From positions 1 through 64,000 of the forward strand of contig CALUTW010000008.1 in NCBI GenBank assembly GCA_944323805.1: a stretch of DNA of 64,000 nucleotides, in the 5' to 3' direction. The translations under genes and the position numbers were made by a program. Under the pieces are notes generated by a model. That model did not search any database and had not been told where the DNA came from. It saw only the letters and a list, made by a program, of their open reading frames with translations. Shown here in pieces: positions 1-64,000 of this stretch. Source of the stretch: an uncultured Bacteroidales bacterium (lineage in GTDB: Bacteria > Bacteroidota > Bacteroidia > Bacteroidales > UBA932). Each line of letters opens with the position of its first letter. Position 1 is the first letter of the stretch.

Positions 1-756
1 GTTCTTCAGATCAAGACAAATATGGACTACGAGGAGCCTATGATTGATCCGAGTGCAAATTGGATAACAAGGGCACCTGAGACCAAGGCTGTCCGCACTG
101 ATGAACTCGTATATAATGTGGCTGCTTATGACGGAAGCAATGGCCCGACACGCACAGGGAACATCTATGTGTCATACGGCAACGGCGAGCAGGAGACATT
201 CACTATCACGCAACTTGATACAGAAGTTATAAGTGGAGGCGAAGATGATTTTGGTACATTCAGTACAATAAGTAAAAATGTGTTTACATACGCACCTGAG
301 GCTACAACTGATGCCGGTTGGAAAGTTAACGAATATTGTCTTGTCCTTGAGGCTGGTAGTACTGTAGGTAATTGGGATGCCGTAGATGGAAAATTGCCTG
401 TATTGTGTGGCCTGACTGATCAGGCAGGAGAATTGTATTCCCCTGAATTGGAGGGCGGCTGCGGACAATTGACGATCAGATTTGGGTCTTTGGCCTCTAA
501 CTCTCAAAATGTGGGATTTGGGTTCAGAGTGACTGTTTCAAATGGGACTGATAGTCCTGTGACATTTAATGTTGCAAAACAGGCTGAAGACATTGAACGC
601 TATACAGAATACGAAGAAACGCAAGACATAAATCTTTCAGGTACATTTACCGTAACTGTTACTAATCTGTGTTCTTCTCCACATAACACTGTCATGCAGA
701 AACTTAAAGATGCGGTCGGAATAACATCCATTGAATGGACCGGTTACTCTGAATAA
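1..756 (+). CDS. C-terminal part of a BACON-domain surface protein
   Basis: The reading frame is open from the first base, so the start lies outside the window. The first ATG, at 22, falls inside a domain and is unlikely to be the true start. The visible part begins with a stretch typical of a BACON domain: a conserved Trp (NWITRAP), then VYNVAAYDGSNGPTRTG and INxxV-like strands ending in FTITQ. BACON domains (Bacteroidetes-associated carbohydrate-binding, often N-terminal) are beta-sandwiches common in exported surface proteins of this phylum. The rest is beta-rich with no recognised motif, and the protein ends SIEWTGYSE. A terminator follows. The specific ligand or role cannot be given. The family call is fairly secure, the function is not. 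Confidence 0.6.
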   Translation, partial: VLQIKTNMDYEEPMIDPSANWITRAPETKAVRTDELVYNVAAYDGSNGPTRTGNIYVSYGNGEQETFTITQLDTEVISGGEDDFGTFSTISKNVFTYAPEATTDAGWKVNEYCLVLEAGSTVGNWDAVDGKLPVLCGLTDQAGELYSPELEGGCGQLTIRFGSLASNSQNVGFGFRVTVSNGTDSPVTFNVAKQAEDIERYTEYEETQDINLSGTFTVTVTNLCSSPHNTVMQKLKDAVGITSIEWTGYSE

Positions 757-848
757 GTAAATGGCATAAATATCCCAAAGTATTGAGATGATGCCAATAT
801 ATTATCTATAAAAAATAGAATTGAAAATACCAATATGCAGTATCATAA

Positions 849-888
849 AAACATACAGGAGCCGGACTCCGACTTCTGTATGTTTTTT
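849..888 (+). terminator. Intrinsic terminator of the BACON-protein gene
   Basis: The ten-base arms AAACATACAG (849-858) and CTGTATGTTT (876-885) pair, and the run of T at 883-888 follows directly. It lies about 90 bases after the stop codon. Confidence 0.8.
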
Positions 889-1154
889 CAAAATATTTAA
901 TCTGTTGTACGGCCTGTGTTCTAAATAACTATAATTTGTCCTGTTGTATTCGTTTCATCCGGATTTCAAACAGGATTCGGATTTGGCTGTATGAAGTTGA
1001 CCTGAAATTTAATGTATACATATATTACGACCTTGCCGGCGAGGGATGATTAACCATTATTCACATTATTAAGATTATGAATAAGAGAACAAGAAGAAAC
1101 GACAAGGTTTATCAGAACGGGCAAGTGTCCCTCTATCATCCCGAGTGTCATTAT
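889..1154. other. Intergenic stretch with no recognisable gene
   Basis: No conserved coding frame, tRNA or clear promoter was seen here. With the repeat that follows it makes up the 560-base gap between the BACON gene and the Rpn nuclease gene. Confidence 0.5.
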
Positions 1155-1286
1155 TGTCATTCTGAGCGGAGGTCATAGCCCGGAGTCGAAGATTCTGCGG
1201 GTAAATACGACAGATCCCTCGGCTGCGCCTGCGGCTCCGATCAGAATGACAGTCGGGGCAGCGGCTTCGACTGCGCTCAGAATGAC
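1155..1286. repeat. HSERS-type palindromic extragenic repeat cluster
   Basis: A unit GTCATTCTGAGCGGAGG, ending in GTCGAAGATTCTGCGG, lies at 1155-1200. Inverted copies follow: GGCTCCGATCAGAATGAC at 1233-1250 and CTTCGACTGCGCTCAGAATG near 1265-1284. Translated on either strand these give peptides such as CHSERSRSR, a known cause of false ORF calls in many bacteria. The copies face each other, so the region can fold into a long hairpin. An apparent 79-residue minus-strand ORF over it is rejected. Confidence 0.75.
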
Positions 1287-1320
1287 ATAGCCTTGGATGA
1301 CGTAGTCGGGGCATTGATTC

Positions 1321-2205
1321 CTACAGCCTTTGGATTTCCTCCACAGAAAGCCCCGTCAGTTCGGAAATCAGACTGGTCTCAAGGCCTTTCGCTTTCATGG
1401 CTCGGGCGACATCTGTCTTTCCCTCGGCCAGGCCTTCTGCTTTACCCTCGACCTTGGCGGTATAGATAATGTTGTCATAGTCCCGTTCGGTAATCATATC
1501 GTGTTCGTATCTGAGTTTCTCCTCCGGAGTGAATTTCGCAATCTCACAAGCCTCAAACAGTCTCTCGAACGCCCTGACTCGCAACTCCTCCGGCAACCTG
1601 TCCAAAGACCCCACATGCTTCAGCGAATAGCACCACTTGTCCACCAGACTCACACACTCGTGCAGTTCCTTCTTGAAGCGGTGCAGTTCCACAAAGTTAA
1701 GAAAAATAGTCTCATCTACGACTTCCTGGCTGACTTTTTCCCGGAACGTGTACTCGGAGACGAACCTGTCACCCCATATACTTCCGTCACTCCTGTCGGA
1801 CTTCGGGATTCCGGTGTTGAGCAGCCCGATGAAATACACCGGAGCGAGGTCGTACTCATGCCCGTCGCCCTGCTCCGATCCCGCATCGTACAGCTTTGCG
1901 GCATACTCGACGCACCTCTTGAAGAAATTGAGCTGCCGGTAACACTGCATCTCCACGATGAACCTCGTCCCGTCCTCCCCGATACACCTCAGGTCAAGCC
2001 TTACGCTCTTGTTGGCCATCGTGAATCCCGGAATCTCCGTCGTCGCATAAGAGAGGTCATGCACGCGGCGGTGCTCCGGGAGCAGCACATTCAATAAATC
2101 GATGAGAATATCCTTGTTCTTCTCCACCCCGAACACGGCCTTGAACCCCGCCTCCGTCAAAATGTCCACATACCTCTGCACCGTGGCCGTAATCCCATTG
2201 CTCAT
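1321..2205 (-). CDS. Rpn family PD-(D/E)XK nuclease / putative transposase
   Basis: This 294-residue protein matches the Rpn (PDDEXK_2) family. The core shows the nuclease signature D71 (RLDLR) followed by E85-x-Q87 (FIVEMQ), after a typical N-terminal segment (ILTEAGFKAVFGVEKN, then a DLLN-VLL helix). The C-terminal third is helical and ends with the KAEGLAEGK and LSVEEIQRL type tail seen in the family. E. coli Rpn proteins are reported to promote RecA-independent recombination and cut DNA. It has its own predicted promoter and no mobile-element ends. The repeat just downstream has the look of REP/MITE DNA, but no mechanistic link is shown. Confidence 0.85.
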   Translation of the reverse strand: MSNGITATVQRYVDILTEAGFKAVFGVEKNKDILIDLLNVLLPEHRRVHDLSYATTEIPGFTMANKSVRLDLRCIGEDGTRFIVEMQCYRQLNFFKRCVEYAAKLYDAGSEQGDGHEYDLAPVYFIGLLNTGIPKSDRSDGSIWGDRFVSEYTFREKVSQEVVDETIFLNFVELHRFKKELHECVSLVDKWCYSLKHVGSLDRLPEELRVRAFERLFEACEIAKFTPEEKLRYEHDMITERDYDNIIYTAKVEGKAEGLAEGKTDVARAMKAKGLETSLISELTGLSVEEIQRL

Positions 2206-2235
2206 AATTCTCGGATTTCATTAAAAGTTCGATGG

Positions 2236-2243
2236 CAAACTTA
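2236..2243 (-). promoter_or_regulatory. Predicted -7 promoter element of the Rpn nuclease gene
   Basis: TAAGTTTG on the minus strand matches the Bacteroidota TAnnTTTG element, 30 bases before the ATG at 2205. Confidence 0.5.
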
Positions 2244-2474
2244 TGAATATTCTCCGGGAAAAGACAATGCGGAAATCCGGCAACCGGCAGGTTTTTCTCT
2301 TTTTATATCTTTTTTCTTTTTTTGAGTATATAAATGTCAGATCCTATCTATACGCTGGCACAAGACTTATACATCATAATGGCAGAAAACAGACTTACAT
2401 TCCTTTATGTAGAGCAATCTCATCCAAAGTACAATTCACAGACTTCAACTTCGGGAAGATTTCATATTATTTTG

Positions 2475-2482
2475 TATCTTTA
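2475..2482 (+). promoter_or_regulatory. Possible -7 promoter element of the GH65 gene
   Basis: TATCTTTA, a near match to TAnnTTTG, lies 25 bases before the chosen ATG at 2507. The same variant occurs before other genes in this window. The AT-rich stretch 2244-2474 shows no coding features. Confidence 0.4.
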
Positions 2483-2506
2483 TCGAAATTTGTGGTTCAG
2501 ATTAAA

Positions 2507-4627
2507 ATGATAACAATCCTATTTTCACTTCTTTCCGTTATCTGCAATATTGCCATGGTCCAAGAGGGAGCAGAGGGCGGAGACTGCCATGCTGCAGCTG
2601 ACAGCGGATGGGTTTTGCATACGGATGATTATGTAACTGATGATTATACGGGGGTGCCGGTAGCCAACGGGAGGCTCGGCATCCTGCCATGGAAAGAGCC
2701 TTTTTCAGTCAGGCATATAATGCTGAACGGGGTTTCGGACAGGCTCGGACAGGACCAGGTCAACAGCACTGTCCGCGGAATCAATCCTTTCGGGCTTTCA
2801 ATGGCTGTCGAGGGCATTGAGACATGGTCTGTCTCGGAATGGAACCAGAGCCTTGACATGAAAGAGGCCCGGCACGTGATGGAATTCGTTGCAGACGGCA
2901 AGGTCAAGGTGCGGTACTCGTTTGCAGCACTGAGGAATCTGCCGTATTCGATGATCATGGATGTAGAGGTCTCGGCTCTCGAAGATGCTGCGGTGGAGTT
3001 CAGCAACAGGATGCATGTCCCGCAAGAGTACTGCATGGCTGAAAGAGAGCGGAAATCATATTGGATTGAAGGAAAGGCACTGGACGTACTCAGGACATCC
3101 GCAAAGACAGCCGGAGGCAGATATGATGTGGCAGCTGCGTCTGCCTTCATCCTTGATGTACCGCCTTCGGGCATTACAGGGGCAACTGCAGAAGCAGACA
3201 GTACAGCGTTGTCTTCCACAGGAGCCGGCACACCGCCAGTCCGTGCGGGGACTCCGGATAAGGATATCATTGCTTTCTCCATGAAGAAAGGAGAGGCCAG
3301 GAGATTTTCTCTCGTTGCCTCAGTATGCTCGACTGCCGATTTCTCCGACCCGTGGAATGAGACGGTCCGCCAGATAGTCTATATCGACAGGGTATCCGTA
3401 GATGAAATCCTGGCAGGACACAGGGCCGACTGGGCAGGGCTATGGGAAAGCGACATTGTGATTGAAGGCGACATGGAAGCCCAGAGGGCAGTCAGACTGG
3501 CTCTTTTCAGCCTTTACGGCTCATGCGCGGAAGGCTCCAGGCTTAGCATCCCGCCCATGGGACTTTCATCACGAGGCTACAACGGACATATTTTCTGGGA
3601 CGCGGAGATGTGGATGTTCCCTCCCCTGCTGCTCATGAACCAGGGCATGGCCGAATCCATGATGAACTATCGTCTGGACAGGCTGAAGGCGGCGGAGGAA
3701 AGAGCGGCGGCATCAGGATACAAAGGTGCGATGTTCCCCTGGGAATCCGATGAATTCGGGGAGGAGTCGACTCCGGTATGGGCTCTGACAGGACCGATGG
3801 AGCATCATATCACGGCAGATGTAGGAATAGCCGCCTGGAATTACTGGTGTGTGACCCGCGACAGGGAATGGCTTAAGGACAAAGGTTGGCCGCTGCTGAA
3901 AGGCGTGGCTGAGTTCTGGGCCGACAGGGTGCGGGCAAATGATGACGGGACATATTCCATTACAGGGGTCGTCGGGGCGGATGAGTACGCAAACAATGTG
4001 ACGGATAACGCTTTCACGAACGGAGCCGTCTCAAAAGTCCTGGAGTATGCCATGAAGGCTGCACGTCTGAGCGGAGAGAAAGCCCCGTCAGAATGGAAAG
4101 AAATCTCCGAAGGACTGAGGATACTGAGGAACGGCGATGGAGTGACAATGGAATATGAAGGATATGGCGGACAGAAGATAAAGCAGGCCGATGTCAATCT
4201 GCTGGGATACCCTCTCGGAGTCATTACCGGCAGGGAGCAATTGCTGAGAGACCTTGAATATTATGAGGGAAAAGTTGATCCTGTGGACGGACCGGCCATG
4301 ACATGGAGCATATTCTGCGTACAATATGCCCGGCTCGGGAATATGGACAAAGCCTATGAAATGTTACTTCGCTGCTACAGGCCTTTCTCAAGACCACCGT
4401 TCGGGGCTCTTGCCGAGACTCCGGCATCGGACAACCCGTATTTCGTCACGGCGGCAGGCGGACTGCTCCAGGCAGTGCTGTCCGGCTTCGGAGGGATTGA
4501 AATCACGGACAGAGGCATAGTATGCCGGAAAGCAATACTGCCTCCGACATGGGAAAAACTTACTGTCAAAGGAATAGGCCCAGACAGACGGACCATTGAG
4601 ATACAGGGCGGCCGCCCAGGGCTGTAA
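2507..4627 (+). CDS. Glycoside hydrolase family 65-type enzyme, probably exported
   Basis: The protein has GH65 landmarks: GHIFWDAEMWMFPPLLL, GAMFPWES, HHITADVGIAAWNYW and the catalytic-acid block GADEYANNVTDNAFTN (GAG codon at 3983). GH65 includes maltose, trehalose and kojibiose phosphorylases and also hydrolases such as acid trehalase and protein glucosylgalactosylhydroxylysine glucosidase. Overall resemblance is to the hydrolase branch, but substrate and phosphorolysis cannot be settled by eye. The start was placed at 2507 because the frame upstream (from 2243) is AT-rich and unlike the family, and ITILFSLLSVICNIAMV could act as a signal peptide. About 706 residues. It stands alone and ends convergently with bcp. 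Confidence 0.8.
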   Translation: MITILFSLLSVICNIAMVQEGAEGGDCHAAADSGWVLHTDDYVTDDYTGVPVANGRLGILPWKEPFSVRHIMLNGVSDRLGQDQVNSTVRGINPFGLSMAVEGIETWSVSEWNQSLDMKEARHVMEFVADGKVKVRYSFAALRNLPYSMIMDVEVSALEDAAVEFSNRMHVPQEYCMAERERKSYWIEGKALDVLRTSAKTAGGRYDVAAASAFILDVPPSGITGATAEADSTALSSTGAGTPPVRAGTPDKDIIAFSMKKGEARRFSLVASVCSTADFSDPWNETVRQIVYIDRVSVDEILAGHRADWAGLWESDIVIEGDMEAQRAVRLALFSLYGSCAEGSRLSIPPMGLSSRGYNGHIFWDAEMWMFPPLLLMNQGMAESMMNYRLDRLKAAEERAAASGYKGAMFPWESDEFGEESTPVWALTGPMEHHITADVGIAAWNYWCVTRDREWLKDKGWPLLKGVAEFWADRVRANDDGTYSITGVVGADEYANNVTDNAFTNGAVSKVLEYAMKAARLSGEKAPSEWKEISEGLRILRNGDGVTMEYEGYGGQKIKQADVNLLGYPLGVITGREQLLRDLEYYEGKVDPVDGPAMTWSIFCVQYARLGNMDKAYEMLLRCYRPFSRPPFGALAETPASDNPYFVTAAGGLLQAVLSGFGGIEITDRGIVCRKAILPPTWEKLTVKGIGPDRRTIEIQGGRPGL

Positions 4628-4647
4628 CCATGTCCGGCTCCGGGCTG

Positions 4648-5097
4648 TCAGTCTCCGAGTATCTGTGCAGCGTGATTCTTTGTGTCGACCTTCTCTATGA
4701 TGCGCTGAAGTATGCCGTTTTCATCGAATATGAAAGTGCGGCGCAACGTCCCCATCACTGTCTTTCCATACATCTTCTTTTCGCCCCATGCCCCGAAAGA
4801 CTGCAGCATCAGGGTGGATGTATCGGCAAGCAGAGTAAAAGGGAGCTCATACTTTCCCTTGAATCTCTTATGGGAGGCAGCCGAGTCCTTGCTGACCCCC
4901 ACGACATTATATCCGGCATCCGTCAGGGCTGAATAATTGTCCCTCAGATTACATGCCTCCGCTGTACATCCGGATGTATTGTCCTTCGGATAGAAATATA
5001 CGATTGTCTTCCTGCCAAGCAGGTCTGCAGACCTTACAATATTGCCGTCCTGGTCAACGACCTCGAAATCCGGCATCCTGTCCCCTATATTCAACAT
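4648..5097 (-). CDS. bcp: Thiol peroxidase of the Bcp/PrxQ peroxiredoxin family
   Basis: This 149-residue protein reduces hydrogen peroxide and organic hydroperoxides using thiol reductants in the cytoplasm. It starts directly with the thioredoxin-fold core (GDRMPDFEVVDQDGN). The peroxidatic Cys44 and resolving Cys49 sit in KDNTSGCTAEACNLRD, the five-residue spacing of atypical two-cysteine PrxQ enzymes. There is no signal peptide. The gene lies 36 bases downstream of the tRNA-His terminator on the same strand and ends convergently with the GH65 gene, 20 bases away. Confidence 0.93.
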   Translation of the reverse strand: MLNIGDRMPDFEVVDQDGNIVRSADLLGRKTIVYFYPKDNTSGCTAEACNLRDNYSALTDAGYNVVGVSKDSAASHKRFKGKYELPFTLLADTSTLMLQSFGAWGEKKMYGKTVMGTLRRTFIFDENGILQRIIEKVDTKNHAAQILGD

Positions 5098-5133
5098 TGC
5101 GCCCCTGGTTTAATAAATCGGTTTTCCGGTAAC

Positions 5134-5158
5134 AAAAAAAGGAGGCTTCCGCCTCCTT
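5134..5158 (-). terminator. Intrinsic terminator of tRNA-His
   Basis: On the minus strand the arms AAGGAGGC and GCCTCCTT pair around a GGAA loop (5139-5158) and are followed by a T tract. It separates the tRNA from bcp. Confidence 0.85.
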
Positions 5159-5161
5159 AAG

Positions 5162-5236
5162 GGTGCCAGGTGGGGCTCGAACCCACGACCTTCGGAACCA
5201 CAATCCGACATTCTAACCAACTGAACTATTGGCACC
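5162..5236 (-). tRNA. tRNA-His (anticodon GTG)
   Basis: Read on the minus strand the cloverleaf shows a D arm (GTTC-AGTTGGTTA), the anticodon stem TCGGA/TCCGA around loop TTGTGGT, and the T arm GTGGG-TTCGAGC-CCCAC. The anticodon is GTG. The acceptor stem leaves the extra 5' G (G-1) opposite C73, the identity mark of tRNA-His. Pair 7:66 is A-C, a single mismatch. CCA is not encoded. Confidence 0.93.
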
Positions 5237-5421
5237 ATATTCTTTTGGGATTGCAAAGGTAGAAAAATTTTCCGCTCCATGCAATACCCCGGGCATTTTT
5301 TCTCCATTTAATCTGAAACCTGCACCATTTATAAAAGTATACAGCAACAACTAAAAGGGACAGGCAAGGTAAAGTCAACAGGCAAAAACGGGCCCGGCAG
5401 GAGCAGTTTCTAAAAAATGAC

Positions 5422-5429
5422 TATATTTG
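5422..5429 (+). promoter_or_regulatory. -7 promoter element of the carboxyltransferase gene
   Basis: TATATTTG followed by CGG is a full match to the Bacteroidota consensus. It overlaps the TTG at 5427, so translation must start downstream, at the ATG at 5457. Confidence 0.75.
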
Positions 5430-5456
5430 CGGATTGGAAAATTAAAACATAGACAT

Positions 5457-7238
5457 ATGGCGCGTGAAATAAAATTTTCTCTCGTATACAGAGACATGTG
5501 GCAGTCGTCCGGCAAATATGTCCCGACTGTCAGCCAGCTCAAGGAAGTGGCTCCGGCCATCATTGACATGGGATGCTTCGACAGGGTCGAGACCAATGGA
5601 GGGGCATTCGAACAGGTAAACCTGCTTTTCGGGGAAAATCCGAACAGGGCCGTGCGTGAATGGACAGCGCCTTTCAACAAGGTCGGAATCCAGACCCATA
5701 TGCTCGAAAGAGGATTGAATGCACTCAGGATGAATCCTGTCCCTGCAGATGTCCGCGAGCTCATGTATAAGGTAAAATGCAAACAGGGCACCAACATATC
5801 AAGGTCTTTCTGCGGCCTTAACGACCACAGGAACCTCAGGCTCTCAGTAGAATATGCCAAGAAGGGAGGCATGATTTCACAGGTGGCGCTTTCCATCACA
5901 AATTCGCCTATCCATACTGTGGAATATTATATGGGTGTAGTCGACAAGGTCGTGGAATACGGATGCGATGAAATCTGTCTCAAGGACATGGCAGGTATCG
6001 GACGTCCTACAATGCTCGGAGAGCTCACAAGATCCATCAAGAAGAAATATCCGCACATCAAGATACAGTACCACGGCCACTGTGGCCCGGGATTCTCCCC
6101 TGCCTCAATGCTTGAGGTGGCAAGGGCCGGTGCCGACTATCTGGATGTTGCAGTCGAGCCGCTCTCATGGGGCAAGGTACATCCTGATGTCATCACAATC
6201 CGCGAGATGATGAAGGCTGACGGCTTCCTCGTAAAGGACCTCAACATGGACGCATATATGGAAGTGCGCCGTCTTACCCAGAAGTTCATTGACGAGTTCC
6301 TCGGCTACTGGATAGACCCTAACAACTCCCACATGAGTTCGCTTCTGGTAGGATGCGGTCTTCCGGGAGGAATGATGGGCTCGATGATGGCCGACCTCAA
6401 GGGTTTCCATGGAGCAATCAACGCCTCCCTGCGTGCACAGGGCAAGCAGGAGCTGACTCTCGACAACCTGATGGTAATGCTGTTCCAGGAAGTGGAATAC
6501 GTATGGCCGCGTCTGGGATATCCGCCACTCGTGACACCTTTCAGCCAGTATGTGAAGAATACTGCGCTCATGAATCTCATGAACATCCTCAAGGGGCAGC
6601 CGAGATGGACCACCATCGACAAGGATACATGGAACATGATTCTCGGCAAGATGGGAAAACTCCCTGGAGAGCTTGCGCCTGAAATCATCGAGCTCGCCAA
6701 GCAGAAAGGTCTCGAATTCTATACTGGCAACCCTCAGGATGCATTCCCGAACGAACTCGACAAGTACCGTCAGATGATGAAGGACGAGGGATGGGACTTC
6801 GGAGAGGACGACGAGGAACTCTTCGAGTTTGCAATGCACGAGAGGCAGTACCGCGACTACAAGAGCGGTGTGGCAAAAGAGAGATTCAAGAAAGATCTCG
6901 AGGCCGCCAAGGAAAAGGCCGGTGCGCCGATTGTGATTACACGTCCGGTAGTCGAGATGCCTAAATACGATGTCGAGAAAATCGCTGAGAAATATCCGAA
7001 GGCGACACCGGTACAGGCTCCGGTCAAAGGCCAGCTGATATGGCAGGTGGATGTCGATGATGCCTCTACCGCTCCGACAGTCGGGACTGAAGTCAAGGCC
7101 GGTCAGGCAATGAGCTATGTCCAGACATACTACGGCATGGAAGAGGTCATTCCGGCAGTGGACGGACGCATTGTGGCAATCTGCTCGAAGCAGGGCGACA
7201 TGGTAGCAAAAGGCGAGATCATCGCATTTGTAGAATAA
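5457..7238 (+). CDS. Biotin-dependent carboxyltransferase-like protein (PycB/OadA type) without a biotin lysine
   Basis: The 593-residue protein begins with the carboxyltransferase TIM barrel of pyruvate carboxylase B and oxaloacetate decarboxylase alpha subunits. D13 lies in YRDMWQSSG, the lysine expected to be carbamylated is K176 (CLKDMAGIG), and metal-binding His206 and His208 lie in YHGHCGPG. The conserved carboxylase domain follows, then a linker and a C-terminal biotinyl/lipoyl-like fold (APVKGQ to the end). Where family members carry AMKM, this protein reads TYYGMEEVIPAVDG, with no lysine, so it should not be biotinylated there. It may work with a separate biotin carrier; no such gene is nearby. 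The substrate (pyruvate, oxaloacetate or another) is unknown. The start is fixed by the promoter at 5422-5429. Confidence 0.85.
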   Translation: MAREIKFSLVYRDMWQSSGKYVPTVSQLKEVAPAIIDMGCFDRVETNGGAFEQVNLLFGENPNRAVREWTAPFNKVGIQTHMLERGLNALRMNPVPADVRELMYKVKCKQGTNISRSFCGLNDHRNLRLSVEYAKKGGMISQVALSITNSPIHTVEYYMGVVDKVVEYGCDEICLKDMAGIGRPTMLGELTRSIKKKYPHIKIQYHGHCGPGFSPASMLEVARAGADYLDVAVEPLSWGKVHPDVITIREMMKADGFLVKDLNMDAYMEVRRLTQKFIDEFLGYWIDPNNSHMSSLLVGCGLPGGMMGSMMADLKGFHGAINASLRAQGKQELTLDNLMVMLFQEVEYVWPRLGYPPLVTPFSQYVKNTALMNLMNILKGQPRWTTIDKDTWNMILGKMGKLPGELAPEIIELAKQKGLEFYTGNPQDAFPNELDKYRQMMKDEGWDFGEDDEELFEFAMHERQYRDYKSGVAKERFKKDLEAAKEKAGAPIVITRPVVEMPKYDVEKIAEKYPKATPVQAPVKGQLIWQVDVDDASTAPTVGTEVKAGQAMSYVQTYYGMEEVIPAVDGRIVAICSKQGDMVAKGEIIAFVE

Positions 7239-7260
7239 CATCAGATTGAACTCTGACCAG

Positions 7261-7294
7261 AGAGAGGGTGGCCGGCTCCGGTTACCCTCTCTTT
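7261..7294 (+). terminator. Intrinsic terminator after the carboxyltransferase gene
   Basis: AGAGAGGGT (7261-7269) pairs with ACCCTCTCT (7284-7292), extended inward by G-U and CCGG pairs, and is followed by TTT. It belongs to the GGGTAAC/GTTACCC hairpin family described in the findings. Confidence 0.7.
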
Positions 7295-7519
7295 CTGTCT
7301 GATACAGCCCCTCTCCACAGGCAGGCCCCTGACCGGAAACAGACGTCAGCGCAAAAAAAAGAAAAAAATCCATGGTAAAAGAGAAAAACATTAATGCTGA
7401 TATTGCAGACTGGAGGTCCTGCTGCCTATATTCGTGACACATACAGGCCATACAGAAAGCGGCCGGTATGCGGGACACCCAGATGTGACCGCCTGGTCAT
7501 CATCTATAGACAAGCATTA

Positions 7520-8218
7520 ATGAAGACTATGAAAATCAAGGATTTGTGCCATGACGAGAGGCCGAGGGAGAAAATGATGTCAAAAGGTGCGGAAGCCCTG
7601 AGCAATGCCGAACTGCTTGCCATACTGCTCAGGACCGGCACAGGAGGGCAGAACGTTGTAGAGACCGCACAGAAACTGCTGGGGATGGCCGGAGGGAAAC
7701 TGTCAGACCTGTCGGAAATGCCTGCGACAAAGATGTGCAGTATCTGCGGCATAGGCAGGAGCAAGGCAATAACGGTAAGCGCAGCCCTTGAACTCGGGAA
7801 ACGGGCCGGAATAGAGGCGTCCAACATGGAAAAAGTATCCATAACAGGACCTGAAATGGTATTCAACAGGATACTTCCCAGGTTGAAAAGCCTGAAGCAC
7901 GAAGAATGCTGGGTCATGTACCTCAACCGCGCCAATTATATCATAACAACAGAGAAAGCCAGTTCGGGAGGACTCGAGGCGACAGTCGTGGACATAAAGA
8001 TCATTGTGAGGAACGCTATTGAAAAACTGGCAAGCAGCATCATTCTTATCCACAACCATCCGTCCGGCAATCCAACACCAGGTACAGCGGACATCAGCCT
8101 TACCGGCAAACTGAAAAAAGCCCTGGAGACTTTCGACATCTCGCTCATCGACCATATCATCGTATGCGATGACAGGTACTACAGTTTCTCGGATGAACGC
8201 ATTGTCCCGGCCAGATAG
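7520..8218 (+). CDS. radC: RadC family JAMM/MPN+ protein
   Basis: This 232-residue protein has an N-terminal helix-hairpin-helix part (CGIGRSKAITVSAALELGKR) and a C-terminal MPN+/JAMM metal site with H178, H180 and D191 in HNHPSGNPTPGTADISL. RadC was named for a repair phenotype now considered doubtful; the fold suggests a metalloprotease or nuclease-like activity that is not settled. The ATG at 7520 was preferred to the longer frame from 7394, whose extra residues do not resemble the family; an ATG at 7529 is also possible. It ends convergently 17 bases before the barrel gene. Confidence 0.9.
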   Translation: MKTMKIKDLCHDERPREKMMSKGAEALSNAELLAILLRTGTGGQNVVETAQKLLGMAGGKLSDLSEMPATKMCSICGIGRSKAITVSAALELGKRAGIEASNMEKVSITGPEMVFNRILPRLKSLKHEECWVMYLNRANYIITTEKASSGGLEATVVDIKIIVRNAIEKLASSIILIHNHPSGNPTPGTADISLTGKLKKALETFDISLIDHIIVCDDRYYSFSDERIVPAR

Positions 8219-8235
8219 CACCGCATGCCAATGGA

Positions 8236-9483
8236 TTACATGAGATTGAAACGCAGTCCGAATTCAAGCGTAAAATTAAGCGGACGGGAGCTGTAGACAG
8301 TCTCATGGCCGCCTCCGTTGTCAAAGTAGTAGCCTATGCCCGGTTCGACATATACTCCGACCGACGGGACAAAATCGAACTCGACACCGGCCGATGCCCC
8401 TACCGACCACTGGATCTCCTTTACGGAAATCTTCTCCGACCAGTTTTTCCGGACAGCCCCGTTGACAATGTAATCAGTATCGGACCGCCCCGACACGCAC
8501 TTTTCGGCCATGCCTCCGGCTGATATGTAGAGAGACCAGCGTTTCCTCTGCAGAAAATCAAAATTAGCCCTGAAAGGGATGCCCACATAATGGAATCTGC
8601 GTTCAGTCTCATACCGGTTCGATGAAGTACCTGCAGAGATGTCCGAAGACAGCATGGCATATGTCAGACCGGACTCTATGCTCCACCTCTTTCCGAGGCC
8701 GTACCGGACAGAAACGCCGGCCCTTACGGGAGGTCTGTGGCGCACTTCCGTCTTCAGGTCCTCCCCGCCGGAATAAAAGGTCACTTCGCCTGCTTCATAA
8801 TGCCCCAACAGGTCATTGACCACATCCTGACGCATTATTTCAGATGATGACAAAAGAGATGCATAGCCGGAATTGCCGTAGGCAGAGCCGAGTGAATTCG
8901 AGAAATAGATATCCGTACTTATGATGCTTTTCCGTCTGATGTCGGACGGCAGAATGAAAGGCTCTGCTGCCTGCCTGTCCGGTTCCGGCCTGTATCTCTT
9001 CGGAATCTCCTGGACAATGACATCGTTTCCATCAGGACATTGCCCGATATCCCCATTGTCTTCAGTCTCCTGTATTGTATCCTGCACAACAGCCGTATCC
9101 GGCTGCCCGTATTCTTCCTGCATCCCGGCTTTTGCCCTGTCGCCGGCAGGCATGAGCGCCCCCGGTGCCGGGATTTCCTTTACCGCCAGATATCCCTGAT
9201 GATTCAGGCCGTCCTGAATGATTCCGGACTCCGCAATCATCACATGGACATCTTCACGTGCATGGAAAGCAAAGTGAAGCATGAGGACAAGTCCTGCGGC
9301 AGCAGCTGCCGAGGCAACGATGACGGCAATCCGTCTCCGGAGATCATGCCGGCCGGGAACTGCAGAATGACCCGTGCCTTCCGGAGGCAGGGATGCAGAA
9401 ATGCTTTCCCACAAGCCCTCAGGCTCCGGGATACTGCAATCACGCATCCTGTTCCGCAAATCCTCAGTCCAGTCCTGTCCCAT
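8236..9483 (-). CDS. Protein with cytosolic head, one membrane helix and C-terminal beta-barrel; sigma-factor partner
   Basis: The first 48 residues are charged and soluble (LRNRMRDC...PEGLWESISASLPP). Residues about 52-73 form one strong membrane helix (RIAVIVASAAAAAGLVLMLH). A long low-complexity linker, rich in Pro, Asp and Gln, reaches to about 225. The last 190 residues have alternating aromatic beta-strands like the OMP_b-brl families (GVSVRYGLGKRWSIESGLTY, then YVEPGIGYYF) and end LEFGLRFNLM. There is no cleavable signal peptide. It starts 6 bases after the ECF sigma gene, so the two are surely co-transcribed. The head may act as an anti-sigma element, which is an inference from position and layout. 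Confidence 0.7.
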   Translation of the reverse strand: MGQDWTEDLRNRMRDCSIPEPEGLWESISASLPPEGTGHSAVPGRHDLRRRIAVIVASAAAAAGLVLMLHFAFHAREDVHVMIAESGIIQDGLNHQGYLAVKEIPAPGALMPAGDRAKAGMQEEYGQPDTAVVQDTIQETEDNGDIGQCPDGNDVIVQEIPKRYRPEPDRQAAEPFILPSDIRRKSIISTDIYFSNSLGSAYGNSGYASLLSSSEIMRQDVVNDLLGHYEAGEVTFYSGGEDLKTEVRHRPPVRAGVSVRYGLGKRWSIESGLTYAMLSSDISAGTSSNRYETERRFHYVGIPFRANFDFLQRKRWSLYISAGGMAEKCVSGRSDTDYIVNGAVRKNWSEKISVKEIQWSVGASAGVEFDFVPSVGVYVEPGIGYYFDNGGGHETVYSSRPLNFTLEFGLRFNLM

Positions 9484-9489
9484 ATGCTA

Positions 9490-10044
9490 TCATTGAAAAT
9501 GCTCTTTCCTGTATTCCCTTATCATGGATGCAAGCATCGACTTCGCCCTGTGAAGCTGCGATGCGGATGTCCCCTCCGAAATGCCCAGCATCGATGCAAT
9601 CTCCCTGTGGCTTTTCTCTTCAAGCACGTACAGGTTGAATACCGTCCTGTAGCCATCCGGAAGAGCCCTGATCATTTCGAGCAGATCGGTTTCAGGGATT
9701 TCCGACACATCAGCATCCTCCGGCCCGTCAGGCTCCCTCTCATAGTCTTCCGGAAGGCTCTGCATCCGGCACTCCTCCCGGAGATATTTCAGCGATTCGT
9801 TGATGACAATCCTGTTCATCCATGCCCTGAGAGACCCTGCTCCCCTGTATTCGAACCGGCCCATCGAAGAGAATATCTTCAGGAAGCTGGTCTGGAGAAT
9901 ATCCCTGACAGCTTCGTCCGACCCGACATATCTGGAACAGGTTGCGGCAAGATAACCTGCATGACGATGGTACAGATCCGCCATAGCGGACCTGTCCCCT
10001 TTCAGAACTCCTCTGACTGCATGCAAATCTCTGTCATTGGCCAT
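9490..10044 (-). CDS. ECF-type RNA polymerase sigma factor
   Basis: The 184-residue protein has the two-domain ECF layout. Region 2, about residues 22-90, contains YHRHAGYLAATCSRYVG, DILQTSFLKIF and the W-x-x-R-I-V-I-N-E helix. Region 4, about 127-178, has LPDGYRTVFNLYVLEEKSHREIA and a helix-turn-helix ending in QLHRAKSML. The ATG at 10044 was chosen; the longer frame uses a TTG at 10062. It follows the NigD gene by 49 bases and precedes the membrane-barrel gene by 6, which suggests a three-gene operon with its regulator immediately downstream. The regulon is unknown. Confidence 0.93.
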   Translation of the reverse strand: MANDRDLHAVRGVLKGDRSAMADLYHRHAGYLAATCSRYVGSDEAVRDILQTSFLKIFSSMGRFEYRGAGSLRAWMNRIVINESLKYLREECRMQSLPEDYEREPDGPEDADVSEIPETDLLEMIRALPDGYRTVFNLYVLEEKSHREIASMLGISEGTSASQLHRAKSMLASMIREYRKEHFQ

Positions 10045-10093
10045 CGGCTTTCTGCCACTCAATTATCTTGCCATCAGAACAGGCATGCCACTG

Positions 10094-10831
10094 TCACTCA
10101 ATCGTCAGCATGGATTGCTGCCCCGGGTCATTCCCTTCCTGGCCCGATGACAGGGCCTCTCCTGGGGTATATTCGAATACATGGGTCTTCTCTCCGCTGT
10201 ATGAATCCCATTTCAATTTTATCTCCACTTTCTGACCTTCTGTCAGTTCCAGGGCTGACAACTTGAACGCAGCTACGCTCCAGACCCTTGACCCGTAGAC
10301 GTCCCCGGAGGCATCATGACGGAACTCGAGTTCATACGGTTTCTCCGGATCGGGCTGTACGAGATTGACCTTATGGGTCACACCGTTCCCGCTGGAATAT
10401 GTCTCGAAATGAATTGTAAAATATCCGTCCTCAACAACTGTCATCCAGCTGGCCATAATCTCGACCGGGTCATCGCCGTATTCGGCATCCAGATCCGTAC
10501 CGGCGGCAGGCTGGACCATGTCCTTGGTAAGGATCTCCCTGAACCAGTTCACTTTCACTGCCTGGTCATATTCTCCAGCATCTTCGTTGGTCGGGGTATA
10601 ATTGACGAAGGCTCTCTGTTCCTTGTCATACGGAGACCTGTCCATATTGACAGGCAGCAGTGCCACCTCGTCATTGAGCTGCAGATAGAATCCTCCGTCA
10701 TCCAGAGGCTTTACCGTCACGATGGCATTTGCATAATACACGTCAAGGCTCTTGTCCTTAAGGCATGACTGCATGAGCGGGGCTGCCGCAACTATTGCGA
10801 AAACAGCAATCTTTCCAATCAGATTTTTCAT
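10094..10831 (-). CDS. NigD-like lipoprotein
   Basis: This 245-residue protein resembles the NigD family of Bacteroidales. It has a signal peptide and lipobox ending at C23 (APLMQSC), then an N-terminal OB-like part (VYYANAIVTVKPLDDGGFYLQLNDEVALLPVN) and a C-terminal beta domain containing HKVNLVQPDPEKPYELEFRH. NigD was named from the nigrescin locus of Prevotella nigrescens; the function of most members is not known. It is the first gene before the ECF sigma factor and its barrel partner on the same strand. Membrane side cannot be decided from the sequence. Confidence 0.8.
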   Translation of the reverse strand: MKNLIGKIAVFAIVAAAPLMQSCLKDKSLDVYYANAIVTVKPLDDGGFYLQLNDEVALLPVNMDRSPYDKEQRAFVNYTPTNEDAGEYDQAVKVNWFREILTKDMVQPAAGTDLDAEYGDDPVEIMASWMTVVEDGYFTIHFETYSSGNGVTHKVNLVQPDPEKPYELEFRHDASGDVYGSRVWSVAAFKLSALELTEGQKVEIKLKWDSYSGEKTHVFEYTPGEALSSGQEGNDPGQQSMLTIE

Positions 10832-10916
10832 GATATGATATGTATTTAATTGTTTCTGTCCGTATTGTTAAACCACAAAATCGGGAAATCTTGCATCAAC
10901 CACAGGATTTTTTCGC

Positions 10917-10924
10917 TATTTTTG
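10917..10924 (+). promoter_or_regulatory. -7 promoter element of upp
   Basis: TATTTTTG fits TAnnTTTG and lies 39 bases before the upp ATG, in the gap between the divergent NigD and upp genes. Confidence 0.6.
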
Positions 10925-10963
10925 TAAAGATAACCTCCGGTCCTGCCGGCATAATCCATTCTT

Positions 10964-11617
10964 ATGAAAATCATAAATCTCGGAGAACAGAATTCCGTCC
11001 TCAACAATTTCATGGCTCAGCTGAGGGACAAGGATGTACAGAAAGACCCGATGCGGTTCCGCAGGAATCTCGAAAGGATCGGGGAGATTTTCGCCTATGA
11101 AATAAGCAAGGCGCTCGACTATTCGGCAAAATCGGTACGCACTCCGCTGGGAATCGCCGAAATCCCGACTTCAGACAGCAACATGGTCATTGCCACGATT
11201 CTCAGGGCAGGGCTTCCTCTCCATCAGGGGATATTGAACTTCTTCGACAATGCCCAGAATGCCTTTGTCGCAGCATACCGCAAATACGACAAGGGGGATG
11301 ACTTCCACATAAATATTGAATACGCAAGTTCTCCGGACCTTACCGGAAAGGTACTCATACTCGCCGACACCATGCTGGCTACCGGAGCTTCTCTTGAGAT
11401 AACATACAACCGCCTGTGCGAGAACGGGGAACCGGCATACACCCATCTTGTGTGTCCGGTCTCAAGCGTCTATGCCGTGGAATATATCCAGCAGCACCTC
11501 CCTTCGGACAGGATGACGCTCTGGGTTGCAGCAATCGACGAGGAGCTTACCACCCATTCCTACATCGTACCGGGACTCGGGGATGCAGGAGACCTGGCAT
11601 ACGGGGACAAGCTGTGA
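10964..11617 (+). CDS. upp: Uracil phosphoribosyltransferase
   Basis: This 217-residue enzyme joins uracil and PRPP to give UMP in pyrimidine salvage, in the cytoplasm. The PRPP-binding loop is at residues 130-143 (VLILADTMLATGAS), the Arg-Ala-Gly-Leu-Pro segment at 81-85 helps bind phosphate, and the C-terminal uracil-binding block reads YIVPGLGDAGDLAYG. Length and start (MKIINLGEQNSV) are normal for Bacteroidota. It is a single-gene unit with its own promoter and ends convergently 21 bases before rpoN. Confidence 0.96.
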   Translation: MKIINLGEQNSVLNNFMAQLRDKDVQKDPMRFRRNLERIGEIFAYEISKALDYSAKSVRTPLGIAEIPTSDSNMVIATILRAGLPLHQGILNFFDNAQNAFVAAYRKYDKGDDFHINIEYASSPDLTGKVLILADTMLATGASLEITYNRLCENGEPAYTHLVCPVSSVYAVEYIQQHLPSDRMTLWVAAIDEELTTHSYIVPGLGDAGDLAYGDKL

Positions 11618-11638
11618 CACAGCTGCGTTACCGGGGGA

Positions 11639-13051
11639 TTAGAGCTGCTTGCGCAGACGTGCCTTCGGGATATTGAGCTGGTCCCTGTACTTGGCAATGG
11701 TCCGCCGCGCGACCTTGTACCCTTTCCTGCTCATCTCATCCACAAGCTGGTCATCAGTAAGCGGCTTCCTCTTGTTCTCGGCATCGACGCATTCCTGTAG
11801 GGCTTTCTTGATTTCCCTGGTGGAGACTTCCTCCCCATCCTGGTTTTCAAGGCCTTCCGAGAAGAAATACTTGAGGGAATATATACCGAACGGGGTCTCG
11901 ATGTACTTGCTGTTCACCACTCTTGATATTGTCGAGATGTCAAAGCCTGTCCTTTCGGCTATATCCTTGAGCACCATAGGCTTGAGATGAGACTCATCTC
12001 CATCCATGAAATAGTCCCTCTGATAGTCAATGATGGCTTTCATCGTGCTTTCAAGCGTATTGTGCCGCTGCTTGATGGCCTCAACAAACCATTTTGCGGA
12101 ATCAAGCTTCTTCTTGACAAAAGTGGCTGCCTCCTTCTTGTCCCGCTCTGAAGAATTGGCTGCTTCCATCAGGATATTCGCATATTTCCTGTTGACGCGG
12201 AGCTCCGGTATCGAGAATCTCGGCATAGTGAGCTTGGGCTCCCCGTTTTCGAGTGTCAGGACAAAATCAGGGACTATCTGCTGTGCCTGGTCATTATAGG
12301 AATCATCTATCTGGCCTCCTGGCGACGGATTCAGCTTCAGGATCTTGGCCATCGCGGCTTTCATTTCCTCCTCGGAGATTCCCATCCTCGACATTATCTT
12401 CTGGAAATGCTTGTTCGTGAATTCCGTGAAATGGTCCCTGAGTATCTTTTCCGCATTTACTACGTCAGGTGTATGTTTCAGGTTACGGACCTGCAACAGG
12501 AGACATTCCTGGAGATCCCTCGCCCCGGTCCCCGGCGGATCGAACTCCTGGATTACATGGAGCATGTCCAGAACCTCATTCTCATCTGTCTCGATGCCGG
12601 CCCTGAAAGCCATGTCGTCGACAAGGCTCGAGATATCCCTTCTCAGATACCCGTCATCATCCAGGCTTCCGATAATGAAGGCAGCGACAGAATGCTGGTG
12701 CTCACTGAGGTTCCGGAACCCCAGCTGATCCATAAGGCTCTGTGTAAAGCTCTCCTTCACAGAAAAGGTATTGTACTGGGGACGCTCATCCTTTCCGTAG
12801 TTGTTTACGCGCAGCCTGTAGCTCGGAATCGAATCGTCCTCCTTGTATTCTGAAAGCGAGACTTCACGCGGCCCGTCCTCGGAATCCTCCTGCTCCTTGG
12901 CGACATTCTCGTCAAGGACCGGATTCTCCTCCAGCTCCTTGCGTATCCGCTGTTCAAGCTCCTGGGTAGGAAGCTCTATCAGCTTGATAGTCTGGATCTG
13001 CAGGGGGGACAGCTTCTGTGTCTGCTTCAGTTCTAGCCCTTGTTTCAGCAT
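11639..13051 (-). CDS. rpoN: RNA polymerase sigma-54 factor
   Basis: The 470-residue protein has the three sigma-54 parts: the glutamine- and leucine-rich region I at the N-terminus (LKQTQKLSPLQIQTIKLIELP), a short acidic region II, and the core-binding and DNA-binding region III. The RpoN box ARRTIAKYR lies at residues 448-456. Sigma-54 needs AAA+ enhancer-binding activators; none is encoded in this window. It is the third gene of a minus-strand unit after the LEA14-like lipoprotein and the SPOR protein, with a 35-base gap to the latter. Confidence 0.96.
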   Translation of the reverse strand: MLKQGLELKQTQKLSPLQIQTIKLIELPTQELEQRIRKELEENPVLDENVAKEQEDSEDGPREVSLSEYKEDDSIPSYRLRVNNYGKDERPQYNTFSVKESFTQSLMDQLGFRNLSEHQHSVAAFIIGSLDDDGYLRRDISSLVDDMAFRAGIETDENEVLDMLHVIQEFDPPGTGARDLQECLLLQVRNLKHTPDVVNAEKILRDHFTEFTNKHFQKIMSRMGISEEEMKAAMAKILKLNPSPGGQIDDSYNDQAQQIVPDFVLTLENGEPKLTMPRFSIPELRVNRKYANILMEAANSSERDKKEAATFVKKKLDSAKWFVEAIKQRHNTLESTMKAIIDYQRDYFMDGDESHLKPMVLKDIAERTGFDISTISRVVNSKYIETPFGIYSLKYFFSEGLENQDGEEVSTREIKKALQECVDAENKRKPLTDDQLVDEMSRKGYKVARRTIAKYRDQLNIPKARLRKQL

Positions 13052-13086
13052 TGCATTAGATTTTATTGTTGTCCTGCCGCAGCTGG

Positions 13087-13845
13087 CTATATGATGACTA
13101 TGTCTTCCGGAAGCCGGTACAGCACCTTTACGGTATCCGGCACCACGGCATTGGCCTTGTCCACAGCCGGATATGAAATACTTTTTTCCTTTACGATGAA
13201 TGCAGCCGGAAAATCCCTGCGGATTGTCTCCAGAAGCTGCATGGCTTCCGACCTGGACCTGAAATCCCCGACAGTTACCTTGAAATACGGATTGACATAG
13301 CTCCTGTATACAGGGATGTCATGGAATTTCTGCCTGAAAGCATCTGCCACCTTTTCGGAATCCTCTCTCGACGACTGCCTGTTATCGAAGAATATCCTTA
13401 TGCGGTACCCGCCGATATGCCTTGAGGCATTGCCCGCGACATGTGCTTCCATGGAAGTCCTTATCTCAGAGGTCTGACGCACCCTGACATCTGCCGCATC
13501 TCCTCCTGCCACAGACGGAAGTATGCTGAAGACATTACTGCCTGCCAGAGTGGTGTCGACAGCCGGAGCAGGGACATATACCACGGAATCTTTCAGCGAG
13601 AATCCGTCCGGCACCACTATGACTCCTGCAGGGTCCTGCCGGAGCAGCACCAGCGAATCGCGCCAATACACCGGCACCGTCAAGGAATCGGCAAGCACTT
13701 CCGCGGCGGAAGTATCCGCAACCGCATTGCCATTAATGGACAACGTATCCCCGGGGAACACAGTCCCGGCGGAGACAGGGAGGGACCATGCAGCCATTAT
13801 GGCCGGCAGAAAAATCAGATATGTCATTATCCTGTTCATATTCAT
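13087..13845 (-). CDS. Exported SPOR-domain protein
   Basis: The 252-residue protein has an N-terminal signal peptide (TYLIFLPAIMAAWSLPVSAG), a variable middle and a SPOR-like repeat at about residues 143-218 (GGYRIRIFFDN, AFRQKFHDIPVYRSY, YFKVTVGDFRSRSEAMQLL). SPOR domains bind peptidoglycan strands lacking stem peptides and often place proteins at the division septum. It lies between the LEA14-like lipoprotein and rpoN in one unit. ATG codons at 13845 and 13839 are both possible starts. Confidence 0.75.
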   Translation of the reverse strand: MNMNRIMTYLIFLPAIMAAWSLPVSAGTVFPGDTLSINGNAVADTSAAEVLADSLTVPVYWRDSLVLLRQDPAGVIVVPDGFSLKDSVVYVPAPAVDTTLAGSNVFSILPSVAGGDAADVRVRQTSEIRTSMEAHVAGNASRHIGGYRIRIFFDNRQSSREDSEKVADAFRQKFHDIPVYRSYVNPYFKVTVGDFRSRSEAMQLLETIRRDFPAAFIVKEKSISYPAVDKANAVVPDTVKVLYRLPEDIVII

Positions 13846-13881
13846 CAGATTTAAACACGGAGCATGCCTGGCTCCGCCGCA

Positions 13882-14397
13882 TTAAAGGAAAATCCCCTCG
13901 AAATCGATGCCTGACATGGTGGAACTGTCCTTGAAAAGATAGCTGACCGGGACCTTTTCAAGCCTTATCTTCCGCGAGACCCCGTTCTTTACCTTGACCC
14001 GCAAGGACATGTCGACAGAAATGCTGTCCGGATCAAGCTCCCTGACCAAAGGCAGAAGGCTGAGCAGGGACACCTGCCTGTCCAGAGTAAACGACACCGG
14101 CACCTGGCACTCGGAGACGGTCTTCCGGTCTATGCTGAAGTTTCCGGCAGAAAACGTACCGAGGACATCGTCCCCCATGTTCAGGGTCCCCTCAATCGCG
14201 GAAAGTTCGAGGGCCGCGGCCGGATTGTCCACGCCCACAGACAATATGGCTTCCACACTGCGCAGGCCCTGCATCGAGACGGATTCCACACCGCACGATA
14301 CAATCCTTATGTCCCTGAACCGCGCACAGCCCTGGAGCATCAGCACAGCCATCAGGACGGCTGCAAGCAGTGATTTTCCTTTCAGAATATTAATCAT
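13882..14397 (-). CDS. LEA14-like (LEA type 2) lipoprotein
   Basis: A 171-residue lipoprotein with lipobox LMLQGC (lipid cysteine about residue 24). The body has the alternating beta pattern of the LEA_2/WHy fold: VEAILSVGVDNPAAALELSAIEGTLNMGDDVLGTF, followed by VPVSFTLDRQ. Related lipoproteins are common in Bacteroidota and their role is not established. It is the first gene of a unit with the SPOR protein and rpoN, with a promoter just upstream and a short predicted leader. Confidence 0.65.
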   Translation of the reverse strand: MINILKGKSLLAAVLMAVLMLQGCARFRDIRIVSCGVESVSMQGLRSVEAILSVGVDNPAAALELSAIEGTLNMGDDVLGTFSAGNFSIDRKTVSECQVPVSFTLDRQVSLLSLLPLVRELDPDSISVDMSLRVKVKNGVSRKIRLEKVPVSYLFKDSSTMSGIDFEGIFL

Positions 14398-14416
14398 ACA
14401 TGTCGTTACATCTTTG

Positions 14417-14424
14417 CAAAGATA
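14417..14424 (-). promoter_or_regulatory. -7 promoter element of the lipoprotein-SPOR-rpoN unit
   Basis: TATCTTTG on the minus strand ends 19 bases before the ATG at 14397. It lies within a short palindrome (ATCTTTGCAAAGAT) and is divergent from the miaB promoter 25 bases away. Confidence 0.65.
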
Positions 14425-14449
14425 ATAAAAGAAATCAGATTAAAAACCT

Positions 14450-14457
14450 TATATTTG
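14450..14457 (+). promoter_or_regulatory. -7 promoter element of miaB
   Basis: TATATTTG followed by CGG is a full match to the phylum consensus, 35 bases before the miaB ATG. Confidence 0.75.
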
Positions 14458-14491
14458 CGGTTCAGGCAGCCTTCAAAACTACTGGAGCAAT

Positions 14492-15823
14492 ATGGAAAAG
14501 GGAAGAATATATATCGAGACATACGGATGCCAGATGAATGTAAATGACAGCGAAGTGATGCTGTCGATACTTCATGATGCCGGCTATGTCAGGACCATGG
14601 ACATGAATGACGCTGACATCATCCTGGTCAACACATGCGCAATCCGGGACAATGCGGAACAGAGGATCCATGGCAGGCTCGAGCAGTTCCGTCTTCAGAA
14701 ACAGAGACGGGGGAACGTCATTGTCGGCGTTACCGGATGCATGGCGGAGAGGCTTAAGGACAAGCTTCTCGACAACCACATCGTAGACCTGGTCGCAGGG
14801 CCTGACGCATACAGGGACCTGCCGAGGATGATTGAGGCGACCACCCCTGACAGCCCGCAGATAAATGTCCTGCTCTCGCACGAGGAGACATATGCGGACA
14901 TCATCCCTGAACGGATGGACAGGAACGGGGTCTCGGCATACATCTCGATCATGAGAGGCTGCAACAACGTATGCTCATATTGCGTAGTCCCGTATACCAG
15001 AGGTGCGGAAAGGAGCAGGGACCCGAGGACAATCATCAGGGAGGCGGAGGACATAGTCGCAAAAGGATACCGCGAGGTATGTCTGCTGGGACAGAATGTC
15101 GACTCATACCTGTGGGAGGACCCGGAGACGGCCGACAGGAACATGAACTTCGCGCAGCTCCTTGAGGCCGTAGCCAAGGTAAGCCCTGACCTCAGGGTAC
15201 GCTTCTCGACATCGCATCCAAAGGATATCAGCGACGAGGTCATATATACAATGGCCATGTACAGCAATATATGCAGGCACATACACCTCCCGGTGCAGTC
15301 CGGAAGCAATGCCATGCTCGAGAAGATGAGACGTAAATATACCAGGGAATGGTACCTGGAAAGGGTGCAGAAAATCCGCAGCGTAATACCGGACTGCGGC
15401 ATCACGACGGATGTCATCGCCGGATTCTGCGGCGAGACGGAAGAAGACCACAGGGACACCCTCTCTCTCATGGAGAAAGTCGGCTTCGATTCGGCATTCA
15501 TGTTCCAGTATTCGGAACGGCCGGGAACCCTTGCTGCAAGGAAATACAAGGACGATGTACCGGAGGAGGTCAAGACCAGGAGACTGAATGAAATCATAGC
15601 CCTGCAGAACAGGCTCAGCCTCCAGAGCAACGAAAGGGAAATCGGACGGACACACCGTGTGCTGATAGAGGGCGTGTCGAAAAAGAATGCGGACGAGCTT
15701 TTCGGAAGGGCAAGCAACAACAAGGTATGCGTATTCCCTGCAGGAGGACACCATATAGGGGAATATGTGGATGTGGAGGTTGTCTCCTGTACATCAGCCA
15801 CCCTGCTGTCCCGGCTCAGATAA
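14492..15823 (+). CDS. miaB: tRNA-2-methylthio-N6-dimethylallyladenosine synthase
   Basis: This 443-residue radical-SAM methylthiotransferase adds the 2-methylthio group to i6A37 of tRNAs that read UNN codons. The N-terminal UPF0004 domain supplies Cys13, Cys49 and Cys83 for one iron-sulfur cluster. The radical-SAM cluster uses Cys157, Cys161 and Cys164 (GCNNVCSYCVVPYTRG). A TRAM domain closes the protein. It acts after MiaA, whose gene is also in this window at 61836-62882. cls follows after 59 bases and may be co-transcribed. Confidence 0.95.
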   Translation: MEKGRIYIETYGCQMNVNDSEVMLSILHDAGYVRTMDMNDADIILVNTCAIRDNAEQRIHGRLEQFRLQKQRRGNVIVGVTGCMAERLKDKLLDNHIVDLVAGPDAYRDLPRMIEATTPDSPQINVLLSHEETYADIIPERMDRNGVSAYISIMRGCNNVCSYCVVPYTRGAERSRDPRTIIREAEDIVAKGYREVCLLGQNVDSYLWEDPETADRNMNFAQLLEAVAKVSPDLRVRFSTSHPKDISDEVIYTMAMYSNICRHIHLPVQSGSNAMLEKMRRKYTREWYLERVQKIRSVIPDCGITTDVIAGFCGETEEDHRDTLSLMEKVGFDSAFMFQYSERPGTLAARKYKDDVPEEVKTRRLNEIIALQNRLSLQSNEREIGRTHRVLIEGVSKKNADELFGRASNNKVCVFPAGGHHIGEYVDVEVVSCTSATLLSRLR

Positions 15824-15882
15824 CACGACCACCGGCTCAGATAACACGACCCACATAACACGAAGAACCCGATACTGACGAT

Positions 15883-17328
15883 ATGATGAGCCTTATCATC
15901 AACCATACACTGTCATTCCTTTTCTTCCTGATAATCATCGGGTCAATCCTCGTTGTCATAACCGACGAACGGGATTCCGGGAAGAAGATTGCCTGGATAC
16001 TCGTCATTGCCCTGCTCCCGGTCATCGGGATCATACTGTACATAATGCTCGGTTTCGACATCAGAAGGACAAGACTGTTCAACGCCAGAAGGAGGGCTTT
16101 CCTGAAATTCTTCCATGCCAGGGCCGACCGCAGGATAAAGGACATGCTTTTCGGGGACACGGCACTGCAGAAAGTCCGCCCGGAATACAGGGAACTGGCG
16201 ACTCTCCTGTCCAGGAGCAACGGAACATCCGTGACAGACAACAACAATATCGAGATAATAACATCGGGGAAAAGGAAATACGAGGCCCTGACTGAGGATA
16301 TCCTCAATGCCAGGCATCATATCCATGTGGAATATTTCCTGTTCAAGAAAGACCGGAGCAGCAAGAAGATAAGGCAGCTTCTGATGCAGAAGGCAAGGGA
16401 AGGGGTCAAGGTCCGGTTCATCTATGAAAACATCGCCAACATCAACATCAGGCCGAGATATTTCAAGGAGATGAAGAAAGCCGGTGTGGATGTCGTCTCG
16501 TTTACCGACCCGAAATTCTCCATACTCAGGCTGAGCGCCATGCTCAATTACAGGGACCACAGGAAGATAGTCGTGATTGACGGGAGAATAGGATATACCG
16601 GGGGGATGAATATCAGCGAGGACTATTTTATCCGCTGGAGAGACACCCATATCAGGATTACCGGGAACGCCGTTTCAAGCCTCCAGTACTCGTTCATGAC
16701 GTCATTCATCAACTCCGGAGGAAAGATTGACGGGGAATTCAGGGAATATTTCCCGGAACAGCCTGTGCGCCCTGGCAACGACATACTCATGCAGATTGCT
16801 CCGGACGAGCCCGATGACAAATGGCCGATACTGCAGATGGCCACTGTATGGGCCGTAGAGCATGCCAGGGACTATATCTACATACAGACGCCGTATTTCG
16901 TCCCGCCCGAACCGCTGTTACTCGCACTCAAGTCGGCTGCCCTGAAAGGTACGGATGTCCGTCTGATGCTGCCGCAGAAACCTGACTCTATATACATGGG
17001 GCCGGCAAACCGCTCCTATTACAAGGAATGCCTTGAAGCAGGCATCAGGATATACGAATGGACCGGCACATTCATCCATTCCAAGACAATAGTATCCGAT
17101 GACTATCTGTCAGTGATAGGGTCGGCGAACATGGATTTCAGAAGCCTGGAGATCAACTACGAGGTCAATTCCTATATCTACAGCAAGGATATAGCCCTTG
17201 CGAACAAGGCCATCTTTGAAAGGGACCTGGGACAGTGCCGGGAGATAACCCTCCACAGATGGAAGCAGAGGCCATGGTACAGCAGGCTCGGACAGCACGT
17301 GATGCAGCTTTTCTCCCCTATCCTATAG
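15883..17328 (+). CDS. cls: Cardiolipin synthase, phospholipase D superfamily
   Basis: The 481-residue membrane protein joins two phosphatidylglycerols to cardiolipin and glycerol. Two N-terminal membrane helices (residues about 5-27 and 37-57) precede two HKD motifs: H226-x-K228 in HRKIVVIDGRIGYTGG and H399-x-K401 in HSKTIVSDDYLSVIGSANMD. Size and layout match ClsA-type enzymes. The short gap after miaB contains a duplicated CTCAGATAACACGAC. The 3' end overlaps the convergent M23 gene by 11 bases. Confidence 0.93.
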   Translation: MMSLIINHTLSFLFFLIIIGSILVVITDERDSGKKIAWILVIALLPVIGIILYIMLGFDIRRTRLFNARRRAFLKFFHARADRRIKDMLFGDTALQKVRPEYRELATLLSRSNGTSVTDNNNIEIITSGKRKYEALTEDILNARHHIHVEYFLFKKDRSSKKIRQLLMQKAREGVKVRFIYENIANINIRPRYFKEMKKAGVDVVSFTDPKFSILRLSAMLNYRDHRKIVVIDGRIGYTGGMNISEDYFIRWRDTHIRITGNAVSSLQYSFMTSFINSGGKIDGEFREYFPEQPVRPGNDILMQIAPDEPDDKWPILQMATVWAVEHARDYIYIQTPYFVPPEPLLLALKSAALKGTDVRLMLPQKPDSIYMGPANRSYYKECLEAGIRIYEWTGTFIHSKTIVSDDYLSVIGSANMDFRSLEINYEVNSYIYSKDIALANKAIFERDLGQCREITLHRWKQRPWYSRLGQHVMQLFSPIL

Positions 17329-18601
17329 GGCTGGCAGGAATCGCGGACTGCAGAGAATCAATCTCCGATGCATATCTGCGGCAAATCTCCTCGAACTCTG
17401 CCCTGAACTCCTCATTCAGCGGCTCGGCAGGCGGAGACTGCATCTTGAGCGGATTGATAGGACTGCCGTTCTTCCATACCCTGAAATCGAGATGAGGCCC
17501 GGTGCTCCTGCCGGTCGAACCCACATAACCGATTACATCGCCCTGACGCACACGCTGTCCGACCTTCAGCCCGGAAGCATATCCGGAAAGATGCAGATAA
17601 GCTGTCGAATATACGGAATTGTGCCTGATACGCACCACATTCCCTCCTGCACCCTCATTCTTGCGGCTGGTAACCACACCGTCCCCGATGCTCATCACTG
17701 GTGTACCTGCCGGAGCTGCATAATCGACCCCGGTATGAGGCTGGACCCTCCTTGTAATCGGATGCCTTCTGGCATAGGAAAATCCTGAGCTGATGCGCGA
17801 ATAGTGCAGCGGGGCCTTCAGGAAAGCCTTCCGCATGCTCTCCCCTTTCTCGTTCCAGTATATGTTGCCCCCATCATGCTGGTTGAACATTATGGCCGGG
17901 AAGTCCTCGTCTCTGTGAGTGAATACGGCATAACGCACCGTATCAACGGCTATGACATCCCCTTCACATGTCTTCTCGTCATATACGACCCTGAACCTGT
18001 CCCCTTTCTGGAGGCCGAAGAAATCGACGGTCCAGGCATAGATATCAGACAGCGACAGTATCAGGAGAGGCGACACCCCGGCATCGAGCATGTCATTCCA
18101 CAGGGAGGAAGTGATTGTGACATCCGCATACCTTGTAGAGGTAACGACAGGCCTGGAGACTGTCCATGCGGAATACGGGGAACTGCAGTCAAACACATAC
18201 CCGTTGACCCTGTCCTGCCAGTACACGAGATATTTCAGCCTCTCTGTACAGGTCGAGTCTTCCGCATCGGTCCCGTAATATGCCTGATACATGTTCCCGA
18301 CACGGAGTGTCCTGGCATCGAATACGCTGTCGCATGCATCGGAAAGCAGATATGCCTCACTTGCAGAGAGTCCGAGCTTCATGAGGATACCGGAGAAGAA
18401 TTCCCCTTTGCGTACCCGGGCCTCCCTTGAGGAATACATCTCCGGCTCAAAACCGAGGAAGCTGCATGAGTCGGTCTGCCCGGCATCCGGACTTTCAGTG
18501 CTGTCCGCACCCTGTCTGCCACATCCGCCGCATGCGGCAAGCCCGAGGACACATGCCACAGCAAGACAGGAATTTATCAGGAACTTTTTCATATTCTTCA
18601 T
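17318..18601 (-). CDS. M23-family peptidoglycan metallopeptidase lipoprotein
   Basis: The 427-residue protein has a lipoprotein signal peptide (CVLGLAAC) and a long N-terminal region typical of Bacteroidota murein peptidases. The M23 domain lies at about residues 275-390. Zinc ligands HTGVD and the YLHLSGY motif are present, but the last motif reads GPHLDFRVW: the usual HLH is HLD. Asp may still bind zinc. Such enzymes cut peptide cross-links in the wall or activate other hydrolases. The predicted promoter lies only 12 bases before the ATG at 18601, so the leader is very short; the ATG at 18592 would give the same lipoprotein. Confidence 0.85.
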   Translation of the reverse strand: MKNMKKFLINSCLAVACVLGLAACGGCGRQGADSTESPDAGQTDSCSFLGFEPEMYSSREARVRKGEFFSGILMKLGLSASEAYLLSDACDSVFDARTLRVGNMYQAYYGTDAEDSTCTERLKYLVYWQDRVNGYVFDCSSPYSAWTVSRPVVTSTRYADVTITSSLWNDMLDAGVSPLLILSLSDIYAWTVDFFGLQKGDRFRVVYDEKTCEGDVIAVDTVRYAVFTHRDEDFPAIMFNQHDGGNIYWNEKGESMRKAFLKAPLHYSRISSGFSYARRHPITRRVQPHTGVDYAAPAGTPVMSIGDGVVTSRKNEGAGGNVVRIRHNSVYSTAYLHLSGYASGLKVGQRVRQGDVIGYVGSTGRSTGPHLDFRVWKNGSPINPLKMQSPPAEPLNEEFRAEFEEICRRYASEIDSLQSAIPASPIG

Positions 18602-18612
18602 TTCAAGCCGGG

Positions 18613-18620
18613 CAAAGTTA
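18613..18620 (-). promoter_or_regulatory. -7 promoter element of the M23 lipoprotein gene
   Basis: TAACTTTG on the minus strand; the last G is 12 bases before the ATG at 18601. It is divergent from the mraZ regulatory region. Confidence 0.6.
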
Positions 18621-18660
18621 CGCCGAAAAAACTCTTATGCAAAACCGGAGCGGCAGTTTT

Positions 18661-18700
18661 GTGGATTTTTTTGGAAAATAGTGGAATAAAGTGGAAAAAT
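18661..18700 (+). promoter_or_regulatory. Putative MraZ operator: four 10-bp direct repeats
   Basis: The four successive decamers start GTGGA, TTGGA, GTGGA and GTGGA at 18661, 18671, 18681 and 18691. The 10-bp period puts each copy on the same face of the helix. MraZ of E. coli and Mycoplasma is known to bind short TGG-containing direct repeats of this period upstream of its own gene. The array directly precedes the mraZ -7 element and would cover the upstream promoter region. Confidence 0.8.
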
Positions 18701-18705
18701 ATTCT

Positions 18706-18713
18706 TACTTTTG
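18706..18713 (+). promoter_or_regulatory. -7 promoter element of the dcw cluster
   Basis: TACTTTTG fits TAnnTTTG, 24 bases before the mraZ ATG and 6 bases after the repeat array. Confidence 0.7.
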
Positions 18714-18736
18714 TCGCGACTGACTCATATACTGTA

Positions 18737-19186
18737 ATGGTAAAATTCATCGGGGAATACAGCTGCAAGATTGATGACAAGGGGAGAGTAATCTTTCCCT
18801 CTGCCTTCAAGGGGCTTATGGACTCCGGGGATGACATGAGGCTGGTAGTAAAGAAGGACATTTTCGCCGATTGCCTTGAAATGTTCACATTCCAGGAATG
18901 GGACCGGCAGTCGGAGAAGCTCAAGTCAAAGCTCAATTTCTTCAACGAACAGCACGCGGCTTTCTGGAGACAGTATATGAGGGACTGCGCTGTTGTCGAA
19001 CCTGACAGCAAGCCCGGACGTATAACCATACCCAAGAAGCTGCTTGAATCCATCGGCGCCGGGAAAGAGATAGTATTTGCCGGGAATGACCACAAGATCG
19101 AGATATGGGCCAGAGAGAAATTCGAGGCAAGCGGCATTCCAAAGGATGACTACATCTCAATCGCAAGGTCTCTGGCCAATCTTTAA
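18737..19186 (+). CDS. mraZ: Transcriptional regulator MraZ
   Basis: The 149-residue protein has the tandem AbrB/SpoVT-like repeats of MraZ: the first is IGEYSCKIDDKGRVIFPSAF and the second EPDSKPGRITIPKKLL. MraZ forms ring-shaped oligomers that bind the direct repeats upstream of its own gene and in E. coli repress the dcw operon. The ATG at 18737 was chosen because the longer frame from the GTG at 18659 would run through the operator and promoter. It is the first gene of the cluster, with rsmH 15 bases on. Confidence 0.95.
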   Translation: MVKFIGEYSCKIDDKGRVIFPSAFKGLMDSGDDMRLVVKKDIFADCLEMFTFQEWDRQSEKLKSKLNFFNEQHAAFWRQYMRDCAVVEPDSKPGRITIPKKLLESIGAGKEIVFAGNDHKIEIWAREKFEASGIPKDDYISIARSLANL

Positions 19187-19201
19187 TCCGGGAGGTGCGC
19201 C

Positions 19202-20125
19202 ATGTCTGAATATCACACACCTGTTCTGCTTGACGAAAGCATTTCCGCCCTTATAACCGACCCTTCAGGAGTCTATGCCGATGCCACTTATGGAGGAGGC
19301 GGACATTCTTCCGAAATATTGTCGAGGCTTTCCCCCGAGGGACGGCTGGTGGCTTTCGACAGGGATGCCGATGCTCTCGCCAACGGGAGCGGGGACAAAA
19401 GGCTGACCCTGGTCCACAACAATTTCCGGTTCATCCGGAATTTCCTCATATACGAGGGATATCCTGACGGCATCGACGGCATCCTTGCTGACCTGGGGGT
19501 GTCATCCCACCAGTTCGATACTCCGGAACGTGGATTCTCATTCAGATATGATGCGGCACTCGACATGAGGATGAATGCCGGGTCGGGCACGACTGCCGCC
19601 GACATACTCAACACCCGCAAGGAGGAGGAGATAGCGAGGATACTGAAAGTATACGGCGAAGTGGAGAACAGCGGGCGGATAGCAAGGCTCGTATGCAAGG
19701 CCAGGGAATCCTCTCCGGTATTGACTACGGGAGACCTCGAGAAGGCCATAGGGGAAGCCCTGCCTCAATTTGCCAGGCATAAGGCCCTCGCAAAGATATA
19801 TCAGGCCCTGCGCATCGAGGTCAACCAGGAGATGAGGTCCCTGGAGAAATTCCTGTCAGGTGCTGCGGCATCCCTGAAACCGGGAGGACGGCTGGTCGTC
19901 ATTACATACCACTCGCTCGAGGACAGGATGGTCAAGAATTTCATCAGGTCCGGCAATGTGGACGGGAAGGAGGAGAAAGACATCTTCGGACACGCCAATG
20001 CCCCTCTCAGGGCCGTCAACAGGAAACCGGTCCTGCCGACTGAAGAAGAAATCAGCCGGAACACCAGGGCAAGGAGCGCAAAGCTCCGGATAGCGGAAAA
20101 GACAGCGGAAAGGAGGGAGAGATGA
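19202..20125 (+). CDS. rsmH: 16S rRNA m4C1402 methyltransferase
   Basis: The 307-residue enzyme (MraW) N4-methylates C1402 in the decoding centre of 16S rRNA using SAM. The family start YHTPVLLDESI, the SAM-binding loop DATYGGGGHSSEIL and the block GILADLGVSSHQFD are all present. The C-terminal motif VVITYHSLEDRMVKNF is also family-typical. The stop codon overlaps the ftsL start by four bases (ATGA), a sign of coupled translation. Confidence 0.96.
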   Translation: MSEYHTPVLLDESISALITDPSGVYADATYGGGGHSSEILSRLSPEGRLVAFDRDADALANGSGDKRLTLVHNNFRFIRNFLIYEGYPDGIDGILADLGVSSHQFDTPERGFSFRYDAALDMRMNAGSGTTAADILNTRKEEEIARILKVYGEVENSGRIARLVCKARESSPVLTTGDLEKAIGEALPQFARHKALAKIYQALRIEVNQEMRSLEKFLSGAAASLKPGGRLVVITYHSLEDRMVKNFIRSGNVDGKEEKDIFGHANAPLRAVNRKPVLPTEEEISRNTRARSAKLRIAEKTAERRER

Positions 20126-20487
20126 CCGGAGAGGAGAAAACAACAAAGAGAAGCCTGCTGAAACGGACGGGCGAATTCATATGGAACAGCATCGGCGCCA
20201 TATTCAGGGGGGAATTCCTGATCAGGTTGAGATTCTACAGGTATTTCCTCCATATTGTCTGGATATTCATCCTGGCGATAGCAAGCATATGGATCAAGCT
20301 TGAGATAGACCGGACGATGGCCCGCATGGAAGAGACAAAGGAAGAGCTGGAGGACTACAAGATATATTATGCGCAGAAGACCTGCGAACTTGTTGCGCTG
20401 GACAGGCTCAGCACCGTACAGGACATGCTTGAGAAAGCCGGGTCGGACCTTACGGTCCCTGACAGGCCGGCAGACAGAATCAGATGA
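20122..20487 (+). CDS. ftsL: FtsL-like cell division protein
   Basis: A 121-residue bitopic protein: a basic cytosolic N-terminus, one membrane helix at about residues 40-60 (FYRYFLHIVWIFILAIASIWI) and a periplasmic coiled coil of about 45 residues. This is the layout of FtsL, which joins FtsB/FtsQ and activates FtsW/FtsI. The sequence is poorly conserved, as usual; position between rsmH and ftsI supports the call. Both ends overlap neighbours by four bases. Confidence 0.8.
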   Translation: MTGEEKTTKRSLLKRTGEFIWNSIGAIFRGEFLIRLRFYRYFLHIVWIFILAIASIWIKLEIDRTMARMEETKEELEDYKIYYAQKTCELVALDRLSTVQDMLEKAGSDLTVPDRPADRIR

Positions 20488-22604
20488 AGGAAGACAGGAC
20501 ACATAACGGGAAAGAATGGAAGAAAGACCGGGCAGGCATACTGCTGTTCGGAATCTATGTCGCGTGCCTGCTCTTCTCGTTCGTACTGGTGGGAAGACTG
20601 TTCTACATACAGTTCATCTTCTCTCCTGACCCGAGGCTCGAAAAATATCTGACCCCCAAGAGCCGCAAGGAGATAATCGAGCCTGTACGCGGCTCTATCC
20701 TCACATACGACGGACGCCTCCTCGCCTCTTCAGCCCCGATGTACCAGATATACATGGACTGCACCGTGATGAAGGATGCCTACCTTGCGATGCGGAACAG
20801 GGAGAAAGGCCGTGAAAAGGAGAATGAATGGACCGGCAAGGCACGACAGCTGGCAGCGAAGCTTGCCGGGACATACGGGGACCGGAGCGCGAAGGAATAC
20901 TATGAACTGATTGTCAGCGGACGGCGGAACGGCAGGAAATACGTGAAAATCGGAGGCCCGATCGATCACGGGCAGCTTCAGGAAATAAAGGAGTTCCCCC
21001 TGTTCAACGAGGGGCCTAACCGGGGAGGCATCATAGTAGAGAAATACGACACAAGGCAGTATCCTTACGGTTCCCTGGCAAGGCGTGTCATAGGATATGT
21101 AAAGGACAACAGGCAGGACGGGAACAACCGGGTCGGCATAGAAGGGAAATACAATTATGCCCTGCACGGGAAGGAAGGGGTCGAGTGGCTCAGGATCACG
21201 GACGGGAGAAAACGTATCCTTGACTACGACAGCACGGCGGTAAAGGCCGAAAACGGGCTCGACATAAGGACAACCCTCGACATAGACATACAGGACATAG
21301 CCGACAGGGCCCTCAGGAAATGCCTTGAAGGCGAGGAAAATATCGAAGGCGGCTGCATCATAGTAATGGATGTGGAGACCGGAGCGATAAGGGCCATGGT
21401 CAACCTCCGAAGAGACAGTTCCGGCAACCTTGGCGAAACCTACAACTACGCCATCGGACGTGCCGGAGACCCGGGCTCGGTATTCAAGCTCACAACGCTG
21501 ATGACACTCCTCGAGGACAGGAAGGTTACCCTGGACACGGAAGTGCCGACATTCAAGGGGATATGGGCATGGAACGGCAACAACCTTCCCCAGGACAAAT
21601 ATCTCCGGGACAAGGGCGAATACATCTCAGTCGTAGACGGACTGAAGATATCATCGAACCATGTGTTCAGATATCTGGCCTGCGAGAACTACGGGGAAAG
21701 TACGGAGAGCCAGAAGAGATTCATCGAAAAGCTCTATGAGTACAAGCTGAACGAGAAATTCGACTTCGACATCATAGGGCTGGCAGAGCCCGTGATACCT
21801 GTACCGGGATCGGATAGATGGAGCGGAACCACGCTGCCTTCAATAGCCATAGGCTACAGTGTGCTTGTGACACCTCTTCACATCCTGATGTTCTACAACG
21901 GAATCGCGAACAAGGGAAAGCTCATGAAACCATACCTTGTAGAGGACATGGAAACCGACGGGAGGAGAGTAAAGAAGCTCGGGCCAGAAGTCCTGAACGG
22001 TGCCATATGCTCAAGGTCGACGGCCGACACTCTTGTAAAGGCACTGAAGCTCGTTGTCCAGGAAGGGACAGGTCGCAGGCTCAAGGATGCAGGATGTGCA
22101 GTGGCCGGGAAGACAGGTACGGCACAGATCCCGTTTGTAACGACATCGGGAGGAAAAGCCAGGACCGTATACATGGATGCCGACAAACGGAAGCAGCACC
22201 AGGGAACATTCGTCGGATTCTTCCCTGCCGATGACCCTCAATATTCCGCGATAGCCGTCGTCTATTCAAAGCTGTCAAAGGAAGACTTCTATGGAGGGAC
22301 GCTGCCGGCCATGGCATTCAGGGAAATAGTCGACAACATATACCCTCTCTCCGAAGAATGGGGCGAAGAGATTGAAAGCAGGGGAAGAATCCCCGAGATG
22401 ACCAGCCGTGAAGCCATATCCGGGGATGACAACCTCAACGAGGTCCCTGATGTCATCGGACTGGGAATCACGGATGCAATCTGGTCGATTGAAAACTGCG
22501 GCTACATATGCAGGTATGAGGGTTCCGGGCATGTCGTCCGCCAGAGCCCTGCCGCAGGCACCAGAAAGGATAAAGGTACGACAGTAAAACTGATATTGAA
22601 ATGA
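20484..22604 (+). CDS. ftsI: Septal penicillin-binding protein FtsI (PBP3) with PASTA domain
   Basis: The 706-residue transpeptidase cross-links septal peptidoglycan. An N-terminal membrane helix (residues about 15-40) leads into the PBP dimerisation domain. The transpeptidase motifs are S332-x-x-K335 (GSVFKL), S390-S-N392 and K543-T-G. A single PASTA domain at about 645-706 (NEVPDVIGLGITDAIWSIEN) ends the protein, as in many Bacteroidota FtsI. It overlaps ftsL and murE by four bases each. Confidence 0.95.
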   Translation: MKEDRTHNGKEWKKDRAGILLFGIYVACLLFSFVLVGRLFYIQFIFSPDPRLEKYLTPKSRKEIIEPVRGSILTYDGRLLASSAPMYQIYMDCTVMKDAYLAMRNREKGREKENEWTGKARQLAAKLAGTYGDRSAKEYYELIVSGRRNGRKYVKIGGPIDHGQLQEIKEFPLFNEGPNRGGIIVEKYDTRQYPYGSLARRVIGYVKDNRQDGNNRVGIEGKYNYALHGKEGVEWLRITDGRKRILDYDSTAVKAENGLDIRTTLDIDIQDIADRALRKCLEGEENIEGGCIIVMDVETGAIRAMVNLRRDSSGNLGETYNYAIGRAGDPGSVFKLTTLMTLLEDRKVTLDTEVPTFKGIWAWNGNNLPQDKYLRDKGEYISVVDGLKISSNHVFRYLACENYGESTESQKRFIEKLYEYKLNEKFDFDIIGLAEPVIPVPGSDRWSGTTLPSIAIGYSVLVTPLHILMFYNGIANKGKLMKPYLVEDMETDGRRVKKLGPEVLNGAICSRSTADTLVKALKLVVQEGTGRRLKDAGCAVAGKTGTAQIPFVTTSGGKARTVYMDADKRKQHQGTFVGFFPADDPQYSAIAVVYSKLSKEDFYGGTLPAMAFREIVDNIYPLSEEWGEEIESRGRIPEMTSREAISGDDNLNEVPDVIGLGITDAIWSIENCGYICRYEGSGHVVRQSPAAGTRKDKGTTVKLILK

Positions 22605-24079
22605 AACTCCACGAGATAATTGCCGGAAGCGGGGCTGAAATGAAAGGCACGGTCCCTGATATCGGAATCACTGCCGTCTGCAGCGATTCCAGAAAGGTAG
22701 TGCCGGGGGCAATGTTCATTGCCGTAAAGGGCTTCGCAAGCGACGGCCACGACTATATAGGGACAGCTGTAAGAATGGGGGCGGCAGCAGTCGTATATCA
22801 GGATGAGGATGCACTTGCAAGGCAGACCGGAGGCATGGATACCGGTGCTGCGGTATTTATCAGGGTGCCGTCATCCAGGCATGCCCTTGCCATCATGGCA
22901 GCGAATTTCTACGGCAATCCGTCCCGCAGGCTGACACTCGTCGGCATCACGGGCACAAACGGCAAGACAACCACCGTGACGTTGCTGTACAGGCTTTACA
23001 CAGCCCTCGGATACCACTGCGGGCTTCTGTCCACAATTGCCAACTATATCGGAGACCGGAGATTCGAGGCCGTCAATACCACCTCCGACCCGATAACCAT
23101 CAACTCGATGCTTGCAGAGATGGCCGATGAGGGATGCGGATATTGCTTTATGGAGGTCAGCTCCATCGGGATGGAACAGGAACGTGTCGCAGGCCTGAAG
23201 TTCAAGGCCGGGATATTCTCGAACCTGACCCATGACCATCTGGACTACCATAAGACATTCGCGGAATATCTCAGATGCAAGAAGATGTTTTTCGACATGC
23301 TCCCTTCCGATGCATATGCGATAACCAATATCGATGACAGGAACGGGATGGTCATGGTGCAGAACACGAAGGCACAGACAGTCACATACTCCTGCCGGAG
23401 CATTGCGGACCACACATGCAGGGTCATAGAGGAAAGCTTCGACGGGATGCTCCTGAAAATAGACGGGAAGGAGACCTGGTGCAGGCTGATCGGACAGCAC
23501 AATGCGTACAATCTCCTGGCAATCTACACTACGGCTGTGACGCTCGGGGCAGCCCCTGAAGAGGTGCTCGTCGGGCTGAGCCGGCTCGAATCGGCTCCAG
23601 GGAGACTCGAGACCATGAGAGGTCCTGAAGACAGGGCCGTAGTCATCGACTATGCCCATACACCGGACGCCCTGGAGAACGTACTCAGGACACTTAGGGA
23701 TATCGCGCCGGAAAGGATGCTCATCTGCCTCTTCGGATGCGGAGGAGACAGGGACAGGACCAAGAGACCCGAAATGGCCGCTGTCGCCCAGTCTCTTGCC
23801 GACCGGATCATTGTCACGTCCGACAACAGCCGCACGGAAAACACATCGGACATCATCAGGGACATAATGTCCGGGCTTGATGCGTCCGGGAAGGCAAAGT
23901 GCCTGTCAATAGAGGACAGGGAACAGGCGATAAGGACAGCCATAATCACAGCCCCTCCCGGCAGCACGATACTTCTTGCCGGCAAAGGGCACGAGACCTA
24001 TCAGATAATAGGGACTGAAAAGCGGCATTTCGACGAGAAGGAAATCGTCGCACACATATTTGATGAAATGAAAAAATAG
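22601..24079 (+). CDS. murE: UDP-MurNAc-tripeptide synthetase
   Basis: The 492-residue Mur ligase adds the third stem residue (normally meso-diaminopimelate here) to UDP-MurNAc-L-Ala-D-Glu. It has the ATP loop GITGTNGKTTTV, a central domain with MEVSSIGMEQERV and LTHDHLDYH, and the C-terminal domain with VIDYAHTPDALENVL and FGCGGDRDRTKRP. The amino-acid selection motif is usually DNPR; here it is DNSR (codons 23822-23833). The arginine that contacts diaminopimelate is kept. mraY follows after 7 bases. Confidence 0.95.
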   Translation: MKLHEIIAGSGAEMKGTVPDIGITAVCSDSRKVVPGAMFIAVKGFASDGHDYIGTAVRMGAAAVVYQDEDALARQTGGMDTGAAVFIRVPSSRHALAIMAANFYGNPSRRLTLVGITGTNGKTTTVTLLYRLYTALGYHCGLLSTIANYIGDRRFEAVNTTSDPITINSMLAEMADEGCGYCFMEVSSIGMEQERVAGLKFKAGIFSNLTHDHLDYHKTFAEYLRCKKMFFDMLPSDAYAITNIDDRNGMVMVQNTKAQTVTYSCRSIADHTCRVIEESFDGMLLKIDGKETWCRLIGQHNAYNLLAIYTTAVTLGAAPEEVLVGLSRLESAPGRLETMRGPEDRAVVIDYAHTPDALENVLRTLRDIAPERMLICLFGCGGDRDRTKRPEMAAVAQSLADRIIVTSDNSRTENTSDIIRDIMSGLDASGKAKCLSIEDREQAIRTAIITAPPGSTILLAGKGHETYQIIGTEKRHFDEKEIVAHIFDEMKK

Positions 24080-24086
24080 CAAGGGA

Positions 24087-25379
24087 ATGATATATCATCT
24101 GTTTGATTTGCTCAAAGACTGGGACATCCCGGGGCAGAGACTGTTCACATATCTGTCCTTCAGGGCCATATTCGCCAGTGCCACAGCCATACTCATATCT
24201 CTGATTGCAGGAAAGAGAATCATCCGGTGGCTGCAGAAGAAACAGGTCGGGGAAGAGATAAGGGATCTCGGCCTGGAAGGCCAGATGCAGAAGAAAGGCA
24301 CCCCGACCATGGGAGGCATCATCATAATCCTGTCGATACTCGTCTCGGTACTCCTGTTTGCCGACCTTACAAACATCTACATCATACTGCTGCTGATCAC
24401 GACAGTATGGCTCGGACTGCTCGGATTTGCAGATGACTACATCAAGGTATTCAGACACAACAAGGAAGGACTCAGCGAAAAAGCCAAGCTCATCGCCCAG
24501 ATACTTCTCGGCCTGTCAATCGGCATTACCGTCTGCTTCAGCAACGACATCGTGGTAAGGGAACGCGTCGAGACGGAGACCGGCATACAGGAATCCGCAT
24601 TGGCGGAAGATGCCGCAGGCCCCGGGACCGAAGGAGTGAAGCAATGGACCGAACTTGACGTGGAAAAGAGTACGAAGACCACCATCCCGTTCGTAAAGAA
24701 CCATGAATTCGACTACAAATGGCTCTCCCCGTTCAAAGGTGCGATGGGCTGGTACTGCAAGTGGGCGATATATGTGCTGATGATTGTCCTTGTAATCACG
24801 GCTTGCTCCAACGGCACCAACCTCACTGACGGGATGGACGGGCTGTCGACCGGGACATCGGCAATTGTCGGGGTTGTACTCGGAATCTTCGCCTACCTCT
24901 CGGGCAACATCCTTAACGCAGACTATCTCAACATCATGTACATCCCCGGGACGGGAGAGATCGGAGTGTTCATGGCGGCTTTCGTCGGTGCACTTGTCGG
25001 GTTCCTGTGGTACAATTCATATCCCGCACAGGTATTCATGGGAGACACAGGGAGCCTGGCCATAGGCGGCATAATCGGGGTGTGCGCAATCCTCATCAGG
25101 AAAGAGCTGCTGCTGCCGATACTGTGCGGCATATTCCTGGTGGAAAGCGCCTCTGTCCTGATCCAGAGATTCTATTTCAAGTACACAAGGAAACGCTACG
25201 GAACAGGCAGGAGGGTATTCAGGATGGCTCCTCTGCACCATCATTTCCAGAAGGAGAACGTGCCGGCCCTCATCACATGGCCAGGCAAAGCCATCCCGGA
25301 AGCAAAAATCACGGTAAGATTCTGGATAATAGGGATATTGCTCGCGGTGTTTACCATCGCATTGCTCAAGATAAGATAA
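24087..25379 (+). CDS. mraY: Phospho-MurNAc-pentapeptide transferase
   Basis: This 430-residue polytopic membrane enzyme transfers phospho-MurNAc-pentapeptide to undecaprenyl phosphate, making lipid I. Family motifs include KKGTPTMGGI, GFADDYIKV, SNGTNLTDGMDGL, YPAQVFMGDTGSLA and RMAPLHHHF. A long insert after the fourth helix (about residues 150-225, ERVETETGIQ onward) is typical of Bacteroidota. About ten membrane helices are expected. A 54-base gap with a GC hairpin separates it from murD. Confidence 0.96.
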   Translation: MIYHLFDLLKDWDIPGQRLFTYLSFRAIFASATAILISLIAGKRIIRWLQKKQVGEEIRDLGLEGQMQKKGTPTMGGIIIILSILVSVLLFADLTNIYIILLLITTVWLGLLGFADDYIKVFRHNKEGLSEKAKLIAQILLGLSIGITVCFSNDIVVRERVETETGIQESALAEDAAGPGTEGVKQWTELDVEKSTKTTIPFVKNHEFDYKWLSPFKGAMGWYCKWAIYVLMIVLVITACSNGTNLTDGMDGLSTGTSAIVGVVLGIFAYLSGNILNADYLNIMYIPGTGEIGVFMAAFVGALVGFLWYNSYPAQVFMGDTGSLAIGGIIGVCAILIRKELLLPILCGIFLVESASVLIQRFYFKYTRKRYGTGRRVFRMAPLHHHFQKENVPALITWPGKAIPEAKITVRFWIIGILLAVFTIALLKIR

Positions 25380-25433
25380 AAACCGTCAGACGCCTGCCTT
25401 TACCGGGCAGGCCCTGGCAATGAATGATATGAA

Positions 25434-26768
25434 ATGGCAAGAATAGTAGTTCTGGGCGGAGGAGAAAGCGGCACAGGAGCCGCCATCCTCGCAAAGACAA
25501 AAGGATTTGACGTATTCCTTTCCGACAAGGGGACAATCGGGGAAAAGTACACGGCCATGCTCAAGGAATGGGACATCCCTTTCGAGCAGGGGCAGCATAC
25601 CGAGTCCCTGATACTGGATGCAGACGAGGTCATAAAAAGCCCGGGAATCCCGGCAACCGCCCCGATGGTGCAGAAGATCTCGGATGCCGGCATCCGCATC
25701 ATCTCCGAGATAGAATTCGCCGGCAGGTACGATACCGCAAAGAAAATCTGCATCACGGGCAGCAACGGCAAGACCACAACCACGTCCCTGATATACTATC
25801 TCCTCCAGCAGGCAGGCCTTGACGTAGGGCTCGGCGGCAATATCGGGAAAAGCTACGCATACCAGGTGGCGACATCGCACCATGACATATATGTGCTGGA
25901 GATAAGCAGCTTCCAGCTGGACAACATGTACGACTTCAAGGCCGACATCGCCATAATTACCAACATCACTCCGGACCACCTCGACAGGTATGACCACAAG
26001 CTGGAAAACTATGTGAAGGCCAAGTTCCGCATCACAAGGAACATGAGCAAGGACGACTGCTTCATATTCTGCTCCGACGATGAGATCACAATCAGCCACC
26101 TCAACCGGATAGTGATAAAGGCCAGGATGCTGCCTTTCAGCCAGAAGAAAGAGGTAAGCCAGGGGGCTTTCGTGAAAGACAGCCGGATTGTAGTCAGATA
26201 TGAAGACTCCGAATGCGATGTATTCATCCAGGAACTGGCATTAGGGGGCAAGCACAACATATACAACTCGATGGCAGCGGCTATAGCCGGGAAAGTGATG
26301 GATATCGACAATGATGTCATACGGGCAAGCCTGTCATCTTTCCAGCCGGTGGAGCACAGGCTCGAGAAAGTCCTCAGCATCGGGGACGTACTGTATATAA
26401 ATGACTCGAAGGCGACCAACGTGGATGCCGCATGGTATGCACTCGAATGCCAGACACGTCCTGTCGTGTGGATTGTCGGCGGGACAGACAAGGGCAACGA
26501 CTATTCGGTGCTTCTCGGCCTTGCAAAGGAGAAGGTCAAGGCAATGATCTGCATGGGTCTCGACAACAGGAAATTCCATGAGTCATTCGGAGGCATCGTA
26601 CCGGAAATCCACGATGTGAAGTCGGCCGATGAGGCCGTAAAGCTTGCAAGCACGATAGCCAAGGCCGGAGATGTGGTCCTGCTGTCGCCATGCTGCGCAA
26701 GTTTCGACCTGTTCAGGAACTATGAGGACAGGGGGCGCAAATTCAAGGAAGCGGTAAGAAATCTGTAG
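25434..26768 (+). CDS. murD: UDP-MurNAc-L-alanine:D-glutamate ligase
   Basis: The 444-residue Mur ligase adds D-glutamate to UDP-MurNAc-L-Ala. It has an N-terminal nucleotide-fold domain (IVVLGGGESGTGAAILA), the ATP loop CITGSNGKTTTTSL, the central block ITNITPDHLDRYD and the C-terminal domain with YINDSKATNVDAAWYAL and LLSPCCASFDLFRNYEDRG. Length is standard. ftsW begins 2 bases after the stop codon. Confidence 0.96.
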   Translation: MARIVVLGGGESGTGAAILAKTKGFDVFLSDKGTIGEKYTAMLKEWDIPFEQGQHTESLILDADEVIKSPGIPATAPMVQKISDAGIRIISEIEFAGRYDTAKKICITGSNGKTTTTSLIYYLLQQAGLDVGLGGNIGKSYAYQVATSHHDIYVLEISSFQLDNMYDFKADIAIITNITPDHLDRYDHKLENYVKAKFRITRNMSKDDCFIFCSDDEITISHLNRIVIKARMLPFSQKKEVSQGAFVKDSRIVVRYEDSECDVFIQELALGGKHNIYNSMAAAIAGKVMDIDNDVIRASLSSFQPVEHRLEKVLSIGDVLYINDSKATNVDAAWYALECQTRPVVWIVGGTDKGNDYSVLLGLAKEKVKAMICMGLDNRKFHESFGGIVPEIHDVKSADEAVKLASTIAKAGDVVLLSPCCASFDLFRNYEDRGRKFKEAVRNL

Positions 26769-26770
26769 GA

Positions 26771-28198
26771 ATGAAAGACAACGGTACAGGAACAGCGGAA
26801 GCAGGGAAAGGAATCTGGGGACTGATTGACAGGATCCAGGGGGATAAGGTCGTATGGATGATTCTCATACTCCTCATCCTCTTTTCAATCGTGTCCATAT
26901 TCTCCTCGACATCCCTTCTCGTCAGCGGGGACCCTGGCGACAGCAGGCTCGAGATTTTCTTCGGTCAGCTTGTAACCGTCCTGGGAGGCATCATACTGAT
27001 CTTCCTGTGCTACAAGAATCCGTTCATAAAACTGTTCAGAGTCCTGTCCCAGTTCGGATATGCCCTGTCCATGGGGCTTCTGCTATGCCTGATCTTCGAT
27101 ATAAGGGCGGTGGAAGTCAACGGGGCAAGGCGTGCCATAGACCTCGGTTTCTTCCAGGTCCACGTATATGAAGTCGTAAAGGTGGCGATGGTAATGTACC
27201 TTGCATGGGCGGCACACGCATACCAGACAGACTCGTTCGGGATAGCAGGGCGGCTTTCAAGGAAATTCAAGGGGCTCGCATTCCTGGCACGCCCGGGATG
27301 GAAGCTCTGGATATACATATTCATCCCGATAATTACCGTCTGCATCGGCATATTCGCAGGAAGTGCATCGAGCACCCTGTTCATCGGCGGCATAATGGTC
27401 CTGACCATCCTGATAGGAGGGGTCAGGTTCAGGGACATAATGAAGCTGCTGCCTCTGATGGTTGCCGGTCTTGTCATCTGCATCTCGATATGGGCCATAT
27501 CGGACGGACGGATATTCAGCAGGGTCGGGACCGCATTGAGCAGGATAGGGCTTGAACATATTGTAGAGAATGTTACCGGCGAACCTGTCATCTCTGTCAA
27601 GACCTATGATGCGGACAACATATTCGAGCTGACGCCGGGGACACAGGAGTTCCAGGATGCCCTCGATGCAATCAGGCAGCCGGAAAGTGCAAAAATCGCA
27701 ATCCATGAAGGGGGTCTGATCGGCAAGCTGCCGGGAAACAGCACCCAGAAATACACCGTGTCGCTGATATTCAGCGACTACATGTTCAGCTTCATAGCCG
27801 AGGAGTACGGGTTCATTGGCGCGACCCTGATCATCATGCTGTACATAAGCCTGCTTGCAAGGGGTGCGCTGATAGTGAGATACTGCGACAGCATCTTCTC
27901 TAAGACGGCTGTTGCCGGCCTGACGGTCCTGATAACCGGACAGGCGCTCATGCATATATTCATCAACCTCGACATGGGCCTGCTTACAGGCCAGACTCTC
28001 CCGATGGTAAGCCACGGCAAAAGCTCGTTCCTGTGTTTCAGCATAGCCTTCGGTATCATATTGTCCATAAGCAAGATGGTCAAGGCCAACATACAGAAGG
28101 AGACGGACGAGTCCGAGCCCCTTGTCGAAGGGATGGGTGTGGATGAAAACGTAGGGGAATCCCTCAGGGATCTTGAAGATTTCGAGTCAGGAATCTGA
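26771..28198 (+). CDS. ftsW: Septal peptidoglycan polymerase FtsW
   Basis: A 475-residue SEDS-family membrane protein with about ten helices. The SEDS core is visible in IFSSTSLL, GARRAIDLGFFQVHVYEVVK, YTVSLIFSDYMFSFIAEEYGF and LPMVSHGKSSFLCFSIAFGI. FtsW polymerises lipid II together with FtsI at the septum. A soluble N-terminal arm of about 25 residues and an acidic C-terminal tail lie in the cytosol. It lies between murD and murG. Confidence 0.95.
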   Translation: MKDNGTGTAEAGKGIWGLIDRIQGDKVVWMILILLILFSIVSIFSSTSLLVSGDPGDSRLEIFFGQLVTVLGGIILIFLCYKNPFIKLFRVLSQFGYALSMGLLLCLIFDIRAVEVNGARRAIDLGFFQVHVYEVVKVAMVMYLAWAAHAYQTDSFGIAGRLSRKFKGLAFLARPGWKLWIYIFIPIITVCIGIFAGSASSTLFIGGIMVLTILIGGVRFRDIMKLLPLMVAGLVICISIWAISDGRIFSRVGTALSRIGLEHIVENVTGEPVISVKTYDADNIFELTPGTQEFQDALDAIRQPESAKIAIHEGGLIGKLPGNSTQKYTVSLIFSDYMFSFIAEEYGFIGATLIIMLYISLLARGALIVRYCDSIFSKTAVAGLTVLITGQALMHIFINLDMGLLTGQTLPMVSHGKSSFLCFSIAFGIILSISKMVKANIQKETDESEPLVEGMGVDENVGESLRDLEDFESGI

Positions 28199-28244
28199 AT
28201 ACCGGACGGCGGGACATCCCGCCATGACAAAAAAAACGAAAGAA

Positions 28245-29375
28245 ATGAAAGAAAGAAGACCAATACGGGCAATAATCAGCGGAGGCGGGACAGGCGGGCA
28301 CATCTTCCCCGCCCTGTCAATTGCGGACAAGCTGAAAGAGGTCTCCCCTGACAGCAGCATACTGTTCGTGGGAGCGGAAGGACGGATGGAAATGGACAAG
28401 GTGCCTGCAGCCGGATATGAGATAAAAGGCCTGCCTGTAGCCGGGCTTCAGCGCAGGCTGACCCTATCCAACCTTACCCTCCCCTTCAAGCTGATAAAGA
28501 GCCTTTCAATGGCAGGGGAAATAATCGGAAGCTTCAAGCCCGATATCGCGATAGGAGTCGGAGGGTATGCAAGTGCCCCGCTTCTGTGGTGTGCCGGCAG
28601 GAAAGGCATCCCGACCCTGATACAGGAGCAGAACGGCTACGCGGGACTTACAAACAGGATCCTGGGGAAAAAGGCCGACAGGATATGTGTGGCTTACGAG
28701 GGAATGGAACGCTTCTTCCCGGCAGACAGGATAGTGCTGACAGGGAATCCTATCAGGAAGGAGATTGTCCCGGCCGATGCCGCCATGCGTAAGGAGGCCA
28801 TGGAATATTACGGGCTGGACCCGGCAAAGAAGCACATATTCATCGTCGGGGGAAGCCTCGGCAGCGGCACGCTAAACAGGTCCATGATGAAATGGATTTC
28901 CGGGGGCTGCCCGGGAGGGGACGGCATCGAGGTGCTGTGGCAATGCGGGAAATATTACAAGGACGAGACAGACCGGTTCATGGCCGGGGCCACAGCCGAA
29001 GGGAAAGGGGCCGGCATCATCTATTCGGACTTCATAAAGAGGATGGACCTGGCCTACGCGGCTGCCGACATAGTGATATCCCGTTCCGGGGCAAGTTCAG
29101 TGTCCGAGCTGTGCGCTGCGCACAAGGCTGTCATCTTCGTCCCGTCCCCGAATGTAGCCGAAGACCATCAGACCCACAACGCAATGGCGCTCGTCAAGAA
29201 AGATGCAGCCATGCTGGTAACCGATGCTGAAGCCCCTGAGCGGCTGATGGCATCCGCATGCGCACTTGTCAATGACCCTGAAAGGACAGGGACACTCGAA
29301 AAGAACATAGCGACGCTCGCAAAAACCGATGCGGCGGAAGCGATTACAGAACAGATTTACAACATATTGTCATGA
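28245..29375 (+). CDS. murG: Lipid I N-acetylglucosaminyltransferase
   Basis: This roughly 376-residue GT28 enzyme adds GlcNAc to lipid I to give lipid II at the inner face of the membrane. N-terminal IISGGGTGGHIFPALSIAD is the glycine-rich loop; GVGGYASAPLLWC, LIQEQNGYAGLTNRIL and the C-terminal donor block SRSGASSVSELCAAHKAVIFVP follow. The ATG at 28245 fits the family start best; an in-frame ATG at 28224 directly abuts a strong hairpin (28208-28223) and would add seven residues. The end overlaps murC by four bases. Confidence 0.94.
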   Translation: MKERRPIRAIISGGGTGGHIFPALSIADKLKEVSPDSSILFVGAEGRMEMDKVPAAGYEIKGLPVAGLQRRLTLSNLTLPFKLIKSLSMAGEIIGSFKPDIAIGVGGYASAPLLWCAGRKGIPTLIQEQNGYAGLTNRILGKKADRICVAYEGMERFFPADRIVLTGNPIRKEIVPADAAMRKEAMEYYGLDPAKKHIFIVGGSLGSGTLNRSMMKWISGGCPGGDGIEVLWQCGKYYKDETDRFMAGATAEGKGAGIIYSDFIKRMDLAYAAADIVISRSGASSVSELCAAHKAVIFVPSPNVAEDHQTHNAMALVKKDAAMLVTDAEAPERLMASACALVNDPERTGTLEKNIATLAKTDAAEAITEQIYNILS

Positions 29376-30736
29376 ACTATAAGGACGTGTATTTCATAGG
29401 GATAGGCGGCATAGGGATGAGCGCCATAGCCAGATACTGCAAATACCGCGGACACACCGTCTCCGGCTATGACAGGACCCCGTCGGACCTGACCCGTGAA
29501 CTGGAGAAAGAAGGCATGGCTGTCCATTATGATGACAGGCCAGACCTTGTCCCTGCCGACAGGGACAGTACCCTTGTAGTCTATACCCCCGCCATACCGC
29601 ATGACATGAAGGAGCTCGTATACGTGCATGAGCACGGCTACAAGGTCGTAAAGCGGTCCCGTATGCTCGGAGAGATAGCCGCAGGACAGAGATGCCTTGC
29701 AGTAGCCGGCACACACGGGAAGACAACCACAAGCACTCTGGTTGCTCACATATTCCATGAAAGCGGGGAAGGCTGCTCGGCATTCCTCGGGGGAATCTCC
29801 AGGAACTACGGCACAAACCTGCTGGTCAGCAGCAACAATGTGATTGTCGCTGAAGCCGATGAGTTCGACCGCTCGTTCCTTCAGCTGCATCCTGAGACAG
29901 CCGTAATAACAGCCATGGACGCAGACCATCTGGACATATATTCCGACATCGCCCATGTCCGTCAGGCATTCAAGGAATTTGCCTCCCAGGTAACAGGGAC
30001 GGTCATTGTCAAGAAAGGTCTCGACATAACCGGCAGCGACACCGGTGCGAGAATCCTGCACTATTCCTACAATGAACCTTGCGACTTCTATGCTGCCAAT
30101 GCATCCAATGACGGGACAGGGCATTTCATATTCGACCTTGTCTGGCCGGGAGGAGTCATCAGGGAATGCAGGTGCGGCATCCCGGGATGGGTCAATGTCG
30201 AGAACAGTGTGGCGGCAGCCGCCATAGCGCTGACATATGGGATAGATGCAGAGAAGGTAAAGGCCGCAATCGGAAGCTACAGGGGCGTAAAACGCAGGTT
30301 TGAGGTACATTTCAACATACCGGGATGCACATACATCGATGACTATGCCCACCACCCGAAGGAAATCGCCGCCGCCGTCAGCTCCATAAGGGACATGTTC
30401 CCGGGACGCAGGATAACGGCGGTATTCCAGCCGCACCTGTATACAAGGACAAGGGACTTCGCGGATGAATTCGCCGAAGCCCTGAGCCATGTCGACAAGC
30501 TGATTCTCCTGGACATCTACCCGGCAAGGGAAGAGCCGATTCCGGGAATCACATCGGAAATCATATTCGACAGGACTGCAGCGCCTGAGAAGGTCCTCCT
30601 CAGGAAAGAGGAACTGATGGACTGCCTCGAAAAAGAGCCGGTCGACGTGCTGATTACATTCGGGGCAGGAAACATTGACCGGTTTACCGGACCCATCACT
30701 GAAATGCTCAGGAGAAGAACCGGACAGGAACAATAA
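29372..30736 (+). CDS. murC: UDP-MurNAc:L-alanine ligase
   Basis: The 454-residue Mur ligase makes UDP-MurNAc-L-Ala, the first stem step. N-terminal YFIGIGGIGMSAIARY binds the nucleotide sugar; the ATP loop is AVAGTHGKTTTSTLVAHI; the C-terminal part carries IDDYAHHPKEIAAAV and FQPHLYTRTRDF. All are standard. A long open frame on the opposite strand is a shadow of its codon usage. ftsQ begins 9 bases after the stop. Confidence 0.96.
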   Translation: MNYKDVYFIGIGGIGMSAIARYCKYRGHTVSGYDRTPSDLTRELEKEGMAVHYDDRPDLVPADRDSTLVVYTPAIPHDMKELVYVHEHGYKVVKRSRMLGEIAAGQRCLAVAGTHGKTTTSTLVAHIFHESGEGCSAFLGGISRNYGTNLLVSSNNVIVAEADEFDRSFLQLHPETAVITAMDADHLDIYSDIAHVRQAFKEFASQVTGTVIVKKGLDITGSDTGARILHYSYNEPCDFYAANASNDGTGHFIFDLVWPGGVIRECRCGIPGWVNVENSVAAAAIALTYGIDAEKVKAAIGSYRGVKRRFEVHFNIPGCTYIDDYAHHPKEIAAAVSSIRDMFPGRRITAVFQPHLYTRTRDFADEFAEALSHVDKLILLDIYPAREEPIPGITSEIIFDRTAAPEKVLLRKEELMDCLEKEPVDVLITFGAGNIDRFTGPITEMLRRRTGQEQ

Positions 30737-30745
30737 TACCATGCA

Positions 30746-31528
30746 ATGAAGAGACTGACCAGACTCATATCCGCATCCATCTTTCTGGGGCTCATATTCA
30801 TCCTCCTTTTCTCCGCCTACACGTCAGAGGCTGTCAAAAGGAGCAGGAGGGCCTGTTCCGGGCTGGAGATAATCATCCGGGACAGCCTCAGGAACCGCTT
30901 TGTCGACAAGGCGGACATAGAAGACTGCCTCATATCGGAGTTCGGGGATTTCAAGGGGAAAATCATGGACAGCATCAGCCTTGTCTCCATTGAAAAGGCT
31001 GTGGATGCACGGAGTGCGGTCAGGAAAAGCGAGGCATACATGACAAAGGACGGCATCCTGCACATCAGCATAACGCAAAGGAAGCCTGTCGTAAGGTTCC
31101 AGGGCAAGGATGCAGGCATCTATGCCGATGAGGAAGGCTGCCTTTTCCCTCTGCAGAAATCCTATACGGCGCATGTCCCTGTTGTCGACGGTTTCCTGCC
31201 GTTCCGCCCGGGACCCGGATTCAAGGGTCTCCCGACGGATACCGGGGCCAGGGAATGGACCGGCCGGATAGTGGAAATGATAAGGTACATGAACAGCACC
31301 GGCGTCTGGGACAGGAACATAGTACAGATAAACGTAAGGGAAAACGGGGACCTGGTACTCATTCCCCGCGAAGGCAGGGAAAAGTTCATATTCGGGCCTC
31401 CCGTACAGATAGAGGACAAGTTCAGGAAGATGGGACTCTACTACACAAGCATCGTCCCGGCAAAGGGCGAAGGATTCTACTCAACGGTCAACCTCAAGTT
31501 CGAGGACCGGATAATATGCAGGAAATAA
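30746..31528 (+). CDS. ftsQ: FtsQ-like cell division protein
   Basis: The 260-residue bitopic protein has a short basic head, one membrane helix (residues about 9-27, SASIFLGLIFILLFSAYTS), a POTRA-like domain (SLVSIEKAVDARSAVRKSEAYM, ISITQRKPVVRF) and a beta domain ending in LKFEDRIICRK. FtsQ links FtsK to FtsL/B in the divisome. Sequence identity is low across phyla; the layout and its place before ftsA make the call secure. The start was set at 30746 because the ATG at 30741 meets an immediate stop. Confidence 0.88.
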   Translation: MKRLTRLISASIFLGLIFILLFSAYTSEAVKRSRRACSGLEIIIRDSLRNRFVDKADIEDCLISEFGDFKGKIMDSISLVSIEKAVDARSAVRKSEAYMTKDGILHISITQRKPVVRFQGKDAGIYADEEGCLFPLQKSYTAHVPVVDGFLPFRPGPGFKGLPTDTGAREWTGRIVEMIRYMNSTGVWDRNIVQINVRENGDLVLIPREGREKFIFGPPVQIEDKFRKMGLYYTSIVPAKGEGFYSTVNLKFEDRIICRK

Positions 31529-31540
31529 ACGGAAAAACTC

Positions 31541-33034
31541 ATGGCTATGGAAGAGAGACATATAGTTGCAATCGACCTCGGCACGTACAAGACATCGTTG
31601 ACGGTAGCCGGCATCAACGGGGACAACATACAGATCCTGTTCTACAGGAAGATTCCGTCCGACGGGATACGGTACAGCTATGTATTCAATTCCGGCAAGG
31701 CCGCCAAGGTCGTAAGGAAGCTTGTCGAGGAAGCAGAAAGCGAACTGAAGATAAAGATCCGGAGGGCGATTGTCGGCATGCCGAAATACAACGTCAGACA
31801 GGAGTCCAATTCCGGGAAACTGGACCGCAGCATCGAGGAATGCATCTCGGCAGAGGAAATCGAGAACCTGAAGAACATGGCCCAGGAGACATATCCGCTG
31901 CAGCATCCGGATGTGGAGGAGGTATTCGGCACCGTAGCCCAGTCTTTCTCGAACGGGGATGAGATAGGCCTGACGGAAAATGACATGATAGGGGTCTCAA
32001 GCAGTATCATCCAGGGCAACTTCAAGATATTCATCGGGAAGAAGCAGCATCTCCACAATATCGACATGATATTCAAGGACCTCGGTATAGACATAATCAG
32101 GAAATACTTTACCCCTGACTCTATTGCAAAGGCCGTACTTACCCCGGGAGAGATGGAGAACGGTGTCGCGCTCATCGACCTCGGTGCGGGCGTGACATCC
32201 GTATCGATATATTACCGCAATATAATGAGGCATTATGCCGCCATACCGTTCGGCGGAAACTCCATAACATCCGACATAAAGACGGAATGCCAGATTCCGG
32301 GAGAACTTGCGGAAAACATCAAGAAGGCATTCGGAGGCTGCATGCCTGACAAGCTGCAGAACCTTAGCGAGAAGACGCTGCATATCCGGAGCGGTTCGAT
32401 GGCGCCCAATACACAGATCCAGGTAAAGTTCCTCTCGGAAATCATAACCGCCAGGATGAAGGAAATCATCGATGCCGTCCTCTACGAGATCCAGATGAGC
32501 GGATTTGCAGACAATCTCAGGAGCGGGGTCGTGATTACCGGAGGCGGAGCCGGGCTGATGAACTGCGGCAACTATATCAAGGAGATGTCCGGGTATGACG
32601 TCAGGTCCGGAGCGCCTATCCGCAACCTCTTCTCCGCACCGGGGTATGACAGCATATACAATGCTGATGCTGAAGTATCTGCCGGCCTCGTGATAACGGC
32701 CAAGAACGACAGGATACCGGAATGTACCGCCGAAGCGGATGCCCCGGACACATTCCCGGAAATCGAGATAGAACGTAGTGCCGGGGAAACAGCCGTGCCG
32801 CAGGAGAATACCCCGGAAGAGGACAATTATTCCGGTACGGTGTTCGGAGCGCCCGAAGAAGACGGGACCGCCGTAAAGGACGACAGGAAGCCGGGAAAGA
32901 GCGGAAAAGGCAGCGGGTCAGGAAAAGGCAACAGGCCGGGGAAAGAAGACAAGGAGAAGAATTCCGGTATCATATGGGAGATAGGGAACCTGTTCAAGGG
33001 ATTCTATGACAGCCTCGACAAGGAAAAGGCCTGA
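31541..33034 (+). CDS. ftsA: Cell division protein FtsA
   Basis: This 497-residue actin-fold ATPase tethers FtsZ to the membrane. Actin-type motifs are VAIDLGTYKTSLTVAG near the N-terminus, ALIDLGAGVTSVSIYY and VVITGGGAGLMNC. A lysine- and glycine-rich linker near residues 447-470 precedes a C-terminal amphipathic helix (IIWEIGNLFKGFYDSLDKEK), the expected membrane-targeting sequence. It directly precedes ftsZ, with a 40-base gap. Confidence 0.95.
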   Translation: MAMEERHIVAIDLGTYKTSLTVAGINGDNIQILFYRKIPSDGIRYSYVFNSGKAAKVVRKLVEEAESELKIKIRRAIVGMPKYNVRQESNSGKLDRSIEECISAEEIENLKNMAQETYPLQHPDVEEVFGTVAQSFSNGDEIGLTENDMIGVSSSIIQGNFKIFIGKKQHLHNIDMIFKDLGIDIIRKYFTPDSIAKAVLTPGEMENGVALIDLGAGVTSVSIYYRNIMRHYAAIPFGGNSITSDIKTECQIPGELAENIKKAFGGCMPDKLQNLSEKTLHIRSGSMAPNTQIQVKFLSEIITARMKEIIDAVLYEIQMSGFADNLRSGVVITGGGAGLMNCGNYIKEMSGYDVRSGAPIRNLFSAPGYDSIYNADAEVSAGLVITAKNDRIPECTAEADAPDTFPEIEIERSAGETAVPQENTPEEDNYSGTVFGAPEEDGTAVKDDRKPGKSGKGSGSGKGNRPGKEDKEKNSGIIWEIGNLFKGFYDSLDKEKA

Positions 33035-33074
33035 ATCCGGGCATGAAAGCGAACATCTTAAACCGATACACACA

Positions 33075-34340
33075 ATGGAAAGCAACGACATACTTGAGAA
33101 TATCAATATAGAGCCTAAGGACTGGTCAATGGAGAACTCCATAATCAAGGTTATCGGAGTCGGAGGAGGCGGCTGCAATGCGGTATCCTACATGTACAGC
33201 CAGAAGATAGAAGGATGCAGCTTCATCGTATGCAATACAGATGCGCAGGCCCTGCGCAAAAGCCCCGTCCCTATCAAGGTCCAGCTCGGGCAGGGGCTCG
33301 GGGCAGGATGCGACCCGATCAAAGGACGGAATGCGGCAATCGAGGCACAGGATGAAATCACAAGGACTGTCCTGGACACCAATACCCAGATGCTGTTCAT
33401 CACGGCCGGGATGGGAGGAGGGACCGGCACAGGAGCAGCTCCGGTAATAGCTGAGATGGCCAGGAAAAAAGGCATACTGACAGTGGCCATTGTCACGCTT
33501 CCGTTCAGGAATGAGGGCAACGAGTCCCTGTCCAAGGCCATAGACGGCATACATGAACTGGAGAAAAGCGTGGACAGCCTGCTGATCATCAACAATGAGA
33601 AGCTCTATGAATACTACGGGGACCTCCTCGTCCAGGACGCCTTCCCGAAAGCCGACGAGATTCTCGCCACGGCTGTAAGAGGCATCATCGAGATTATACG
33701 CAAGCCGGGCTACATCAATGTGGACTTTGCAGACGTGAAGACCATGATGAAAAACAGCGGGATGGCCCTTATGGGCTGCGGGTCAGGCACCGGGGAAAAC
33801 AGGATAGAGGATGCAATCCGGCAGGCACTCGAATCCCCTCTCCTGAATGACTTCGACCTCAAGACAGCCAAGAATGTCCTCATAAATATTACCATAGGCA
33901 AGAACGAGCAGGGGCTCGCGATGAAGGAACTCGATGAAATCAACAACAAGATCAATGAGTTCACAGGCAACGCCAACAACTTCAAGCGGGGCATCATATT
34001 CGACGAAGGGGAAGACGTCGGGGACAGGATAAACATCACTGTCATCGCCACAGGTTTCAAGATGAGCCAGCTGAGCGACATCACAGATGTCAATCTCGGG
34101 AACATCATCATGATAGACAACACCTTCACATACGACGGGGACGGGCTTATCAGCCGTGAGCAGGACCCTGATGAAATAACCACAAGGAAAATCGGGCCGA
34201 CAAACACTGCGAACATCCGCAAATTCAACTACAGGGAAAAGCCTGCTCTCATAGTAAGTGAACGGCAGAACATCAGCGAACTTGAATCCGTGACCGCAAG
34301 GACAAGGGCAATAAGGATGATGTCCGAAAGCCAGGAATAG
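33075..34340 (+). CDS. ftsZ: Cell division GTPase FtsZ
   Basis: The 421-residue tubulin homologue polymerises into the Z ring. GTP-binding features are IGVGGGGCNAVSYM at the N-terminus and the tubulin signature GGGTGTGAAPVIA. The ATG at 33075 was chosen; the longer frame from 33006 would overlap ftsA. The C-terminus after about residue 340 is a short variable tail ending MMSESQE, and no canonical D-I-P-x-F-L peptide is seen. It is the last gene of the dcw cluster; gltX has its own promoter. Confidence 0.96.
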   Translation: MESNDILENINIEPKDWSMENSIIKVIGVGGGGCNAVSYMYSQKIEGCSFIVCNTDAQALRKSPVPIKVQLGQGLGAGCDPIKGRNAAIEAQDEITRTVLDTNTQMLFITAGMGGGTGTGAAPVIAEMARKKGILTVAIVTLPFRNEGNESLSKAIDGIHELEKSVDSLLIINNEKLYEYYGDLLVQDAFPKADEILATAVRGIIEIIRKPGYINVDFADVKTMMKNSGMALMGCGSGTGENRIEDAIRQALESPLLNDFDLKTAKNVLINITIGKNEQGLAMKELDEINNKINEFTGNANNFKRGIIFDEGEDVGDRINITVIATGFKMSQLSDITDVNLGNIIMIDNTFTYDGDGLISREQDPDEITTRKIGPTNTANIRKFNYREKPALIVSERQNISELESVTARTRAIRMMSESQE

Positions 34341-34375
34341 GCGGAGAAAATTATCCAACTCTCGAGGATTCTCAT

Positions 34376-34383
34376 TATCTTTG
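34376..34383 (+). promoter_or_regulatory. -7 promoter element of gltX
   Basis: TATCTTTG followed by CGG lies 43 bases before the gltX ATG and separates this unit from the dcw cluster. Confidence 0.7.
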
Positions 34384-34425
34384 CGGCCTGTAACATCTAA
34401 CAACGCCTGAACAGCGGCAAGGATT

Positions 34426-36081
34426 ATGGAAAGAAGAACAAGAGTAAGGTTTGCCCCGTCGCCTACAGGGCCTCTCCATATGGGAGGTGTAAGGACGGCT
34501 CTCTACAACTATCTCTATGCCAAGCAGCACGGAGGAGATTTCATTATCAGAATCGAGGATACCGACTCCCAGAGATTCGTCCCGGGTGCCGAAAAATATA
34601 TCATAGAGGCACTCAACTGGTGCGGCATCATACCGGATGAGGGAGTAGATGAAGCAGGCAATGTCGTAGAGACACCGTCGGCAAGGCATCCGCATGCACC
34701 TTACAGGCAGTCGCAGAGAAGAAGCATATACAGACAGTATGCAGAGGAACTTGTAAGCAAAGGCTACGCATACTATGCATTCGACACATCAGAGGAGCTC
34801 TCGGCAAGACGGGCCGGAATGGAGGCCGAAAAACAGACCTTCATATACAACCATATCACAAGGATGTCCATGCGCAATTCCCTTACCATGCCGGAAAGCG
34901 AATGGAGACAGCTCCTCGAGACCCGCAACGACTGGACAATCCGTTTCAGGATGCCCGAGAACAGGACAGTGGAAATGGATGACCTCATAAGGGGACATAT
35001 CGCAGTGAACACAGACACCCTCGATGACAAGGTGCTATGGAAAAAGGCGGACGAACTCCCGACATACCACCTTGCCAACATCGTCGATGACCATCTCATG
35101 GAGATTACCGAGGTCATCAGGGGCGAGGAATGGCTTCCTTCCCTGCCGCTGCATTATCTGCTCTATGAAGCATTCGGATGGCAGGATACACAGCCGCGTT
35201 TTGCACACCTTTCCCTGCTGCTCAAGCCGGACGGGAAAGGAAAGCTCAGCAAGAGGGACGGCGACAGGCTCGGATTCCCGGTATTCCCGCTCAAATGGAC
35301 CAATGCCGAGGGCGAGGTCTCCAGAGGCTACAGGGAAGACGGATACTTCCCGGAGGCTTTCGTCAACATGCTTGCCATGCTCGGATGGAACCCGGGAGAT
35401 GACAGGGAACTGTTCACAATGGAAGGCCTGATAGAGGCATTCTCGCTCGACAGGGTAATCAAGTCCGGAGCCAGATTCAACCCGGACAAGGCCAGATGGT
35501 ACAACAAGGAATATCTCCGGATGAAAAGCGATGACGAACTGACGGACCTCTTCATCCCTGTTCTCGAGAGCCATGGCATACAGGTGGTCGCATGCCCTAA
35601 ATGCGCCATTACTGCAGGTGCGGAGCTGACTCCGCAGGGAGCGGATTTCAAGAACAGGATTTTCACAAGGGACTATGTCAGGAGCATCGTCTCCCTGATC
35701 AAGGAGAGGGCTACATTCGTGGCCGACTTCTGGGACATCGCCTCATACCTGTTCGTGGCACCGGCCTCATTCATCGAGAAAGACGCAGCGAAATTCTGGA
35801 AGGAGGAGAACTACGCCCTCGCATTCCAGGTAGCGGAATTCATCGAAAACTTTGACGGAGGCTCCAAGACAGGCCCTGAATTTACCAAGGAGCAGATTGA
35901 AGGTCCGCTCGAGGAGTTCATCCGCAGCCATGAATGGCCTATGGGAAAGGTCATGAACTGTCTCAGACTTGCACTCGTCGGGGCATCCAGCGGACTCGGG
36001 ATAGCCGACATAGTGTCCCTGATAGGCAAGAAGGAACTCTCGGCCAGAATGGATTTCATCAGAAAAGAGCTCGGCGCATGA
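34426..36081 (+). CDS. gltX: Glutamyl-tRNA synthetase
   Basis: The 551-residue class I enzyme charges tRNA-Glu (and perhaps tRNA-Gln). The HIGH-like motif is in FAPSPTGPLHMGGVRTALYN and the KMSKS-like motif in KGKLSKRDGDRLGFP. The tRNA-binding region KADELPTYHLANIVDDHLMEI is normal. Bacterial length is a little above average because of loops common in Bacteroidota. It begins a five-gene run with the small membrane protein, rpiB, truB and the MATE exporter. Its stop overlaps the next ATG. Confidence 0.96.
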   Translation: MERRTRVRFAPSPTGPLHMGGVRTALYNYLYAKQHGGDFIIRIEDTDSQRFVPGAEKYIIEALNWCGIIPDEGVDEAGNVVETPSARHPHAPYRQSQRRSIYRQYAEELVSKGYAYYAFDTSEELSARRAGMEAEKQTFIYNHITRMSMRNSLTMPESEWRQLLETRNDWTIRFRMPENRTVEMDDLIRGHIAVNTDTLDDKVLWKKADELPTYHLANIVDDHLMEITEVIRGEEWLPSLPLHYLLYEAFGWQDTQPRFAHLSLLLKPDGKGKLSKRDGDRLGFPVFPLKWTNAEGEVSRGYREDGYFPEAFVNMLAMLGWNPGDDRELFTMEGLIEAFSLDRVIKSGARFNPDKARWYNKEYLRMKSDDELTDLFIPVLESHGIQVVACPKCAITAGAELTPQGADFKNRIFTRDYVRSIVSLIKERATFVADFWDIASYLFVAPASFIEKDAAKFWKEENYALAFQVAEFIENFDGGSKTGPEFTKEQIEGPLEEFIRSHEWPMGKVMNCLRLALVGASSGLGIADIVSLIGKKELSARMDFIRKELGA

Positions 36082-36326
36082 AGATGAAAGGCAGAAGAAG
36101 GAAGGAAATACAGGGCCGGCCGGCAGACAGGCAGCCAGGAAGTCTTTCCTGGCAGAGCGTATCTTTCCTGATAATAGCCATGCTGGCAATCGGATTCGCA
36201 TCAATCTATGCATCCAGGATCATAGACGGCAACGGGGACCATTTCGACTGGTTCATGTCCGTCATCCTTGTCATCATAGGCATCAGCAATGCGCTCCAGT
36301 TCATATACAGCAGAAGAAAAAGATAA
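36078..36326 (+). CDS. Small two-helix membrane protein of unknown function
   Basis: An 82-residue protein whose ATG overlaps the gltX stop codon (ATGA). The N-terminus is strongly basic (MKMKGRRRKE). Two membrane helices lie at about residues 28-46 (VSFLIIAMLAIGFASIYAS) and 57-76 (DWFMSVILVIIGISNALQFIY), followed by a basic end (SRRKR), so both ends should face the cytosol. It was not recognised as a member of a named family. Context offers no role beyond co-expression with gltX. Confidence 0.7.
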   Translation: MKMKGRRRKEIQGRPADRQPGSLSWQSVSFLIIAMLAIGFASIYASRIIDGNGDHFDWFMSVILVIIGISNALQFIYSRRKR

Positions 36327-36337
36327 ATTCAACAGTC

Positions 36338-36769
36338 ATGAAGATAGGTTTTTGCAGCGACCACGCCGGCTTTGCATACAAGACACGGCTTATTGAGGCA
36401 CTAAAGGCCAAGGGACATGAAACAGTAGACTTCGGCACGGACTCTACGGCAAGCATGGACTATCCGGATGTAGCACATCCCCTTGCAGAAGCGGTGGAAA
36501 AAGGGGTTGTCGACTGCGGCATAGCAATGTGCGGGACAGGAAACGGCATGGCAATGACACTCAACAAGCATCAGGGCATACGTGCAGGCCTTGCATGGAA
36601 CAGGGAAATCGGAGAGCTCGTCAAGCAGCACAACAATGCCAATGTTCTTGTCATGCCTGCCAGATTCATCGCATTTGAGGAAGTCCTCGTAATCACAGAA
36701 GCCTGGATAGACACACCTTTCGAGGGAGGCCGGCACCAGAAAAGGATAGACAAGATACCGGTACGGTAG
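36338..36769 (+). CDS. rpiB: Ribose-5-phosphate isomerase B
   Basis: This 143-residue RpiB/LacAB-family enzyme interconverts ribose 5-phosphate and ribulose 5-phosphate in the pentose phosphate pathway. The start MKIGFCSDHAGFAYK, the active-site cysteine motif GIAMCGTGNGMAM and the block NNANVLVMPARFIA are characteristic. Some relatives act on other sugar phosphates. It lies 11 bases after the small membrane protein gene and 29 before truB. Confidence 0.93.
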   Translation: MKIGFCSDHAGFAYKTRLIEALKAKGHETVDFGTDSTASMDYPDVAHPLAEAVEKGVVDCGIAMCGTGNGMAMTLNKHQGIRAGLAWNREIGELVKQHNNANVLVMPARFIAFEEVLVITEAWIDTPFEGGRHQKRIDKIPVR

Positions 36770-36798
36770 GTCAGCTGGCATCACGGACCTTTGATTGC

Positions 36799-37755
36799 AT
36801 GATACGGGAAGACAGACCTGACATACACGGCCCGCACATAGCGGACAGAAGATTCATGGAGAGGACAGGCAAGGATTTGACCTGTCCCCTCTTGTCTGAC
36901 AGCATAGACGACTACCCCGGAGGGATAATCATCCCTGTGGACAAGCCATACAGATGGACATCAGCAGACGTCATCAGGAAAATCAAGTTCCAGGCAGTAC
37001 GTCACTTCCGGAAAAAGAACCTCAAGGTCGGCCATGCAGGCACCCTGGACCCGCTCGCCACCGGAGTGCTTCTCGTATGCATCGGGAAGGCCACAAGACT
37101 TGCCGAGGAGCTGCAGAACCATGACAAGGAATATGTGGCAGGCATCACTTTCGGTGCCACGACCCCTTCCTATGACCTTGAGAAAAAGGTAGACCGCCTC
37201 TTTCCCCACGCACACATAACCAGGGAACTGCTTCTTGACACGCTGCCGCATTTCATCGGGGAACAGGAGCAGGTGGCACCCCTTTTCTCGGCCAAGTCGG
37301 TGGACGGTGTAAGGGCGTACGAACTTGCAAGGAAGCTGTACATGCAGCATGCCGGAAACCAGGAAGGACTCTCCGGCAATGACATATTCGACACGGCGGC
37401 ATCCGGGCTTATCCGGACATCCCGCATCACAATCTCCAGTCTGGAGCTCCTCGATTTCAATCCGGACGGACCATGCGGGCTGCTGCAGGAGATGTACACC
37501 GGAGAGCCGGACGACACGGGACGGCAGAGCCTCCGGATCAATGTGGAAGACAACCGGCATCTCGGGCTTCCTGAAGCGGCGGTCAGGATTGCATGCAGCA
37601 AAGGCACATATGTCAGGGCCTTTGCCCGTGACCTCGGAGAGGCTCTCGGAAGCGGGGCGCATCTCAGTTCGCTGCAGCGCAGCAGAAGCGGGGAATTCAG
37701 GGTTGAAGATGCCCTCGACATCAGGACGGCAACCGCACTTTTCTCTTTCATATGA
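36799..37755 (+). CDS. truB: tRNA pseudouridine-55 synthase
   Basis: The 318-residue enzyme makes pseudouridine 55 in the T loop of tRNAs. The catalytic Asp is in KVGHAGTLDPLATGVLLVC, preceded by IIPVDKPYRWTSADVIRKIK. The first 45 residues have no family counterpart, so an ATG at 36856 is an alternative start. The stop overlaps the MATE gene start by four bases. Confidence 0.94.
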   Translation: MIREDRPDIHGPHIADRRFMERTGKDLTCPLLSDSIDDYPGGIIIPVDKPYRWTSADVIRKIKFQAVRHFRKKNLKVGHAGTLDPLATGVLLVCIGKATRLAEELQNHDKEYVAGITFGATTPSYDLEKKVDRLFPHAHITRELLLDTLPHFIGEQEQVAPLFSAKSVDGVRAYELARKLYMQHAGNQEGLSGNDIFDTAASGLIRTSRITISSLELLDFNPDGPCGLLQEMYTGEPDDTGRQSLRINVEDNRHLGLPEAAVRIACSKGTYVRAFARDLGEALGSGAHLSSLQRSRSGEFRVEDALDIRTATALFSFI

Positions 37756-39092
37756 CAAAGGCTTTGAACAAATATTCGTACGGACATATCTGGAACGTAG
37801 CCTACCCGATCCTGATAAGCCTGATAATGGAACAGCTGCTCGGAATGACCGATACAGCTTTCCTCGGGCGTGTAGGGGAAATCGAGCTTGGTGCATCGGC
37901 AATAGCCGGAGTATACTGCATGGCGATTTTCGTCACAGGGTTCGGATTCGGGATAGGCTCACAGATAATCATAGCCAGACGCAACGGGGAAGGCAAATAC
38001 AGGGAGACCGGCAACATATTCTGGCACGGGGTATATTTTCTGATAGTCCTTGCGGTACTTGTCATAGGCCTTTCCGAGATGTTCTCCCCGTGGATACTCG
38101 GCCTGCTCATAGAGTCGGACGAGATTGCCGCTGCGGCAATGAGCTATGTCCGGTGGAGACTTGTCGGGCTGATCTTCGCATTTGTCACGGTAATGTTCCG
38201 TGCGTTCTACATCGGCACCACCCAGACCAGGACACTTACACTCAACTCGATTGTAATGGTGCTTTCAAACGTCCTGTTCAACTGGATACTGATTTTCGGG
38301 AAACTCGGATGCCCGCCTCTCGGCATTGCCGGGGCGGCTATCGGCTCGACTCTGGCAGAACTTGTGTCCCTCATATTCTTCATTGTCTATACGGCAGTCA
38401 GGACAGACTGCAGGAAATACGGGCTCAATGTCAGGATCAGATTCAACTGGAAGAAGCTGAAAGACATTCTCGGCATCTCGGTATGGACAATGATACAGAA
38501 TTTCATCTCGGTCTCTACCTGGTTCATATTCTTCATGTTCGTAGAGCATCTCGGGGAACGGCAGCTGGCCATATCCAATGTCATCCGCAGCATTTCAGGA
38601 TTCATTTGGGTCTTCGTGTCCGCATTTGCATCGACATGCAGCTCGCTTGTCAGCAACCTTATCGGGGAAGGGCATCCTGAAGCTGTCCCGAGACTCATCC
38701 GGAGAATCATCAAGATTGCCTATCTGCCGGTGGCCGCACTTGCAATCCTGTTTGCCGCCATACCGGAGACAGTGATAGGGATATATACGGACATCCCCGA
38801 CATAGTCTCGGATGCAGTCCCGTCGCTTTGGGTCCTGTGCCTGTCGTATGTTTTCGCATGCCCGGCCCTGATATGTTTCAACGCCATATCCGGGACAGGT
38901 AATACAAGGACAGCCTTTGCACTTGAAATGTCTGCGCTTGTCATCTACGTGGTCTTCTGCACGGCAGTGATATCCATCCTTAAGGCAGATGTCGCAGTGT
39001 GCTGGACAGCCGAGATTGTCTATGCCTTCTCCATGCTTGCCATCTGCGCATCATACCTGCGCAGCGGAAAGTGGAAAGGGACAAGAATCTGA
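37752..39092 (+). CDS. MATE-family multidrug/cation exporter
   Basis: The 446-residue protein has about twelve membrane helices in two related halves. Typical MATE segments are PILISLIMEQLLGMTDTAFLG near the N-terminus and GAAIGSTLAELVSLIFF mid-way. MATE pumps export cationic compounds using proton or sodium gradients; the substrate is not predictable here. It is translationally coupled to truB and ends 13 bases before the convergent permease gene. Confidence 0.9.
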   Translation: MTKALNKYSYGHIWNVAYPILISLIMEQLLGMTDTAFLGRVGEIELGASAIAGVYCMAIFVTGFGFGIGSQIIIARRNGEGKYRETGNIFWHGVYFLIVLAVLVIGLSEMFSPWILGLLIESDEIAAAAMSYVRWRLVGLIFAFVTVMFRAFYIGTTQTRTLTLNSIVMVLSNVLFNWILIFGKLGCPPLGIAGAAIGSTLAELVSLIFFIVYTAVRTDCRKYGLNVRIRFNWKKLKDILGISVWTMIQNFISVSTWFIFFMFVEHLGERQLAISNVIRSISGFIWVFVSAFASTCSSLVSNLIGEGHPEAVPRLIRRIIKIAYLPVAALAILFAAIPETVIGIYTDIPDIVSDAVPSLWVLCLSYVFACPALICFNAISGTGNTRTAFALEMSALVIYVVFCTAVISILKADVAVCWTAEIVYAFSMLAICASYLRSGKWKGTRI

Positions 39093-39105
39093 CCTGAGTG
39101 AAAGC

Positions 39106-40362
39106 CTATTGCACAGGAATCTTCCTGTTGACATTCCTGTAGCCCGATGAAGCGTAGAAAAGAAGGTATGACAGACAGAGCAGGACGAACCAGAATGAAG
39201 GCATGTAGCCGATCAGGTCCGCAATGGCGCCCTGGATTGCAGGCATTATGCCGCCGCCGCAGACCATGAACATGAAGAAACCGGTCGCGGAAGAAGTGTA
39301 TTTCCCAAGCCCTTCGACAGCCATATTGAAGATGTTTCCCCACATGACGGAAGTAAAGCATCCGGTAAGGATGAGGAACACGGCATTGATCGGGATATCG
39401 GTAAAGATTCTCTCCCCGAACGATACGACCAGGTCGGAAGGAGTGAATATCGCCATTATGACAAGTATCATCGTGCCGAACGTGGCGAATGAAAGCATGT
39501 CGTGGCTTGCAAAGCGGGATCCGAAATATCCTCCCACAAGGCGGCCGACGAACATAAGGAACCAGTAAAGGCTCACTATGACTCCAGCCTTGCCTGGCAT
39601 AAGCCCTATCTCATGGGTAAGATACAGGTTCGTGGTATTTGCAATGCCTATCTCGACTCCCATATAGACGAAAATCGCTATTGCGCCGAGCACAAAGTGC
39701 CGGAAAGAGAAGCAGCTGTATGTGCCGTCCTTGCGCGGAAGCTCCACCTTAAGGGACTCCTCGTCAAATTCCGGCTCCGGTATATCTGAGAAGATGATTA
39801 CGACAAAGGCAAGGACAAACACGCCTATCGCGATATAGAACGCCGGATTCGCATCCGAGATTGCGTGGCTTGCATGCTGTCCGGTAAGCCAGCCTATGAA
39901 GAACGGGACAAATGTTGCCGCAAGGGAATTGAGTGAATTACCATACTGTATGAGCTGGTTGCCTTTCTTGCCTCCCTGCCCTATCGAGTTAAGCATCGGA
40001 TTGACCACGGCATTGAGCATACAGGCAGCGAACCCTGAAATGAAGGCACCGAGGAGATACACCCCGAAGCTCTCCAGAAGACCGGAAAGCCAGAATATGG
40101 CTACACCGGCTATGCCGACTCCCACTGACACCAGTGAGGAAATCTTATATCCGTACTTCCTGAGAATATAGCCTGCAGGCAACCCCATGCATGCATAGGC
40201 AAGGAAATTGATGAGATTGCCGAGCTGGGAGACAGCATTGGAGTATCCGAACTGGAACTTGACGATTATCCCGAGAGGATTGTGAAGGCCTGTAATGAAC
40301 GCTATCATGAAGAACAGCGCGAACATAATGGCTATGGCAGGAATATAACTTCTTTTAGTCAT
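39106..40362 (-). CDS. FucP-family sugar:H+ symporter (MFS), second copy
   Basis: The 418-residue MFS transporter has about twelve helices and FucP/GlcP hallmarks: FFMIAFITGLHNPLGIIVKFQF in the first helix, LGNLINFLAYACMGLPAGYILRKYGYK, and NPMLNSIGQGGKKGNQLIQYG. Relatives carry fucose, glucose or galactose. It is paralogous to the permease at 41619-42893, with a closely similar layout. It has its own predicted promoter and an operator-like repeat, so it may respond to a different signal from the glucokinase unit upstream. Confidence 0.88.
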   Translation of the reverse strand: MTKRSYIPAIAIMFALFFMIAFITGLHNPLGIIVKFQFGYSNAVSQLGNLINFLAYACMGLPAGYILRKYGYKISSLVSVGVGIAGVAIFWLSGLLESFGVYLLGAFISGFAACMLNAVVNPMLNSIGQGGKKGNQLIQYGNSLNSLAATFVPFFIGWLTGQHASHAISDANPAFYIAIGVFVLAFVVIIFSDIPEPEFDEESLKVELPRKDGTYSCFSFRHFVLGAIAIFVYMGVEIGIANTTNLYLTHEIGLMPGKAGVIVSLYWFLMFVGRLVGGYFGSRFASHDMLSFATFGTMILVIMAIFTPSDLVVSFGERIFTDIPINAVFLILTGCFTSVMWGNIFNMAVEGLGKYTSSATGFFMFMVCGGGIMPAIQGAIADLIGYMPSFWFVLLCLSYLLFYASSGYRNVNRKIPVQ

Positions 40363-40381
40363 TGGTAACAGGGTTTAGTTT

Positions 40382-40409
40382 CGCGTTTTCCGATGTTTTC
40401 GAAAAAGCG
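40382..40409 (-). promoter_or_regulatory. Operator-like inverted repeat in the leader of the second permease
   Basis: CGCGTTTTC at 40382-40390 faces GAAAAAGCG at 40401-40409 (eight of nine positions complementary), and a ten-base perfect palindrome TTTTCGAAAA lies at 40396-40405. It sits between the -7 element and the ATG on the minus strand, a place where a repressor could block transcription. The regulator is unknown. Confidence 0.45.
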
Positions 40410-40411
40410 TT

Positions 40412-40419
40412 TAAAGATA
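40412..40419 (-). promoter_or_regulatory. Possible -7 promoter element of the second permease
   Basis: TATCTTTA on the minus strand, 49 bases before the ATG at 40362; a near match to TAnnTTTG. Confidence 0.45.
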
Positions 40420-40516
40420 TAAAATTTATCAGGCCATTGTACATAAAACCCGAATTAAATCGACAAAAAAATGAATAATCCGGTCTTCCGGGAGTTTTTT
40501 ACGGAAACACACAGCA

Positions 40517-40564
40517 AATGAAAAGAGGGCAACCCAAAAGGAAGTCCACTTTTGAGTTACCCTC
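40517..40564 (-). terminator. Terminator of the permease-glucokinase unit
   Basis: On the minus-strand RNA GAGGGUAACUCAAAAG pairs with CUUUUGGGUUGCCCUC over 16 positions, two of them G-U pairs, and is followed by a U-rich stretch. The same two positions would be A-C mismatches in the plus-strand RNA, so it is built to work on the minus strand. It is a member of the GGGTAAC hairpin family. Confidence 0.75.
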
Positions 40565-40614
40565 ACTGTCAGGAAAGGACCGTTTCCGCCCCTTCCGTAT
40601 GCCGTAACGGCCTG

Positions 40615-41583
40615 TTAAAGTTCCCAGGCCAATGCGGAAGCTCCAAGAATGGCAGCATCCGATTCCTTAAGCTGCGAGAAGACAATCTTTATCTTCCCCC
40701 TCCACAGAGGCAGGAGACTGGCATTCATCGCATCCATTACAGGCTGATAGAGATATTCCTTCGCCCTTGCCAGGCCTCCGAAAAGCACAATGGCCTCCGG
40801 GGCGCTGAAAGCCACGAAATCCGCAAACGACTGTCCCAGTATCTTGCCCGTAAAGTCGAAGATCTTCAATGCAAGCCTGTCGCCTTCCTTGGCAGCCTCA
40901 TACACATCCTTGGATGAGATGATGTCGAGACTTCTGAGCACGGACGGCTCATCGGTCATATCGAGCCATTCCCTTGCCGTGCGGGACACTCCTGTCGCGG
41001 AACAGTATGTCTCAAGGCATCCTGTCTTCCCGCAGTTGCAGAGCCTCCCGTTATGACGGACTGCACATGTATGCCCGAGCTCGCCAGCAAAACCGTCATG
41101 ACCGTATACCACCTCTCCATTTATCACAATCCCGCTGCCGACACCGGTACCGAGCGTAATCATTATAAAGTTCTTCATTCCCCTTGCCGCACCATAGGTC
41201 ATTTCACCTACAGCCGCAGCATTGGCATCATTGGTAAGGGCCACTTTCAGGCCGCCCATCTTGAGTGAGAGCAGTTCTGCGAACTTGATGGTCCTTGTCC
41301 CTCCCCAGGAAAGGTTCACTGCATTCTCAATGGTTCCGGTATAGTAGTTCCCGTTAGGGGCTCCGACCCCGATACCCCTGATCTTGCCTTCTGTCTCTGA
41401 TTCCCCGATGATCTTCGCAAGAGCTCCGGCCACTTCATCGATATAAAGATTGACATCGTCATAATTGTCGGTCCTGATCACGGTCTGGGACAATACCTGT
41501 CCCCTTGTATCGACAATACCCATCTTTGTGGTCTGTCCCCCTATGTCAATGCCGGCTACATATGGTTTTTCCAAAGTTTCCAT
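40615..41583 (-). CDS. ROK-family glucokinase
   Basis: The 322-residue sugar kinase phosphorylates glucose or a related sugar after uptake. N-terminal GIDIGGQTTKMGIVD is the phosphate-1 loop, TLGTGVGSGIVINGEVVYG the second ATP-binding segment, and GHTCAVRHNGRLCNCGKTGC the ROK zinc site with its histidine and cysteines. No DNA-binding domain is present, so it is a kinase and not a repressor. It follows the permease gene at 41619 by 35 bases and is probably co-transcribed. Confidence 0.92.
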   Translation of the reverse strand: METLEKPYVAGIDIGGQTTKMGIVDTRGQVLSQTVIRTDNYDDVNLYIDEVAGALAKIIGESETEGKIRGIGVGAPNGNYYTGTIENAVNLSWGGTRTIKFAELLSLKMGGLKVALTNDANAAAVGEMTYGAARGMKNFIMITLGTGVGSGIVINGEVVYGHDGFAGELGHTCAVRHNGRLCNCGKTGCLETYCSATGVSRTAREWLDMTDEPSVLRSLDIISSKDVYEAAKEGDRLALKIFDFTGKILGQSFADFVAFSAPEAIVLFGGLARAKEYLYQPVMDAMNASLLPLWRGKIKIVFSQLKESDAAILGASALAWEL

Positions 41584-41618
41584 TTCGTGCTGTTTCTTTT
41601 ATTTATCCTTATACGTGA

Positions 41619-42893
41619 CTATTTCTCCTCCACCTTCGGCTTTGAAAGGAAAAGGGCGAATATCAGGAGATATGCAAGGGCTGCGATAAGTACCCAGAAG
41701 CTGTCGATATAGCCGAATGCATCGGATACCGCACCCTGGATAAACGGAAGGATTCCGCCTCCGCATACCATTGTCATGAAAAGTCCGGATGCTATGGAAG
41801 TGTATTTCCCGAGACCCTCGACTGCAAGATTGAAGATAGAGCCCCACATCACGGATGTGCAGAGTCCGCAAAGGACAAAGAATACGACTCCGAGAGGGAT
41901 ATCGACAAGAGCGAATGAAAGGTCAGAGCTGATGGCAGGGAATTTTACCAGTGTGCCCGGGAGGAACATCCCGACAAGGATAAAGAGAATCGCCATGGAA
42001 CTTACGGCTGTCATCATGGCCTTGCTCGACACCTTGCCTCCGAAGACTCCGCCGAGAAGACGGCCGCAGAGCATGAGAAGCCAGTACATGCCGACAACGG
42101 TCCCTGCAACACCGGCAGACATGCCGACTTCAGGAGATGTCATATAGAGGTTGGCTATGTTCGGTATTCCCACCTCGATGCCGACATAAAGGAAGATGGC
42201 GATGACGCCGAAAACAAGATTCTTGTGCGAAAGGGCCTTGGATACACTTTCCATTGTGCTTTCCTTAGGCTCTGATGATTCCCTTGAAGCCTCGAGCTCA
42301 GGCTCGGGTATATAAGAGAAGAGTATAATGACGAATGCCACGGCGAACACTCCCATTGCGATGAAGAGGGCCGGATTGGCATCACTTATGGCTGTCTCTG
42401 CGGTCACCTCGCCGATAAGATATCCGACAAGCACCGGAACGATTGTCGCAGCAAGGGAATTGAGCGAACCGCCGAACTGGATCAGCTGGTTACCCTTGTT
42501 TCCGCCACCGCCGAGCGTGTTGAGCATAGGATTGACAACCGTGTTGAGCATACACATTGAAAAGCCCGATACGAACGCACCGATAAGGTACACTGCAAAG
42601 CTTTCAGCCACTCCTGAAAGGAATGAGATGCCCACTCCGATGAATCCGACAGCCACAGCTGCCAGAGACGTGATCTTATAACCGTACTTCTTGAGGATGA
42701 AGCCTGCAGGAAGTCCCATGAACGCATAGGCGATAAAATTGGCGAGATTGCCGAGCTGGGACATTGCATTTGTGGCCCCGAACTGGGATTTGACGATGAT
42801 TCCCATCGGATTCTGGAGTCCTGTCACGAAAGAAATCATCGCAAACAGAAAGAACATGATTGCAATCGCAAGGACATTACCTTTTTTCTTCAT
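41619..42893 (-). CDS. FucP/GlcP-family sugar:H+ symporter (MFS)
   Basis: The 424-residue protein is a twelve-helix transporter with FucP-family segments ISFVTGLQNPMGIIVKSQFG, FIAYAFMGLPAGFILKKYGYK and NPMLNTLGGGGNKGNQLIQFG. With the ROK kinase 35 bases downstream it forms a likely glucose or galactose uptake unit. It is paralogous to the permease at 39106-40362. A short basic extension (KPKVEEK) ends the protein. Confidence 0.9.
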   Translation of the reverse strand: MKKKGNVLAIAIMFFLFAMISFVTGLQNPMGIIVKSQFGATNAMSQLGNLANFIAYAFMGLPAGFILKKYGYKITSLAAVAVGFIGVGISFLSGVAESFAVYLIGAFVSGFSMCMLNTVVNPMLNTLGGGGNKGNQLIQFGGSLNSLAATIVPVLVGYLIGEVTAETAISDANPALFIAMGVFAVAFVIILFSYIPEPELEASRESSEPKESTMESVSKALSHKNLVFGVIAIFLYVGIEVGIPNIANLYMTSPEVGMSAGVAGTVVGMYWLLMLCGRLLGGVFGGKVSSKAMMTAVSSMAILFILVGMFLPGTLVKFPAISSDLSFALVDIPLGVVFFVLCGLCTSVMWGSIFNLAVEGLGKYTSIASGLFMTMVCGGGILPFIQGAVSDAFGYIDSFWVLIAALAYLLIFALFLSKPKVEEK

Positions 42894-42957
42894 TGCTTTT
42901 TAATTTTATGTTAATAATTATAATGGTCCTCTGAAAATGCTGTATCCAAAAATCACG

Positions 42958-42965
42958 TAAAGTTA
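42958..42965 (-). promoter_or_regulatory. Possible -7 promoter element of the permease-glucokinase unit
   Basis: TAACTTTA on the minus strand, 64 bases before the ATG at 42893, and placed after the terminator at 43000-43032. Confidence 0.45.
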
Positions 42966-42995
42966 CAAAATTTTTTCACAGGGCATAATTTTATT

Positions 42996-43085
42996 GCAAA
43001 AAGAAAGCCGGCCCCCTCCCCAAGGGACCGGCCTGTATATAAAACGAACTTAACAAATAGACACGAAAAAATTTTTTCTGATGTC
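42996..43085 (-). ncRNA. Candidate small RNA between the TonB receptor and the permease unit
   Basis: A full-match -7 element lies at 43091-43098 and a GC-rich hairpin with a T-rich tail at 43000-43032, both on the minus strand, 80-110 bases past the receptor stop codon. A transcript of about 90 bases is predicted. No ORF of useful length lies within. It could also be only an unused promoter, or a processed leader, so confidence is low. Confidence 0.35.
43000..43032 (-). terminator. Intrinsic terminator, minus strand
   Basis: GCCGG and TCCC at 43007-43020 pair with GGGA and CCGGC at 43023-43032, leaving a bulge of C residues; on the minus strand a CTTTCTTTTT tail follows. It can end the TonB receptor transcript and the candidate small RNA. 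Confidence 0.65.
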
Positions 43086-43090
43086 CGATA

Positions 43091-43098
43091 CAAAGATA
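43091..43098 (-). promoter_or_regulatory. -7 promoter element of the candidate small RNA
   Basis: TATCTTTG on the minus strand, a full consensus match, about 60 bases before the terminator hairpin. Confidence 0.5.
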
Positions 43099-43198
43099 AT
43101 GATTTAAATCAATAAAGCAAATACAAAGCAAAATATTTTACCGGAATGCGCATTTTCCTTTAATATAATTCCGTTGCAAGCCGACAATGATAAAAAAT

Positions 43199-45511
43199 TC
43201 AAAGTTCAAACCTCAGTGCCACGCTCCAGCGGAACGGCCTTGACATCTGAAAGAAATCATTGCCCACGGACCTGAAATAGAATACCGGGTATTCTTCTCC
43301 GGACAGATTGTCCGCACGGAAACGGATCTCGAACATCTTCATGCGGACAGAGACATCCGCTCCGGCAACTGCACGGAACGGACTGTGCAGAGTATTTGCC
43401 TCGTTCCACCATATACGGCCCGTCCCGGACACGTCGGCAGCAACGGCAAGGCCTCTGACAATCCCCCGGCCGAACCCGAAATCATAGGAAGCCCTCACGA
43501 ACAGGGTCGATTCGGGAGAATACGGGATACGGTTGCCGCCCCAGTCGGCAGTCCCGTCATTGTAGCGGACAAAACGGGCGTCAGCATAGCCGCAGGATGC
43601 AGAAGCAGAGAACCCTTTCCATTCATAATCCAAGGTCAGTTCGGCTCCGGCGCTGCGGGAACGGCCGATATTCGCCATCATCCGTCCGGTCCCCTCGCCC
43701 GGAGGGAAACAGGTCATCTGCTGGTCCCTGCAGTCGATGTAGAAAACCGAAGCGGACCCGCCGAGCCGGTGGCCCCCGCTTTTACCCAGGACAAGGTTGA
43801 AATTGCATCCCGCCTCATAATTGAAACTTCTTTCAGGCCGGTATGCCGTATCCTCCGCTGTCACTGACGGAGTCCCGGACTGCCCTGAGCCTCCGCCGGA
43901 CTGCATCATCTGCCCCATGGCATCGGCCATCATCCCGTCCATCATCATGTTCTGAAGTATGTCCGAAAATATCTGGGTGTTGAAGCCCCCTGCCCTGTAG
44001 CCCTTCGAGGCGGTCATATATACCCTGACACCTTCCCTGCTGCCTTCTTCCCCGAAGTCATAGAGCACGGACACCTTCGGGATGAACTCCAGGCATCCTT
44101 CGGAGACACTCCCCGCATATTCCACGGAAAACGGCCTCTTGTCAAGTGCCGGTATCGGGGACACCGAGTAATGTACGGATGCAGCACTGTCATAGTCCAT
44201 CGAATACCTTTCATAGTCAAGCCTCGCCCCGACCGAAAAAAGCCATTTCCCGACATTGAACCATGACTCATGATACGCAGCGGCATTCCATGATCCGAGA
44301 AGGAAATCGCTGCCGATATCAAAGCTGTCTTCCGCTATATCGAACTGCAGGCTGACAGGCAGGGGAAGATTCTGGAATATCCCGTTCACATTGTCCTCTA
44401 TCAGTGAAACTATGCCGTCTTCAAGGAAGGTTACCGGGGCAGACATCCTGTTACGCCGCCAGAAACCTGATATCCCGGTCTGCCAGTTCCACCAGCCTGT
44501 CCGCCACGTATCCTCCGGCTTCAGAATAAATTCGTATGTCACGGCATGTTCCCTCTGGGTCTGGTTCAGGGAAAACATGGATGCCGGGGTAAAATCCTGG
44601 TCAATGAGCATGTCGTCCGCAAGGAACTGCCAGCTCACAACCGAAGAGAGATTGAAGTCCTCATTGAAATACCTGAATATCAACCCGTCCGTAATATTGA
44701 GACGACGATATTCCGATGGCCCGTCATAAGACACCGGGCTCAGCACGCTTCCGGAATAGAGCCTGTACGGCCATCCTCCCTGTCCGAGAGCGGAAGCGGA
44801 AAGGATATTCTCGAAAAAAAGCCCCGGCACAAGCTCCTTCTCTGTCCGGAGACGGAGCGAAAGGGCATCGGAACGGTCACACTGCCTGCCGGAAAACTCA
44901 TTCCGGTAGAACCCGTCGGTATGCCTGTATGCGACAAGGCCTCCCATGGCAAATCCCTGTGCCGTCCTGTGATATGACGATACATCGGCCGAGACGGAAT
45001 TGGCCGCGCCATACTCCACACCGGCCCTTGTCCCCTGGTAACTGGAAGGGGACAATGTGCTCACTGAGAGCACCCCGCACATGGAATTCCGGCCGTAAAG
45101 AGTCCCCTGCGGCCCGCGGAACAGGTCAATGCGACGGATATCATACAGGTCAAAATCATAGCTGTTCTTGTTCAGCACAGGTATCCCGTCCACATAAAGG
45201 CCCATCACAGGATTGTCCATCCTCGACCCGAATCCCCTGAGATAGACCGTAGAAGTCATCGCAGACCCGTAGTCCGGCATAAGAAGGTTGGGCACGACAG
45301 CAGACAGGTCCTTGGGAGTAGCAAGCCCCATATCTTCGACATCCTTCAGATATACGGTGGAGACAGGCGATGCCAGCCGTTCAATCGGGACAGACTGTTT
45401 CAGGTCAGACATCACAACGACAGCGGACAATGTGTCGGCCGTCTCCACATCATTTTCGGGGACATGCCCCAGAAGGCCGGCGACCGGCAACAGAAGCAAT
45501 ATGTTTACCAT
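43199..45511 (-). CDS. TonB-dependent outer-membrane receptor with methionine-rich loop
   Basis: About 770 residues. A signal peptide (VNILLLLPVAGLLG) is followed by the plug domain (ASPVSTVYLKDVEDMGL, STVYLRGFGSRMDNPVMGLYVDGIPV, IDLFRGPQGTLYGRNS) and a 22-strand-type barrel ending RWSVALRFEL. It lacks the CarboxypepD-like N-terminal domain of SusC proteins and resembles siderophore, heme or metal receptors. An outer loop, coded near 43900-43952, contains NMMMDGMMADAMGQMMQ: eight methionines in 17 residues. The ATG at 45511 was chosen because the TTG at 45538 lies inside the -7 element. The substrate is unknown. Confidence 0.88.
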   Translation of the reverse strand: MVNILLLLPVAGLLGHVPENDVETADTLSAVVVMSDLKQSVPIERLASPVSTVYLKDVEDMGLATPKDLSAVVPNLLMPDYGSAMTSTVYLRGFGSRMDNPVMGLYVDGIPVLNKNSYDFDLYDIRRIDLFRGPQGTLYGRNSMCGVLSVSTLSPSSYQGTRAGVEYGAANSVSADVSSYHRTAQGFAMGGLVAYRHTDGFYRNEFSGRQCDRSDALSLRLRTEKELVPGLFFENILSASALGQGGWPYRLYSGSVLSPVSYDGPSEYRRLNITDGLIFRYFNEDFNLSSVVSWQFLADDMLIDQDFTPASMFSLNQTQREHAVTYEFILKPEDTWRTGWWNWQTGISGFWRRNRMSAPVTFLEDGIVSLIEDNVNGIFQNLPLPVSLQFDIAEDSFDIGSDFLLGSWNAAAYHESWFNVGKWLFSVGARLDYERYSMDYDSAASVHYSVSPIPALDKRPFSVEYAGSVSEGCLEFIPKVSVLYDFGEEGSREGVRVYMTASKGYRAGGFNTQIFSDILQNMMMDGMMADAMGQMMQSGGGSGQSGTPSVTAEDTAYRPERSFNYEAGCNFNLVLGKSGGHRLGGSASVFYIDCRDQQMTCFPPGEGTGRMMANIGRSRSAGAELTLDYEWKGFSASASCGYADARFVRYNDGTADWGGNRIPYSPESTLFVRASYDFGFGRGIVRGLAVAADVSGTGRIWWNEANTLHSPFRAVAGADVSVRMKMFEIRFRADNLSGEEYPVFYFRSVGNDFFQMSRPFRWSVALRFEL

Positions 45512-45535
45512 TCGTGAAAATCCAGGTTTAGCGCA

Positions 45536-45543
45536 CAAAGATA
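45536..45543 (-). promoter_or_regulatory. -7 promoter element of the TonB receptor gene
   Basis: TATCTTTG on the minus strand, 25 bases before the ATG at 45511, divergent from rubredoxin. Confidence 0.65.
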
Positions 45544-45597
45544 ACGTTTTCTTCCGGCAACCACCGCAGCAGTTTTTGAAAAACGGATTTTTTTACC

Positions 45598-45605
45598 TAT
45601 CTTTA
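45598..45605 (+). promoter_or_regulatory. Possible -7 promoter element of rubredoxin
   Basis: TATCTTTA followed by CGG lies 61 bases before the rubredoxin ATG. Confidence 0.45.
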
Positions 45606-45666
45606 CGGAATAATGCCGGGACAGCCGGCAAGACACCAATCTGGAATTATTCTAAAATCTCACGAA

Positions 45667-45828
45667 ATGAAAAAGTATGTTTGTATTGTATGCGGATATG
45701 TCTATGATCCTGCAGTAGGCGATGAAGACAGCGGAATCGCTCCTGGAACAGCCTTCGAAGACCTTCCGGCAGACTGGGTATGCCCTCTGTGCGGAGTCGG
45801 CAAGGACGATTTCAAGCCGGAGGAATAA
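45667..45828 (+). CDS. Rubredoxin
   Basis: A 53-residue single-iron electron carrier. Two C-x-x-C pairs hold the iron: [12 protein letters not shown] near the N-terminus and [13 protein letters not shown] near the C-terminus, in the standard spacing. Rubredoxins pass electrons to rubrerythrin, superoxide reductase or other oxygen-defence proteins in anaerobes; no such partner is adjacent. The ATG at 45667 was chosen; the longer frame to 45613 adds residues with no family match. It is a single-gene unit with its own predicted promoter. Confidence 0.96.
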
Positions 45829-45852
45829 TCCCCGGGTCATATCGTATCATAC

Positions 45853-45922
45853 TGCGGGTAACCCCAAAGGATACTCAGGTGCCATACCTGAAGTCCCTCC
45901 TTGCGGGTTACCCGCATCTTTT
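45853..45922. terminator. Branched hairpin between convergent rubredoxin and recO
   Basis: TGCGGGTAACCC (45853-45864) pairs with GGGTTACCCGCA (45905-45916), enclosing a smaller hairpin TCAGGT/ACCTGA. A TCTTTT tail follows on the plus strand. It lies between two convergent genes and belongs to the GGGTAAC family. Confidence 0.7.
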
Positions 45923-45942
45923 ATGTCCGGACACCGGCACAA

Positions 45943-46599
45943 TCATCTGAGCAGCTCATGAAGCACTTTCAGGGAGCGGACATTGACAGATGACTCGCTG
46001 TGATATCCGATATATCCGAGAATCTCTTCCGCCAGACTGTTACGCAGCTCCCCCGAAAGAGGGATAAGCATGGACTCCCCGAACGGCGCCCGCAGGAATC
46101 TGGCTATCATATCCTGATGAGGACCGGGGAACTGCCTGATCCTCTCCGTGTCGGGACTGAATCCAAGCACGACTGCCAGCTCCAGAAGGAAACGGATATG
46201 GAAATTGCTGAAATCAGCCTCCATCGCATCCAGGAGCAGGATGCTTTTCTCGCACCAGTCAAACAGGCCCTGCTCCACTCCCCCTTCCCTGACCACCCGG
46301 TAAAGGACCTCGCTCAGGAAAAGAGTGATGGAATTCTTGTAGAGATTGCCGCGTATGCCGGAAAGCGGATATTTCGCTGTGATATTCCTCGCCGTATACA
46401 GCCTTGCGCGCGGAGATTCGACTATATCCGCCTCAATGATATTCATTGGCAGGAAAAGGGACATCGAAGACTTTTTCCCTGCGCCCCTGACAAGGAAGCT
46501 GCGCCGCCCGTACCGGTCGCTTATAGTATGCACGACAACGGAACTCTCCCCGAACTTTGTAGTATGAAGCACTATAAGTTCTGAAGAGACTTCCTTCAT
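45943..46599 (-). CDS. recO: DNA repair protein RecO
   Basis: The 218-residue protein helps load RecA onto SSB-coated DNA with RecR in gap repair. The N-terminal OB fold is visible (ELIVLHTTKFGESSVVVHTISDRYGRRSFLVRGAGKK), followed by a helical domain (EVLYRVVREGGVEQGLFDWCE). It is slightly short, and no zinc-binding cysteine cluster is seen, as is common in Bacteroidota. rdgB lies upstream on the same strand, 46 bases away, so the two probably share a transcript. Confidence 0.9.
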   Translation of the reverse strand: MKEVSSELIVLHTTKFGESSVVVHTISDRYGRRSFLVRGAGKKSSMSLFLPMNIIEADIVESPRARLYTARNITAKYPLSGIRGNLYKNSITLFLSEVLYRVVREGGVEQGLFDWCEKSILLLDAMEADFSNFHIRFLLELAVVLGFSPDTERIRQFPGPHQDMIARFLRAPFGESMLIPLSGELRNSLAEEILGYIGYHSESSVNVRSLKVLHELLR

Positions 46600-46645
46600 G
46601 ATACACAGATTGATACTGATTTCTTTCCGTTACCGGCCTGAAAGG

Positions 46646-47272
46646 CTAAAGGCTGGCGAGATATGCGGCCATTGCCCTCAAGGCCTTCCCCCTGTGGGAG
46701 ATGGAATTCTTCTGTTCCTCGGAAATATCCGCAAGCGTCTGTCCGGGGAATTCATCCGGGATGAATACAGGGTCATAGCCGAAGCCTCCGTTGCCGGATC
46801 TCTCCCGGGCTATCGTGCCTTCGAGCACACCTTCAAATATATGTTTCTCCCCGTCGATAATCAGGGTAATCACGCTTTTGAAACGCGCCCTGCGGGATAT
46901 TTTCCTGACCTTAAGTCCTACAGCCACAGCCATGGATGCCTCCGTCTCGACAATCTGCATCTCCTGCAGGAGCCGGTCCATATTCCTGTTGAAATCCTTG
47001 TCGTCACCGGCATATCTCGCCGTATGGACGCCTGGAGCACCGCCCAGCGCATCGACTTCAAGTCCCGTATCATCGGCAAAGCATGCCATGCCGCATTTGT
47101 TCCAGACATATTCGGCTTTCTGGATAGAATTGGCCCTCAATGTCTTCCCTGTCTCAGGAATCTCTTCAGTGATTCCTGCCTGAGCGAGGGTAACGAGCTC
47201 AAAGCCCTCCCCCAGGATTTCTGATGCTTCACGCAGTTTTCCGCCATTGCCCGTTGCAAACACAATCTTCAT
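46646..47272 (-). CDS. rdgB: XTP/dITP diphosphatase (RdgB/HAM1 family)
   Basis: This 208-residue enzyme removes ITP, dITP and XTP from the nucleotide pool. The start KIVFATGNGGKLREA and the motifs CFADDTGLEVDALGGAPGVHTARYAG and GGFGYDPVFIPDE are diagnostic. SHRGKALRAM near the end holds nucleotide-contacting residues. It is the first gene of a probable two-gene unit with recO. Confidence 0.95.
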   Translation of the reverse strand: MKIVFATGNGGKLREASEILGEGFELVTLAQAGITEEIPETGKTLRANSIQKAEYVWNKCGMACFADDTGLEVDALGGAPGVHTARYAGDDKDFNRNMDRLLQEMQIVETEASMAVAVGLKVRKISRRARFKSVITLIIDGEKHIFEGVLEGTIARERSGNGGFGYDPVFIPDEFPGQTLADISEEQKNSISHRGKALRAMAAYLASL

Positions 47273-47310
47273 AATGAACTGCTTTTATATACACATTCTA
47301 AAAATCGCTG

Positions 47311-47318
47311 CAAAGGTA
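47311..47318 (-). promoter_or_regulatory. -7 promoter element of rdgB-recO
   Basis: TACCTTTG on the minus strand, 38 bases before the rdgB ATG and divergent from the protease promoter. Confidence 0.6.
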
Positions 47319-47349
47319 TTAAATCTATGCGATTATCAACAAATTTTTC

Positions 47350-47357
47350 TAATTTTG
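47350..47357 (+). promoter_or_regulatory. -7 promoter element of the S41 protease gene
   Basis: TAATTTTG fits TAnnTTTG, 70 bases before the ATG at 47428. Confidence 0.55.
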
Positions 47358-47427
47358 TGGCTTGCCTTTTGCATAAAGCCGGTGGCTTTATATCTTTCTC
47401 ATCAGATATATTATATTGAAAATCAAT

Positions 47428-49050
47428 ATGAAGATAATGAAATTGATGCTTGCGGCCCTGGTTGCCGCCGCCTTATCAGTCCCTGCCTACTCCCAGTCCA
47501 GAAGCTTCAGGCTCGGACAATGGGTGGAAATCGAGAATTCGATACTCCGGGAGCTGAACCGCTCGTATGTCGACACCCTGCCTCTCGACAGGATGATGAG
47601 AGCCGGGATAAATGCGATGCTCGATGACCTTGACCCCTATACCATATATATACCGGAGGAGGAGAACGAAGACCTGGAGATGATGCTCTCCAAGACATAT
47701 GGAGGCATCGGGGCAATCATATACAAGCAGATAGACAGCAATGTCGTCATCAACGAGCCGTATTACGGTTCTCCTGCATGGAAGAACGGGCTGGTATGCG
47801 GCGATGAGATAATATCGATTGACGGGACACCGACAAAAGGACTTGCCGCAGCGGAAAGCAGCGACAGGATGAAAGGCAAGCCGGGCACGACCGTCAATTT
47901 CAAGGTAAGGAAAGTGCGCGGAGGGGACACGGTCGATGTAGCCATCGTAAGGGAACGGATACACATCCCTGACGTCGAATATGCAGGCATGCTCGATGAC
48001 ACGACAGGCTATATCAAGCAGACTGGATTCACGGAAAATGTCTCTGACGACATCCGCGACAGCTACTTCAGGCTGAAAAAGGCCGGAATGAAACGTCTGG
48101 TGCTCGACCTGCGTGGCAACGGAGGCGGGCTCATGAATGAAGCGGTAGACATAGTCTCCCTCTTTGTCCCGAGAGGCTCCCTTGTAGTGACGGCCAAAGG
48201 GAACACCCCGGAATCCGTCAGGGAATACCGCACGTCTACCGAGCCCGTGGATACGCTCATACCGCTCATAGTCATGGTGGACTCCGGTTCCGCCTCGTCT
48301 TCCGAGATAGTATCGGGAGCCATACAGGACCTTGACAGGGGCACAATAATGGGTCAGCGCACCTACGGGAAAGGACTCGTGCAGTCAATCCGCCCGATTA
48401 CATATAACGGGCAGCTCAAGGTCACGACAGCAAAGTATTATACTCCGAGCGGAAGATGTGTTCAGGCGATAGACTACAGCCACAGGAATGAAGACGGAAG
48501 TGTCGGGCACATCCCGGATTCACTTACCCACGAATTCAAGACATCCAAGGGAAGGACCGTACGCGATGGCGGCGGCATTACCCCCGATGTCCTGATTGCC
48601 TCCCCTTCATACAGCAGGCTTGTATATTCCCTTGTGCTGTCGGGGGTAATCGACAACTATGTCCTGAAGTATGTCCGGGAACACGACAGCATTCCGGCAG
48701 TGGACGACTTTCATTTCTCCGATGAGGATTTCGAGGACTTCATTGCATATGCCAAGACACAGGAATTCGATTTCAGGAGCAGTGCAAGGACATTCTTCGA
48801 CCAGATGAAGAAAGAGCTCGAGAAAGACGGGCTGGCCGGATCCATGGAGGATGAGGTCAATGCCCTCGGGAAAGCCCTGGACATGGACAAGGAGACATTC
48901 ATCAGACTGAAGAAAGACGAGATCATACCATTCATCGAGGAGGAGATTGCCGTCCGTTACTGGTACCAGGAAGCAGGTGTGAAGATAGCGCTCAGATATG
49001 ACGGGCAGCTGAAGAAAGCCCTTGTATCCCCGCTGGCGGACATTGACTGA
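47428..49050 (+). CDS. S41-family C-terminal processing peptidase
   Basis: The roughly 540-residue periplasmic serine protease has a signal peptide (LMLAALVAAALSVPAYSQ), a helical N-terminal part, a PDZ domain (GGIGAIIYKQIDSNVVINEPY, NGLVCGDEIISIDG) and the S41 core. The catalytic Ser is in DSGSASSSEIVSGAI and the Lys in GQRTYGKGLVQ. Tail-specific proteases of this type cut C-terminal hydrophobic tails and help wall or envelope turnover. The ATG at 47428 was chosen over a TTG at 47416. The MATE gene follows after 6 bases. Confidence 0.93.
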   Translation: MKIMKLMLAALVAAALSVPAYSQSRSFRLGQWVEIENSILRELNRSYVDTLPLDRMMRAGINAMLDDLDPYTIYIPEEENEDLEMMLSKTYGGIGAIIYKQIDSNVVINEPYYGSPAWKNGLVCGDEIISIDGTPTKGLAAAESSDRMKGKPGTTVNFKVRKVRGGDTVDVAIVRERIHIPDVEYAGMLDDTTGYIKQTGFTENVSDDIRDSYFRLKKAGMKRLVLDLRGNGGGLMNEAVDIVSLFVPRGSLVVTAKGNTPESVREYRTSTEPVDTLIPLIVMVDSGSASSSEIVSGAIQDLDRGTIMGQRTYGKGLVQSIRPITYNGQLKVTTAKYYTPSGRCVQAIDYSHRNEDGSVGHIPDSLTHEFKTSKGRTVRDGGGITPDVLIASPSYSRLVYSLVLSGVIDNYVLKYVREHDSIPAVDDFHFSDEDFEDFIAYAKTQEFDFRSSARTFFDQMKKELEKDGLAGSMEDEVNALGKALDMDKETFIRLKKDEIIPFIEEEIAVRYWYQEAGVKIALRYDGQLKKALVSPLADID

Positions 49051-49056
49051 TGACAG

Positions 49057-50424
49057 ATGCAGAAAATCAAAGACCTGCTCAGGATAGGTATCCCAATAAT
49101 GCTGGGACAGGCATGCGCCGTTATCCTGAGCTTTGCAGACAACATAATGATAGGCTGGTACGGAGTCGATGACCTCGCAGCGGCCTCTTTCGTAAACGGA
49201 ATCATAAATCTGTTCATATTTACCGAGCTGGGATTTGCCTGCGGGCTCACGCCCGTAGTCGGTGCCATGTACGGCAGGAAAGACTGCGCAGGAATCGGTG
49301 CCGCAGTAAAGAACAGCCTGGTCCTCAACGGCATCATCGGGGCCATAGCCCTTGTGATGCTTGCCGTAATCTACATATTCCTCGACCGCTTCGGACAGGA
49401 GGAGCATCTGCTCCCTCTCATAAGGCCGTACTTTGCCGTGGTAGGCATATCCACGATATTTGCACTGGGATTCAACACACTGAAACAGTTTACCGACGGA
49501 GTATGCCAGCCGGTGGTATCGATGTGCATCCTCATCGCCGGAAACCTGCTGAACATCCTCGGCAACTGGGTACTCATATATGGGAAGCTCGGATTCCCCG
49601 AACTGGGGCTTCTCGGTGCTGGACTTAGCACGCTGGTCTCCAGGATAGTCATGCTGGCCGTCTTTATCACATATATAATGTACAGCCCGAGATTCAGGGA
49701 ATACGCGGAAGGCTTCAGGACGGCCATGGTATCCGGACGGCGCATACGCCGGCTGTTCGGCCTGGGCTACCCTCTTGCGCTGCAGACAGGCATGGAAACA
49801 TCGACATTCTCAGTAAGCGCGATAATGGCAGGCTGGCTCGGGGCGGCAACGCTGGCAGCCCACCAGATTACCCTGACAATCTCCCAGATATGCTTCCTGC
49901 TGATGATGGGGCTGGCGACAGCCGTATCGGTCCTTGTCAGCAACTCATACGGGAGAAAGGACATGCAAGCTGTAAAGGAATACGCGGCAAAGGGATATTT
50001 CATGATACTGTCGGTATCGGTATTCTTCTGCATCCTCATATACATTTTCCGGCATCAGGTCATCGGCATGTTCACTGATTCGCCCGAAGTGGCGGCGACA
50101 GCCCTGTCCCTGCTGTTCGTGCTCTTCTCCTATCAGTTCGGGGACGGGCTCCAGCTGTGCTTCTGCAATGCCCTCAGAGGGATACAGGATGTCAAGCCGA
50201 TAATGCTGATGGCATTCGTAAGCTATTACCTGATTGCCATACCTGCCGCATATATGCTCGGATTCAAGGCGGGGCTCGGGGCCGTGGGCATCTGGCTCGG
50301 ATTCCCTGTCGGGCTTACCGTCGCAGGGATATTCTATTTCCTGCGGTTCCGTTCCAGAATGCGCGTCAGACGAGGCGGTACCCCTTTACAGCCATCTCCA
50401 GCACATGACTGTACGGTCGCATAG
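49057..50424 (+). CDS. MATE-family exporter, second copy
   Basis: The 455-residue protein has about twelve membrane helices: it starts LRIGIPIMLGQACAVILSFADNIMIGWYG, a typical MATE opening, and repeats the pattern after the middle (GLGYPLALQTGMETSTFSVSAIMAGWLG). It is closer to the DinF/NorM branch than to a sugar transporter. It is co-transcribed with the S41 protease gene. Its last 59 bases overlap the convergent YgjP-like gene. Confidence 0.9.
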   Translation: MQKIKDLLRIGIPIMLGQACAVILSFADNIMIGWYGVDDLAAASFVNGIINLFIFTELGFACGLTPVVGAMYGRKDCAGIGAAVKNSLVLNGIIGAIALVMLAVIYIFLDRFGQEEHLLPLIRPYFAVVGISTIFALGFNTLKQFTDGVCQPVVSMCILIAGNLLNILGNWVLIYGKLGFPELGLLGAGLSTLVSRIVMLAVFITYIMYSPRFREYAEGFRTAMVSGRRIRRLFGLGYPLALQTGMETSTFSVSAIMAGWLGAATLAAHQITLTISQICFLLMMGLATAVSVLVSNSYGRKDMQAVKEYAAKGYFMILSVSVFFCILIYIFRHQVIGMFTDSPEVAATALSLLFVLFSYQFGDGLQLCFCNALRGIQDVKPIMLMAFVSYYLIAIPAAYMLGFKAGLGAVGIWLGFPVGLTVAGIFYFLRFRSRMRVRRGGTPLQPSPAHDCTVA

Positions 50425-51274
50425 CCCTGCTGCGGGCCGCCTTTGCAAGCAGGGCGGCAGAGCATGGCTCCCCGAGCGATGACAGTCTCCTGAGATTGTC
50501 CCCGCACATCCTCTCGAGAGTGTCATGGAACTCCCTGCCATGGTCATGATACCTGATATGCGAGAGTTCATGCAGCAGGACATAGTCGCATACCGGCTCG
50601 GGCAACCGGACAAGGTTGAGGTTGAGATTGATATTTCCAAGTGTCGAGCAGCTGCCCCAGTTAGTGGAATTATGCTTGACTGCGACAGCGGCATATGCTA
50701 TGCCGTACCGCTCCGCAAGGCAGGACAGCTTTGCAGGCAGCAGGGACCTGGCCTCGTCCCTGAGCACCTTTACAAGCACACCTGACAGGGCTACCCGCAA
50801 CTCTTCCGAGCCTTCCGGAGGCAATGAGTCCGGATACCTTATCTCTTTCCTTGTGACCGGCATGTCAAGACTGAGGAAAAGCCGTCCGGAAGATTTCACA
50901 TCCTCGACTATCGATGATGCGACCCTGACGGAAACCTTTCCATGGGCCTGTTCCCTGCAGCCGGTATCCCTGATGAAGACAATCTCGGAAAGCAATGTAT
51001 GGACCATGGCGCCGTCGCCTGTCAGGGATACGGCCCGGCCATCCTTCTCTGCGGCACCCGCCTGCTCCTTCTGCCTTTTCAGCACCGAGAGCACCCAGTC
51101 CCGCTTCCGGAGATAGAACTGCAGCCCGTCCCTGTATCTCATATACACGGGGATACTGACGGATATCCCTCTGACCGGATGCACCTTGAGCACAATCCTG
51201 CGGCATCTGGCGCTTTTCCTCAGGACGACATTCCCGGCATCGGGATCATTATACAGCCTCTCTTTTGTCTCCAT
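50366..51274 (-). CDS. YgjP-like (DUF45) metallopeptidase
   Basis: The 302-residue protein carries the zinc motif HELSHIRYHDHGREFH (H-E-x-x-H with a downstream His), the conserved NSTNWGSCSTLGNINLN block of the YgjP/M48-related family and an N-terminal part typical of the group (SARCRRIVLKVHPVRGISVSIP). The family role is poorly defined; SprT-like DNA-protein cross-link repair has been proposed for relatives. The overlap of 59 bases with the convergent MATE gene is unusual in size but the frames of both are clear. Confidence 0.82.
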   Translation of the reverse strand: METKERLYNDPDAGNVVLRKSARCRRIVLKVHPVRGISVSIPVYMRYRDGLQFYLRKRDWVLSVLKRQKEQAGAAEKDGRAVSLTGDGAMVHTLLSEIVFIRDTGCREQAHGKVSVRVASSIVEDVKSSGRLFLSLDMPVTRKEIRYPDSLPPEGSEELRVALSGVLVKVLRDEARSLLPAKLSCLAERYGIAYAAVAVKHNSTNWGSCSTLGNINLNLNLVRLPEPVCDYVLLHELSHIRYHDHGREFHDTLERMCGDNLRRLSSLGEPCSAALLAKAARSRAMRPYSHVLEMAVKGYRLV

Positions 51275-51373
51275 TTACGGCAGCTTCATTTCCATTCCGG
51301 AGGGTTCCCGTCCGGTTTGTCTGATTTATTGTAATAAATTCACTCAAAGGTTTGTTTAATCGGATTTTATAGC

Positions 51374-51381
51374 TAACTTTG
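51374..51381 (+). promoter_or_regulatory. -7 promoter element of rpsO
   Basis: TAACTTTG followed by CG, 68 bases before the rpsO ATG. Confidence 0.7.
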
Positions 51382-51448
51382 CGCCGCTTATTTCCCGACC
51401 GGGCAAATATGCAACAAATTTTTATCAATCCATTAATCTTTTTGCAAA

Positions 51449-51724
51449 ATGGCTGAATATTTACAGGCTGAAAAGAAGCAGGAGATTTTCGCGAAGTACG
51501 GAAAGTCTAATACGGACACCGGCTCTCCAGAGAGTCAAGTTGCTCTATTTTCCTACCGTATCGCTCACCTTACCGAGCATCTCAAAAGCAACAAGAAGGA
51601 CCATGTCACACGTCTTTCTCTGCTCAAACTTGTCGGTAAGAGACGCCGCCTCCTTGACTACCTCAAGGAAAAGGACATCGAGAGATACAGAACTATCGTA
51701 AAGGAGCTTGGCCTCCGTCGATAA
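51449..51724 (+). CDS. rpsO: 30S ribosomal protein S15
   Basis: The 91-residue protein binds 16S rRNA in the central domain. Family signature: [56 protein letters not shown]. Length and start are standard. It has its own promoter and is followed by a strong terminator, then pnp, the common rpsO-pnp order. S15 often represses its own mRNA; the 60-base leader may hold such a site but none is evident by eye. Confidence 0.97.
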
Positions 51725-51743
51725 GCGATACCGCAAGTAGGAC

Positions 51744-51777
51744 AAAAGGGGGATTCCTGTATGGATACCCCCTTTTT
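51744..51777 (+). terminator. Intrinsic terminator of rpsO
   Basis: AAAAGGGGG (51744-51752) pairs with CCCCCTTTT (51768-51776) and runs into a T tract. Read-through would still reach pnp. Confidence 0.85.
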
Positions 51778-51910
51778 CATAGGAAAAGACTTTGGGACAT
51801 GCTTACAAACGACCTGCGGCAGGTTCCAGAACACCATATATATTCAGAAGTACGAGGAAACAGTATTATTAATCAACTCCCATAGGGGGAGGCAGGTCGA
51901 AAGGATTTTC

Positions 51911-54298
51911 ATGAATATCATAAACAAAAAAATCGAATTATCCGATGGCAGGGTAATCGAAATCGAAACCGGGAAGCTGGCCAAGCAGGCCGATGGCTCA
52001 GTCGTTGTGAAGATGGGCGGGACAATGCTTCTCGCATGCGTGACTTGCGCCAAAGACGCAAAAGAGGATGTTGACTTCATGCCTCTTCAAGTAGACTACA
52101 AGGAAAAGTTTGCCTCAGCAGGGAGATTCCCGGGCGGATTCATGAAGCGCGAGGGGAAGGCATCCGATGCTGAAATCCTTACAGCAAGGCTCGTAGACAG
52201 GGCACTCAGGCCTCTTTTCCCTGAAGACTTCCACGCAGAAGTATACGTTACAATCAATCTTATCTCTGCCGAGAAGGACATCCAGCCGGATGCACTCGCA
52301 GGACTTGCCGCATCATCGGCCCTCGCTGTGAGCGACATTCCTTTCGGCGGACCTATTTCCGAGGTCAGGGTAGCCAGAATCGGCGGACAGCTGAGAATAA
52401 ACCCGGGCTTCAGCGAGATGGCGGATGCAGATATCGACCTGATGGTTGCCGCCACATATGACAATATCATGATGGTGGAAGGCGAAATGAAGGAAGTGAG
52501 CGAAGCGGAGATGCTCGAAGCCATCAAGTTTGCACATGAGGAAATCAAGAAGCACTGCAAGGTGCAGATGGAGCTCATGGAAGAGGCAGGCAAGACAGTC
52601 AAGAGGACATACTGCCACGAAGAGAACGACGAGGAGCTCCGCAAGGCAGTAGAGGCATTCTGCTATGACAGGTGCTATGCAATAGCAAAGTCAGGCTCCG
52701 GAAAGCATGAAAGGTCGGATGCATTCGATGCCCTCAAGGAGGAATTCTACCAGACTCTTCCGGAAGAGGACAGGGATGCCAAGAAAATGATGGTCGAGAG
52801 ATACTATCATGCTGTTGAAAAGGCAGCCATGAGGAACATGATCCTTGACGAGGGCATCCGTCTTGACGGACGTTCCACTACCCAGATACGTCCTATCTGG
52901 TGCGAAGCAGGATACCTCCCGTGCGCGCACGGCTCCGCAATCTTTACCAGAGGCGAGACGCAGTCCCTCTCTACAGTGACTCTCGGCACCAAGCTCGACA
53001 TGAAGGAGCTCGACGAGGTCCTCGTACAGGGCACAGAGCAGTTCGTGCTCCATTACAACTTCCCTCCGTTCTCAACCGGGGAAGCCAAGGCCCAGAGAGG
53101 TGTAGGACGCCGCGAAATCGGCCATGGCAATCTTGCCTGGAGGGCACTTAAGCCTATGGTTCCGCTTGCACCGGAAAACCCTTACGCAGTGCGTGTCGTA
53201 TCCGATATCCTCGAGTCCAACGGTTCTTCATCGATGGCTACCGTCTGCGCAGGCTGCCTTGCACTTATGGATGCCGGTGTGAAGATAAAGAAGCCGGTTG
53301 CAGGTATCGCAATGGGACTTATCACTGATGAAAAGAACCCTAACGACAGATATGCAATCCTGAGCGATATCCTCGGAGATGAGGACCACCTCGGAGACAT
53401 GGACTTCAAGGTAACAGGAACAAAGGACGGCATCACAGCCACACAGATGGATATAAAGGTAGACGGTCTCTCCTACGATGTCCTTGAAAAAGCTCTGGAG
53501 CAGGCCCGTCAGGGCAGGATGCACATCATGGGAGAAATGATGAAATGCATCAGCGAGCCTCGTGCCGACTACAAGCCGTTTGTGCCGCGTATCGTACAGA
53601 TCAGGATTCCTGGCGAATTCATCGGTGCTGTCATCGGAAAGGGCGGAGAAGTCATACAGAAGATTCAGAAGGAGACAGGCACTGTCGTTACCATCACTGA
53701 AGAGAACAGCAACGGAGTCAGTGAAGGTGTTGTGGATATCTTCGGAGAGGACAAGGCCGCAATGGACAAGGCACTCGAATGGATCAAAGGCATATGCGCC
53801 GTTCCTGAGGTCGGGAAGATATATCATGGAAAGGTCGTGTCTGTCCTCGAGTTCGGGGCATTCGTAGAGATTCTTCCTGGCAAGGAAGGTCTCCTGCACA
53901 TCTCCGAAATTGACTGGGGCAAGACAGACAAGGTAGAGGATGTGATCAATGTCGGGGACGAAGTCGATGTCAAGCTGCTTGAAATCGACCCTAAGACAGG
54001 CAAGATGAGACTTTCCCGCAAAGCACTCATCGAAAAGCCTGAAGGCTATGTAGAGCCTGAACGCAGGCCTCGGCCACAGTCTTCAGACAAGGGACCTCGC
54101 CGTGAAAGCCGTGTAAACGGACGCAGGGAAGACAACAGAAGGAACGGAGATGACCGCCGTCCGTCAAAAGGCCCTCGCCGTGACAACAGCCACAGGACCC
54201 AGAGACAGGAGCCTTCGCACCAGCAGGAACCGTCATTCAATGACAGCTCTGATGCAGGATTCGATGCTCCGGATTACAACGACCCTGACATGTTCTAA
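51911..54298 (+). CDS. pnp: Polyribonucleotide nucleotidyltransferase (PNPase)
   Basis: This roughly 795-residue 3'-5' phosphorolytic RNase has two RNase PH domains ([39 protein letters not shown]), the KH domain ([20 protein letters not shown]) and the S1 domain ([28 protein letters not shown]). A disordered tail of about 75 residues follows, rich in Arg, Asp, Asn and Gln ([22 protein letters not shown]). The ATG at 51911 was chosen; the longer frame from 51761 lies over the rpsO terminator. Such RGG-like tails are seen in RNA enzymes of this phylum. Confidence 0.96.
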
Positions 54299-54342
54299 AA
54301 CACATAGATGACATAGGCCTAAAACGCCATATGTCAGCGGAA

Positions 54343-54386
54343 AAGAGCCGGCCTGAGAGTCAGATGTGACTTCAAGGCCGGCTCTT
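54343..54386 (+). terminator. Hairpin terminator after pnp
   Basis: AAGAGCCGGCCT (54343-54354) pairs with AGGCCGGCTCTT (54375-54386), a 12-bp GC-rich stem. There is no clean T tract, so it may also protect the RNA end. Confidence 0.65.
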
Positions 54387-54445
54387 CACATTGTCACAGA
54401 CGCTACAAAAAGCCTATTTTATTAGGATTTGCACATAGTAAATGC

Positions 54446-54453
54446 TATTTTTG
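54446..54453 (+). promoter_or_regulatory. -7 promoter element of the small barrel protein gene
   Basis: TATTTTTG lies 41 bases before the ATG at 54495. Confidence 0.55.
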
Positions 54454-54494
54454 TCTATATTGATTGTCCAGAAAATAACTAAAATCTATTTATC

Positions 54495-54947
54495 ATGAAA
54501 AGGATGATTTTGATTGCAGCCATGATGCTCGGACTGGCATTCGCTGCAACAGCACAGCCAAGAGCCATCGGAGCACGGATGGGTTCGGGCTTTGAAGCCA
54601 GCTACCAGCACACGGTAAAAGGCGCGGACTTTGTCGAGGCAGACCTTGGACTCTTATTCTTATCGTCAGCTCTTAATGCTTCCGCCGTATACAACTTTAT
54701 GATTGCTCAGCCGGCATGGACAGACAGAGGTGAATGGGGATTCTACGCAGGGCCGGGTGCAGCTCTCGGACTCGGGTATCGCTCCAGCGGCTTCAATCTT
54801 GCAGCTGCAGGTCAGGTAGGGCTTGAATACACATTCTGGTTCCCTCTCCAGCTGTCATTCGACATCAGAGCCCAGCTCGGAGCTACATTCGGACATGGTT
54901 TCTACTACGACATCGGGCCGTCTCTCGGCGTCCGCTACAGATTCTGA
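54495..54947 (+). CDS. Small outer-membrane beta-barrel protein
   Basis: The 150-residue protein has a signal peptide (MILIAAMMLGLAFAATAQ) and eight or so alternating beta-strands, with the small-barrel pattern GFYAGPGAALGLGYRSSGF and VGLEYTFWFPLQLSFDIRAQLG. It ends with the aromatic GVRYRF expected for BAM insertion. Similar to the OMP_b-brl families; function unknown. It is a single-gene unit with its own promoter. Confidence 0.75.
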   Translation: MKRMILIAAMMLGLAFAATAQPRAIGARMGSGFEASYQHTVKGADFVEADLGLLFLSSALNASAVYNFMIAQPAWTDRGEWGFYAGPGAALGLGYRSSGFNLAAAGQVGLEYTFWFPLQLSFDIRAQLGATFGHGFYYDIGPSLGVRYRF

Positions 54948-54974
54948 GACCGGACTTCAAGACGGGTATCCCCG

Positions 54975-55256
54975 TCAAGGATTCATAAGGTCCGTATTTA
55001 CAAAACCTGTAATTTCACGGATCAGCCCTATGGAGGCTTCAGCCCTGCTGCATACATCCAGCAGGGCTTTTATCATGTCCTCGTCTGCATTACAGCCCGA
55101 TTCACGGATTGCACCAATCGCTGCCCCGGCAATGGCAGAAGCCTCACTGAAAGCATTTACAGCCTCCCCGAAACAGGCATTCCGTCTTAGTGCGACAGCT
55201 TTATCATATTTCTCTATGGCAGCTTCAAGGCTGCCTGCCAATCTTACATTATCCAT
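54975..55256 (-). CDS. Small helical protein of unknown function
   Basis: A 93-residue protein predicted to be mainly helical (GSLEAAIEKYDKAVALRRNACFGEAVNAFSEASAIAGAAIGAI), with a TPR-like spacing but no firm family match. The start was placed at the ATG at 55256. The next upstream ATG, at 55283, lies inside the terminator hairpin of the neighbouring transcript. The -7 element ends only 8 bases before 55256, so the mRNA should have almost no leader. Confidence 0.5.
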   Translation of the reverse strand: MDNVRLAGSLEAAIEKYDKAVALRRNACFGEAVNAFSEASAIAGAAIGAIRESGCNADEDMIKALLDVCSRAEASIGLIREITGFVNTDLMNP

Positions 55257-55263
55257 ATCGGAC

Positions 55264-55271
55264 GCAAAGTT
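55264..55271 (-). promoter_or_regulatory. -7 promoter element of the small helical protein gene
   Basis: TAACTTTG on the minus strand directly follows the T tract of the upstream terminator and is followed by CGTCCGAT and the ATG. Confidence 0.55.
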
Positions 55272-55272
55272 A

Positions 55273-55314
55273 TAAAAAAACATTCTCCCGCCCCGGAAAA
55301 GGAACAGGAGAATG
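55273..55314 (-). terminator. Intrinsic terminator of the Oar/beta-propeller unit
   Basis: On the minus strand CATTCTCC pairs with GGAGAATG (55307-55314 and 55281-55288) and is followed by seven T. It ends the transcript of the beta-propeller lipoprotein gene and adjoins the next promoter. Confidence 0.85.
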
Positions 55315-55359
55315 CCTTGAATATACGTAGTGGCCTGATATCAGAGCCACATTACAGAC

Positions 55360-56379
55360 TTATTCCACGATGCAGACAGCAAAGATATCAGCATCTTCCG
55401 GAAGCTCGACAGGAGTCCATCTGGAGAGATCGGTCGAATATCTCATATCATCCTCCGCACCGCCGACTACGGCGATTCCGGCATTGATATCCACAGATGT
55501 GAATATCACATTCTGGAAGCTTCCGTCATCGTTCCTCTTACCTTCATATCTTGTGACAGTCCATGTCTCTGCATCGGAAGATACAGCAATAATCCCGTCA
55601 TATGCTGTAGTCTTCTTCGTATTAAAGGTATAGGTGCGGTCTGTCATACCGACAGCTACATAATAAGATGCTGTACCGACCTGGCCGTAAGCTACATCAT
55701 ACCATGATACAGTCGAACCGGCCTCTGTCCCTTCTGCCTGCGGACCAGGAACGGATGTCCCGGTTACCGGGGTCCATGCAGTACCGTCAGTCGAATAGGC
55801 AAGCACATTGCCAAGACCTGTTGCAACAAACTGATTGTTCGCATAAATCAGATTGGTAAAGCTGTATTCGCCGCTGGCAGCAGTCCATTCCTTGGCATCA
55901 GCCGAAGTGAGGACTCCTGTAGCCGAAGCTGCGACAAATTTGGATGCGCCATAGGCAACTCCATAGAGAGGAGCAGATGAAACTGATGACTTTGCCCAGT
56001 CTTTCCCGTCTGCAGATGTGGCAACCATGCCGTATCCGCCAGTCAGGACATATGTATCGTTCCCGTATGCAGCACCTTTCCAGTCAGTGATGTTGTCCAC
56101 GACAGCTGCTGTCCAGGTCTTTCCGTCTTCAGATATAGCGACTGCATCCCCATCGCCGGCTGCGAGATACATGGAGCCGTCATAGATGACAGATTTCCAT
56201 TTGTCTGAGCCATATATGACTGTGTTCGAACCGGCTGTAGCCGAATAGAGTCCGCTGAGGGACGGCACTGTCGGATCTGTACCTCCCCAGACTCCCTGGG
56301 AAACCACATCCTTGCTGCAGGAGCAAAGGACTGCACAGGCACATGATATTGCAAAAAATATTCTTGTTTTCATGAGCAT
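55360..56379 (-). CDS. Beta-propeller lipoprotein paired with an Oar-like receptor
   Basis: The 339-residue protein has a lipobox ending at C21 (CAVLCSC), then a short linker, then about six or seven repeats of the form V-x-Y-G-x-x-x-Y-V-x-x-G ... S-x-D-G-x-x-W-T: AVAISEDGKTWTAAV, GMVATSADGKDWAKS, GVLTSADAKEWTAAS, NVLAYSTDGTAWTPV. This pattern fits a BNR/sialidase-like or WD-type propeller. No catalytic residues are recognised, so binding is more likely than catalysis. It starts 6 bases after the Oar-like receptor gene and is followed by a terminator. Confidence 0.7.
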   Translation of the reverse strand: MLMKTRIFFAISCACAVLCSCSKDVVSQGVWGGTDPTVPSLSGLYSATAGSNTVIYGSDKWKSVIYDGSMYLAAGDGDAVAISEDGKTWTAAVVDNITDWKGAAYGNDTYVLTGGYGMVATSADGKDWAKSSVSSAPLYGVAYGASKFVAASATGVLTSADAKEWTAASGEYSFTNLIYANNQFVATGLGNVLAYSTDGTAWTPVTGTSVPGPQAEGTEAGSTVSWYDVAYGQVGTASYYVAVGMTDRTYTFNTKKTTAYDGIIAVSSDAETWTVTRYEGKRNDDGSFQNVIFTSVDINAGIAVVGGAEDDMRYSTDLSRWTPVELPEDADIFAVCIVE

Positions 56380-56384
56380 TATTT

Positions 56385-59300
56385 TTAGAAGGTAAGTCTG
56401 ATTCCGAGAAGCATGCTCCAGCAGTTAGCTGCATTGAGAGCCCTTTCCCAGGATGAATAGCTTTTGAAGACATCTACGCCCTTACCGGCAGGAACCCTTG
56501 AGGCATCCCCGGAATTGAGGGTAAATGTAGGAGCTGTCGAAGTCGTACCAGGAGTAACCACATTGAGCAGAGGCATGTCCTGATAGTTGAGCATTCCGGC
56601 AGTATAGTAGCATCCCCAGTTCCTGTTGAGAAGGTTGGCGACATTAAGGATGTCGAGAGAAAGCTGGAGGGAGTACCTGTTATTGGAGCCGAAGTTGGTA
56701 TAGACATCCTGGAGGATCTTCACATCCACCTCGCTGACCCATTTCTGGAGTCCGCCATAGCGCTCCACATATTTGCCCTTGCGGCTCTTGAGATACTTGT
56801 TGTTGTCGATATACTCGAAGAATGCGTCGGCCTGCTCCTCGGCAGATGCGAGCTGAACCCTTGAAATCTCGTGCCCGTTCTTGTCCGAAGTCACATACCA
56901 CATGTCAACGAAGTTGATCTCGCTTCTGTCACGAGGCACATACATCAGGTCAGCGCTCTGGCCGTCACCGTTGACATCACCGTTGTATACATATGATACC
57001 CTGCCGTTATGCGCACCCTGATAGAAGAGAGAGATTGTAGTGGCAAAATTACGTGCATACTCTACCCTGTAGCTGAGGTTTGCGACAACCCTGTGAGGAA
57101 CCGAATAGTTGGAATATCCGAGCTCAGGCACATTGAGGGAATTTACAGACCTGTTGGACTGCCATACCGAAAAGGCTGTCGAGCCCGGGTTGGCGGTAAC
57201 ATCCTTGGAGTTGGAATACGTATATGCAATCATTCCGGAGAATCCCTTGGAGAAATTCTTGGTCAGCTGTGCCGTAGCCTGGAATGCATGACCCATATTG
57301 TTGTTGGTAAGGAGCATTGCACTCGAGAGGGAACTGTCGACCCTGTTGTTGCCGTTCAGCCATACGTAGCGGTTGTCAGCACCAGCCATCAGGCCTGCCG
57401 GAGCGGCAAGGTTGACATTCTGCTGCCATACGCCCACAACATCCTTTGTATAGAGGAGTTCTCCTGTGAACACCATGTTCCATGGGAGACGGACATCGAC
57501 AGCAAGGTTGCTCCTCCAGATCTGAGGGAACTTGAAGTCCTTGTCCACAAGGCAGATACTTGCATTGCGCGCAACAGTTGAAGGATTGGCTGTAGTAGGG
57601 AATGTGTTAGGGTATTTAGCCATGAGGTCCTTGTAGTTCCTTGTGAAAGTAAGGCCCGGGAGTGCGGAAGCAAGGTCTGAGCCTTCAAGCGCCATTTCCT
57701 GTGACTGGACAAAACCTGCCGCACTTGCCTGGTTGGTAAACCATACGAATGGATTTACTCCGCTGAAGAGCCCTGTACCTCCTCGTATCTGGAGAGAACG
57801 GTCTCCGAGCACATCCCAGTTGAAGCCTACACGAGGATTCACTGTAATACGGCTCTTAGGCCATGTCCCTGTGTCCCAAGGGCCGCCTGCAAAGTTGTTG
57901 TCATAACCCTTCTGGAGTATGGCATAGTTGGTAACCATGTCATTATCAAGATATACAGGCATCTCGAAACGTACTCCGTATGTGAGCTTGAACTTCCTGT
58001 TTATCTCATACTCATCCTGGATGTAGGCGTTGAACTGGCCATAGTTGAGTTTCACACCAGGAGCGTCCTCGCCGTTGTAGCCATATGTGATTCCGAATCC
58101 TATCGGAGCTTCATCGTTGATGAAATCGTCTACGGAAGCATATCTGTAATATGAAGTACCTTCACGGATGTATGAGTTCTTCACGAACATGTACTCGAAC
58201 GATGCACCGATTGTAAGGGTGTGCTTGTCAAGGTTCAGAGTAAGGTTGTCAGTGATGTTGGCAGTATTGTTTATTACAGCATTGTTGAAAGAGAACAGCT
58301 CTGTACCGAATGACATGTACTGTGACCCGTCCTTAAAGATATCCACGAACGGGAAGATGTCGTCTGACGGAAGGCTTCTCTTGTCCGAAATCATGTTGTA
58401 GGTAAGAAGCAGCTGGTTGGATGCCTTCTCGGAGAACTTGGAGTTGAGTTCGGCCGCAATTGAACGCACGCTGTTGTTCATCCTGTAGTTGCTGTTGCTG
58501 AATGCTATCGAGGATGCACTGATACGCGCGTCGCTCCTGTCGAGTCCTGACGGGCAGGAGTTGGAGCTGACAGTATTCATCACAGAGTTCATGACATCGT
58601 TGTAACGGAGCATCAGTTTGTGGTTGTCGTTGATATTCCAGTCGATACGGGCCATGATCTTGTAGTTGTAGTCATCGAATGAAGACCATCCGCCATTTCC
58701 GTACTCGCCGGCATCATAGCCGTACTTGCTCATGAGATGGTCCTTTACCCTTTCAAGGTCGGCAATTGTTGTCCTTGAAATACCCTGCTCGGTATTTGAC
58801 ACACCGTCAGTGCTCGGACGCCATGATGGACCAGGGTTCTGCATCGGGGAGTATTCAGCATTCACGAAGAAGAAGAGCTTGTTCTTCACGATAGGGCCGC
58901 CTATGCTGAAGCCATAGGTCTGCTGTGTGAGGTCCTTTGCTCCCTCGACGATACCGTCTCCGACCTTCTCGCCATGCATACCCTTGAACTGCTGATAAGT
59001 ATACACGCTTCCGTCGAACTCGTTGGTACCGGACTTAGTGACAGCATTGATGGATGCACCGGTAAACCTTGACTGACGCACGTCATACGGGGCGATATTG
59101 ACACTGATCTCCTCGATTGCATCGAACGAGATAGGGCCTGAATCGCCGCCCGGGAGGTCTGAATTCAGACCGAAGTTGTTGTTGAAGCCTGCACCGTCGA
59201 CAGAGAAGTTGTTCATCCTGTTGTCACGGCCGGCAAAGGACATCCCGTTTGACTGAGGCGTAAGCCTTACCACATCATTGATTGTACGGGAGCCTGTAGG

Positions 59301-59747
59301 GAGATTGATCATGTCCCTGCGGGAGAAGTTGGATGAGGTTCCAGCCTTTTCGGATGTCATTACCGTGTTCTGAGCATCTGCTGAAATCGTCACTGCCTCG
59401 AGAGCGATGGTCTCCTCGGAGAGCTCGACATCCCATATGAATGTCTCGCCGAGCTTCAGAGTGACACCTTCTACAACCACAGGAGCATATCCGAGCATAT
59501 CCACATTGACAGTATAAGGTCCTCCGACCCTCATGTTGTGGATACGGTAGTTTCCGTTGTCATCGGTAAGCGCATGATACTGCGTACCTGAAGGAGTGTG
59601 CACAACAATAACGGCTGCACCCGCTACATCGCCTGTCTCGTCATAGACATGTCCGCTGATGGATGATGTTGTGACCTGGGCGAACGCAGCGACACCCGCA
59701 AACATTGTTGCCAATACAGCAAGAATTTGCTTAATCGCTTGTTTCAT
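56385..59747 (-). CDS. Oar-like TonB-dependent receptor
   Basis: The 1120-residue outer-membrane protein has a signal peptide (AVLATMFAGVAAFAQ), a CarboxypepD_reg-like beta-sandwich (about 28-115, SISGHVYDETGDVAGAAVIVVHTPSGT), a plug domain (TINDVVRLTPQSNGMSFAGRD, FSVDGAGFNNNFG) and a long barrel ending LLGIRLTF. Layout and the FDAIEEISVNIAPYDVRQSRFTGASINAVTKSGTNEF block match Oar proteins of the TonB-receptor group. It is co-transcribed with the beta-propeller lipoprotein. The substrate is unknown. Confidence 0.9.
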   Translation of the reverse strand: MKQAIKQILAVLATMFAGVAAFAQVTTSSISGHVYDETGDVAGAAVIVVHTPSGTQYHALTDDNGNYRIHNMRVGGPYTVNVDMLGYAPVVVEGVTLKLGETFIWDVELSEETIALEAVTISADAQNTVMTSEKAGTSSNFSRRDMINLPTGSRTINDVVRLTPQSNGMSFAGRDNRMNNFSVDGAGFNNNFGLNSDLPGGDSGPISFDAIEEISVNIAPYDVRQSRFTGASINAVTKSGTNEFDGSVYTYQQFKGMHGEKVGDGIVEGAKDLTQQTYGFSIGGPIVKNKLFFFVNAEYSPMQNPGPSWRPSTDGVSNTEQGISRTTIADLERVKDHLMSKYGYDAGEYGNGGWSSFDDYNYKIMARIDWNINDNHKLMLRYNDVMNSVMNTVSSNSCPSGLDRSDARISASSIAFSNSNYRMNNSVRSIAAELNSKFSEKASNQLLLTYNMISDKRSLPSDDIFPFVDIFKDGSQYMSFGTELFSFNNAVINNTANITDNLTLNLDKHTLTIGASFEYMFVKNSYIREGTSYYRYASVDDFINDEAPIGFGITYGYNGEDAPGVKLNYGQFNAYIQDEYEINRKFKLTYGVRFEMPVYLDNDMVTNYAILQKGYDNNFAGGPWDTGTWPKSRITVNPRVGFNWDVLGDRSLQIRGGTGLFSGVNPFVWFTNQASAAGFVQSQEMALEGSDLASALPGLTFTRNYKDLMAKYPNTFPTTANPSTVARNASICLVDKDFKFPQIWRSNLAVDVRLPWNMVFTGELLYTKDVVGVWQQNVNLAAPAGLMAGADNRYVWLNGNNRVDSSLSSAMLLTNNNMGHAFQATAQLTKNFSKGFSGMIAYTYSNSKDVTANPGSTAFSVWQSNRSVNSLNVPELGYSNYSVPHRVVANLSYRVEYARNFATTISLFYQGAHNGRVSYVYNGDVNGDGQSADLMYVPRDRSEINFVDMWYVTSDKNGHEISRVQLASAEEQADAFFEYIDNNKYLKSRKGKYVERYGGLQKWVSEVDVKILQDVYTNFGSNNRYSLQLSLDILNVANLLNRNWGCYYTAGMLNYQDMPLLNVVTPGTTSTAPTFTLNSGDASRVPAGKGVDVFKSYSSWERALNAANCWSMLLGIRLTF

Positions 59748-59783
59748 AGTGATTTAATGATTTGTGAATTGTTTTTTCAACCG

Positions 59784-59791
59784 CGAAGATA
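59784..59791 (-). promoter_or_regulatory. Possible -7 promoter element of the Oar-like receptor gene
   Basis: TATCTTCG on the minus strand, 37 bases before the ATG at 59747; one mismatch to TAnnTTTG. Confidence 0.35.
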
Positions 59792-59989
59792 GCATATCTC
59801 TATAAAATATAAAAAAAATTTGCCCGCCCCGCACCTCATTTAATATTATTTTAATGTACCTGATGAGCCGCACAAGGCATCCTGAGGGACTTCAGCGGAT
59901 ACTGCACCGGACATATGACAGGAAGACTTCCGGGATGACTCCATGAATGACTCCCGATAAAAAAGATATTGCAGTAAAGAAATTTTTAC
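59792..59989. other. Divergent intergenic region with no other feature seen
   Basis: AT-rich at the receptor side, then mixed sequence up to the metK promoter. No RNA gene, repeat or reading frame of interest was found. Confidence 0.5.
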
Positions 59990-59997
59990 TATATTTG
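59990..59997 (+). promoter_or_regulatory. -7 promoter element of metK
   Basis: TATATTTG followed by CGG, a full consensus match, 15 bases before the SAM-II-type aptamer. Confidence 0.75.
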
Positions 59998-60011
59998 CGG
60001 TCTGAAAACAG

Positions 60012-60062
60012 AATGTGGAGAGATTTGGCTGCTTGCAACCACACAAAAAAATGCTAAAATGT
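60012..60062 (+). promoter_or_regulatory. SAM-II-type riboswitch aptamer upstream of metK
   Basis: P1 arms TGTGG (60014-60018) and CCACA (60039-60043) enclose ATTTGGC and TTGCAA, and GCTAAAAT follows at 60053-60060. ATTTGGC can pair with GCTAAAAT (one G-U pair and one bulged A), the pseudoknot of SAM-II (metA) riboswitches, which bind S-adenosylmethionine. The gene below makes SAM, so feedback control fits. Confidence 0.8.
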
Positions 60063-60119
60063 TGACTTTCCGGTCAAATTAAACCGACCGTCATTCAATA
60101 TTTATGTTTTGTGTATATG

Positions 60120-60144
60120 GCTCCAGTTCTTGGAGCTTTTTTTT
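60120..60144 (+). terminator. Intrinsic terminator in the metK leader
   Basis: GCTCCA (60120-60125) pairs with TGGAGC (60131-60136) around GTTCT, followed by eight T. It lies between the aptamer and the metK ATG, so metK must be read through it, as in transcription attenuation. Confidence 0.85.
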
Positions 60145-60229
60145 ATCTCCATATCCTCCGGTGCTCCGGGCATGGCCCGGACAGCATGGACACCTGAAAA
60201 CATGCATAATATTATATAGGAGAGAAACG

Positions 60230-61564
60230 ATGAAATATCTTTTTACATCAGAATCAGTATCGGAAGGTCATCCGGACAAGGTGGCCGACCAGATTTCAGA
60301 CGCCATCCTCGATGAGTTCCTGAGACAGGATCCTGAGGCCAAGGTTGCATGCGAGACATTCTGCAGCACGGGACTTGTGGTCGTCGGAGGAGAAGTAAGG
60401 TCGGAAGATGCCTATGTCGACATACAGAGTGTCGCCCGAGGGGTAATCAACCGGATAGGCTACAACAAGGCCGACTATATGTTTGACGGCAATTCCTGCG
60501 GTGTACTCTCCGCCCTGCACGAGCAGAGCCAGGACATCAACCGGGGCGTTGTCGTGGAAAACCCAGAGGAACAGGGCGCAGGAGACCAGGGAATGATGTT
60601 CGGCTACGCATGCTGCGACACCGAGGAATATATGCCTCTGCCCCTTGCGCTTTCACATCTTGCCCTGCGCACACTGACGGACATCCGCAAGAAGACCCCG
60701 GAAGCCATGCCTTATCTGCGTCCGGATTCGAAGTCACAGTTCACGATAGAATATGACGACTCGGACAACAGGCCTGTCAGGGTCCATACGATAGTCATAT
60801 CGACACAGCACGATGAGTTTGTCCCTGAGGAACTCGGCAAGATGACATACGCCGAGGCCGTGTCGCAGTACGGGGCACACAAGGTGGATGCCGCAATGCA
60901 GGCAAAGATACGCAAGGATGTCGAGGAAATCCTTTTGCCGGCTGTCATAAGGCAGCTTCCGGCGGAGACCGCAGCCCTTTTCAAGGGGGACTACATCCTT
61001 CATGTCAATCCTACGGGGAAATTCGTCATCGGAGGCCCGCACGGGGATACGGGACTGACAGGGAGGAAGATCATCGTGGATACATACGGAGGCAAGGGCG
61101 CACATGGTGGCGGGGCGTTCTCCGGGAAAGACCCGTCAAAAGTAGACAGGTCGGCAGCCTACGCTGCAAGATACATAGCCAAGAACATGGTGGCCGCCGG
61201 CGTGGCAAGGGAAATGCTTGTGCAGCTGTCGTATGCAATCGGCGTAGCAAGGCCTCTAAGCATCTATGTGGACACATACGGGACTGCGGCCTGCGGTCCT
61301 GACGGCAGACAGTTCAGCGATGCTTTCATTGCGGAAAAGATAAGGATGATGTTCGACCTGCGCCCTGCCGGAATCATAGAGAAGTTCCAGCTCAAGAAAC
61401 CTATCTATGAACCGACGGCCGCATACGGACATGTCGGAAGGACTCCGTACCGGGCCAATGTCGAGATGCGGATCCATGGGAAAAAGACCCTGGAGAATGT
61501 ACAGTTCTTCGGATGGGAGCTGCTCGATTCTGTCGATGCGATAAGGAAAGAGTTCGGCCTCTGA
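60230..61564 (+). CDS. metK: S-adenosylmethionine synthase
   Basis: The 444-residue enzyme makes SAM from methionine and ATP. Diagnostic motifs are [20 protein letters not shown] at the start, [13 protein letters not shown] and the block [19 protein letters not shown]. The C-terminal IDKPIYE-like part and active-site residues are normal. The longer frame from 60104 would run through the leader terminator, so the ATG at 60230 is used; AGGAGAGAAACG before it is purine-rich. It is controlled by the SAM-II-type leader and ends at a terminator at 61597. Confidence 0.97.
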
Positions 61565-61596
61565 GACCGGGGATTCCTTTCTCGGAAATCATATGA

Positions 61597-61630
61597 AAAC
61601 GCCCTTCAGAGCATGTCTGGGGGCGTTTAT
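61597..61630 (+). terminator. Intrinsic terminator of metK
   Basis: AAACGCCC (61597-61604) pairs with GGGCGTTT (61621-61628), with a T-rich end. It separates metK from the candidate small RNA. Confidence 0.75.
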
Positions 61631-61686
61631 CATTATCCGCACAGCCAATGTAGTATCCTGGTATTGAATATAATACAAAAATTGTG

Positions 61687-61694
61687 TATATTTG
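61687..61694 (+). promoter_or_regulatory. -7 promoter element of the candidate small RNA
   Basis: TATATTTG, a full consensus match, after the metK terminator and with no gene on the plus strand for more than 1.3 kb. Confidence 0.65.
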
Positions 61695-61699
61695 CAGCC

Positions 61700-61838
61700 T
61701 GTTTACGGCAACCGGTTGCCGGACCACGTCCAAGGACAATTCTAACTCTATATAAGGACTGAGGTCCACCTTATGAGGGTAACTTGAAAGGGCACTTTCT
61801 GCGTCATGCATGGAATCTCCCTTTTCGGGTTACCCTCA
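61700..61838 (+). ncRNA. Candidate structured small RNA between metK and miaA
   Basis: An orphan promoter is followed by about 140 bases with strong folding potential: palindrome CGGCAACCGGTTGCCG (61706-61721), GGAC/GTCC pairs, the hairpin ATAAGG/CCTTAT near 61752-61774, and the large hairpin GAGGGTAAC/GTTACCCTC (61775-61837). No reading frame longer than a few codons is found. It may be a member of a known Bacteroidales RNA class, perhaps Bacteroidales-1 or a 6S-like RNA, but the assignment could not be made by eye. Confidence 0.45.
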
Positions 61839-62882
61839 TGGTATCCGGGTCCAATGGATATGCAGCCCTTTACGTTCCATTCCCCTGAACCAGGTCATCT
61901 GCCTCTTTGCAAACTGATGTATGGCAACCGCCAGGAGCTCCCTCATCCTGTCATATTCCAGTTCCCCGGTCAGATACAGGGTCACATATTTGTATTCGAG
62001 ACCATAATATATAAGGTCTTCAGGGCTTATCCCGCGGTCGAGAAGCCCTTTTACCTCCTCTATCATGCCCTCGGAAAGCCTTGCGTCAAGCCGTCTGTCA
62101 ATCCTTGCATTGCGCTCGTCCCTTGAGACAAGGGTACCTATATAGCAGGTATCCTTCGGAAGGAAATGCGTGGTGTCAACAGGATGGGACTGCCTGTAGA
62201 TCTCTATTTCAAGTGCCCGGATAAGACGCTTTCTCGTATCATAGTCCGTAGAATTATGGAGCGGTTTCAACGATGCAAGCATCGCTATGAGAGCGGATGT
62301 GTCCTCCTTTTCAAGACTTGCCCTCAACTCCGGGTCCGCTGGAACGTCCGGCAGGGCATATCCCCTGGTAACCGCCTCGATATACAGTCCGGAGCCGCCG
62401 CACAGCAAGGGGATGCAGTCCCTGTCCCGGATATCCTTGTAAACGGCCTCGAAATCATGCTGATACTGGAAGATATTGTATTTTTCGCCTGCCTCGGCGA
62501 TATCCGTAAGATGCACCGGGACATCCCCGTATTCGGAAAGGTCCTTGCCGGTGCCTATGTCCATGCCCCTGTATACCTGCCTTGAATCCGCGGAAATGAT
62601 TTCTACCCTTTTGCCGGCAAACCGCCTCCAGGCATTGTCCTCCGACATGTATCCTTCATCCGAAAGAAGCCGGTCCAGATACCTTGCCAGCCATACGGCA
62701 TAACGGGTCTTGCCCGAAGCGGTAGGGCCGAGTATACATATGAGATCGGTCTCCCCTGACAGGTATTTCCCGAGCAGGTCTTCCGGCACAATGGTTTCGG
62801 GTTCCGGCATTTCAGCCATAGGAGGGACGCCGGGTCTCTGCAAGACTGTTCCGGCCCCAGTATGATTCTTGTCCTTACTCAT
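61836..62882 (-). CDS. miaA: tRNA dimethylallyltransferase
   Basis: The 348-residue enzyme transfers a dimethylallyl group to A37 of tRNAs that read UNN codons, the step before MiaB. The P-loop LGPTASGKT, the segment EIISADSRQVYRGMDIGTGK and the block PLLCGGSGLYIEAV are characteristic, as is AIHQFAKRQMTWFRG near the end. An N-terminal extension of about 45 residues precedes the P-loop; an ATG 22 codons in is a possible alternative. The stop codon overlaps the GGGTAAC hairpin. Confidence 0.94.
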   Translation of the reverse strand: MSKDKNHTGAGTVLQRPGVPPMAEMPEPETIVPEDLLGKYLSGETDLICILGPTASGKTRYAVWLARYLDRLLSDEGYMSEDNAWRRFAGKRVEIISADSRQVYRGMDIGTGKDLSEYGDVPVHLTDIAEAGEKYNIFQYQHDFEAVYKDIRDRDCIPLLCGGSGLYIEAVTRGYALPDVPADPELRASLEKEDTSALIAMLASLKPLHNSTDYDTRKRLIRALEIEIYRQSHPVDTTHFLPKDTCYIGTLVSRDERNARIDRRLDARLSEGMIEEVKGLLDRGISPEDLIYYGLEYKYVTLYLTGELEYDRMRELLAVAIHQFAKRQMTWFRGMERKGLHIHWTRIP

Positions 62883-62938
62883 CCGACAGAAAATAAAAAG
62901 GATTCAGCTGCCGCTGACCGGCGGCTCACAGCGGAATA

Positions 62939-62946
62939 CAAAATTA
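62939..62946 (-). promoter_or_regulatory. -7 promoter element of miaA
   Basis: TAATTTTG on the minus strand, 56 bases before the ATG at 62882, divergent from smpB. Confidence 0.5.
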
Positions 62947-62975
62947 CTAAATTAATATTTATTCCGAAAAAGATG

Positions 62976-62983
62976 TAACTTTG
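62976..62983 (+). promoter_or_regulatory. -7 promoter element of smpB
   Basis: TAACTTTG lies 77 bases before the ATG at 63061. Confidence 0.55.
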
Positions 62984-63060
62984 CTTTCTTTCCGGGAACA
63001 GGGACGTCATTCCATGCGGATCAGGACCGGATGAATTTTCAGAACAGGGAGGACAGGGAT

Positions 63061-63516
63061 ATGCCTAAGGCAAAAAGCAATGTGGAAATAAAGAACAGAC
63101 GGGCTTCATTCGACTATGAATTTCTGGAGACGTATACTGCCGGCATAGTGCTCAGCGGCACCGAAATAAAATCCATCCGCGCCGGCAAGGCCTCTCTCGT
63201 CGATGCATTCTGCTATTTCAACAACGGGGAGCTCTATGTGAAGAATATGCATGTGGCAGAATATCACTGGGGGACCTGGGGAAAGCACGACCCGCGGCGC
63301 GACCGCAAGCTCCTCCTGACAAGGAAAGAACTCGGCAAGCTCCAGAGGGCAGTAAAGGAGAAAGGCCTGACGATAGTCGCAATCAAGCTCTACATAGCCC
63401 AGAACGGCTACGCCAAGCTGCTGATAGCCCTTGCCAGAGGCAAGAAGGAGTTCGACAAGCGCCAGTCTATAAAAGAAAAAGACCTGCGCAGGGAAATGGA
63501 CCGCGCAGGCTATTGA
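63061..63516 (+). CDS. smpB: SsrA-binding protein SmpB
   Basis: The 151-residue protein delivers tmRNA to stalled ribosomes for trans-translation. Family features: [45 protein letters not shown] near the start and the basic C-terminal tail [16 protein letters not shown]. The ATG at 63061 gives the standard start MPKAKSN; the longer frame from 63031 adds ten residues with no match. The tmRNA gene is not in this window. It is a single-gene unit. Confidence 0.96.
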
Positions 63517-63521
63517 GATTG

Positions 63522-63595
<74 letters not shown>

Positions 63596-63674
63596 GTTGC
63601 GGCTGCAAATATAGATAAAATATCCGATTATCCGCAGCTTTCGCTTCAAAATTGCCGTAAAAGGCCGCCACCTG

Positions 63675-64000
63675 TCAGACAGCGGCCTCAGTCACAACTT
63701 CATCCAGCCTTGCCTCGATGGCATCAGCCTCCTCCGATGCACCTCCGAGCCTCATTATATCGGTCAGATAATATATATACTGGCATCCGTCCTCGAAATC
63801 CGACCTTGCAAAGTCATAGAACTCGACATAGAACCTTATCGACGAGAACATTTCCCCGGCAAAACGTTCTGCCAGAGAAGTCGCCTTGTCGGCAGCACCG
63901 AGCCTGTAATAAAGGTCTACCATCTGCACAACGGCATATTCGTTTCCAGTCCTGAGATAAGAAAGGTCGAGAGGATAATGGCTCTCCGGGACACATTCCT
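63675..64000 (-). CDS. C-terminal part of a helical protein, possibly DUF2723 family
   Basis: The frame stays open to the window edge, so the start is missing; a GTG at 63929 is internal. The visible 108 residues are helical: YLRTGNEYAVVQMVDLYYRLGAADKATSLAERFA, then FYVEFYDFARSDFEDGCQYIYYLTDIMRL. A membrane-protein C-terminal TPR-like region of this kind occurs in DUF2723 proteins of Bacteroidota, which resemble protein O-mannosyltransferases, but the match rests on overall pattern only. Confidence 0.45.
   Translation of the reverse strand, partial: ECVPESHYPLDLSYLRTGNEYAVVQMVDLYYRLGAADKATSLAERFAGEMFSSIRFYVEFYDFARSDFEDGCQYIYYLTDIMRLGGASEEADAIEARLDEVVTEAAV

Follow-up and report, generated by a model that had tools for sequence, protein, structure and literature searches.

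The operon nigD–ECF sigma factor gene–gene for a 415-residue protein, which occupies positions 8236–10831 on the minus strand of the 64,000-nucleotide stretch of uncultured Bacteroidales DNA analysed here (the window), ends with a further member of the Dma/Reo anti-sigma factors, i.e. of a trans-envelope, single-chain design described since 2022–2024 and already published for Dma1–3 of B. thetaiotaomicron (PMC13088901) and for EcfO–Reo of P. vulgatus and B. fragilis (PMC13114119, PMC9308784). Our data document the predicted architecture of this protein, the conservation of the locus, its orthology to a P. vulgatus pair and a conserved promoter-like motif. Taken together with what has been published on the homologues, the operon very likely represents a self-regulated outer-membrane stress response of the EcfO–Reo or Das1–Dma1 type (predicted). 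The sequence-only reading of this DNA, from which the analysis departed, had proposed that one chain joins the cell surface, both membranes and the sigma factor; this proposal is supported, and the same interpretation already stands in the Dma and Reo papers. A recently described design of trans-envelope signalling has in this way been recovered independently from raw sequence.

Table 1. Features of the nigD–sigma–anti-sigma operon, in positions of the window.
Feature	Position	Strand	Basis
nigD, NigD1/NigD2-family lipoprotein, 245 aa	10094..10831	-	Pfam NigD_N/NigD_C, NCBIfam NF051862
ECF sigma factor, 184 aa, probable ATG start	9490..10044	-	Pfam Sigma70_r2 + r4_2; 52% identity to the P. vulgatus ATCC 8482 orthologue
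Dma/Reo-type trans-envelope anti-sigma factor, 415 aa (predicted)	8236..9483	-	domain architecture; reciprocal best match of the P. vulgatus barrel protein; adjoins the sigma gene in the best 80/80 relatives
Cytosolic head, residues 1-48	9340..9483	-	helices 4-14 and 24-31 (AlphaFold2); mean column identity 0.51 over residues 1-31; NF052375 matches 31/73 members
Inner-membrane helix, residues 49-74	9262..9339	-	hydropathy maximum; helix in model; positive-inside in 68/73 members
Disordered periplasmic tether, residues 75-187	8923..9261	-	low pLDDT; 101-184 residues in all 73 members, sequence unconserved
C-terminal outer-membrane-type beta-barrel, residues 188-415	8239..8922	-	pLDDT mostly >90 from residue 240; OmpA-type Foldseek matches; Pfam OMP_b-brl and OMP_b-brl_2 in 70/73 and 68/73 members
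Predicted ECF-type promoter TGCAAGATT-N14-TTTA, 37 nt upstream of the nigD start codon	10869..10895	-	both boxes common to related loci

That a NigD gene precedes the pair of sigma factor and barrel protein, as the sequence-only reading had it, is borne out by the open reading frames of the window and by the Pfam and NCBIfam families of their products. The first gene product matches NigD_N (3.4e-19) and NigD_C (4.2e-30) as well as the NCBIfam entry 'NigD1/NigD2 family lipoprotein' (NF051862; 1.7e-57, above cut-off), and its lipobox (...LMQSC), read directly from the sequence, is a lipoprotein signal, so that it belongs to the NigD1/NigD2 family. NigD had been called a lipoprotein of unknown role, which no longer quite holds, since a dma1 mutant of B. 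thetaiotaomicron hypervesiculates only if NigD1 is present (PMC13088901). The second gene product carries both regions of an ECF sigma factor (Sigma70_r2, 2.4e-10; r4_2, 6.6e-17). Its reading frame can be read from a TTG at 10062, as originally listed, but the gene probably starts at the ATG at 10044, because the product then begins (MANDRDL...) in line with that of the nearest relative, L062 (MANDGEL...). After its TGA stop codon come, in one shared frame, TAG, CAT and then the ATG with which the gene for the 415-residue protein starts. Scans for housekeeping-type promoters and for terminators produced nothing decisive. Farther along the same contig, outside the window, a second pair of an ECF sigma factor and a Dma-type protein is found (contig C8, 88.8–90.6 kb; L002, 180–1995), with a sigma factor 41% identical to that of the window and with NigD not detected beside the pair.

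The gene directly behind an ECF sigma factor gene is the usual place of an anti-sigma factor, and the position of the barrel protein there was a central point of the sequence-only reading, which is confirmed among relatives. An alignment of the sigma factor was scanned against one genome per species (84,980 species), the nearest records being uncultured Bacteroidales MAGs, and in all of the best 80 loci an open reading frame of the head–helix–barrel type lies directly downstream of the sigma gene, a frequency which, with loci picked by closeness of the sigma factor, is not an unbiased one for all ECF sigma factors. Among these 80 loci the barrel frame often overlaps the sigma gene by a few bases, and in a few it is cut by a contig end or a frame break. 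Such complete adjacency excludes chance.

The predicted anatomy of the 415-residue protein, i.e. a short head, one helix of inner-membrane type, a long linker and a C-terminal barrel, emerges in agreement from hydropathy, Pfam, AlphaFold2 and Foldseek, and matches what had been read from the letters alone. Residues 52–70 are its sole strongly hydrophobic stretch (mean KD 2.27), and OMP_b-brl_2 is matched at residues 242–377 (1.8e-13). The AlphaFold2 model, built from an alignment of 73 sequences, shows helices at residues 4–14, 24–31 and 49–74, mostly low confidence over about 75–187, and the C-terminal barrel, with strands at 188–197 and 253–414, mostly at pLDDT >90; the barrel has about eight strands when counted from the strand list with 343–351 and 357–372 taken as a single broken strand. 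In Foldseek this barrel matches OmpA, OmpW and NspA; a viral fold search returned generic barrels only, and a search of solved structures by sequence gave no match. Net positive charge is higher before than after the membrane helix in 68 of the 73 family members, which places the head in the cytosol. The tether has at least 101 residues in every member; at 0.34 nm per residue its contour length would be no less than about 34 nm, which suffices to cross a periplasm. Anti-sigma factors of the RseA and zinc-binding (ZAS) types also combine a cytosolic sigma-binding head with a single inner-membrane helix; unlike the window protein, however, they end in the periplasm and lack an outer-membrane barrel, and their Pfam families were matched neither by the 415-residue protein nor by its 73 relatives.

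The head carries a conserved motif, W-x3-L-x3-M followed by P-x-PEGLW-x2-I. Its contact with the sigma factor is supported indirectly, by matches of family members to the NCBIfam 'anti-sigma factor' profile NF052375, by a natural sigma–barrel fusion and by the genetics of the homologues (PMC13088901, PMC9308784, PMC13114119). NF052375 matches 31 of the 73 members (best 2.9e-7), and on the window protein itself it gives a weak hit below the cut-off (E 0.028, residues 19–72). The fusion comes from a genome of the same genus (G024; L018, 1495–3078, minus strand), where a single open reading frame of 528 residues combines Sigma-70 regions 2 and 4 with a C-terminal barrel and thus constitutes a natural sigma–Dma fusion like Dma3. 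In Dma3 of B. thetaiotaomicron, which has the same domains, the sigma domain is fused to the anti-sigma factor, whereas the window has two separate genes. A model of the window's sigma factor joined to the head, in which translation continues past the TGA and TAG that separate the genes as a modelling device that does not imply readthrough in the cell, reached a pTM of 0.42 and has a helix running unbroken across the artificial joint; it did not define where the head sits.

P. vulgatus ATCC 8482 has the same sigma–barrel pair with a divergent nigD (locus L106). The two barrel proteins align over nearly their full length at 27% identity, the sigma factors at the identity given in table 1, and the pairs are reciprocal best matches, each genome having two full-length pairs. 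The locus tags used in the literature refer to strain PvCL10. There, M0N98_03760 encodes the anti-sigma factor, which has a C-terminal barrel, 03761 encodes its cognate sigma factor (PMC9308784) and 03762 is one nigD gene of the EcfO regulon (PMC13114119), a neighbourhood that L106 shares; by homology and gene order we therefore take L106 to be ecfO–reo.

Upstream of nigD, at 10895–10869, the window carries TGCAAGATTTCCCGATTTTGTGGTTTA, a copy of a two-box motif that is common to related loci. Boxes containing TGCA and TTTA at a spacing of 13–16 nt occur in 43 of 79 upstream regions, compared with a mean of 0.56 and a maximum of 3 in shuffled sequences, a contrast that is inflated by the kinship of the loci although the boxes are common to different families. 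A stricter form of the motif has five matches in the window's own genome, of which only the copy at the nigD operon precedes a credible gene start. In P. vulgatus, one copy stands 24 nt ahead of ecfO and another 31 nt ahead of a nigD gene at an unlinked site; of its five nigD genes, a further two show imperfect versions when inspected by eye. The P. vulgatus copies agree with the literature, which counts three nigD genes as part of the EcfO regulon. PMC7366714 cites a 2013 report of an EcfO recognition motif, and we therefore do not claim the motif as new. The shared promoter-like motif points to transcription of the operon by the sigma factor that it encodes, and it provides a handle for predicting sigma-factor regulons in uncultured Bacteroidales.

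At rest, the 415-residue protein would use its head to keep the sigma factor bound near the inner membrane, while the disordered tether would span the periplasm and the barrel in the outer membrane would serve as the sensor. A disturbance of the outer membrane would cause this hold to be lost and the sigma factor to be released, which would then transcribe its own operon from the predicted TGCAAG...TTTA promoter before nigD. The output would be NigD plus additional sigma and anti-sigma factor, with the extra anti-sigma factor restoring the off state. Several of these steps are known from homologues and may be expected here by analogy, i.e. anti-sigma action, induction by envelope-active toxins and dependence of NigD on the sigma factor. 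In P. vulgatus, envelope-active toxins induce the sigma/anti-sigma pair with the barrel and, along with it, NigD (PMC9308784), and NigD production requires EcfO (PMC13114119); in B. thetaiotaomicron, loss of Dma1 or Dma2 leads to more vesicle release via the cognate sigma factor, the effect of Dma1 running through NigD1 and that of Dma2 being Das2-dependent (PMC13088901). That the full scheme is valid in this organism we infer, and the same applies to the way in which the signal would break the hold of the head on the sigma factor.

For this last step we tentatively suggest a mechanism that is possible but less likely than not: the anti-sigma factor might be stable only with its barrel inserted by BAM, so that upon a block of BAM or damage to the outer membrane un-inserted or expelled chains would be degraded and the sigma factor freed. 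Two observations fit such a mechanism: a bacteroidetocin that inhibits BamA induces the homologous system (PMC9308784, PMC13114119), and barrel and head are conserved to the same degree. If the mechanism holds, the 415-residue protein would report directly on the capacity for outer-membrane assembly. Alternatively, the barrel may sense a ligand by its loops. It is also conceivable, though rather unlikely, that the barrel is a mere outer-membrane anchor for what would otherwise be an ordinary anti-sigma factor, with sensing located in the tether or carried out at the inner membrane through regulated proteolysis. The long unconserved tether could indeed hold cleavage sites, and proteolysis is what releases RseA and other ordinary anti-sigma factors. 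Across the 73 sequences, however, mean column identity in the barrel (0.49) is about that of the head (0.51) and far from that of the tether (0.20), which exceeds what a passive anchor needs, and the homologous system is induced by toxins acting on the outer membrane as well as by the BamA inhibitor (PMC9308784, PMC13114119).

Two further readings concern the identity of the pair itself. Sigma/anti-sigma pairs of the TonB-dependent FecI/FecR type, serving nutrient uptake, are abundant in Bacteroidales and have the ECF sigma fold in common with the window's pair, and the sigma factor scores 80.5 bits on TIGR02985, which is below the cut-off of 126.4. Yet Pfam finds no FecR domain in the 415-residue protein, none is among the families listed for the 73 relatives, and the immediate neighbours of the operon are, from their translations, a radC-like gene and upp rather than SusC/SusD; with both the FecR domain and SusC/SusD neighbours absent, this assignment is extremely improbable and was rejected. 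Hardly any credence can be given either to the idea that the barrel gene encodes a neighbouring porin with no part in sigma control, whose N-terminal helix, taken alone, could pass as a signal anchor: it is rejected by the adjacency in 80 of 80 loci, and the conserved head motif before the helix, the natural fusion, the matches of family members to an anti-sigma profile and the mutant phenotypes published for homologues (PMC9308784, PMC13088901) likewise stand against it.

As a member of the Dma/Reo group, the window protein shares with EcfO–Reo an ECF sigma factor gene followed by one for an anti-sigma factor that extends from the cytosol across the inner membrane and the periplasm into the outer membrane (predicted here). 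The EcfO regulon includes NigD genes (PMC13114119, PMC9308784), and the window's nigD adjoins the sigma gene; in contrast to P. vulgatus and its Bacteroides relatives, where nigD is divergent, it is here the first gene and runs in the same direction. Unlike P. vulgatus with five NigD genes, moreover, this genome has one, and could thus become a simpler model for studying NigD function. With Das1–Dma1 and Das2–Dma2, which were compared by published description (B. thetaiotaomicron sequences being outside the compared set), the window pair has in common an N-terminal sigma-binding domain (predicted here), one membrane helix, a long disordered tether and a C-terminal barrel, as well as the ECF sigma factor gene adjoining that of the anti-sigma factor, the former being of ECF21 type in B. 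thetaiotaomicron (PMC13088901). Whereas the dma1 mutant of B. thetaiotaomicron shows induction of several genes, nigD1 (bt_4005) among them, the only nigD of the genome studied here lies beside the sigma gene.

Conservation of the gene order across Bacteroidales families, which the sequence-only reading had named as a check of its proposal, was found as well. Of the best 80 loci, 45 have nigD upstream and in the orientation of the sigma gene, and 12, from Bacteroides, Phocaeicola and their relatives, have it divergent; in 23 it was not detected. This shows nigD–sigma–Dma in one direction to be the common arrangement for close relatives that belong neither to Bacteroides nor to Phocaeicola. The 23 loci in which nigD was not detected include all eight from Chryseobacterium (Flavobacteriia; L074, L075, L078, L079, L081, L093, L096 and L097), where a close sigma–Dma pair is present. 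Two loci each contain two sigma–Dma pairs within about 5 kb of one another, in tandem in L094 and convergent in L082. A Bacteroidota-type nigD–sigma–Dma locus also occurs in a record titled Paenibacillus sp. (MAG; L083), which is probably misnamed or contaminated. Furthermore, a genome of the same genus (G003) has seven matches to the Dma protein, and the Dma family has thus probably expanded in some relatives.
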